A stretch of 32,544 nucleotides of DNA from a virus: positions 1,656 through 34,199 of the IMG/VR virus record IMGVR_UViG_3300000101_005561, one strand, 5' to 3'. Shown in pieces: positions 1 to 32,544 of the stretch (position 1 is the first letter of the stretch; the number at the start of each line of letters is the position of its first letter). The notes under the pieces are model-generated. The model made no database searches, was not told the DNA's origin, and worked only from the letters and a program-made list of their open reading frames with translations. Position numbers and translations under genes: made by a program.

Positions 1-479
1 TAATACTCAATTGCTCTTTTAGGTGCAGGCACGTTTTCAATTTGTCCATTCTCAACCATATAGAGGTATTCTGTGTAAGACTTAACTGCTTCACGTTCAA
101 AATAAAAAATCATTTTGTGTGCGGTTTTAGGAAAAAATACATAAAGAAAAAAATAAAAGACCCAAAAAGTTGCCTGTGAAAAAATAACTAACCATCTTTC
201 AAAGAAATTAGGTCTAGCTATTTCTATAAAAAACATTAAATGTTGTCTTTCATTTTCGGCTTCTGCAATTAATTCTCTAATCATAGGTCCATGGCCAGTT
301 TCCATTTTTCTTAAACTTCTCAAATGAATCCACATTCCTGCAACAATACCAGGAACTCCAGCTACAGTTTCTAGAACTACAGCTCTATGACCATATCTCT
401 TAGCAAAAAAAGTGTCTGCCAAAAATCTAAAAAACTTTGTCATTGATTTAGCAAACCAATCTGATATTTTTCTTTTCAT
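1..479 (-). CDS. aox: Alternative oxidase (AOX), partial, C-terminus beyond window edge
   Basis: This is the N-terminal 159 residues of a di-iron quinol oxidase, which would oxidise ubiquinol and reduce oxygen to water without pumping protons, at the host inner membrane. Visible di-iron motifs are LETVAGVPG (E37), AENERQHLM (E77, H80) and YFEREAVKSYTEYL (E128), matching the family motifs LET, NERMH and LEEEA. The third motif is altered (FEREA), but its leading Glu is kept. The fourth motif (RADExxH) would lie outside the window. A hydrophobic stretch at residues 97-117 fits membrane association. NERQH is closer to mitochondrial/proteobacterial AOX than to the NEMHH form of plastid-type PTOX known in cyanophages. 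The ATG at 479 overlaps the upstream TGA (ATGA), suggesting translational coupling. The family call is firm; whether the protein is complete and active cannot be seen. Confidence 0.88.
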   Translation of the reverse strand, partial: MKRKISDWFAKSMTKFFRFLADTFFAKRYGHRAVVLETVAGVPGIVAGMWIHLRSLRKMETGHGPMIRELIAEAENERQHLMFFIEIARPNFFERWLVIFSQATFWVFYFFLYVFFPKTAHKMIFYFEREAVKSYTEYLYMVENGQIENVPAPKRAIEY

Positions 480-1348
480 GTAGAATACTTCATTTGTATG
501 ATGTGTCGCCAAGCAGGAACTCTATCGTATTGGTGTACAATACAAAAGTCTTTACTACCATCAGATGTTTTAACAGATCCACTTTCCATAATAGGGCTTG
601 ATTCTAACAAGTGTGACTTAAATTCTTGTATCTTAGCTGGATCTGCCGTTGTACCTAATTGACAAGCCCAGCCATCTTCTGACTTAAAATATTTTGATTT
701 TTGTTTGTAGGGGGATTGTGAAACCATAAAGTTAAATGTAGATTGGTCACATATTGGTATAGGTTTACCCATGCAAGATGAAAATATATTAATCATTAGA
801 GATTTCATAGCATAACCTGTGCCAGCTAAAACACCTACATTATAGATTTCATTTTCTTTGAAAATTTCATGTACATATGGTCCATAAGTTTCAAGAAGAT
901 TTTGATTACCCCATGGTTCATTTTTATATAAAATACTTTCAGAGGAGAAAAAATAGTCATAATGATCATTATTATTAAAGTAAAAACAATGTTTCTCTTT
1001 ATACTCTTCTATCCATTTAACTGGATCTTTTTGGAATATAACGTCTTTAACATCTGTTGTAATAACCCAATCATACTCTGGTGATTTTTTTAAATAATCA
1101 TATATGTGTATAAATCTTTCAACATGAGGTGGCATTTTTGAATCATGAACTAAATTACCCTCATCATCTTTATTGAAACCTATGATTTTAAAACCAGCTT
1201 GTTCAACTTTGATAACTGTTTCTTTATCACAATTTAATAATATTAAAACTTTATCACCTTCAAATCCACTTTGATTAATTGAATTACACCAATATTGTAG
1301 TGTATTCCAATCATAATTACTAGCACATCCTATAATCAAGTTACGCAT
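476..1348 (-). CDS. Putative GT-A-type glycosyltransferase
   Basis: A 290-residue soluble protein. The N-terminus (RNLIIGCASNYDW) and the segment DWVITTDVKDVIFQ around residues 93-106 resemble nucleotide-sugar transferases in which an Asp-rich loop after a hydrophobic strand binds metal and sugar nucleotide. A later CDQSTFNFMV segment fits the acceptor half of this fold. The acceptor is unknown; host surface glycan, phage structural protein or modified DNA are all possible. The stop overlaps the AOX start by 4 bases, so the two are co-translated. ATG start; assignment rests on fold-level motifs only. Confidence 0.5.
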   Translation of the reverse strand: MRNLIIGCASNYDWNTLQYWCNSINQSGFEGDKVLILLNCDKETVIKVEQAGFKIIGFNKDDEGNLVHDSKMPPHVERFIHIYDYLKKSPEYDWVITTDVKDVIFQKDPVKWIEEYKEKHCFYFNNNDHYDYFFSSESILYKNEPWGNQNLLETYGPYVHEIFKENEIYNVGVLAGTGYAMKSLMINIFSSCMGKPIPICDQSTFNFMVSQSPYKQKSKYFKSEDGWACQLGTTADPAKIQEFKSHLLESSPIMESGSVKTSDGSKDFCIVHQYDRVPAWRHIIQMKYST

Positions 1349-1369
1349 TATTTACTCCAATTTAAGTTA

Positions 1370-2458
1370 CTATCCTTTTATATATTGTTTAAATTTAACC
1401 AGTTGTCCTGGTGTCATTCTCTTATAATTTTTTACTACTTTATCCGTGCCCTCTTCTCCAGCTCCGTATTCTTCTTCAACACTACCTTTTTTATAATATG
1501 GATTTTTTGGGTTAGCATCTTCACTTTCATCTGGCCACCAATCATTAGTGTAAGTTTTACCAGATTCATTCATCTTAATCATGTCTTTTATTCTTTTTTC
1601 ATATTCATCTTTACTAGGTTTCACCCTCTTTGCAACAACATCAAGAACATAATTAAGTGTTACTGCATTTGCTGTAAGTGAACCACATCTAGCACCAACT
1701 TGATTTTTTAGAAAGTCAATTAAAATACTTTCACTACTATTTGCCAAAGGGTCAGCTAAATCATGTGGCACTTTTAAGTCAACATAACTATACACGAAAT
1801 CATAGTGTGGTGCAGGTGATCCATGTAAGATGTATTCATCTTTTACAACTATTCTTTGAAAGCCATCTTTTGCATACCAAACAGCTCTATGATCTGTAAG
1901 TTCATCTGGTTGACCAAAAGTTTTTGTTAAATGTTTTGTGTACTTTACTGGTTCTTCATTTTTCCAGTTTTCTAATGGTGAATTTTTCATTTCGTTTACG
2001 CTCTTGTGTAGTTTAACTCCTGTAACATTATGAATCAAATCACGAAATTCTTTATGATTTTTATTTTTAATATGTGAATTCAATTTTCTTTTTTGGTTAG
2101 GTGTAGCTTTTGAATGAAACTTCACTAACTCCATAACTCCAAGATTACCAGAATATGCAGCTTCATTCATTTTCTTTGTTTTCTTTTTCATAACATTAAT
2201 AAAACTACGATACACAGCGGCTGCACCTGTTTTACCCATTACTCTAGCTCTTTGTTCCATAGCTATCGCTGCTTGAATCTTATGGGCGTGTGATCGTCCG
2301 CTTGACTTAATTTTTCGTACTGAAGCTTCTGCATCAGACTTACTTGCGAATTTGAGCCCGTGAATGGTTCCTTTCGGATCCTCGTCTGTGTAGAGGTCTG
2401 AGTGCTTTTTAGATTTTGCTGGTTGACCCGATTTTCTTGAGATTCTTGGATTACTCAT
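1370..2458 (-). CDS. Phage hypothetical protein with basic Lys/Arg/Ser-rich N-terminus
   Basis: A 362-residue protein I cannot assign a function. The first 60 residues are basic and rich in Ser/Lys (SRKSGQPAKSKKHSDLYTDE), followed by a helical segment (RSHAHKIQAAIAMEQRARVMGK, about 54-75) that recurs in marine phage hypotheticals. The C-terminal half is mixed alpha/beta and ends in an acidic linker (SVEEEYGAGEEGTDK) plus YKRMTPGQLVKFKQYIKG. The N-terminal module looks like a nucleic-acid-contacting or peptide-processed region, but that is inference. The start overlaps the stop of the upstream 98-residue gene by 4 bases, so they form a translational unit. Confidence 0.6.
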   Translation of the reverse strand: MSNPRISRKSGQPAKSKKHSDLYTDEDPKGTIHGLKFASKSDAEASVRKIKSSGRSHAHKIQAAIAMEQRARVMGKTGAAAVYRSFINVMKKKTKKMNEAAYSGNLGVMELVKFHSKATPNQKRKLNSHIKNKNHKEFRDLIHNVTGVKLHKSVNEMKNSPLENWKNEEPVKYTKHLTKTFGQPDELTDHRAVWYAKDGFQRIVVKDEYILHGSPAPHYDFVYSYVDLKVPHDLADPLANSSESILIDFLKNQVGARCGSLTANAVTLNYVLDVVAKRVKPSKDEYEKRIKDMIKMNESGKTYTNDWWPDESEDANPKNPYYKKGSVEEEYGAGEEGTDKVVKNYKRMTPGQLVKFKQYIKG

Positions 2459-2751
2459 TGACCTCTCGTTAATTTTAAAACTCTTTGCATTTGTTTTTCT
2501 AATAAATTACCACGATTGGGCCAATGGATATAGGCCTGCTCTCTGGATTTATATAGGTTAGTTAAGAAAGGCATAATTAATTGTTCTAGCTCTTTCAGCC
2601 TATCTTTGTATGATTCTACTGTTAAATCTTTTTGATAATTAGTTTTTTCTAATTCGTCTTTGACTTTTTCATATTCTGTTTCATCAACAGCAGTAAATCC
2701 AAAATCAATGTCTCCATACTCTTGTAATATTTTATCTATATCGTATGCCAT
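2455..2751 (-). CDS. Small phage hypothetical protein
   Basis: A 98-residue acidic, largely helical protein beginning MAYDIDKILQEYGDIDFGFTA and ending in a Trp/Arg-containing tail (YIHWPNRGNLLEKQMQR). The conserved-looking DFGFTAVDE and HWPNR blocks resemble small hypotheticals of T4-like marine phages. No catalytic motif is visible. The central segment could form a short coiled coil, compatible with an adaptor role. It sits between the ligase-like 409-residue gene (1-base gap) and the 362-residue gene (4-base overlap). Confidence 0.6.
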   Translation of the reverse strand: MAYDIDKILQEYGDIDFGFTAVDETEYEKVKDELEKTNYQKDLTVESYKDRLKELEQLIMPFLTNLYKSREQAYIHWPNRGNLLEKQMQRVLKLTRGQ

Positions 2752-2752
2752 T

Positions 2753-3982
2753 TTACTTGTCCCAAGTTTTTTTAGCCGTGAAATTCTGATGTGAAAATTC
2801 TAGTCGATCAACAAGTTTCAATGCACCACCAGATAGCTTATCTACGGCAACAAAACCCTCTGGATTGGTGATTCTAAATCCATCATCTGTTCTGACAAAT
2901 GTATTTGTAACTTGTCGCATCTCTTGTAACTTACGAATGATGATTGTTTTTGATTCAACAATTGAGTTCATCAAGTTAAATATTTCAATTAGTTGTCTAG
3001 CTGAACCTCTTAAAAATCTCATCACTTCATTTTTTTCTTTTTGCCTTTTCTTTTTTGTATCTTCTCTTTTAGCTTTAATTATTTCTTTGTTCAATTTATT
3101 TTCTACATATCTAATTAAGTTTACAGTATGTGTAGAGGTGTTTCTAATCTTTTGGCCTTGTCTGACCATTTGATTATTAAATATCTTTATTTCACCAAGT
3201 ATTTTATCATTAACTGATAGACGATTCAATACTAATGAGTTTATCTTCTGTAATGTTTTACCTGCTTGTGAAAGTATATTGGTTATTTGTTTTGTTTCTG
3301 CTTCTGTAAATGTTGCTGTGCCAGAGGCATTGACAAAAGAAGCATCACGAAACCAAATATCTTTTGTTGGTTTTAATCTACCAATATCAATATTAAAAGA
3401 TGGCTTCATTGTGTCTAAACTTCTACCTGAATATGAAGTATGAAAAACAATACCAAGTTGAGCTGCTTGCATAGTTTTAGCAAGTGGTGTTGATTCTGGT
3501 ACAGCGTAGACAATAGTGTTTGGTTGAAATGTGATGTATTTCTCTCCATCTATTTGTTCTTTTTTTATATCACCTTTTGTAAACATCATATCGCCTTGCA
3601 ATACACCTTTGATACCAAGTTTTGGTAAAAATGCCAAGGCTACTTTTAGTTTTTCATTTAAGCCACCACTTGGGTGATTTCTATCTATGTCTCTATCTGT
3701 ATAGTTTAATTTTGGTGCTCTGTTAAAAACAGATTTAGTACCAACAAAAAACTTACCATTCTTTGGATTGATACCTGCGAAAACAGCTGGGGCACCATCC
3801 CATTTTGTTGTGACATTTATTTTTGATGTTGAACTACCTGCAAGCATATCTCTCAATGATTGTAGAAAGTTAATTGATTCTCTGGCGCCAGTAACACCAC
3901 GATTTAAAACATTATCTTCTAAATGTTCTAAATGAAGATTTTTATCTTGTCTGGCTTCTTCTAAAAATTCTGTGAAATTCAT
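2753..3982 (-). CDS. Ligase/nucleotidyltransferase-fold-like phage protein (function unproven)
   Basis: A 409-residue protein of an uncharacterised phage family. It carries TTKWDGAPAVFAG with K60-W-D-G63, like motif I (KxDG) of covalent nucleotidyltransferases (ATP-dependent DNA/RNA ligases, capping enzymes), where the Lys takes up AMP. Candidate later motifs are FFVGTKS (78-84), GVLQGDMMF (126-134, motif III-like), NPEGFVAV (373-380, EG as in motif IV) and ALKLVDR (387-393, motif V-like). A long Lys/Arg-rich helical insert (about 190-365) separates them, which is unusual. Polynucleotide ligase or nucleotidyltransferase activity is therefore plausible but inferred. The start overlaps the stop of the upstream 363-residue gene (ATGA). 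Confidence 0.5.
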   Translation of the reverse strand: MNFTEFLEEARQDKNLHLEHLEDNVLNRGVTGARESINFLQSLRDMLAGSSTSKINVTTKWDGAPAVFAGINPKNGKFFVGTKSVFNRAPKLNYTDRDIDRNHPSGGLNEKLKVALAFLPKLGIKGVLQGDMMFTKGDIKKEQIDGEKYITFQPNTIVYAVPESTPLAKTMQAAQLGIVFHTSYSGRSLDTMKPSFNIDIGRLKPTKDIWFRDASFVNASGTATFTEAETKQITNILSQAGKTLQKINSLVLNRLSVNDKILGEIKIFNNQMVRQGQKIRNTSTHTVNLIRYVENKLNKEIIKAKREDTKKKRQKEKNEVMRFLRGSARQLIEIFNLMNSIVESKTIIIRKLQEMRQVTNTFVRTDDGFRITNPEGFVAVDKLSGGALKLVDRLEFSHQNFTAKKTWDK

Positions 3983-5070
3983 TTTTTTACACCTGCGTAT
4001 TGTAACTTTAACATAACTAGTTTACCTAGTTTACCTTTTGGACTACTTCTTCTAAAACCTGCATCACTCCTGGTTGTCATTTTAAGAGTGAGTTTTTTAT
4101 TTGCTTTATCCATTAAATCAATAAACCACTCTTGAACAGAATTTTTATTCAAATAAGCTTTAACTTTAGTAACTTTATCTATAAAATTAACTAATGGGTC
4201 GCCTTTTTCTTCAGCTTTTGCACCAACAGCTTTAACTAAAATTAAAGGTATCTCACCTTTTTGTGGAGCTTTTTGTAATCTAAATTCAGTCATAATCCAT
4301 TCTTTGGTAGTTTTTACATCTTTATTTACTATTTTTACTAATTGTTCTCTGCTTATTTTATTTTGTTCAATATATAATTCGTCAAATTTTCTAAGATTAT
4401 TTTCATATAATTTGATTAAAGATTCTTTAAGAGTATCATTCATTTTTATACTCTTACCTCTATATTCATAATAATTTTTTTCAGTAACACTTTTTGGAGC
4501 ACCAACTTTTGAGTAAACATTTTCCCAAAGTCTTTTTTTTAATTTATCTTCTGCTTTAGAATCTATTTTTTCATAGTAAGGCTGTTTTAAAGTTGTTCTA
4601 ACATATGTATTTAATAAAGGTTCAGCTGATTTTTCTGTTCCAGCTTTTAAACTAATACCACTAATTGAGCTATCTTTAAACATAAAAAAAATATCACCGG
4701 GATGATTAGATGGCACACCTTTTGGTTTAATTCTATAACCCCAAAAAACATTTTTTATTGGATTTGAGTCGTTTGTTTCATAGATATAATTTGTAATAGC
4801 AAAAGCATTATCTAATTTTTCCTTTAACAATCTAGGTTGTATTCTACTAAACGCATCTAATATAAATTTTTCAGCATTTGGTACATCACCCGGTGTGGTA
4901 AAACTTTTTTTAGATTTAGTGCTAGATAGATTTACAGTCTTAATAAATTCACCTAAATCCTCACCATTTTTCGGTTTAAACCCATTATTAAAAGCTAAAG
5001 CTGGGAATAATTCCGTAATCGTAGAATTTATTGTAGTCTGTTGACCGCCTGTTAAATATTTTGCCATCAT
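3979..5070 (-). CDS. Phage hypothetical, possible PD-(D/E)xK-like nuclease fold
   Basis: A 363-residue protein with no recognised function. The segment HPGDIFFMFKDSSISGISLKAG (residues 123-144) has a GD followed about 15 residues later by SLK on a predicted second strand. This spacing recalls PD-(D/E)xK nucleases, with Ser in place of the usual Asp/Glu; a Glu at residue 20 could be the helix-1 acid. The C-terminus (LTLKMTTRSDAGFRRSSPKG) is very basic and could bind nucleic acid. It starts ATG-ATG at 5070 with no clear Shine-Dalgarno and is translationally coupled to the downstream ligase-like gene. A structural, non-enzymatic role is equally possible. Confidence 0.5.
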   Translation of the reverse strand: MMAKYLTGGQQTTINSTITELFPALAFNNGFKPKNGEDLGEFIKTVNLSSTKSKKSFTTPGDVPNAEKFILDAFSRIQPRLLKEKLDNAFAITNYIYETNDSNPIKNVFWGYRIKPKGVPSNHPGDIFFMFKDSSISGISLKAGTEKSAEPLLNTYVRTTLKQPYYEKIDSKAEDKLKKRLWENVYSKVGAPKSVTEKNYYEYRGKSIKMNDTLKESLIKLYENNLRKFDELYIEQNKISREQLVKIVNKDVKTTKEWIMTEFRLQKAPQKGEIPLILVKAVGAKAEEKGDPLVNFIDKVTKVKAYLNKNSVQEWFIDLMDKANKKLTLKMTTRSDAGFRRSSPKGKLGKLVMLKLQYAGVKK

Positions 5071-5088
5071 GTATTTATGATAACACGA

Positions 5089-6207
5089 TTATCGAATTAT
5101 GTCAATCTCTTTATCACCTGTCCATACTTCTAAGTCTTTTCTGAGTCTTTTGTCGTTTTTAAGAGACATATATCTGCTTGAGGCCTTCTTGACCCACCAT
5201 TTAAATATATTCTCCAGATAGTGTTTATCGTGGTTATCCTTGTCTGGAATCAACTTATCTGTCTTACCAGTCACTACATCAACAAAGTTTGAGAAACCAT
5301 AATTACAAGCGTAATATCGTTTCTTTTCAGTTAAATTAAGAGCTTTATTGATTGTTTTATTATATCTTTCCAAATCCTCACCATCTAAATTAGCCTTGAT
5401 AAGAGCCTGTATTTTTGTAGATATTTTAAGTTTTCTTGATGAGGCATCTTCTGGTACTATCGGTTCACCAACAGCTTTTTCCATATAATCTCTTAAATCT
5501 TCATATGGTTTGCCGTGCATCAACGGTAAAAAATTAGAATCTGTAAGACCTTTAAATCGTAAAAATGGCTTCATGCCATCATACTGTGAACTAGACTTTG
5601 ATGAACCATACAAACTGGTCGTTTCAAATAAACAAGTATTCATACCTGGATATTTTGTATTCATTCTTTCACGAACAAAGTGTGAACAACAAATACCAGC
5701 CAATAATTTACCACCAAGGTAATTAAAACCAAATGGTTGTGATGGCACAATTGCAAAACCCATAATTGATGTTTTATTAAATGATACTGCTGTTTTAGCA
5801 TCTTGTGTAAAAACACAATCTAATAGTTGATTTCTTGGTTTCATATTAATTACAGGAGAACCAATACGAATAAAACCAAGCCACTTTTTACTATTCGTTT
5901 CTAATACACCTAATCGTAATGATTTTCCTGGAATACTTGTCATATTGGAATGAGATGAAATAATTTTAACATAAATGTCCCACATATTTTGGTTCATTTC
6001 ATGTATTTCTATATTCATATCTTCTGGGTGCATATCAAAGTTATCAAATAAATCTATTTCAGGTCCCATTCCTGGTAATCCAAAGGACATTTTTTCAACT
6101 GTACTTACTTTTTGATCACGAATATAATCTGCAATACCATCAAATTTATCAAAGTAATCTGAGAATACTTTGGCACCGTGTATAGCTTGTTCTTTAGTTA
6201 TTTTCAT
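5089..6207 (-). CDS. DruA/DUF4338-like protein, paralog 1
   Basis: A 372-residue protein homologous to the 427-residue product at 24586-25869. Shared blocks are KxWLGF/KKYLGV (108-112), PRNQLLDC vs PRDKFIGW (124-131), IVPxQPxGFNYxGGKLLA (153-170), ETTSLYG (195-201) and SQYD (207-210). The arrangement (LGxI, RDxxIGW, a Pro-rich turn then GGKLLA) resembles DUF4338, the family of the Druantia anti-phage protein DruA. Here RDxxIGW is eroded to RNQLLDC, so this copy has diverged more at that site. The family's biochemical role is not settled; occurrence among replication genes suggests DNA work, by inference. The ATG overlaps the upstream... gene order is gp41 first, with its TGA overlapping this start (ATGA). 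Confidence 0.55.
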   Translation of the reverse strand: MKITKEQAIHGAKVFSDYFDKFDGIADYIRDQKVSTVEKMSFGLPGMGPEIDLFDNFDMHPEDMNIEIHEMNQNMWDIYVKIISSHSNMTSIPGKSLRLGVLETNSKKWLGFIRIGSPVINMKPRNQLLDCVFTQDAKTAVSFNKTSIMGFAIVPSQPFGFNYLGGKLLAGICCSHFVRERMNTKYPGMNTCLFETTSLYGSSKSSSQYDGMKPFLRFKGLTDSNFLPLMHGKPYEDLRDYMEKAVGEPIVPEDASSRKLKISTKIQALIKANLDGEDLERYNKTINKALNLTEKKRYYACNYGFSNFVDVVTGKTDKLIPDKDNHDKHYLENIFKWWVKKASSRYMSLKNDKRLRKDLEVWTGDKEIDIIR

Positions 6208-7613
6208 ATTTTAAAGTCACCGAATTTGTCATCAAATCTTTTCTCATTCTTACCAAATGAATTTAGAGGTTTATCAGGACCTTTGTCATCTTGACCAGAT
6301 TCTATAATGCCATCTTGACCCGATTGTTCTACATCATATAACTTCATTTTAGCTCTATCAACACCAACGATAAACTTTTTGAAATAACTTGGATCTGCAT
6401 AACGATTCTTTTGTTGTTTCACAAGTATTTGATTGAGTTGTTCTAGTTCTTCATTTGATACAATAGAAAACATAAAGTCTGCTGTTGCAGGTAAACCAAA
6501 TGATTCTGAAACATCTTCAAGACCTGGATCTGAGTTTGTATAACCAGACCTAGTTGTTTGTGTTGCTGATACAACTGGTAACTCATACTCAACTGCAAGG
6601 CCTCTTAATTCTTCTGCAATGGCCTTTATGAATGTATATGAATTAATATTATTACCAGGTTTCATTCTTGCTGAAGTACAAATATTTAAGTAATCAACAA
6701 ATATTATATCAGGTTTGAATTGTTTTTTCAATGTTAACTCACTTAATAATGCACGAAAATGTAAAGTAGATGCAGCTGCTGTTGGATATTCTTTAATGAT
6801 TAATTGGCCTTGTGTCTTTGCTTTTAATACATTAAACTTAGCTTCGTAATCTTCTTTTGAAACTGATCTCAAATCATTCAAACTAATATTTAATAAGTTA
6901 GCATCAATTCTTTCTGCAATCTTTTCTTCAGCCATTTCCATGGTAATGTATAAAACATTATTACCTTGAGATATACAAGCTGATGCCATATGACACATAA
7001 ACAAACTTTTACCAACACCTGTACCTGCCATAATTACATTCAAGGTTTTAATTGGTAAACCACCTTTTGTAATCTTATTAAATATATCAAGATCAAAGCT
7101 CACTCTATTTTCAACTTTATGATAAAAATCAAATCTTTCACTAAAATCATTTATGTAATCATGACCAATGTGTGTATCAAAAGAAACACCAAGTGCATCA
7201 CTTAAAAGTTTTGGTATTTCACCTTTAGATTTTTTTGTATTTTTATCATCAAGAATAGAAACAGAGTTCATGATGGCATTGTAAATGGCCTTATCTTGAC
7301 AAAACTTTTCAGTTTGGTCTATAAGCCAATTCAATTCTACTTCTTCATCTTTACTCTTTTTTATTTCTTGTAGAAGCTCTATTGATTTAGAAACTTCATC
7401 TTCTGTAAGATTTTTCTTTTCTGTAAAATTAATTACAAGAACTTCATGTGTAGGAAGATTTTCATATTCATTTACAAAATCAAAAATTTCACGAAATACT
7501 TTCCTTTCTACTGACTCTGAAAAGTAATCAGGTTGTATAAAAGGTAAAACTTTTCGGGTAAACTCTTCATTGTAAACTAAGTTTTTCAGTATTGTCTGTT
7601 CTAGTCTCATCAT
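6204..7613 (-). CDS. 41: Replicative DNA helicase (gp41, DnaB-like)
   Basis: The 469-residue replicative helicase (T4 gp41 is 475) unwinds DNA ahead of the polymerase as a hexameric 5'-3' motor and recruits primase. The N-terminal helical domain spans about 1-150. The RecA-like core has Walker A AGTGVGKS (about 196-203), TMEMAEEKIAERI as in DnaB motif H1a, Walker B IIFVDYLN and ATQTTRSG downstream. The C-terminus is acidic and Gly-rich. The start is ATG-ATG at 7613/7610, inside the end of uvsX, giving a 47-base overlap. Lying directly after uvsX matches the T4 order. Confidence 0.95.
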   Translation of the reverse strand: MMRLEQTILKNLVYNEEFTRKVLPFIQPDYFSESVERKVFREIFDFVNEYENLPTHEVLVINFTEKKNLTEDEVSKSIELLQEIKKSKDEEVELNWLIDQTEKFCQDKAIYNAIMNSVSILDDKNTKKSKGEIPKLLSDALGVSFDTHIGHDYINDFSERFDFYHKVENRVSFDLDIFNKITKGGLPIKTLNVIMAGTGVGKSLFMCHMASACISQGNNVLYITMEMAEEKIAERIDANLLNISLNDLRSVSKEDYEAKFNVLKAKTQGQLIIKEYPTAAASTLHFRALLSELTLKKQFKPDIIFVDYLNICTSARMKPGNNINSYTFIKAIAEELRGLAVEYELPVVSATQTTRSGYTNSDPGLEDVSESFGLPATADFMFSIVSNEELEQLNQILVKQQKNRYADPSYFKKFIVGVDRAKMKLYDVEQSGQDGIIESGQDDKGPDKPLNSFGKNEKRFDDKFGDFKI

Positions 7614-8634
7614 TGTCTAATATATTCCCATAACCTATTTGATATTTTTCTTGTACGAATGTTTTAAACTGCTTGTCATTTAATATATCATACCAGAATT
7701 CTTTTGTTTGTGTGGCATCAAAGCGTACTTTATCACCAATTTCGCCTGTTGTTCTATCTACTTTTGCATACCAACCTGGAGAAGGTTTAGCTACATACTG
7801 ACCTTCAATTGCAATATCAAGTAATCCAGAATACTTTTGAATACCACCATTAAATGATACTGAAACTGGTATCTTAGACTTTTCTTTTACAAATCTAGAT
7901 TTTTCCACATTAATAATAAAATTATAGCCTGTAATATCTTTACCTGTTTTTTCTTGTTGTCTACCAAGAATCCAAATTGTATCGGCTGAGTAATAAGATC
8001 CTGTGCCACCACCAACAATATCTTTAGGGAACATACCAATTTCTTTGTAAGTATGATTAACAACAACTAAAGGTATATCTTTGATTGTAAGATGTGGTGT
8101 TATCATTCTAAACAGAGATTTAATACTTTTAGCTCTTGTCATATCTGCAACTGATCTACCTTCAAGTGAATCTTCAATTTCTTTTTTAGATGCAAGATTA
8201 CCAACAGAATCTAAAATAAAAATAACTTTATCTTCACTTGTAATATCACCCAATTGATTCATAATATCATGTTTCAATTCTTCAACATTTGTAACAGGTG
8301 TATGTAATACTCTTTCCATATCAACATCAAATGTTTCAAAATACTTTTGTGGAGTACCAAACTCTGAATCATAAAATATGACCACGGCATCTTTATATTT
8401 CTTTAGATATGATGATGCCATCAATAAAGCAAAGGCACTCTTAAAATGTTTTGAAGGCCCAGCTAACATAGTTAAGCCTGGAACAATGCCACCATCAAGT
8501 GAACCTGAAAGTGCAACATTAACTATCGGTACACTTGTTTGTACCATATCTTTTTTATTAAAAAATTTTGACTTTGATAATATAGCCGAATCTTTAATTG
8601 TAGTATTCTTTTTCAATCTATCTAATAAACTCAT
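7567..8634 (-). CDS. uvsX: UvsX RecA-like recombinase
   Basis: The 355-residue strand-exchange protein (T4 UvsX 391) forms filaments on ssDNA and drives recombination-dependent replication and repair. The N-terminal oligomerisation region is followed by Walker A GPSKHFKS (59-66), typical of UvsX rather than cellular RecA, an acidic YDSEFGTP strand and Walker B VIFILDSVGNL. The LVVVNHTYKEIG and GGGTGSYYSADTIW segments correspond to the L1/L2 DNA-binding region. The C-terminus is acidic (DNDETRTDNTE). The upstream membrane-protein gene stops directly before this start's frame neighbour, and gp41 begins within its last codons. Confidence 0.95.
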   Translation of the reverse strand: MSLLDRLKKNTTIKDSAILSKSKFFNKKDMVQTSVPIVNVALSGSLDGGIVPGLTMLAGPSKHFKSAFALLMASSYLKKYKDAVVIFYDSEFGTPQKYFETFDVDMERVLHTPVTNVEELKHDIMNQLGDITSEDKVIFILDSVGNLASKKEIEDSLEGRSVADMTRAKSIKSLFRMITPHLTIKDIPLVVVNHTYKEIGMFPKDIVGGGTGSYYSADTIWILGRQQEKTGKDITGYNFIINVEKSRFVKEKSKIPVSVSFNGGIQKYSGLLDIAIEGQYVAKPSPGWYAKVDRTTGEIGDKVRFDATQTKEFWYDILNDKQFKTFVQEKYQIGYGNILDNDETRTDNTEKLSLQ

Positions 8635-9453
8635 TTAACTATCCTTCATTTTTGTGATTTGATTTCTTGGCACTAGCATTTTATCCTTGTCTATAAAGAA
8701 GGAGTCTAAACTAGGACTAGGTGGTAAGTCAAGCTTTTTTTTCTTGTTTACCTTTTTTATTATAGTTTTAGGTTTTTCATTTTTATATTTTCTGTAAGAT
8801 TGATTTGCGGCTATGAGTAATAATACCGCAAGAGGATCAAAAACAAATATGATTATAAAAATTACAGTTCTTACAGCTTTATCTATAAATTGAGGGTCAC
8901 CTTCACCATATAAAAACTCGGCGATAAACATAATTGGTCCAACTTCTGCTTTTAATATATTCTCTTGCCTCAGCAGAGGTAATTTTTCTTTTGTAAGTTC
9001 TACCAATTGTGCTTGTGCATTTCGTATTTGTCTATCTGTTGTTCTTGCAACTTTCTCAGGATCATCACCTGCCTGTTTATACAGATATGTTAATCTTTCT
9101 CTAATTAAGTTTTCTCTTAATTCTATTTGTTTAATTTGCACAGAATTTGCACCAACTACTATGTTGGATTCAATATGAGCTCTTGAGAGAAAGCCAAATA
9201 TACCCATAGAAGTAATTAACATCACAAGTATGATAGCTGTAATGAAATATACTTTCATGACTAAAATAGTTTCTTTCCAGTTATTATATAACCAAGATAC
9301 TGTTACAAGTTTTGCCACTTCTAAAACAGCACCCATTACAATGATTGGCCAAAATGATCCTGGAAAAATCTGTGCTAAACCTATTACAGAATAATAAGCT
9401 GCAATTACTGATAATCCTATTGCTGTAATAAAAGGTAAAATTGCTTGTATCAT
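8635..9453 (-). CDS. Phage membrane protein with four predicted TM helices and a coiled coil
   Basis: A 272-residue integral membrane protein of unknown function. Hydrophobic helices lie at about 1-29, 34-57, 66-90 and 195-216. Between the third and fourth is a charged helical region (about 103-170, IELRENLIRERLTYLYKQ) likely to form a coiled coil outside the bilayer. The basic C-terminal tail (KTIIKKVNKKKK) should be cytoplasmic. Length and topology do not fit a small holin. Its place between the 2OG oxygenase (4-base overlap) and uvsX suggests early or middle expression. Anchoring the replication or recombination machinery to the membrane is possible but only a guess. Confidence 0.6.
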   Translation of the reverse strand: MIQAILPFITAIGLSVIAAYYSVIGLAQIFPGSFWPIIVMGAVLEVAKLVTVSWLYNNWKETILVMKVYFITAIILVMLITSMGIFGFLSRAHIESNIVVGANSVQIKQIELRENLIRERLTYLYKQAGDDPEKVARTTDRQIRNAQAQLVELTKEKLPLLRQENILKAEVGPIMFIAEFLYGEGDPQFIDKAVRTVIFIIIFVFDPLAVLLLIAANQSYRKYKNEKPKTIIKKVNKKKKLDLPPSPSLDSFFIDKDKMLVPRNQITKMKDS

Positions 9454-10088
9454 TTTATATCTAATTCAAATTCTTTTGTGCCAAGTCTACCTTTAATATG
9501 AACATTAAAAGCAAGTGAGTGTCTATCATTGTCTGTTTCATTTTTACCTACACTATGAATTGTTGATGATGGAAACATATACACATCTCCGTTTTTTGGA
9601 ATCATACTCCAAATTTTTGAGTTAAATAAATTATAATCTATGACATCTACATCACATGAATGTGGAAAAATACCAGACACACTCAAATCTCTTAGAAGTG
9701 TAAATTCACCACAATCTTTCTCGCCAGTTACATCAAAATAATAAACACCAGAAAGAATACAATTTGTATGAATATGTTGTTGAGCCCAATCTCCAGATTT
9801 ATGCCTAACTACCCATGAATTAGTAATATAAAATTCTATACTATCATGAGCTCTAAGTTCTCTATAAGCATATTTTATTATTTCATCATTTATTTTATCT
9901 TTTAATGATGCACATTCTGGGTTGTTAAGTATGTATTTATCTACACCATAATCACCATTGTCTGATACCATTCTTTCAAATTTTTGATTTTTAAAAAAAT
10001 CTTTAGTTGTTTCATCAATTAACAAACCCTGTTTTACATAGAGTGGTGTGCTAAACAGAGGTACTATTTTATAATCTATTTCATCCAA
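9450..10088 (-). CDS. 2OG-Fe(II) oxygenase superfamily protein (type 1 of 4)
   Basis: A 212-residue predicted iron/2-oxoglutarate dioxygenase. The double-stranded beta-helix core shows WAQQHIHTNCILSGVYYF (H105, H107), GDVYMFPSSTIHSVG (H178) and RHSLAFNVH (R189). This matches the putative 2OG-Fe(II) oxygenase group with the LSGVYY signature common in marine phages. The substrate is unknown; protein, nucleic acid base or small molecule are all possible. No in-frame ATG is near the start. TTG at 10088 is preceded by GGAGAG with a 6-base spacing, so TTG is the likely initiator. It overlaps the end of gene 43 by 8 bases. Confidence 0.78.
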   Translation of the reverse strand: MDEIDYKIVPLFSTPLYVKQGLLIDETTKDFFKNQKFERMVSDNGDYGVDKYILNNPECASLKDKINDEIIKYAYRELRAHDSIEFYITNSWVVRHKSGDWAQQHIHTNCILSGVYYFDVTGEKDCGEFTLLRDLSVSGIFPHSCDVDVIDYNLFNSKIWSMIPKNGDVYMFPSSTIHSVGKNETDNDRHSLAFNVHIKGRLGTKEFELDIK

Positions 10089-12603
10089 AAAAACTCTCCA
10101 ATGAATTTGTTTTTTCTATTTCCCAGCCAATACATTCTACAATAAATCTTGTAGGTTCTATGAACCCTTTTTGAAACTGGGTGTCAAAGTCAATGTATTT
10201 GTGTAGACCAAACTCTTTTGGTATTCTTGTTGGAAAAGATAAAACATTATCTTTTATTGGATTTGGTTGTTTAAGATATGTGAACTTAAGCTTTTCACCA
10301 GATTGAATCTTAGGATATTTTTTCTCAAGGCCCAATTTCTCTAATTGTAAATTATATAATAGAGCACCTCTGACATGAATTGGAGTGCCTTTCTTATAGA
10401 TCAAAGTATTATCTTGATATGTTTTCAAACCATTACAACCTCGAGGAAAAGATATTTCTTCTGGTGGTAAATTTTTAAACTCTTCTTTAAATTTTGCAAT
10501 AAACTCTTGAACCTCATCTTCACCTTTTGTAACAATAATTCTAGTAAGCTCTTTCATCTTTTCACGAATTGCATAAGGTGTTGATGACTTAATCATTTCA
10601 AGACCCATAATCTTGAGTTTAGGTGTTGTGTATCTAACACCCTCATTGTCATAAACATTTAGAATATATCTCTTCTTAGCAGTCCAAACACCTTTATCTG
10701 CAAGTGCTTCACGTTTCATTACCATTTTTTGGTCATAAGCATGAACGTAATCAGCAAGCTCTTTATAACTTTTATCAATAAACGATTGTATCTTACCATC
10801 ACAAACTTTGTCCATGAATTTGATAACTTCGTTAGTTTCTGGCTTTTCTTTAAATACTTTATTAACAAGCGTACCAAGTTTGAGATAAATCGAATCTGTA
10901 TCTGATGCAACCACATAATCTTCTTTCGTATCAAGTAAATTATTCATGTATCCATTTAATTTATTTTCAATCCAACGAATAGCTAATTGACCTGCCAATG
11001 TAACAGCTAGTGCCTGTCTTAGATCATAGAATCTAAAGTATTGTGAACCAAGAGCACCATAAGCGGAGTTTAGTGATACTTTCTTTGCAAGTTGTAGATT
11101 ATTATATCTTGATATTAAATGTGATAGTTCTTTACTCGGCTTCTTTTCATAATCTTTTTGAGCTTGTATCATCAACTTTTTAAATTTCTTACGATCTTCA
11201 TACATCTCTTCCATCATCTTAGGTAAGAAACCTTGTTGAGTAGTTCTAAAGAATTGACCATTTGGTGTAAGTGATACATTGTTTAATTCTTTTGTATCCA
11301 CTTTTTGTGATAAGAGTGATTCGACATTTACACCTTGTGTTAACACATCATTCATATCTTTTGTATATTCATCAGCATTAATAATAGTTTCTGGGCTAAT
11401 ATTATACATGATAAGTAAATGCGGATACAAACTGTTCAAGTCAAATGATGCAACCCAATCGTGCATACCAATTTGAGGTTCTTTTACATAAGCGCCTTCA
11501 AAAGCAGATATTTTCTTTTTAAATTTTTTCTGTGGTACAATAATATTTTTTCGTAGTAAATGATTGTATATTAAAGAATCCCACATTCTTGTTTGTGCAA
11601 ATACATCTTCAAGATTTGTCTTGGTATCATATGCAAGAGTTAAAGCCAATTCAATTAATTTCAACTTACCTTCAAGTTGTAAAATTAGATCAACGTCTTT
11701 AATATTATAGTCGATAAACTTCTGATAGTTTTCTTGATATAAATTATGCAAGCTATCATACTCATCATACGATAACTTTCTTTCACCAAGTTCTACATTT
11801 GCAATCGCATCAAGCTTATATGATTCTTGTGATTTACCACCTGGTGCATACCATTTGTATAGTTCGATATAATCAAGTGCATTGATACCAGATAGATGAT
11901 ATGATATAAGCTCTCGCCCATTGAGAACAACTTTTCTTTCCCATATATTATTCCAAGGTGAGAGTTTCTTAGCAAAGTCATCACCAAACAACATACGAAA
12001 ACGATTTACCAAATATGGTATATCAAAAAAGTCTGTATTCCAACCAGAGATAACATCAGGATAATCTTCTTGCCAATGTTTTATAAATTGTTTACATAGA
12101 TCATTTTCATTTTCACATTTGATGTATGTTACGTTTTCAGGACAATCATAGTCACGACAACCAAATACAACCGAATTACCATTTAGTTGGCGAATACAAA
12201 TAGCTGTGATTGGTGCTCTCGCTTCATATGGGTCAGGAAAACCGTAAGCTGAACTTACCTCAATATCAATTACTGATACATTTATATCATTAATATTCCA
12301 TTCTATTTGACCTTTGAAATTATCTGCTATGAAACCATATTCAAAACGATCCATGCCGTAAATGTCAAAATTATCAACATCTTTATATTTACGTTGAAAG
12401 TCTTTTGCAGCTCTGATAGATTCAAATCGCATAGCATCTAAAGGTTCACCGTGAATACCTTTGTATTGAGTTTCAGTTTTTTTAGATTTTACGAATAGGC
12501 TTGGCGTGTATGTTACTTTAGTCTTTACTTTTTTACCGTTATTTACACCACGATAAAGTATGTAATTGCCTTGACAAAGTACGTTAGTATAATGTTTAGC
12601 CAT
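10081..12603 (-). CDS. 43: DNA polymerase, family B (gp43)
   Basis: An 840-residue replicative polymerase with 3'-5' proofreading (T4 gp43 is 898). Exo I is VSVIDIE (D113/E115, matching T4 D112/E114), Exo II SGWNTDFFDIPYLVNR and Exo III YNIKDVDLI. Polymerase motif A is SFDLNSLYPHLL, motif B KKVSLNSAYGALG and motif C VVASDTDSIYL, with KKRYILNVYD after it. The C-terminal tail (NSLESFFG) resembles a clamp-binding peptide. I choose the ATG at 12603 (MAKHYTN) because it overlaps the upstream TAA as TAATG; the reading frame is open for 16 more codons upstream, but that stretch overlaps the 82-residue gene. Expressed from the promoter at 12890-12918. Confidence 0.97.
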   Translation of the reverse strand: MAKHYTNVLCQGNYILYRGVNNGKKVKTKVTYTPSLFVKSKKTETQYKGIHGEPLDAMRFESIRAAKDFQRKYKDVDNFDIYGMDRFEYGFIADNFKGQIEWNINDINVSVIDIEVSSAYGFPDPYEARAPITAICIRQLNGNSVVFGCRDYDCPENVTYIKCENENDLCKQFIKHWQEDYPDVISGWNTDFFDIPYLVNRFRMLFGDDFAKKLSPWNNIWERKVVLNGRELISYHLSGINALDYIELYKWYAPGGKSQESYKLDAIANVELGERKLSYDEYDSLHNLYQENYQKFIDYNIKDVDLILQLEGKLKLIELALTLAYDTKTNLEDVFAQTRMWDSLIYNHLLRKNIIVPQKKFKKKISAFEGAYVKEPQIGMHDWVASFDLNSLYPHLLIMYNISPETIINADEYTKDMNDVLTQGVNVESLLSQKVDTKELNNVSLTPNGQFFRTTQQGFLPKMMEEMYEDRKKFKKLMIQAQKDYEKKPSKELSHLISRYNNLQLAKKVSLNSAYGALGSQYFRFYDLRQALAVTLAGQLAIRWIENKLNGYMNNLLDTKEDYVVASDTDSIYLKLGTLVNKVFKEKPETNEVIKFMDKVCDGKIQSFIDKSYKELADYVHAYDQKMVMKREALADKGVWTAKKRYILNVYDNEGVRYTTPKLKIMGLEMIKSSTPYAIREKMKELTRIIVTKGEDEVQEFIAKFKEEFKNLPPEEISFPRGCNGLKTYQDNTLIYKKGTPIHVRGALLYNLQLEKLGLEKKYPKIQSGEKLKFTYLKQPNPIKDNVLSFPTRIPKEFGLHKYIDFDTQFQKGFIEPTRFIVECIGWEIEKTNSLESFFG

Positions 12604-12851
12604 TAAACGGGTATCTTTGATGTTTGTTGAAAAACACCTAAGGTGACCCATCTTTTTGGAAATAACATTTCACGACCTCTAAAATCATTCATATTTTTTG
12701 TAGGGTCTTGAACGAAACCAATAAGCTCTACTGATTTGTCAAATTCTCTATTTACAAGATCGTATCTTTCTGCTCTTGGTAAACTATATTCTATAGCCAT
12801 TTTCTTAGCAATTTCTTGCCTTGCATTTGGCTTCCATCTTTTCTTACTCAT
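12603..12851 (-). CDS. Small basic protein leading the polymerase operon
   Basis: An 82-residue basic protein (begins MSKKRWKPNARQEIAKKMA) that I do not recognise. It is predicted helical at the N-terminus with a C-terminal RGREMLFPKRWVTLG segment. It is the first gene after a strong sigma70-like promoter, has an AGAGG Shine-Dalgarno, and its TAA overlaps the ATG of gene 43, so polymerase translation is probably coupled to it. A regulatory or polymerase-accessory role is suggested by position only. Confidence 0.6.
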   Translation of the reverse strand: MSKKRWKPNARQEIAKKMAIEYSLPRAERYDLVNREFDKSVELIGFVQDPTKNMNDFRGREMLFPKRWVTLGVFQQTSKIPV

Positions 12852-12889
12852 AACAGCCTCTTTTCACATAAATTTTAATCATTGATACC

Positions 12890-12918
12890 ATTCTATCAGT
12901 ATCAACCCCATTTGTCAA
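12890..12918 (-). promoter_or_regulatory. Sigma70-like promoter for the polymerase operon
   Basis: Minus-strand TTGACA (12918-12913), a 17-base spacer and TAGAAT (12895-12890), followed by GGTATCA. Only one -10 mismatch. It lies about 40 bases upstream of the 82-residue gene that leads into gene 43. The spacer is nearly identical to that of the promoter at 21975-22003. Confidence 0.75.
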
Positions 12919-12940
12919 ACATAATATACTCAATTGCCTA

Positions 12941-13201
12941 TTACAAGAGTTCACCCATATCCAGTTTAAATAAATCATCTTTCAGTTGTTCAACTCGATC
13001 TTCTAATATCTTAATAGTTTGCCTTAAATGGCCTGAAGGATTTTTATGGCCATTTTCTTTATATTCATCTTGAAATATTATAATTTCATCTTCTAATACT
13101 CTGATACGAATTAATAATTCACCAACTGCTGTTTTGTTTATAATTTGATGTGTTATATTATCCATAATTTCATTTGTCCCTAAAGCTTTATATATTTTCA
13201 T
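12941..13201 (-). CDS. Small coiled-coil protein
   Basis: An 86-residue acidic/helical protein not recognised as any family. Heptad-like runs occur in ELLIRIRVLEDEIIIFQDEY and QTIKILEDRVEQLKDDLFKL, with a short GHKNPSGHL break between them. This suggests a helical hairpin or dimeric coiled coil. Its ATG overlaps the stop of the 205-residue gene (ATGA). It is the last gene before the polymerase-operon promoter. Confidence 0.55.
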   Translation of the reverse strand: MKIYKALGTNEIMDNITHQIINKTAVGELLIRIRVLEDEIIIFQDEYKENGHKNPSGHLRQTIKILEDRVEQLKDDLFKLDMGELL

Positions 13202-13815
13202 TCAACTATCCAATGGCCTAATCTATCACCACAAGGACTATCATACCATATTGAGTCTTTGGGTTGGGGTAGTTGTTCATCTTTCCAAACTGGGTAGATA
13301 ACTTTGCCATTATGATTTTCAAAGTCATCATTGTATCTAAAATGTACTTCAATTACTTTACCACCAATATATTCTATATTAGTCCAATCTAGATTGTGCA
13401 TACGGTGATAATTACAAACATCAGTACCCAATCTTTCAGGAAAAGGCATCTTTTTGTCTATTAGTTCCCATTTATCAAAGCGATCTAATCTGTCTTGCCT
13501 TGGATAACCTTTTGCTGTGGTTTTTTGTTGACCATAATGATAGTCAACTGTAATGTGTTCACCTTTAAATACTTCACACCAAAAATATCCTGGTTCTATT
13601 TCATCTTCAGGTGAAAGGTTCTGTATTCTAGCACCTTTACCCATCATATGTATGTTTGTAATTGGTCTTACAACATAATCATTTTTTTCTGGAACTGGAA
13701 CACCAGCTGGGCCACAAAGATGTCCTAATTTTTTTGATAGTATGAGTTTATCATAAACCCATAATAAAGACCAAGGTAATTTAGTCCATACATCTTTATC
13801 ATCTATGATGTTCAC
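13198..13815 (-). CDS. Phage hypothetical protein, GTG start
   Basis: A 205-residue protein without a firm family. The segment HLCGPAGVPVPEKNDYVVRPITNIHMMGKGA (about 32-62) is reminiscent of the Pro/Arg-rich nucleotide-binding part of ATP-grasp enzymes, but the rest (many Trp, Tyr, His) does not show a full ATP-grasp core. Initiation is GTG at 13815, sharing a base with the upstream TAG (TAGTG), so it is coupled to the endolysin gene. Acting on cell wall or small peptides would fit the neighbour, by inference only. Confidence 0.5.
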   Translation of the reverse strand: MNIIDDKDVWTKLPWSLLWVYDKLILSKKLGHLCGPAGVPVPEKNDYVVRPITNIHMMGKGARIQNLSPEDEIEPGYFWCEVFKGEHITVDYHYGQQKTTAKGYPRQDRLDRFDKWELIDKKMPFPERLGTDVCNYHRMHNLDWTNIEYIGGKVIEVHFRYNDDFENHNGKVIYPVWKDEQLPQPKDSIWYDSPCGDRLGHWIVE

Positions 13816-14279
13816 TAAGCAATTAAGCCAAGCTTATAAACAGTCTTTCCATTTTCTTTCATGGCAGTCATTACTTTTTTATCGTTACCATTTTCATTGT
13901 ACGATACATGAACCCATCCAGAATCTGGAATACCTGGTGTATAAAACTCAAGTATTAATTGTTTAAAATCACAATTAGATTCTATCCACTCCGCTAACTC
14001 AGCATTTGCAACTCCGTTAATTTCTATATCGGCTGCAAATCCTTTACAATGGTCTGATGTTCTAGAACCACCTATTGCTGAATTAAGCTCAGGGCTTCTA
14101 TATCCTGAATTTACTCTTACTGCTTTACCATAATTCTCTCTTACTGGTTGTAAAACATTTTCACAAAGCAATTTTAAATTTTCAATTTCTTCTTCACCTG
14201 GTTCATTATCAATATCTTTTCTTGTAGCTGTTTGACTTTTAATCATCTCTTTCAAAGAAAAATTATCTGATAGTTTCAT
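13815..14279 (-). CDS. Endolysin-like M15-type peptidase (D-Ala-D-Ala carboxypeptidase fold)
   Basis: A 154-residue protein of the M15A/VanY-related family, which cleaves peptide bonds in the stem peptides of peptidoglycan. Zinc ligands are visible in SGYRSPELNSAIGG followed by SDHCKGFAADI (H77, D84) and SGWVHVSY (H124). The N-terminus LSDNFSLKEMIKSQTA is typical for this family. No signal peptide is seen, so release would need a holin or other route. Good GGAG Shine-Dalgarno in TAGGAGTTTCA before the ATG. An endolysin placed between regA and gene 43 is unlike T4. Confidence 0.85.
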   Translation of the reverse strand: MKLSDNFSLKEMIKSQTATRKDIDNEPGEEEIENLKLLCENVLQPVRENYGKAVRVNSGYRSPELNSAIGGSRTSDHCKGFAADIEINGVANAELAEWIESNCDFKQLILEFYTPGIPDSGWVHVSYNENGNDKKVMTAMKENGKTVYKLGLIA

Positions 14280-14287
14280 TGAAACTC

Positions 14288-15157
14288 CTATTCTAAAAAA
14301 ATTAGAGGCACTTCCATTTTACTTAATGAGTTTGCGTGTATAAAAAAACCCAAAAATCTTTCGCCTATAAAACCTGGATACCTCCAAGGAAAAGGTTCTG
14401 AAAATGTATCACCCGATTGTTTTGTGGGATAAACTTTAGAACAATTCTTGTATATATATTCAAGTATTTGAAACAACTCTGAAGAGTATTTTAAGAAATA
14501 TTCTTTTTTAAAAATATAAGTTGTTGTAAATGGTACCCGATTTTGTTCAAACCACAATAAACTTTCTTGATCATAATTTAATTCTAAGATAGCCTTATGG
14601 AATAAATTCCAATATTCTACGGGTTGTGATTGTAAATATTGTTCACTCACGGAACAATTAAGATAAGTTGATTTATTAGTGATTACATCAACACATGACA
14701 TGAAGTGTAATATTGTTCTTCTTTCATCTTCTGTACCAAGGTCTAAAGCTCGATCTGCTGGTAAATTAAAATCATTAAAATATGGAAATATTTTATATAA
14801 ATTGCCATTGTAGACTGGTACATCTTGTTTGAAAGAAAGCATACGTCTATATGTGTTACAACCAATATTATCAACTTCGGGTTGTTCTTTTAATAACCAA
14901 TATTCTGTTGCTTGTTGACCAAACGCTTTTAAAAAATCATCTTTTGAAACACCTTCAGCTTCGTAATATTTGTAAAAATCATCATAGATCCAGTCTATGA
15001 ATATTGAATTTTTACCAATGTCTACCTTATCGACATGACATGGTTTAATCCAATCGGATTTTTCATTATAAGGAAAAGGTTTGTGGAAGTGTGGGTATAT
15101 ACAAATGCTCATATGTGGTTGTTCCAATTTTTTCACCGTGTCCCAAGGAGGCCACAT
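14288..15157 (-). CDS. DUF4422-like putative glycosyltransferase
   Basis: A 289-residue soluble protein. The segments NIGCNTYRRMLSF (about 98-110) and PWRYPGFIGERFLGFFIHAN (about 254-273) match the pattern of DUF4422 proteins (an xxHYRRY block and a C-terminal GFxxERL block), a group usually found with sugar-transfer genes. Rich in aromatic residues. The ATG at 15157 lies just 3 bases after the stop of the 52-residue gene; an internal ATG at 15112 (MSICIYPHFH) is an alternative start. Substrate unknown; host-envelope or virion glycosylation is plausible. Confidence 0.5.
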   Translation of the reverse strand: MWPPWDTVKKLEQPHMSICIYPHFHKPFPYNEKSDWIKPCHVDKVDIGKNSIFIDWIYDDFYKYYEAEGVSKDDFLKAFGQQATEYWLLKEQPEVDNIGCNTYRRMLSFKQDVPVYNGNLYKIFPYFNDFNLPADRALDLGTEDERRTILHFMSCVDVITNKSTYLNCSVSEQYLQSQPVEYWNLFHKAILELNYDQESLLWFEQNRVPFTTTYIFKKEYFLKYSSELFQILEYIYKNCSKVYPTKQSGDTFSEPFPWRYPGFIGERFLGFFIHANSLSKMEVPLIFLE

Positions 15158-15160
15158 TAA

Positions 15161-15319
15161 TTATTTACTTTTCTTTTTTTTAGTGTATTCTATTTTGGTA
15201 TTATCTGCATCAATAATATTTTTTTTATAGTTGGATCTTTCCTCACCTTGCATCATAGATAAAAATATTTTATCTTGTTTACTCATTTTATAATTGCGGT
15301 TAGGTTTCACGGACTGCAT
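15161..15319 (-). CDS. Small highly basic protein (52 aa)
   Basis: A 52-residue Lys/Arg/Asn-rich protein (MQSVKPNRNYKMSKQDKIF..., ending TKKKKSK) of unknown function. I start it at the ATG at 15319 because TTTGGAGATATA gives a well-placed GGAG. The reading frame is open further upstream to a GTG at 15367, but that part would translate the terminator hairpin and is rejected. It is the first gene after the Hsp20 terminator, so it needs readthrough or a promoter I cannot see. Confidence 0.5.
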   Translation of the reverse strand: MQSVKPNRNYKMSKQDKIFLSMMQGEERSNYKKNIIDADNTKIEYTKKKKSK

Positions 15320-15330
15320 TATATATCTCC

Positions 15331-15362
15331 AAATAAAAGGTGGGGGTACGAAACCCCCCACC
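15331..15362 (-). terminator. Rho-independent terminator after hsp20
   Basis: On the minus strand, GGTGGGGG (15362-15355) pairs perfectly with CCCCCACC (15346-15339) across an 8-base loop, followed by TTTTATTT. It starts 5 bases after the Hsp20 stop codon. The G+C-rich stem stands out sharply in this AT-rich DNA. Confidence 0.88.
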
Positions 15363-15366
15363 GGCA

Positions 15367-15861
15367 CTAAGCTGCTTTAGATTCTTGTAAAAGTTCAGGT
15401 TTAAGTAAATTGAGACTATTACTAATTTCAACTTTTCTTGGTTTTTTATGATCTGGTATAACATTCTCTAAACCAACTCTTAAAATACCATCCTTAAACT
15501 CAGCACCTTTTACTTCTAGAGTATCAGCTACAGATAGGGTTTTTGTGAATGAGCGTGTACCTATACCTTTGTGTAAATATGAAACACTCTCAACTTCTTT
15601 TTCAATCTTTTCACCTCTAATAACTAAAGAGTTATCCTCTACTGTTATTTCAACTTCTTCTTTACTAAAGCCAGCAATAGCTAATTCAACAATATAATTG
15701 TTTTCATTAACCATTAATATATTATGTGGCGGAAAAGTTGAAGATGTTTTATTATTTAAGATTCTTTCGACATCCTTAAATACTCTTTCAAAACCTAAAG
15801 TAGAGTGAGCTAATAGAGCTCTTTCTAGACCTTTAAAATGACCGGTTGTAATATCTACCAT
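15367..15861 (-). CDS. hsp20: Small heat shock protein (Hsp20 / alpha-crystallin family)
   Basis: A 164-residue IbpA-like ATP-independent chaperone that holds unfolding proteins. The alpha-crystallin domain runs about 47-140: NNYIVELAIAGFSKEEVEITVEDNSL, then the YLHKGIGTRSFTKTLSVAD strand and NVIPDHKKPRKVEI, with the I-x-I-like tail VEISNS. The N-terminal arm (GFERVFKDVERIL) matches the family. Strong AAGGAG Shine-Dalgarno; the gene ends at a G+C-rich terminator, so it is probably a separate transcription unit. Hsp20 genes are well known in T4-like cyanophages, where a role in virion assembly or host stress is assumed but not shown here. Confidence 0.93.
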   Translation of the reverse strand: MVDITTGHFKGLERALLAHSTLGFERVFKDVERILNNKTSSTFPPHNILMVNENNYIVELAIAGFSKEEVEITVEDNSLVIRGEKIEKEVESVSYLHKGIGTRSFTKTLSVADTLEVKGAEFKDGILRVGLENVIPDHKKPRKVEISNSLNLLKPELLQESKAA

Positions 15862-15924
15862 TTTTAATTCTCCTTAAAATAAGCAAGTTAAACAATTGTG
15901 ACCCTTTTTAGGCATCACTAATAT

Positions 15925-16335
15925 TTAGTTACTAAGTTCTTCTGGTTTTTTACCAATGTTGTACTTAGCGACTAAATTCCATTCATCCTTCTCCTTGAAG
16001 GATATAATCTTTATCTGGTGTAATGGAGCAACATTATTACCAATATTTTCCTGATTTAATATTGTTAGTAAACCCCATTCTTCTAATAATTTTGCAATAG
16101 CATTTCTTCTCTGTATATCATTTTCAGATATATTAGATGGCTTACCATCTAATGCAAATAGTTCTTTGAAATGTACAATATAATACTTACCTTGTTTATG
16201 TAATATATGACAAGATTGGTAGAGGACTTTTTCTTTTCTTGATGAAACACCTATTCTTGTTAAGGTTTCACGGACTTTTAAAAAGTCATCCTGTTCTTCT
16301 AATGTAACTTCTATGAAGTTGTTTAAGTCTACCAT
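15925..16335 (-). CDS. regA: RegA translational repressor
   Basis: A 136-residue homolog of T4 RegA (122 residues), an RNA-binding protein that represses translation of early mRNAs by blocking initiation sites. Near-identical family blocks include DDFLKVRETLTRIG, KEKVLYQSCHILHKQGKYYIVHFKELF, DIQRRNAIAKLLEEWGL and KEKDEWNLVAKYNIG. I start at the ATG at 16335 (MVDLNNF); an in-frame GTG at 16353 is less likely. The Shine-Dalgarno is weak. Position after gp62 is as in T4. The C-terminus is about ten residues longer than T4's. Confidence 0.96.
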   Translation of the reverse strand: MVDLNNFIEVTLEEQDDFLKVRETLTRIGVSSRKEKVLYQSCHILHKQGKYYIVHFKELFALDGKPSNISENDIQRRNAIAKLLEEWGLLTILNQENIGNNVAPLHQIKIISFKEKDEWNLVAKYNIGKKPEELSN

Positions 16336-16336
16336 T

Positions 16337-16732
16337 TTATTTCTTTCTACCACCTATATCGGTAATCTCTTGCAGTTTTTGAATTTGATCTTTGGAAAGT
16401 ATTCGAGAGGCTTCTAAAGCTTTTGTGTCTGAGAAGTTATAATATCTCTTTATACATTCTAAATTTTCACTCTTTGATCCAGGTTTTAACCATTTTGAAA
16501 AAGGTCTCCTCATGGATCTAACTGTATTTAGTAAAAAGTCATTCTGCATTTTATTGTCTAAAAAATGTCTTTGGTTCATTTCATTTGCGAAAATAATACA
16601 ATCTTTGTGATAACTTAGAGAACGATTGGTTAAAAATGGCTTATATTCTTTCTCTGTTATATCATCAACAATCAATTGCTTTTTACCTTGCAATATTTGT
16701 TTTACAAATTCAAATGGGCTTGTTTTAATCAT
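16337..16732 (-). CDS. 62: Clamp loader small subunit (gp62)
   Basis: A 131-residue protein that joins gp44 in the ATP-driven loader placing the gp45 clamp on DNA. It is shorter than T4 gp62 (187). Recognisable blocks are EKEYKPFLTNRSLSYHKDCIIFANEMNQ (about 27-54) and KPGSKSENLECIKRYYNFS. In T4, genes 44 and 62 are adjacent; here a 2OG oxygenase gene separates them. Overlaps the oxygenase stop by 8 bases. Confidence 0.92.
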   Translation of the reverse strand: MIKTSPFEFVKQILQGKKQLIVDDITEKEYKPFLTNRSLSYHKDCIIFANEMNQRHFLDNKMQNDFLLNTVRSMRRPFSKWLKPGSKSENLECIKRYYNFSDTKALEASRILSKDQIQKLQEITDIGGRKK

Positions 16733-17327
16733 GTGTCGTATACCAACCTGTTATTATATATTTTTCATGTTCTTTTGTTATTTGACCTGAGTGTACATGA
16801 GTAAAATAAGCAGGCCATATTACAGTCAAACCTTTAATGGCAGGTGTTGTAAATTTTTGATACTTGAAATTTGTACCACCATCAGGAACATCATTTAAGT
16901 ATGTCATAAAGACCAATACTCTATTTCCATCTGGCTTCCTATGGTCATTCTCAAAATGATCTAAGAAATATCCTTCACCAGGTTTATAATATTGTAATAC
17001 ATAATCACAAAATATATTAAACTCTTTTACATTATTTACCATTGGATATTTTTTAATATATTCCATCAAACATTTTTGTAACCATATTCTATAATCACTT
17101 ATACATGAATCAATGTTTTTAGGGTGTATTACAATATCTGTTCTTTTTGTTCTTAATGCTTTTTTGGTTAAAGGAGTAAAACCATCTGAATCATATTCAT
17201 TGTACCTTAAAGTAGATTCATGTTTTTGTGAATTATTTTTAAAATACTGTACAAGATTATCACAAATATTTTCTGGTATATAACAGCCGCCAATCAAAGA
17301 TTCTAATGGAAAGTAATGTTTCTTCAT
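16725..17327 (-). CDS. 2OG-Fe(II) oxygenase, prolyl-4-hydroxylase-like (type 2 of 4)
   Basis: A 200-residue predicted dioxygenase. Core motifs are GYFLDHFENDHR (H124-F-E126, an HxE variant of the HxD iron motif), LVFMTYLNDVPDGGTNF, the second iron His in YFTHVHSG (H177 or H179) and the 2-oxoglutarate-binding basic residue in HEKYIITGW (K189). The block LVFMTYLND-GGTNF followed by KGLTVIWPA is typical for P4H-type phage oxygenases. It lies inside the clamp-loader operon, overlapping gp44 by 4 bases and gp62 by 8. Target unknown; protein hydroxylation is the family norm. Confidence 0.82.
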   Translation of the reverse strand: MKKHYFPLESLIGGCYIPENICDNLVQYFKNNSQKHESTLRYNEYDSDGFTPLTKKALRTKRTDIVIHPKNIDSCISDYRIWLQKCLMEYIKKYPMVNNVKEFNIFCDYVLQYYKPGEGYFLDHFENDHRKPDGNRVLVFMTYLNDVPDGGTNFKYQKFTTPAIKGLTVIWPAYFTHVHSGQITKEHEKYIITGWYTTHD

Positions 17328-18256
17328 TTGAAATCACACTCTACCATTAGCTCAGTTAAACAAGCAACTGTATTAATCTCTTGATCAGATACAAATGCAG
17401 CTTTATATTGATAATCTGCAAGTATTAAAACTGCCTTTGGTATCGAATGAGGTTTAAGTTTTTCATATAGCACATCATAGAGTTTACGAAACAATGCATT
17501 TGAGTCAATATCGTTTGTAGCGACCCACTTTCTAATCTCTTTAAAGTTTTTTTCTTCTATGAATCCTACGATCTTTTCTATCGGTACATCACCAATTTGC
17601 GATAAAATACCAATATCAATCTTACCAAAGTTTGAATATCTTTGTAGCTCATTAATCACTCTACGAAAATCTGGAAAGTGTTTCTTAATAAGTTCTGCAA
17701 CAACCTTTTGATCGTACTCAACACCTTCATTATCAAGAACACCAACAATTCTTTTCATGAACTGTGAAGCCATTTGGACTTTCTCACCATTGCGTAAGGT
17801 AAAGTCAACAACGGCACACCTAGAGTGTAGTGGTTCTATGATACGATTCTTATAGTTACAAGTAAATATGAATGAACAATTACTTGCAAACTCTTCTATT
17901 GCGTTTCTAAGAGCGGGTTGAGTTGAGTTTGGATTAAGATAGTCTGCTTCATCTATAATGATGACCTTGCGACCACCAGCTAAACTAACTGAAGAAGCAT
18001 AGTTCTTTATCTTAACTCGAAAGGTGTCGATACCTGATTCATCAGAACCATTGATTATGATTGAATCACAACCAATCTCTTGACACATAGCTTTTGCTAC
18101 TGTGGTTTTACCAACACCTGCACCACCACTTAATAATAAGTTTGGTATGTTGGATGTATTTACATACTCCTGAAAAGGTTTTTTAACTCTATCTGGTAAT
18201 ATGCAATCCTTTATGGCCTGCGGCCGATACTTCTCTGTCCATAATAAATGTTCCAT
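17324..18256 (-). CDS. 44: Clamp loader large subunit, AAA+ ATPase (gp44)
   Basis: A 310-residue AAA+ subunit (T4 gp44 is 319) forming the ATPase part of the sliding-clamp loader. It opens with LLWTEKYRPQAIKDCILP, then Walker A SGGAGVGKTT (43-52), Walker B KVIIIDEADYL, sensor-1 FIFTCNYKNRI and the arginine-finger SRC in LHSRCAVVDF. The C-terminal collar domain follows. Strong GAGGAG Shine-Dalgarno before the ATG at 18256. Acts with gp62 and gp45. Confidence 0.96.
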   Translation of the reverse strand: MEHLLWTEKYRPQAIKDCILPDRVKKPFQEYVNTSNIPNLLLSGGAGVGKTTVAKAMCQEIGCDSIIINGSDESGIDTFRVKIKNYASSVSLAGGRKVIIIDEADYLNPNSTQPALRNAIEEFASNCSFIFTCNYKNRIIEPLHSRCAVVDFTLRNGEKVQMASQFMKRIVGVLDNEGVEYDQKVVAELIKKHFPDFRRVINELQRYSNFGKIDIGILSQIGDVPIEKIVGFIEEKNFKEIRKWVATNDIDSNALFRKLYDVLYEKLKPHSIPKAVLILADYQYKAAFVSDQEINTVACLTELMVECDFK

Positions 18257-18283
18257 TGGAACTCCTCACATAATAAATCATAA

Positions 18284-18580
18284 TCAAAGTTTTTTCAAAT
18301 CGTCTATTTTTTTAGAATCTTTAATAGCTCGATTGAAATGTGTATTCATACCATCTTGGATAGTTTCGTTATCATTCAACCTTTTAATAACTTCACTTAG
18401 AGTATTTTCAACATCCCAAGATCCTTCATTTCCACAATATAATGTGGTTACTGTTTTCAATTCATTATCATCAGATGTTTTCAACTGTTCAAAAATAGTA
18501 TACACCTTATCAGCATTGACGTAAATAACATCAGTAACATTACCTTTAAAAGCGTTTTTAAGTTTGATCAATTTAGCCAT
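18284..18580 (-). CDS. Small FlbD-like phage protein overlapping gene 45
   Basis: A 98-residue protein. The N-terminal MAKLIKLKNAFKGN and DVIYVNADKVYTIFEQ followed by TTLYCGNEG-WDVENTLSEVIKRLN resemble the FlbD-like fold of small phage proteins (strand, VNxDK loop, then a helix VExTxxEVI). Function unknown. Translation can start at any of three consecutive ATGs (18586, 18583, 18580) embedded in the last codons of gene 45, with GAGG just upstream; I use the third. T4 has different small genes (including rpbA) in this slot between 45 and 44. Confidence 0.6.
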   Translation of the reverse strand: MAKLIKLKNAFKGNVTDVIYVNADKVYTIFEQLKTSDDNELKTVTTLYCGNEGSWDVENTLSEVIKRLNDNETIQDGMNTHFNRAIKDSKKIDDLKKL

Positions 18581-19265
18581 CATCATTAGCCTCAAAATTA
18601 CTACCAGTTTCAGTCGAGATCCAATATTGTAGTGTTGTATCTTTGTTTTTAAAATGAGAAACACCTTTAGATGATATACTCACTTCATAGTTACCAGGTA
18701 AAATTTTACTTATGTTTTCTGTTTTGAAAACCATTTTATACTTGTTACCATTACCCTTATCAATCTGTAAGGCATCTGTATGAGCACTATCATCTTGACC
18801 ATTGAATGATACAACATCAACTGTAACACCATCGGATTGAATTGCAATATGCGGAGAACTTAAAGCTGAACTTGACTTTAAAATCCAATCAAAATCTTCA
18901 CTTGAAAGTAAACATTTTATTTCCGCAGCTGGCATTACAAAGTTTTTCTCAGGAGGTAATACGATCATTGTTGGGTCACAAAAACGATACTTAATTCTAG
19001 ATCGACCTTTCTTACCTACAACAACAACGTGTTTGGCATCAAACTCGAATGATGGATTATCTTTATCTAAAGAAACTACCGAAAGAAAGTTATTCAAATC
19101 GTAGACACCAAAATCTGCTGGAATATCCTCTTCAATTGTAGCCTCAGCTAAAATATTTTTGTGAGAGGATACTGTCTTTAAAGTTTTACCTTTCTTAAAG
19201 AAAATACCTTGATTAATATTTGCATAATTTTTTAATACGTTTAACGTCTTAGAGCTCATCTTCAT
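18573..19265 (-). CDS. 45: Sliding clamp / DNA polymerase accessory protein (gp45)
   Basis: A 230-residue trimeric sliding clamp (T4 gp45 is 228) that tethers gp43 to DNA and, in T4, also activates late transcription with gp55 and gp33. The N-terminus MKMSSKTLNVLKNYANINQGIFFKKG and the GVYDLNNFLSVVSL block align with T4 gp45. The ATG at 19265 overlaps the upstream TGA (ATGA), which selects MKM over the second Met. The last codons overlap the starts of the 98-residue gene. Confidence 0.95.
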   Translation of the reverse strand: MKMSSKTLNVLKNYANINQGIFFKKGKTLKTVSSHKNILAEATIEEDIPADFGVYDLNNFLSVVSLDKDNPSFEFDAKHVVVVGKKGRSRIKYRFCDPTMIVLPPEKNFVMPAAEIKCLLSSEDFDWILKSSSALSSPHIAIQSDGVTVDVVSFNGQDDSAHTDALQIDKGNGNKYKMVFKTENISKILPGNYEVSISSKGVSHFKNKDTTLQYWISTETGSNFEANDDG

Positions 19266-19543
19266 TTATTATCACCTCGTTTTATATCATGATTATGTAA
19301 TGCTATTATTCCATAGTGTAACACTTTTAAAAGGTCTTTTCGGCAATAGCCATCTTTTTTGCCGTACCTTTGTGCATATTTCATAATGTTACCAATACAG
19401 AATCCTTCACCATGGCCACTATCAATAATAAATTCAGTCGCCTGAAACTTATCTTTTGAATAGTGTTGCCCATATGTTTGATCTATGTATAAATGTAATT
19501 CATTGATCAGTTCATCTTCATTATATTTGTAATCTATTGTCAT
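19262..19543 (-). CDS. DUF3310-like small protein
   Basis: A 93-residue protein with HYSKDKFQATEFIIDSGHG, then GNIMKYAQRYGKKDGYCRKDLLKVLHYG. This matches the DUF3310 pattern (H-Y, QPxEFI, GNxxKYxxRxxxK, DLxKxxxY), a phage family sometimes annotated as nucleotide kinase without firm evidence. Biochemical function is not established. It is translationally coupled to both neighbours (4-base overlaps with the glycosyltransferase and gp45 genes). Confidence 0.75.
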   Translation of the reverse strand: MTIDYKYNEDELINELHLYIDQTYGQHYSKDKFQATEFIIDSGHGEGFCIGNIMKYAQRYGKKDGYCRKDLLKVLHYGIIALHNHDIKRGDNK

Positions 19544-20355
19544 AGTTTACCAGTAAATTGTGCAACAGCTGGCATATTACCAGAGAAAGCATATGTACCA
19601 ATGTGTTGTGTTTTCATCCATGGGCATAAGTAAATTTGTCCACCCATTTTACGCCACATTTGGCAAAACATATAATCTTCACTTAAATACCTATCTGAAC
19701 CACCATCAGTAATGCTACCTTTACTATCAATAACGGTGTCGAAATAAGCGTGAATATATCTAGAACCATCAAAATGTTGTTGGCCAACATGATCTGGTTT
19801 GTAATGTATTTGTGGGTAGTGATCCTTCATTTTGTCAAATACTTGACGTTGAACTAACATAAAACCAGTACCAATTTCCATAACTTCTAATGGTTCGGTA
19901 ACTTGGAATTGATCTGTTCCTTTTACTACATTGAACACATATTCCCCAACTAAAGATTCTAGTTCACCCGGATCTAAGTCTGGATGATTTCTGGCTGCGT
20001 GAGCCACATTTCCCCAATTGATTGATTTTTTCGGATATGGACCACCCGAAACTTCTTTATTCATTGCCAATAAGGCTAATATATCTTGTGGATTGTAATG
20101 TATGTCCGAATCAATGAATAATAGATGAGTAAAACCCGATCTTAAAAATTCATCAACCAAATAATTTCTTGCTCTTGTAATTAATGATTCATTAAAAAGA
20201 AATGAAAACTTTGTTTCTACTCCATACTTGCTCATTTGTGCTTGAAGGTCTAAACATGATTTAATATAAAGGCCATGTGCCATACCACCATACATAGGTG
20301 TTGCAATAAACAATTTATGTTGTTTTAAATCATCAACTTTAACTTGAATTTCCAT
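19540..20355 (-). CDS. Putative glycosyltransferase, GT-A fold
   Basis: A 271-residue soluble protein. KLFIATPMYGGMAHGLYIKS opens the Rossmann-like half, SLITRARNYLVDEFLRSGFTHLLFIDSDIHYNP (around 57-89) carries the DxD-type metal/nucleotide-sugar motif (DSD), and MEIGTGFMLVQRQVF plus YLSEDYMFCQMWRKMGG (ED near 229) fit the acceptor/catalytic half. Close relatives occur next to clamp genes in marine T4-like phages. The acceptor is unknown. A terminator ends only 11 bases upstream of the ATG, so expression depends on readthrough or an internal promoter. Confidence 0.7.
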   Translation of the reverse strand: MEIQVKVDDLKQHKLFIATPMYGGMAHGLYIKSCLDLQAQMSKYGVETKFSFLFNESLITRARNYLVDEFLRSGFTHLLFIDSDIHYNPQDILALLAMNKEVSGGPYPKKSINWGNVAHAARNHPDLDPGELESLVGEYVFNVVKGTDQFQVTEPLEVMEIGTGFMLVQRQVFDKMKDHYPQIHYKPDHVGQQHFDGSRYIHAYFDTVIDSKGSITDGGSDRYLSEDYMFCQMWRKMGGQIYLCPWMKTQHIGTYAFSGNMPAVAQFTGKL

Positions 20356-20366
20356 AATGTTCCCAT

Positions 20367-20415
20367 AAAAAAATGACTAAGACTAATACGCTCTACCTAT
20401 ATGTATTAGTCTTAG
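20367..20415 (-). terminator. Hairpin terminator after the HTH gene
   Basis: A perfect 13-bp stem (minus-strand 20415-20403 with 20389-20377, CTAAGACTAATAC and its complement) with a 13-base loop, followed by TCA and seven Ts. The stem is AT-rich but long. It separates the HTH/CobS/CobT block from the clamp block. Confidence 0.72.
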
Positions 20416-20435
20416 CCGACAATCATAAGCTTTTT

Positions 20436-20708
20436 TTAGGCAAAAGCATTAATGCCTTGTGATCGTAGTGCCATAATACCAGCAGATACAATCTCTTTAG
20501 TTGGTTTACCCAACCGATAGAAACTCACCTTTGAACCATTAGAAACTTTCTTTGAGTTCCTGTAAATTGCGTGTCCTTTTTTTCTCAAGGTATCAATCAT
20601 GGCAGATGGATTCTTAACACCAAATTTAGAACGCATTTGATTAGCGGTGAGCGTATTGTACCCATCAACTTTAGAAAGATACGTTATGATTTTGCTCTCA
20701 CTTGACAT
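20436..20708 (-). CDS. Small helix-turn-helix protein
   Basis: A 90-residue winged-helix/HTH protein. SKIITYLSKVDGYNTLTANQMRSKFGVKNPSAMIDTLRKKGHAIYRN reads as helix, recognition helix pair, then a basic wing, as in phage HTH proteins with the LTANQxxxKFGVxxP pattern. A likely DNA-binding regulator or DNA-end/primase accessory. I use the ATG at 20708 with GGAG at 6-base spacing; the frame is open to a TTG at 20720, but that overlaps the Shine-Dalgarno. It follows the CobS-like gene and is ended by the terminator at 20367-20415. Confidence 0.7.
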   Translation of the reverse strand: MSSESKIITYLSKVDGYNTLTANQMRSKFGVKNPSAMIDTLRKKGHAIYRNSKKVSNGSKVSFYRLGKPTKEIVSAGIMALRSQGINAFA

Positions 20709-20729
20709 AAACAACTCCAAAATAAAATT

Positions 20730-20756
20730 GAACGGTACATTTCAGGAGGACCGTTC
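20730..20756 (-). promoter_or_regulatory. Small leader hairpin upstream of the HTH gene
   Basis: Minus-strand GAACGGT (20756-20750) pairs with ACCGTTC (20736-20730) across a 13-base loop containing CCTCCT, followed by AATTTTATTTT and then the HTH gene's Shine-Dalgarno. It could be a weak terminator, an attenuator or an autoregulatory site. The loop CCTCCT could pair with the downstream GGAG. Confidence 0.4.
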
Positions 20757-20777
20757 TCACTCCTTTAGGGGCGGTGG

Positions 20778-21935
20778 TTATGATACACTCTCATCAGGTA
20801 GGGGAGTTTTGGGAGTTTCTTCACCTGTAAGTAGTGAGTCAGCATCAGCACCAGAATCTACTTTGGTATACAAGTCTAAGAATGTAGCCTTAGTGTCCTC
20901 GTCAAAACGAGCAATACACTTAGCAATACTCTTTAACTTATCGGAGAATATACCAAAAGTTCTGGATATGTGAACTAATCGTCTAGTCGATATGACTTCA
21001 TCACAACCACCTTGTTCAAATGTTTTACGGATAACTTCAGCCCAAAGCACAAGCTTCTCAGCAAAGTCATCATCTTGACCATCTAATTCTTTTTTGAGAA
21101 TGTTAATCTCAATCTTTCTTGAAGGCCAATCTTGCTCTTCAGTTGTAGGGAATCTCTCAAGAAATGCCTCATTAAGCACGTTAGTGTACATATAACGACC
21201 ATCATCTGAGCCCTTGCCTTTTGTATTAGCAGTAGCAAAGATTGTAAAGCCTTCAGCAGGTTCTACAATTTCACCTTTCTTTTTAAGAAGAAATGGCTTG
21301 CCTTCTAAAACACGTTGCAACGAAGCAAGATTATTCGCACCATAATCTATTTCATCTATACATAATACAGCACCCTGCTTCGCCGCCACCGTGACTGGAC
21401 CATCTCGCCATTCCATTTGACCATTGATCAATACATAATTACCAAGTAAATCGCCTTCATCAGTTTCAGGTGTCATTGATACGCAAACATACTTGCGTTT
21501 GTTTCTCGCACAAGCTTGTTCAACTGACATTGTTTTACCATTACCAGATTGACCTGTGATAAAACATGGAAAAAACTTTTTGGATTTAATAATACTTTCA
21601 ACATCTTTATAGATGCCAAAAGGAACATAGTTTGAATATTTTTCAGGTATCAAACTATTAACTTCTAAAGAAGTGACAACAGAGCTAATTACATTTGCCT
21701 CTGCTGTTGGTGTTTTTCTGATTGTTGTTTTTGCTGTAGGTAACTTTACTACCTTAGCAACATATTCTGAAACGTCATAGACGCCACGGCCTATTCTTAG
21801 GTCTTTTTGGTTTGTAAACCAGTATGGATGAGCAATACCTGTATCAGATACAATATTTTTAATATCATCTGTGGTAACACTCTCTTTACCTAACTTTACA
21901 ACCGCATCAATAAACTTTTGTCTAACTTTACTCAT
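20778..21935 (-). CDS. cobS: CobS/MoxR-like AAA+ ATPase
   Basis: A 385-residue AAA+ ATPase. An N-terminal domain (about 1-95, including GRGVYDVSEYVAK) is followed by Walker A GQSGNGKT (128-135), SMTPETDEGDLLGNYVL, Walker B GAVLCIDEIDYG (188-199), sensor-1 FTIFATANTKG and an arginine-finger region EAFLERF. This is the CobS type, well known in T4-like cyanophages and named after the cobaltochelatase subunit. With the neighbouring VWA protein it more likely forms a MoxR-VWA remodelling pair; real cobalamin synthesis is unproven. Good GGGAG Shine-Dalgarno; its own promoter lies at 21975-22003. Confidence 0.88.
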   Translation of the reverse strand: MSKVRQKFIDAVVKLGKESVTTDDIKNIVSDTGIAHPYWFTNQKDLRIGRGVYDVSEYVAKVVKLPTAKTTIRKTPTAEANVISSVVTSLEVNSLIPEKYSNYVPFGIYKDVESIIKSKKFFPCFITGQSGNGKTMSVEQACARNKRKYVCVSMTPETDEGDLLGNYVLINGQMEWRDGPVTVAAKQGAVLCIDEIDYGANNLASLQRVLEGKPFLLKKKGEIVEPAEGFTIFATANTKGKGSDDGRYMYTNVLNEAFLERFPTTEEQDWPSRKIEINILKKELDGQDDDFAEKLVLWAEVIRKTFEQGGCDEVISTRRLVHISRTFGIFSDKLKSIAKCIARFDEDTKATFLDLYTKVDSGADADSLLTGEETPKTPLPDESVS

Positions 21936-21974
21936 AATATAAAAACTCCCACGTTTTTGTTAATCTATGGTACC

Positions 21975-22003
21975 ATCCTATCAGCACCAACCCCATTTGT
22001 CAA
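21975..22003 (-). promoter_or_regulatory. Sigma70-like promoter for the cobS-HTH unit
   Basis: Minus-strand TTGACA (22003-21998), 17-base spacer, TAGGAT (21980-21975), then GGTACCA. It lies about 40 bases upstream of the CobS-like start. The -35 to -10 stretch differs from the polymerase promoter at 12890-12918 by only a few bases, including the spacer. Confidence 0.75.
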
Positions 22004-22020
22004 GCGATAATGTTGCATTT

Positions 22021-24402
22021 TTACAACTTTACCGCAATTTTTTCTATAAATTTTGTTGCTAGTATGCGATTTACTGATCTAGTTCTATTCATTTTAGTGA
22101 ATTGACTAGCAAGGCTTCTTGTATTGATACTCTTTTTATTATTAACCTCAAACTCAAACTCTTCATCATCAGTAGTAAGCTTATTACTATCATTTAGAAT
22201 ATAAAACTGATCAAAGCCTTTGTTATTTGATTCTATAAACTTTTGCTTTCTAGCTATTTTCTTAACCGCTTCTTTCTCTTCCCAAGGAGCTCTATAAAAA
22301 TTTACGTTTTTAGAATCTTTAGGAACATATCTATAATTAATTGCATCTGACATTTTAGTTGAAACAAAGAAACCGAAAACTTGTGTATCAGTCTTAGCTT
22401 TGAGCCATATTAATAAATCATTTGTAATATTATTATTTCGATCATTTGTTACAACACTTGAAAAACGAACTTTTTTATCTTGTATAACAAAGTTGTAGTC
22501 TGAATTTCTCGTACCAATAGTACGCCAATGTGCCTTTAATGTATGCTTATCACCAACTACTTCTGGATCATACCAAGTATTATATGATTGACTCCAATTA
22601 GAATCACCATCATGTACAAAAATAGTATTTACAATATCTAAATTGTTCTTTTGTCTAAACTCTGGTATAATTGTACCAAGAGCTACGATAGCCTCATTCA
22701 ATGGTGTACTACTTAAACCTAATTCCTCTGGTATTAAACCATAACCAACATTAAGAGTGCTGTAATTGTAACTTGACTTACCTAATAACAAATTCTCAAG
22801 TGCATTTTTATATGCAGCTGCACCCATATCAGAATTAATAAATTCTCTTAATGCCCAATCATCATCAAGAGCAAGTGATCCTTCAGTTACATACCATTTA
22901 TCAGTTAGTTTAACGCTTTCTGAATAATCTTCATAGCTACTTTTTATAGGTCTAGAGGTGAAACCAAAAACTCTAAATGGTATTTGAACTTTCTTACAAA
23001 AAGCAGTAAGAATAGCAATTTGCTCAATTGAACCGGCCATGTTGCGATCCATAGAGCCTGATAAATCAAGAACTAGAATCATACCATGATTTTTACCTTT
23101 TGGTAATTTTGTCAACTTACGAAAAATTTGATCGTCAAACTTATACTTGTAAATCTTATTAACATCAATATCACCAGAGGTATATAATCTAGCCTTGGCA
23201 TATTTTGTAGCGGCTTTTTTCATTTCAAAATCTTTAGCCATCAATGAAATAAAACGATCATTTTTCTTCTTAAACTCATTTAAAACATGGCTACGACTAA
23301 AAAGTTTTTTAGCCTCAGAAACCTCAATAAGATTTCTTTTAATATTGAAGTGCCAAAAACCATCGCCTCTAGTTGCTATTTCATCATAGAATTTTGTCAT
23401 ACCTTTATTCACCGTTACAGTATCTTCTAAAATTCTTTCTAAGCGTGGCTTTGGTATGTCAATATAAATATTGTCTTTAGAAGATTCGCTAAGTAATTGA
23501 CTTTCATTTTCTCTAAATGATTCATCAGTTTCGCAAGTTGGCTCATGTTTTTCATGACCATCAACAGCGCCATGAGGCGAAACTCCTTGATCTTCTGAAT
23601 CTTTTTCATTCTCTTCTTCTGATTCATCTTCCTCTTCAAGCTTGAAATTACTATCAGATGATACTTTAGAATCCTCATCTTCATCAGATTCATCAGATTC
23701 TATTTCTTCTTGTTCTGATTGATCTTCATTATCCGAATCATCATTAGGAGAAAAACCGGTTTGATCAGATTTACCAGTCGGATCTTCAACATACAAATCT
23801 TCTATATCAGTATAATCAAACATAGTAGTTTGATCTTGTTCCTGTTCCTCTACTGCCTGATCCCACAATCTATCTGTCATAGCAATAACATCTTCCCATG
23901 ATTCTAGTTTTTTAATTTCATCAATAATTAAGGACTCTTCATTAGAGAATTGAATAGGCATAGAATATGAACTCTTTGTGAAAAGATTAATTCTATCAAT
24001 AAAGCTTAACTCATTTATTTCTTCAATATCTTGAATACCAAATAAGTCCATATCTAAAAGTTCATTAAAACCTTTGATGTAAGATTTTACAAGACCTGGA
24101 TATCTTCTTTTAATTCTTTTTTCAATACGAGCATCTTCAATAACATTAAGAAAGTTCTTATAGTTTCTGCCATTTTTAGATACAGCACCATGCCAACCAT
24201 CAGCCGGAGTATTTAAAGCATGACCAACTTCATGACTCATTAATAAATCATAAAGTTCTGGACTCATATCTTTCCAGATAGGGCAAGTAAGAACTCTTGT
24301 TGTAGGATTGAATGAAGCTGTTTGTACTTTTTTATGTTGTATTACAACATTTTCAGTAGCAAGTAACTTCGCTAATTGTGATTTCTGTTCAACTAATGAC
24401 AT
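22021..24402 (-). CDS. cobT: CobT-like protein: HExxH metallopeptidase-like domain plus VWA domain
   Basis: A 793-residue protein in three parts. The N-terminal domain has SHEVGHALNTP (HEVGH at 57-61) and NVIEDARIEKR (about 87-97), a zinc-metallopeptidase-like pair in which E/D of EDARIE may be the third ligand. A very acidic linker covers about 185-300. The C-terminal half has a VWA domain with a MIDAS motif LDLSGSMD (445-452), IFVHDGDSNW and QVFGFFVS. The order matches CobT/putative-metallopeptidase-VWA partners of MoxR/CobS ATPases, so it probably works with the product of 20778-21935. GGGAG Shine-Dalgarno; promoter at 24435-24463. Confidence 0.82.
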   Translation of the reverse strand: MSLVEQKSQLAKLLATENVVIQHKKVQTASFNPTTRVLTCPIWKDMSPELYDLLMSHEVGHALNTPADGWHGAVSKNGRNYKNFLNVIEDARIEKRIKRRYPGLVKSYIKGFNELLDMDLFGIQDIEEINELSFIDRINLFTKSSYSMPIQFSNEESLIIDEIKKLESWEDVIAMTDRLWDQAVEEQEQDQTTMFDYTDIEDLYVEDPTGKSDQTGFSPNDDSDNEDQSEQEEIESDESDEDEDSKVSSDSNFKLEEEDESEEENEKDSEDQGVSPHGAVDGHEKHEPTCETDESFRENESQLLSESSKDNIYIDIPKPRLERILEDTVTVNKGMTKFYDEIATRGDGFWHFNIKRNLIEVSEAKKLFSRSHVLNEFKKKNDRFISLMAKDFEMKKAATKYAKARLYTSGDIDVNKIYKYKFDDQIFRKLTKLPKGKNHGMILVLDLSGSMDRNMAGSIEQIAILTAFCKKVQIPFRVFGFTSRPIKSSYEDYSESVKLTDKWYVTEGSLALDDDWALREFINSDMGAAAYKNALENLLLGKSSYNYSTLNVGYGLIPEELGLSSTPLNEAIVALGTIIPEFRQKNNLDIVNTIFVHDGDSNWSQSYNTWYDPEVVGDKHTLKAHWRTIGTRNSDYNFVIQDKKVRFSSVVTNDRNNNITNDLLIWLKAKTDTQVFGFFVSTKMSDAINYRYVPKDSKNVNFYRAPWEEKEAVKKIARKQKFIESNNKGFDQFYILNDSNKLTTDDEEFEFEVNNKKSINTRSLASQFTKMNRTRSVNRILATKFIEKIAVKL

Positions 24403-24434
24403 AAAACTCCCTAATAATTAACTCTATGTCTACC

Positions 24435-24463
24435 ATCCTAGAGGAAGGCTGCTCAACTGTCAA
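24435..24463 (-). promoter_or_regulatory. Sigma70-like promoter for the cobT-like gene
   Basis: Minus-strand TTGACA (24463-24458), 17-base spacer, TAGGAT (24440-24435), then GGTAGACA. About 33 bases upstream of the start codon. The hexamers and the GGTA downstream match the other two promoters, while the spacer differs. Confidence 0.72.
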
Positions 24464-24495
24464 GCATTAATTTTGTTGTTAAAATACAACAAAGG

Positions 24496-24560
24496 TGGAG
24501 CGGTGTTGTGGAGTTGCACCACACTAATTACTGGGAGTAACTTGTCCTACGACCCACCGC
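24496..24560 (-). tRNA. Compact tRNA-Gly(CCC)-like element with minimised D arm
   Basis: Reading the minus strand from 24560, a 62-base cloverleaf plus CCA can be drawn. The acceptor GCGGTGG pairs with ACACCGC (6 bp, G-A mismatch at 7/66). A mini D hairpin GTC-GTAG-GAC follows, then anticodon stem AGTTA/TAATT with loop CTCCCAG (U33, anticodon CCC, A37). The variable region is only AG. The T arm TGTGG-TGCAACT-CCACA has T54, C56, A57, A58, T60 and G53-C61. U73 and an encoded CCA end it. G1-C72, C2-G71, G3-C70, U73 and C35-C36 match known bacterial tRNA-Gly identity. It is about 8 bases short in the D arm and about 3 in the variable loop, so it may be a tRNA-like RNA rather than a decoding tRNA. 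Confidence 0.5.
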
Positions 24561-24566
24561 AAATTA

Positions 24567-24596
24567 TGTATATACTATAACATAACTATCTGCCAA
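24567..24596 (-). promoter_or_regulatory. Possible promoter for the tRNA-like RNA
   Basis: Minus-strand TTGGCA (24596-24591), 18-base spacer, TATACA (24572-24567). The expected start point, 7 bases after the -10, falls exactly on G1 of the tRNA-like element (24560). It overlaps the last codons of the DruA-like gene, and the DNA is AT-rich, so a chance match is possible. Confidence 0.3.
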
Positions 24597-25869
24597 TTTG
24601 GGGCAAATATGAATCTTTTGTTTCATTCCATGATTTATATATTAAATCGTCATAAAATAAACTTTCTTTCGATTCTCTACCTTTTTTGACCAATTGTTTA
24701 ATTCTAGGTTTTGCATACTTGTATTTCCAAAGCTCTGATAGTGACTCTGTGGAATTATCAAATGCCTTTGTCAAATCATTTATTTCAGCTTCACCTCTCA
24801 AGTATGCACAGCTTTTATCATATAAGGGGCAAAAGTAAACACCTCTTGCGTGATCAGATTTCATTATTTCTTTTGGTATATTACCTAATTTACTATATGT
24901 GAAAGCATACGATCTATGCCTATGATCTCTTTTTAATTGTTGACCATTTGGTCTTTTGGCAACATACCATTCAAAATATTTTCGTGGGTGGTTTTTCATC
25001 AACCAATGTCTAATTTGATATATTGTTTTCTTTGTTGGTTCATATGAAACAGAACCACTTGTAAAGCCCATTGGCTTCCAATATTTTAAATTATCATATT
25101 GTGATAGACCACCTTTTTTTGTTTTACCATAAAGTGATGTTGTTGTTACACTTACTAAATCATCACCATAATTTTTCTTCCATTGTGATTGTACCTGTTC
25201 TGATAAACAAAGTAAAGCTAATAGTTTACCACCAACATAATTAAAACCAAGAGGTTGTAATGGTACAATCGTAGAACCTATTGCTGTATGATTTAACATA
25301 CCACTTTCTGTTTTGTAATTACGATCCCAACCAATAAATTTATCTCTTGGTGTTAAGTCAATAAAATCACCTGTAATGCAAATAACACCAAGATATTTTT
25401 TAGTTTTTTTATCACGAATAATATAAGCTAAATTACGGCCTATATTGGAGTTGTTTCTCATTGTAGATGTAAAAGTTCTAATAGCATTCCATATTTCTGG
25501 CATACCATCTTTACCACCTGTATAAATCATTTCAGGTTCTAACTCTAGGTAATCTTCATTTGTTTTTGGTTGCCAAATATTATTTTTAACCTCTGCTAAA
25601 GCTTTTCTTTGTTTCTCATCTTTTAATACTTGTCGTTCACCCTCCCACAAATCGTTTACTGTGATTGTTGGGTATCTTTGTTTTACTTCACAAAACTTTT
25701 GATATAGTGTATATTCTCTTACGTCCATTTGAGAAACATAAGATAAATCTGTTACAATGTTTTCTTTCAAATCTGAATCTGATATATCATCAAATACTAT
25801 TTCAGACTCACTCCACTTTTTCCATTGTGTTTCTACATCATCTTTTACATCATATTTGTATGTACTCAT
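24586..25869 (-). CDS. DruA/DUF4338-like protein, paralog 2
   Basis: A 427-residue homolog of the 5089-6207 product, with an N-terminal extension of about 50 residues. It keeps the fuller DruA-like pattern: KKYLGVICITG (157-167), TPRDKFIGWDRNY (173-185), STIVPLQPLGFNYVGGKLLALLCLS (199-223), TTTSLYGKT (242-250) and LSQYDNLKYWKPMGFTSGS. The intact PRDKFIGWD contrasts with PRNQLLDC in paralog 1. DruA is part of Druantia defence in bacteria; phage copies have no proven role. The ATG overlaps the stop of the 91-residue gene (ATGA). It is followed by the non-coding region holding the tRNA-like element. Confidence 0.6.
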   Translation of the reverse strand: MSTYKYDVKDDVETQWKKWSESEIVFDDISDSDLKENIVTDLSYVSQMDVREYTLYQKFCEVKQRYPTITVNDLWEGERQVLKDEKQRKALAEVKNNIWQPKTNEDYLELEPEMIYTGGKDGMPEIWNAIRTFTSTMRNNSNIGRNLAYIIRDKKTKKYLGVICITGDFIDLTPRDKFIGWDRNYKTESGMLNHTAIGSTIVPLQPLGFNYVGGKLLALLCLSEQVQSQWKKNYGDDLVSVTTTSLYGKTKKGGLSQYDNLKYWKPMGFTSGSVSYEPTKKTIYQIRHWLMKNHPRKYFEWYVAKRPNGQQLKRDHRHRSYAFTYSKLGNIPKEIMKSDHARGVYFCPLYDKSCAYLRGEAEINDLTKAFDNSTESLSELWKYKYAKPRIKQLVKKGRESKESLFYDDLIYKSWNETKDSYLPQIGR

Positions 25870-26141
25870 TTAAGTGTAGAATCGCCATTAAAAATTGAAT
25901 ATTTTGTTTTTTGATTTGCATGGCCTTTTTCAGACTCATATGATACAAACTTTGAAATCATTTCTAGTTTATCATGATATTCAGCCATTTTACCGAGTTC
26001 ACTTTCTACACCTTCTGTCCAAGCCGTATGATCATGTATCGCCATTGGGTTATCAATCATAATCTCAACATTCATTCTGTGTTTATCCATTTGAGAGATA
26101 AGATGATTTTTAAGTGTAGTAATTATTTGTTCTGTTCTCAT
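25866..26141 (-). CDS. Small phage hypothetical protein
   Basis: A 91-residue, mostly helical protein (MRTEQIITTLKNHLISQMDKHRMNVEIMIDNPMAIHDH...). The core VEIMIDNP-HTAWTEGVESELGKMAEYHDKLEMI resembles small hypotheticals in T4-like marine phages with a membrane-free helical bundle. No catalytic motif is seen. It sits between peptide deformylase and the DruA-like gene with 4-base overlaps on both sides. Confidence 0.6.
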   Translation of the reverse strand: MRTEQIITTLKNHLISQMDKHRMNVEIMIDNPMAIHDHTAWTEGVESELGKMAEYHDKLEMISKFVSYESEKGHANQKTKYSIFNGDSTLK

Positions 26142-26761
26142 TTTTTACTCCTTCGCTCCACTTTTTTTAATAATTTATTTCTTTTTTCTTTAGCTCTTTT
26201 AAGTGCAAAAGGACTTGCATGATCAATCATTCTAATACCATTCATATGATCTAGTTCATGAAAGTAACATTTGGCTGATAAACCATCAAACCTTTGTGTC
26301 ATTTCTTTACCTTCAGCATTAGTGAATTTACCTACAACCCACTTAGGCCTTCTCACACTTATTATTAAACCTGGATAAGATAAACATCCTTCTTTAGAAA
26401 TTTCTTCTTGTTCTGATTGATCTTCTATTTCAGGATTAATACAGGCAATACATATCTCTTCATTACCTATAATAAAAAATCTTTCATTTATACCAACTTG
26501 ATTTGCTGATAAACCAATACCGCCACTATGTTTCATTGTCAACCACATTCTGTGTAATAAAGTATTCCAATATTCATCAGGTAAACTATCAACAAATTTT
26601 GGCATAGAAGTTTTAAGTATAACATCATTTTCACTTACAAAAGGCAAAAGTTTATCTTTAGCAAAATCAGTATTTTTTTTAATTGATCCTCTAACTGTAT
26701 CAACAGTAGTATTTTTAACTCCTATACCTGTATCAATTTTTAATATATTTTCGTCACTCAT
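26138..26761 (-). CDS. def: Peptide deformylase
   Basis: A 207-residue Fe/Zn hydrolase that removes formyl from nascent N-termini. All three family motifs are intact: GIGLSANQVGI (GxGxAAxQ type, 81-91), EGCLSYPG (124-131, metal Cys) and FHELDHMNG (HExxH type, 167-175). The N-terminal extension of about 40 residues before the usual start of the domain is longer than in most bacterial enzymes. I use the ATG at 26761 (ATGA overlap with the upstream stop) instead of an in-frame TTG at 26773. Cyanophage deformylases favour photosystem proteins; without such genes here, the target is open. Confidence 0.95.
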   Translation of the reverse strand: MSDENILKIDTGIGVKNTTVDTVRGSIKKNTDFAKDKLLPFVSENDVILKTSMPKFVDSLPDEYWNTLLHRMWLTMKHSGGIGLSANQVGINERFFIIGNEEICIACINPEIEDQSEQEEISKEGCLSYPGLIISVRRPKWVVGKFTNAEGKEMTQRFDGLSAKCYFHELDHMNGIRMIDHASPFALKRAKEKRNKLLKKVERRSKK

Positions 26762-26955
26762 TTTAAAACCCAATCCTCTGCGTTAGCTTCAACATCAAAT
26801 TCATTATGTGCTATTATACTATTAACTAATATTTTATCTTTATAACATTTTGCAATATAACTATTTCCACCACCATGTACTTTGTAATAAACTTTAGCTA
26901 CTTTTGTACCATCATCTGAATAAAACTCTGACAAAAATTCTTCTTTTTCTAACAT
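26758..26955 (-). CDS. Small hypothetical protein
   Basis: A 65-residue acidic protein (MLEKEEFLSEFYSDDGTKVAKVYYKVHGGGNSYIAKCYKDKILVNS...) with an alternating beta pattern and a Gly-Gly-Gly turn. Not recognised. Its ATG overlaps the TAA of gene 46 as TAATG, and its TGA overlaps the deformylase start, so it links the two by coupled translation. Confidence 0.5.
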   Translation of the reverse strand: MLEKEEFLSEFYSDDGTKVAKVYYKVHGGGNSYIAKCYKDKILVNSIIAHNEFDVEANAEDWVLK

Positions 26956-28667
26956 TAATTAATTATCCTTGAAAAATTACGATCTTTTTTAAATTTAATC
27001 ACATTCATAAATTTGTCTTGTAATACATCTCCTTTATGACTAATTACGAATAAATTAACATCTTCTAGTAATTGTAAAATTTTCATCAAATCTTCAGTAC
27101 CATTTGCATCTAATGAAGAATCAAAAGTTTCATCAAGAATAAGCAAGTTTGTATTCGCTGAATTTTTTATCTTAGCTACAGCACGCCAAGTTAAAAGTAA
27201 AGCCATATCAATTCTTTGTTTCTCACCTTCACTAAATGAAGCATATGAAAAATCATCTCTATGTCTTGACTTAATCGTTTCTTTAAAACCTTCATCTAAA
27301 TTAAAATTAACAAAAAAATCTAAACTCGACAAATACTTATTAGTAAGTTGATTAATAATAGGCAAGTATTGTTTAATTATTTTTGTTTTAATGCCTGTAT
27401 CTTTCAATAGTATTGAAGCCACCTCATAATAAATTTTGTCATCTAAAAGCTCTTTTAATTCACTTTTTGTATCAACTAATTTTTTTTCTAATACTTTTAA
27501 TTCTTCTTCTTCTTTTTGTGAAGTTGATTTTGAAGTTTTTAAACCATCTATTTCTTGTTCTATCTCAACTATCTTTTCTCTTTTTACAGTAATTACGTTA
27601 TTATTTGTGGCAATATTTACTTGTAATTCATGTATGTCCTCTTGAGCCTCTTGTATTCTATTTAATTTTTTCTGTTCTTCAAAAAACTTAGTTTCTAATT
27701 CTTTTAGTCCATCTTCATATTTTACTAGGTTATCTGACAAATTGTCAAGCTTATTTGTTTTAAATGCCTCATTAATTGCCTGTTTACAGGTGGGGCAATC
27801 ATCATGATTTTTAAAGAACGTAATATCTTCATTATGATTCTTTATGTTTGATTCTATTTGAGATTCTAATTTTGTAATCTTTTTAATTCTTGATTCTGAC
27901 TGTGTTTTTAATTTAACTTCTTCTTGTAATATACCTACAGCTATAGTATTTGCCTCGTTATATTGAGTGTAATTTATTACATCAGTTTCACAATTTTGTT
28001 TTTCGTTTTTATATTTTTCAATTTTTAAACGATTATCTTCTTTTAGTGTGTTTATATACGCAAGCTTCATTTCATGTTTTTGATCATTCAATTCGATTGA
28101 ATGTTTTTTTTCTGTAACATTTTCCTTATTCTCTTGCATTTTACTTTTTAATAATCCATTCATTACAGAAAATACTCTAATGTCTAACAAATCTTCTATG
28201 ATTGATCTTCTATCATTTGGTGATAATTGCATGAATGGTGTAAAAGAAGCTGAACCTAACATGACAATTTGTGTAAAAGATTTAAAGTTTAATTTAAGTA
28301 TGAATTTTTCTAAAAAATCTTGGTAATCTCTAGCAGAGGCATCTTGATTAAGTAATTCATTATTTTCATATATTTCAAAAACATTTGGCTTGGCACCACG
28401 AATAACTCTATACGATTTATTGTTTGTGTCGAATTGAATCTCAACAACACAATCTCTAGTGTTAATTGAATTTACAATTTGTGTTTTTGAGATTTTACGA
28501 AAAGGTTTATTGAATAGGCCAAAGCACAGAGCATCAAGTAAAGTTGATTTACCAGAACCATTTTCACCTACAATTAAAGAACTATCTTTATTGTCAAGCT
28601 TAACTTCTGTAAAATAGTTACCTGTTGATAATAAATTTTTCCATTTTATTCTGCGAAATATGATCAT
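26955..28667 (-). CDS. 46: Recombination endonuclease subunit gp46 (SbcC/Rad50-like)
   Basis: A 570-residue SMC-like ATPase (T4 gp46 is 560) working with gp47 in DNA-end resection for recombination-dependent replication. Walker A VGENGSGKST (33-42), long coiled coils on both sides of the zinc hook CPTCKQA (291-297), ABC signature SFSEGEKQRIDMAL and Walker B/D-loop LLILDETFDSSLD, then the VISHK His. In T4 genes 47 and 46 are neighbours; here a 2OG oxygenase gene lies between them. Start ATG at 28667 overlaps the oxygenase TGA. Confidence 0.96.
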   Translation of the reverse strand: MIIFRRIKWKNLLSTGNYFTEVKLDNKDSSLIVGENGSGKSTLLDALCFGLFNKPFRKISKTQIVNSINTRDCVVEIQFDTNNKSYRVIRGAKPNVFEIYENNELLNQDASARDYQDFLEKFILKLNFKSFTQIVMLGSASFTPFMQLSPNDRRSIIEDLLDIRVFSVMNGLLKSKMQENKENVTEKKHSIELNDQKHEMKLAYINTLKEDNRLKIEKYKNEKQNCETDVINYTQYNEANTIAVGILQEEVKLKTQSESRIKKITKLESQIESNIKNHNEDITFFKNHDDCPTCKQAINEAFKTNKLDNLSDNLVKYEDGLKELETKFFEEQKKLNRIQEAQEDIHELQVNIATNNNVITVKREKIVEIEQEIDGLKTSKSTSQKEEEELKVLEKKLVDTKSELKELLDDKIYYEVASILLKDTGIKTKIIKQYLPIINQLTNKYLSSLDFFVNFNLDEGFKETIKSRHRDDFSYASFSEGEKQRIDMALLLTWRAVAKIKNSANTNLLILDETFDSSLDANGTEDLMKILQLLEDVNLFVISHKGDVLQDKFMNVIKFKKDRNFSRIIN

Positions 28668-29344
28668 CTAAATTTTGGCCCCAGAACCCAAATTACAATT
28701 GATTTTCTTGTGCCTTTTGTAACAGGTTTTACTCTATGCACCATGAATGATGGAAACACAATTATGTCACCTTTTTTCATTTGTATTGACTCAGCATTTT
28801 TTTCTTCACCTGAATTAATTTGAAATTCACCGCCTTCAAAATCTACACCAGGTTCATTTAATAAAAATGTAACTGACAACTTTCTAGTTTCATACATATC
28901 ATCAGGTAATGAGTTACCCATAATTGTATCTTGATGAAAATCATATTTACCTTTTTCGTAATCATGATAAACAGTATATTGAAAAGTATCATAACCATTC
29001 AAGTCAAAATTATAAAATTGCACATTTAAACAATCTATTACATAATTTAATCTATCATAAATCCAAGCCGTTTTCTCATCTCTGTTAATAAATGCAACAT
29101 CAGATTTTCTCACAGCTTCATTCGGTTTTTGAGTGCTTATTATATTTGCTTTTGTATTTGAATTTGATTTTCCTTCAAGTTTTGTCTGAATTGTACTGCC
29201 CCTATCAAGTTCATATTCATCCATTTGTTTATGAAGTTGATCCATTTCTTTTTCATCAAAAGCCTTAGACCAATAACAATATGTAAAAAATTTTCTTTGT
29301 CTTTCCTGTGGGTTATTGTATATGCCTCTATAGCTGTGACTCAT
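28664..29344 (-). CDS. 2OG-Fe(II) oxygenase, PKHD/PiuC-like (type 3 of 4)
   Basis: A 226-residue predicted hydroxylase. GKYDFHQDTIM gives H137-x-D139, TRKLSVTFLLNEPGVDFEGGEF is the family's L-L-x(n)-F-GGEF core, GDIIVFPSFMVHRVKPVTKGTRKS gives H203 and R213 for iron and 2-oxoglutarate. This matches the PKHD-type hydroxylase group (PiuC-like), common in marine phages. Substrate unknown. It is located inside the gp47-gp46 pair with 4-base overlaps on both sides. Confidence 0.87.
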   Translation of the reverse strand: MSHSYRGIYNNPQERQRKFFTYCYWSKAFDEKEMDQLHKQMDEYELDRGSTIQTKLEGKSNSNTKANIISTQKPNEAVRKSDVAFINRDEKTAWIYDRLNYVIDCLNVQFYNFDLNGYDTFQYTVYHDYEKGKYDFHQDTIMGNSLPDDMYETRKLSVTFLLNEPGVDFEGGEFQINSGEEKNAESIQMKKGDIIVFPSFMVHRVKPVTKGTRKSIVIWVLGPKFR

Positions 29345-30417
29345 TCTGTACGCTCCTCATTCATAGCATCAACATAAAGTTCTTTCATTAAATCCTTCAA
29401 TTTATTTGAATCTTTTACAAGATCATCAGAACGATCATCAATGTACTTTGACAATATTGTTATTGTATCTTCTGCTTGATTAATAATATCCTTATCAACT
29501 CCAAAATTCATATCACTAAAATCTTCAACAATGGACATATCAGCAACTTCAGCCTTATAAAAGTTATCTACAACCGTATCAAAAAGATATGGGTTTTGTT
29601 TATTTAAAACTACAATCTTGACATAAGAATCTTTTGTTTTTTTATAATCAAAGTTATTCCAATGTTCAAAGTTTGTTTGCGAATCATCATACCTTATTCT
29701 ATGAAACATTTGATATGGATTTGATATAAACTCCATTTCTCTTGTTTCAGTATCTAATATATGAAAACCTTTAGTATCACCATAATCAGACCACATCATT
29801 TCATAAGGCGTACCAACATAGTAAATATGTCCATCATCTGATTTATGGTGAAAATGGCCTGTTAAAACCATATCATACTTGTTAAATTTGTTTCTATCTA
29901 AACCACCTAAACATTTATTACCTCTATACATTTCAAAACCATCAATATCAAAATGGCCAAAACATATATCTGAAGTGCTAGTTTTCATAGATTCAAATAT
30001 TTCATTTTCATTTTCTTTACATAACCAAGGCACAATATCAACTTTCATACCATCAAATTCTATCTGAGTATAATTACTATACACAGTTACATTATTATAT
30101 TCTTTTAGAAGAAGCTCTGATGAATTTACCTTTAAGGTATTCTTATATGATATGTCATGATTACCTAAAAGAGTATACATTTTTATATTGTTATCTTTTA
30201 GCTTATCAAAAAAATATTTACGGCACAAGTATAGTGAATTAAAATTGATATATTTTCTGCGATCAAAAAGATCGCCTAGCTGAAATACTGTATCAATATT
30301 ATTTTCTATTAAATATGGAAAGAAAGTATTTTCATAAAACTTTTCAAAGAAATTATGAAAATCTACTGAATCACCTCTTGCTCCAAAATGTGTATCGCCT
30401 AATATACAAAGTTTCAA
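29341..30417 (-). CDS. 47: Recombination endonuclease subunit gp47 (SbcD/Mre11-like)
   Basis: A 358-residue metallophosphoesterase nuclease (T4 gp47 is 339). Motifs in order: LGDTHFGARGD (D8, H10), FQLGDLFDRR, LLGNHDISY, GHFDIDG and LTGHFHHKS, covering the two-metal site. The C-terminal capping region is less conserved. No ATG fits; TTG at 30417 follows AGGAG with 8-base spacing, so TTG initiation is well supported. Forms a complex with gp46. Confidence 0.95.
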   Translation of the reverse strand: MKLCILGDTHFGARGDSVDFHNFFEKFYENTFFPYLIENNIDTVFQLGDLFDRRKYINFNSLYLCRKYFFDKLKDNNIKMYTLLGNHDISYKNTLKVNSSELLLKEYNNVTVYSNYTQIEFDGMKVDIVPWLCKENENEIFESMKTSTSDICFGHFDIDGFEMYRGNKCLGGLDRNKFNKYDMVLTGHFHHKSDDGHIYYVGTPYEMMWSDYGDTKGFHILDTETREMEFISNPYQMFHRIRYDDSQTNFEHWNNFDYKKTKDSYVKIVVLNKQNPYLFDTVVDNFYKAEVADMSIVEDFSDMNFGVDKDIINQAEDTITILSKYIDDRSDDLVKDSNKLKDLMKELYVDAMNEERTE

Positions 30418-30435
30418 TATGTATGCTCCTAACTA

Positions 30436-30957
30436 TCACAGAAATTTCTCAAGACCTTTTATTTTAGCCTCTTTCTTTTTCTTCTTACTTTCTTCAAAGT
30501 TTTGAATGAACTCTGCTATGTTATCATAAAGTTCAAAAGGTTTCAAGCTTCCATCAGGCAATTGTTCTTGATCTTCCATTATACCCATCTGTTCTGTGGC
30601 CTTATATTTTACATATAGCTGTTTTTTTTCTTTGGTAATTCTTCGTAAAAAGGCATAGTAAATTATTTGTGTAAAATAGGCAAAAGGATTTTTACTTTTT
30701 TCTGGATTGAAATTACGAAAATACATTAGGCAATTTTCTATACCATCTGAAATCATTTCATCTCGAAAAGAATATGATATGAAGTTAGGTTTTCTTGATA
30801 GGTGCTCAGCTATTTTGAAAAAACATTCACCAATGTAATTTGGTATTTGTGGTTCTGTTGTTTCATATTCTCTTGCTTTTGTACAAGCGTCTTTATATTC
30901 TATTAATGCTTTTAAAAAGTCTGCATTGTTTACATAATGATTCGATTTTTTAGTCAT
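30436..30957 (-). CDS. 55: Late-transcription sigma factor gp55
   Basis: A 173-residue T4-type late sigma factor (T4 gp55 is 185) that directs host RNA polymerase to late promoters with the gp45 clamp. Recognisable parts are the NADFLKALIEYK start, the SYSFRDEMISDGIENCLMYFRNFNPEKSKNPFAYFTQIIYYAFLRRI segment (about 80-128, sigma region-2-like) and the EKKQLYVKYKA helix. The Lys-rich C-terminus (KKKKKEAKIKGLEKFL) ends in a hydrophobic patch as expected for clamp contact. Overlaps the upstream oxygenase stop by 4 bases. Confidence 0.94.
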   Translation of the reverse strand: MTKKSNHYVNNADFLKALIEYKDACTKAREYETTEPQIPNYIGECFFKIAEHLSRKPNFISYSFRDEMISDGIENCLMYFRNFNPEKSKNPFAYFTQIIYYAFLRRITKEKKQLYVKYKATEQMGIMEDQEQLPDGSLKPFELYDNIAEFIQNFEESKKKKKEAKIKGLEKFL

Positions 30958-31643
30958 AATTCACTTTCAAATAATTTAGCATATGGTTGTTTATCATAAG
31001 CATACTCAGGGTAATGAGGACCGTTTTTATCTATGTAATGTAAAAAAGCTTGGCCAAGACGATATTTTTTACCACCTTTACATACTTCACGCCAATGTTC
31101 ATAATCACAACCTCGATATATTACTGCATCACCATCTTTTAAAATACATTCGGTACCTTCCATAAAAATAGGCCAATTATATCCATCTCTACTTGTATCA
31201 GATAATTTTACTGTTACTGATATTTCGCAAGAAGGCCTATCTGTATGTTTTTTTAATTCATTACCTTCACGGTATAGTCTAACATAAGTGTAAGTAGAAC
31301 ACAAGTCTAGGCCGGTAATAATTTCCATTGTAGGTCGCATTTGTTTCATTAATGCCTGAAAAGCTAAATCACCGTGTCTAGGTGCAAAAGAACCTGGCAC
31401 TTGTTCATCACCCAAATAACTATTATCTCTAGATAGTACACGAGCATGACTTGAAAACTTTAGATATTCAAATAAATATTTAGCTACTTCCCGAGGTATA
31501 AATTCTTTTACATGAACGTAACCTTTTTCTTCAAAAGTTTCTTGGTAATTGTGCATTATTTTGCTTGACAAAGGGGTTGACAAAATGTTACTCTGGCTGT
31601 GTTCCGTTTGATGATTAATATTAAGGTCCTTTTTAAGACTCAT
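30954..31643 (-). CDS. 2OG-Fe(II) oxygenase-like protein (type 4 of 4)
   Basis: A 229-residue predicted dioxygenase. NELKKHTDRPSCEISVTVKL supplies H133-x-D135, CDYEHWREVC the second His (H183) and KKYRLGQAFLHYID the Arg (R195). The EKGYVHVKEFIP start resembles phytanoyl-CoA-hydroxylase-like phage proteins. An N-terminal extension of about 30 residues is Ser/Asn-rich; an internal ATG at 31556 (MHNYQET) is an alternative start, but the ATGA overlap with the kinase gene favours 31643. Substrate unknown. Confidence 0.78.
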   Translation of the reverse strand: MSLKKDLNINHQTEHSQSNILSTPLSSKIMHNYQETFEEKGYVHVKEFIPREVAKYLFEYLKFSSHARVLSRDNSYLGDEQVPGSFAPRHGDLAFQALMKQMRPTMEIITGLDLCSTYTYVRLYREGNELKKHTDRPSCEISVTVKLSDTSRDGYNWPIFMEGTECILKDGDAVIYRGCDYEHWREVCKGGKKYRLGQAFLHYIDKNGPHYPEYAYDKQPYAKLFESEL

Positions 31644-32544
31644 ATGATTTGACTACCCTCTCTACTTAGTTTGAAAGGTACCCAAACTTTAATACAATTG
31701 AGAGCTTGTTTAAATTTTTCTTGTTTTTCTGGTGGTACAACAAACATAAAGAAACCACCACCCCCAGCACCCATTAATTTTCCACCTAATGAGCCATTTT
31801 TATCTGATAACTCAAATATATCATCTAGCTTTTTATTTGTCAAATCACTTGTCAAATGTTTTTTAAATTTCCAAATAGCTTTTAACATACTAGATACTTT
31901 TTCTATATCACTTTCTTCTTCTATATAACGAATGCCCATATTTGCAACATCCATTATTTCATTTAAATAATTTTTATTTTTACCAATTTGTTCTACTTGT
32001 TTTCTTGATTGTACTTCAGCAATTCTATTTTTACCTGAAAAACCTAAAAGTATATGGTCTTCCATTTCTTTAATATATTCTTCAGATATATTTACAGGTT
32101 CTACTTCCCATTCAGGCCCAAGACCAGCAGTAATTTTATTTATACCACCATATGCAGCTGTAATTTGATCTTGTATGCCAACACTTTCTTTATTCAAGTG
32201 TTGTTCTACATGAATAGCTTGTAAGGCTAAATCTTTAGAACTAAGTTTTATACCTTTTTTATGATATAAAGCATTTAAAAGGCCAACTGTAAAAGATGAA
32301 CTAGAACCAACACCAGACATTGCTGGCATTTCACCATCATGTGTTATAGTTAAACTATCATCTACTTCTAAAAGCTTTAAACAGTTTCTTACAGATGGAT
32401 GATCAATATCATCAATCTCACTTATCATTTCTATTCTTGAATATGATACCCTATACTTGTAACCAAAATATGGTGGTAAATCTTTAACACTTAGATAACA
32501 ATGGTGATCTATTGCAGCTGAGATAATTCTCGACTTATTGAAAG
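31640..32544 (-). CDS. GHMP-family sugar kinase, heptose-7-phosphate kinase-like, partial (N-terminus beyond window)
   Basis: The gene runs off the window. The open frame continues beyond the internal Met at 32428 to the edge (301 codons visible), including SAAIDHHCYLSV and YRVSYSRIE typical of HddA. The ATP-binding motif is MSGVGSSSSFTVGLLNAL, followed by SVGIQDQITAAYGGI and the C-terminal KLMGAGGGGFFMF loop. The family phosphorylates D-glycero-D-manno-heptose-7-phosphate or related sugars on the way to nucleotide-activated heptose for surface glycans. Related GHMP kinases (fucokinase, galactokinase-like) are not excluded. ATGA overlap with the downstream oxygenase. Confidence 0.82.
   Translation of the reverse strand, partial: FNKSRIISAAIDHHCYLSVKDLPPYFGYKYRVSYSRIEMISEIDDIDHPSVRNCLKLLEVDDSLTITHDGEMPAMSGVGSSSSFTVGLLNALYHKKGIKLSSKDLALQAIHVEQHLNKESVGIQDQITAAYGGINKITAGLGPEWEVEPVNISEEYIKEMEDHILLGFSGKNRIAEVQSRKQVEQIGKNKNYLNEIMDVANMGIRYIEEESDIEKVSSMLKAIWKFKKHLTSDLTNKKLDDIFELSDKNGSLGGKLMGAGGGGFFMFVVPPEKQEKFKQALNCIKVWVPFKLSREGSQII

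Follow-up and report, generated by a model that had tools for sequence, protein, structure and literature searches.

The Mini RNA and Its Surroundings

The window, i.e., the whole 32,544-nucleotide stretch of DNA that was analyzed, belongs to a phage contig of 34,199 bases with T4-like genes. A gene coding for a 427-amino-acid protein, a short RNA element (hereafter, the mini RNA) and a cobT-like gene follow each other in this order on the same strand (Table 1). The minimum-energy fold of the RNA is the tRNA-Gly-like cloverleaf with a 3-bp D stem that was described in the initial annotation. Its acceptor stem consists of 6 bp, with G7 facing an A and remaining unpaired, and its variable region is two bases long.

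Table 1. Features of the window (positions are those of the 32,544-nucleotide stretch).
Feature	Position	Strand	Remarks
Mini tRNA-Gly-like RNA	24496-24560	-	65 nt from G1 through the encoded CCA; body from G1 to C72, 61 nt
Acceptor stem, 5′ strand (GCGGTG)	24555-24560	-	Pairs with 24500-24505; fold and covariation
D arm (GTC-GTAG-GAC)	24544-24553	-	3 bp, without G18G19; third pair CG, UA, AU or GC among relatives
Anticodon-like hairpin	24526-24542	-	CCC tip at 24533-24535; two tip C's constant in 91/91 distinct minis, preceding base variable
T arm (TGTGG-TGCAACT-CCACA)	24507-24523	-	T-stem pairing and covariation in relatives
Acceptor 3′ strand (CACCGC), U73 and encoded CCA	24496-24505	-	Discriminator T in 14/14 elements found by a covariance model with this base left free, on contigs picked by protein
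Long DruA/DUF4338 protein, 427 aa	24586-25869	-	Proposed partner, upstream of the mini RNA; PF14236, E = 9.1e-17
Shorter DruA-like paralogue	5089-6207	-	phrog_19197
Possible extended -10 (TGTTATAGT) of the mini RNA	24574-24582	-	Weak; read by eye from the sequence
Hairpin TTTGTTG...CAACAAA	24472-24493	-	Directly 3′ of the mini RNA; read by eye from the sequence
Promoter-like site of the cobT-like gene	24435-24463	-	TTGACA-17-TAGGAT, 10 of 12
cobT-like “peptidase” gene	22021-24402	-	3′ of the mini RNA; phrog_459, E = 1.2e-175

Folding energy by itself is weak evidence for the cloverleaf in the window: compared to shuffled sequences, z-scores of −1.6 and −2.1 were obtained, with 14 and 11 out of 200 shuffles, respectively, being equally stable. 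ARAGORN, which had been suggested as a check of the element, reported no tRNA anywhere in the window, and the Rfam tRNA family was not reported for the window copy. An Rfam match of the RNA to the Tymovirus tRNA-like family (E = 1.4) is at the chance level and was discarded. A pattern search of the whole record retrieved this single mini element and no second one. Since the fold energy is unremarkable and the element is called by neither ARAGORN nor Rfam, relatives were needed to decide on its reality. As described below, their conservation is decisive, and the 65-nt cloverleaf is a real element.

Elsewhere in the window, an Rfam ROSE_3 RNA thermometer (15856-15921, minus strand, 45.6 bits) is found just 5′ of a small heat-shock-like gene (15367-15861).

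Relatives of the Mini RNA and Covariation

A loose acceptor pattern was matched in 23 of 41 loci collected via the cobT-like protein and was absent from the other 18; in close relatives among the 23, it lies in the same gap as in the window. Further loci were added by pattern scans and by a scan with the DruA protein, and a regular expression matches at least 182 sites in at least 178 loci, several of which share one contig and two of which, L231 and L315, are chance matches. The same was concluded, from sequence or context, for L214 and L097. Most matches of a first broad pattern scan were rejected, as they were devoid of the remaining arms.

A covariance model, R1, was built from 16 minis including the window copy, which scores 75 bits with it (E = 5.5e-18). 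A search of 100 chosen sources with this model retrieved 134 matches; distinct rows comprise 91 minis of 63-70 nt and 22 longer sequences, the latter being mostly canonical tRNA-Gly neighbours. In the model-fitted alignment of the 113 distinct rows, 89.0% of cells are paired (65.7% after shuffling) and the covariation score is 0.523, compared to 0.136 for shuffled alignments and at most 0.169 when the partners were slid. All four helices covary, with two-sided pair changes in each. The covariance search in related phages that the initial annotation had called for thus revealed compensatory changes in all four stems, and their presence in many relatives indicates that the reduced form is maintained, which argues against an “eroded” tRNA. 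Since this alignment was fitted to the R1 model, T-stem pairing was also measured without structure fitting: with positions counted back by a constant number from the 3′ end, 333 of 425 pairs are formed in 85 distinct sequences (a few of which are chance pattern matches), while shuffles gave a mean of 184 and a maximum of 219.

Commonly used tools pass these RNAs by. None of the 14 minis recovered via the companion gene was called by ARAGORN, the Rfam tRNA family was not reported for minis in nine sources, and a BLAST search of phage records with the elements matched no mini; with a mini and its canonical neighbour as a joint query, it was the canonical part that was matched in the best 20 of 282 records. 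A narrow test of a genome collection for an exact match to one mini pattern found none, and titles or abstract beginnings in the open-licence literature revealed nothing on the mini RNA or its link to DruA.

In some relatives, a mini is arranged in tandem with a second one or with a canonical tRNA-Gly(UCC). Tandem minis are seen in L185 (1361-1428 and 1432-1500, the second having a UGUCCAA loop) and, likewise, in L187, L189, L235 and L238. The gene surroundings of the RNA differ in other phage groups.

Promoters and Flanking Signals

Sequences upstream of the minis were searched for σ70 promoters. Both hexamers at the proper spacing, with the -10 element ending 7-11 nt before G1, were present in 46 of 99 distinct upstream sequences, while letter-shuffled controls contained 8.6 on average and 18 at most. 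Most commonly, the -10 element lies 9 nt from G1 (39 hits among 101 upstream sequences), from which a transcription start about two bases ahead of G1 is predicted. The possible -10 element of the window mini RNA was not called by the promoter scan, which overall retrieved two sites compared to a shuffle mean of 1.5, i.e., no excess. Out of 100 distinct downstream sequences, 33 contain a hairpin similar to the one that follows the mini RNA in the window.

Close relatives have TTGACA...TAGGAT sites similar to that of the window in front of their cobT-like genes. One of the roles initially suggested for the element was an RNase P processing site ahead of the cobT mRNA. This is unlikely, since the RNA has a promoter in many relatives and the cobT-like gene has a promoter-like site of its own. 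An anti-Shine-Dalgarno function, in which a CUCC loop pairs with the Shine-Dalgarno sequence of the cobT-like gene, was also considered and rejected, as the two vary independently when inspected by eye. In phages HTVC008M and Mosig, the gap before the peptidase gene, which is the place of the mini RNA in other phages, contains another hairpin-like motif (GCTGTGCG..TGACGCA; L320 4117-4252 and L321 4700-4834).

Glycine Identity and Decoding Features

The determinants recognized by bacterial glycyl-tRNA synthetase (GlyRS) are G1-C72, C2-G71, U73, C35 and C36 (PMC9976931), and the window copy has every one of them. The constant CC of the hairpin tip, which we number 35-36 by inference in the short loops, was not required by the search patterns at either position, and both columns are present in the R1 model that aligns the minis. 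G53-C61 is also constant in the 91 distinct minis. The conservation of the acceptor GCGG..CCGC and of UCCA among pattern-found minis is by construction, because the patterns contained both; the discriminator was assessed with the base left free (Table 1). The base preceding the CC is C in 40 minis, U in 32, A in 19 and never G, and the base following it is C in 56, A in 19, U in 11 and G in 5.

Several features of ordinary tRNAs are altered. D loops of the relatives are 3-5 nt long and devoid of GG (for example, ATAG, CGA and GTAG, the latter being that of the window), and the second T-loop base, which is usually U in tRNA, is G in 67 of 91 minis. Judging from the alignment, the two usual bases between the acceptor and D stems appear to be missing. 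Hairpin loops were compared by parity, since maximal stem extension reads canonical loops, too, as 5 nt. An even-sized loop, incompatible with the normal 7-nt loop, is present in 29 of 91 minis; an odd-sized, possibly 7-nt, loop is available to the remaining 62, including the window copy, which can fold a loop of 7 nt that has CCC in frame. The codon GGG is rare in this DNA, as had been anticipated: in window open reading frames of at least 100 amino acids, the 523 glycine codons include 10 GGG. In many relatives, a canonical tRNA-Gly(UCC) is located in the same cluster as the mini.

Glycine isoacceptors always have C35C36 in common and differ at position 34, and therefore the C35C36 pattern alone is compatible with decoding. 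It is the sum of the variable base before CC, the even-sized loops, the lost D-loop GG, the rarity of GGG and the nearby canonical tRNA-Gly(UCC) that disfavours decoding. Judged by its bases, the mini RNA is one in which glycine identity appears to be preserved and decoding features appear to be weakened. The initial description of a tRNA mimic without an obvious decoding role holds up in both respects.

Compared to canonical bacterial tRNA-Gly(UCC), the minis have in common the GCGG..CCGC acceptor, U73, CCA, CC at positions 35-36, similar D-stem bases and G53-C61. They differ from it by their length (63-70 nt), the short D loop without GG, the variable base before CC and the even-sized loops in a part of the set, and by the fact that tested copies are missed by ARAGORN and Rfam. 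There is also a staphylococcal non-proteinogenic tRNA-Gly that supplies glycine for cell-wall bridges, lacks the D-loop GG and is kept out of translation. By analogy, the mini would resemble it in being glycine-charged, having lost the D-loop GG and acting outside translation; unlike it, the mini is phage-encoded and shorter, and its proposed consumer is a GNAT with a DruA/Mom fold rather than a Fem enzyme.

Co-Occurrence with Long DruA

The 427-amino-acid protein encoded upstream of the mini RNA matches PF14236 with 61.6 bits (cut-off, 27) and the PADLOC DruA model with E = 1e-20; we refer to it as long DruA. This neighbour of the mini RNA had gone unnoticed in the initial annotation. Cyanophage homologues of the shorter DruA-like protein of the window adjoin clamp-loader genes, and one of them is annotated as “methylcarbamoylase mom”. 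A peptide deformylase gene (26138-26773, minus strand) is located shortly upstream of the long DruA gene, and a gene cluster is found near the element in 99 of the 178 loci (at least 178 loci being known), an example of which contains deformylase-like motifs when inspected by eye.

The co-occurrence of the gene and the RNA was followed in three phage groups. In group A, comprising 41 DruA-seeded loci with the 3′ end of the gene out of 52 returned (several being near-identical), the RNA follows the gene on the same strand within 2 kb in 39 of 39 loci having at least 150 nt past the gene. The second group was collected with another DruA orthologue as a seed, and 16 of 80 listed loci, residing on larger contigs, were analyzed. 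Here, the RNA is often found among tRNA genes; it follows long DruA on the same strand at a distance of 7.0-16.2 kb in 14 of 16 loci and in 13 of 13 that have room for the largest distance; contig G062, with a long DruA gene and 15.9 kb of room, gave no match to the RNA model. For Mosig-like marine contigs (20 of 80 listed loci), R2, a model of a 74-nt version of the RNA, was used. Of the 20 contigs, 9 have the 74-nt version on the strand of the gene and 5.4-7.8 kb past it, including 7 of 7 with enough room, and no model match was obtained for G043, which has a long DruA gene and 7.1 kb of room. With R1 alone, matches were found in 7 of these 20 contigs, one being a canonical tRNA-Gly.

In the opposite direction, DruA domains were present in 15 of 15 IMG/VR contigs chosen by the RNA. 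Out of 21 further contigs chosen in this way, 16 encode long DruA or its cut end, two encode the shorter paralogue alone and three encode none, these being two short fragments and L097, the chance pattern match. Ten additional phage records, namely those of Melnitz-2, of cyanophages and of two marine viruses from single cells, are devoid of long DruA; six of them have a partial match of the type seen with the shorter paralogue. In these ten records, RNA-model matches with E ≤ 0.01 are canonical tRNAs or tmRNA: tRNA-Gly(UCC) in W04, W05, W06, W10 and W12, tRNA-Val in W05 and tRNA-Met in W09; the match in Melnitz-2 is tmRNA. The weaker ones are a tRNA-Gly(UCC) in W07, a match in W12 (E = 0.28) not called by ARAGORN and a second match in W09 (E = 0.98). 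The cobT-like gene occurs in 463 phage records, and long DruA was matched over 80% of its length in only three, all of them Pelagibacter phages; a narrow test of the genome collection with two peptide patterns found no relative of long DruA. The co-occurrence is confined to a single set of related phages, in which it may reflect shared ancestry.

Cultured Relatives

Two cultured phages, HTVC008M and Mosig, whose host is Pelagibacter ubique HTCC1062 according to their records, both encode long DruA and 74-nt RNAs (HTVC008M 91140-91213; Mosig 7779-7852) with UUACCAA loops, T loops reading GGCAGUA or AGCGUUA, and D loops devoid of GG. We infer that they are relatives of the minis because R1 matches them, the Mosig and HTVC008M RNAs scoring 30.7 and 26.3 bits, respectively. 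The HTVC008M RNA is recognized as an ordinary tRNA-Gly by ARAGORN, as tRNA-Gly(acc), and by Rfam, while the Mosig RNA is missed by both. Mosig_000011, a 31-codon “hypothetical protein” (MT647606 7774-7869; L344 1275-1370) annotated over the 74-nt RNA, is probably not a protein gene. Neither long DruA nor a 74-nt relative was seen in Melnitz-2. Myophages of Fonsibacter have been described (PMC7029224), and the freshwater relatives may infect this host.

Predicted Fold of Long DruA

An AlphaFold2 model of long DruA based on 23 sequences (pLDDT 82.7) has a GNAT-like core; prediction of the GNAT domain alone was poor (pLDDT 60.8). DUF4338 has been termed a GNAT (PMC10853773). A Foldseek search with the long DruA model gave no match at E ≤ 0.001, and the best matches were weak and mostly GNATs. 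When the top 1000 Foldseek matches were structurally realigned, Mom of phage Mu (8bv8_B) ranked first (Z 9.8, 169 residues, rmsd 3.8); ordinary GNATs, among them SpeG acetyltransferases, lie within 1 Z of it, which amounts to a tie. At the sequence level, a Pfam scan at E ≤ 0.001 retrieved PF14236 only and no Mom family PF25680, which Mu Mom itself matches, and hhalign of long DruA and Mu Mom gave a probability of 0.2%.

The predicted likeness of long DruA to Mu Mom (PF25680; PDB 8bv8) would thus consist of the GNAT fold and the top structural match, whereas no sequence match was seen, and we know of no companion mini RNA in phage Mu. The product of Mu Mom is N6-carbamoylmethyl-adenine, an isomer of N6-glycyl-adenine. 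Mom is described as acylating adenine at N6, with an acyl-CoA, for example glycyl-CoA, as the donor (PMC7824862). Compared to DruA of Druantia defense systems (PF14236/DUF4338), long DruA matches both the Pfam and PADLOC DruA models but differs in being a phage gene with no other Druantia model matched among the ten neighbouring window proteins scanned.

A Proposed Glycyl Donor and Its Alternatives

The analysis demonstrates an RNA family with covarying helices, conserved identity bases, promoters in many copies and co-occurrence with long DruA, for which a fold was predicted. The reading that we favour, with a probability of about 0.45, is that the mini RNA is a dedicated glycyl-tRNA that is charged by host GlyRS and donates glycine to the long DruA enzyme, perhaps for DNA modification. 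The small RNA gene would encode a glycine tRNA no longer built for decoding. Charging of its CCA end by the host enzyme is proposed because G1-C72, C2-G71, G3-C70, U73, C35 and C36 are kept, and the RNA would largely stay outside the ribosome because the D-loop GG and, apparently, the usual bases linking acceptor and D arm are lost, the wobble base is not fixed and loops are even-sized in a third of copies. The charged RNA would then serve as a dedicated glycyl donor for long DruA, which would transfer the glycine. Its acceptor would most likely be a base in the phage's DNA, and this may protect against host nucleases. In this scheme, the glycylation of the RNA, its absence from translation, the transfer step and the acceptor are presumed. 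This reading appears the best one because the RNA keeps what GlyRS needs, has lost a large part of what ribosomes expect and co-occurs with a GNAT-like enzyme in three phage groups. DNA is suggested as the acceptor because of the resemblance of the modeled fold to Mom, and this is the least certain step. The full scheme, tRNA-dependent nucleic-acid modification in which a Mom-like GNAT receives glycine from a mini glycyl-tRNA and couples it to bases of phage DNA, is put forward as a tentative idea that is rather doubtful in its entirety.

One can also imagine an unusual glycine tRNA that still decodes; its D arm would be reduced in the manner of mitochondrial tRNAs, and it would help to translate glycine codons. 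Glycine identity and the anticodon CC are kept, isoacceptors vary at position 34 anyway, and an odd-sized loop is available to most minis, among them the window copy, where it places CCC in frame. Certain relatives sit in tRNA clusters, that of HTVC008M passes as tRNA-Gly, and in a close 103-kb relative ARAGORN finds tRNA-Pro alone. However, the even-sized loops, the rarity of GGG, the canonical tRNA-Gly(UCC) in the same cluster in many relatives, the absent D-loop GG and the variable base before CC make such a tRNA unlikely. Somewhat less likely still is a decoy for a host defense that attacks tRNA-Gly, be it an anticodon nuclease or a TacT-like GNAT toxin acetylating Gly-tRNA. The tip is exposed and C-rich, and U73 and G71, which are given as the determinants of TacT specificity (PMC9976931), are both kept in the mini, but a decoy leaves unexplained why the RNA is so tightly associated with long DruA.

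It may also be that the DruA link was merely inherited jointly and that the tRNA-Gly-like RNA has another role, such as regulation of host GlyRS or glycine metabolism, or donation of glycine to a different phage enzyme. The confinement of co-occurrence to related phages would be consistent with this, and, by itself, glycine identity leaves the consumer unspecified. We give this explanation about as little credence as a decoy, since long DruA is so much rarer than the cobT-like gene (three compared to 463 phage records), and since the gene and the RNA adjoin in group A. A cis-acting tRNA-like element for processing or 3′-end formation of the upstream or downstream mRNA would fit the location between two same-strand genes with hairpins nearby, but is highly improbable given the RNA's own promoters in many relatives, the different gene contexts in other groups and the strict glycine identity.

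Whatever its role, the mini RNA defines an RNA gene family, missed by standard tRNA finders, in phages related to those of SAR11. If the glycyl-donor reading with DNA as the acceptor is true, an aminoacyl-tRNA would be the donor for DNA modification, and possibly a donor for Mom itself, and nucleic-acid modification would join the known uses of aminoacyl-tRNA. The question of the acyl donor of Mom-type modification would then become directly testable in the cultured phages HTVC008M and Mosig, and the DruA/DUF4338 family gains a concrete biochemical hypothesis.
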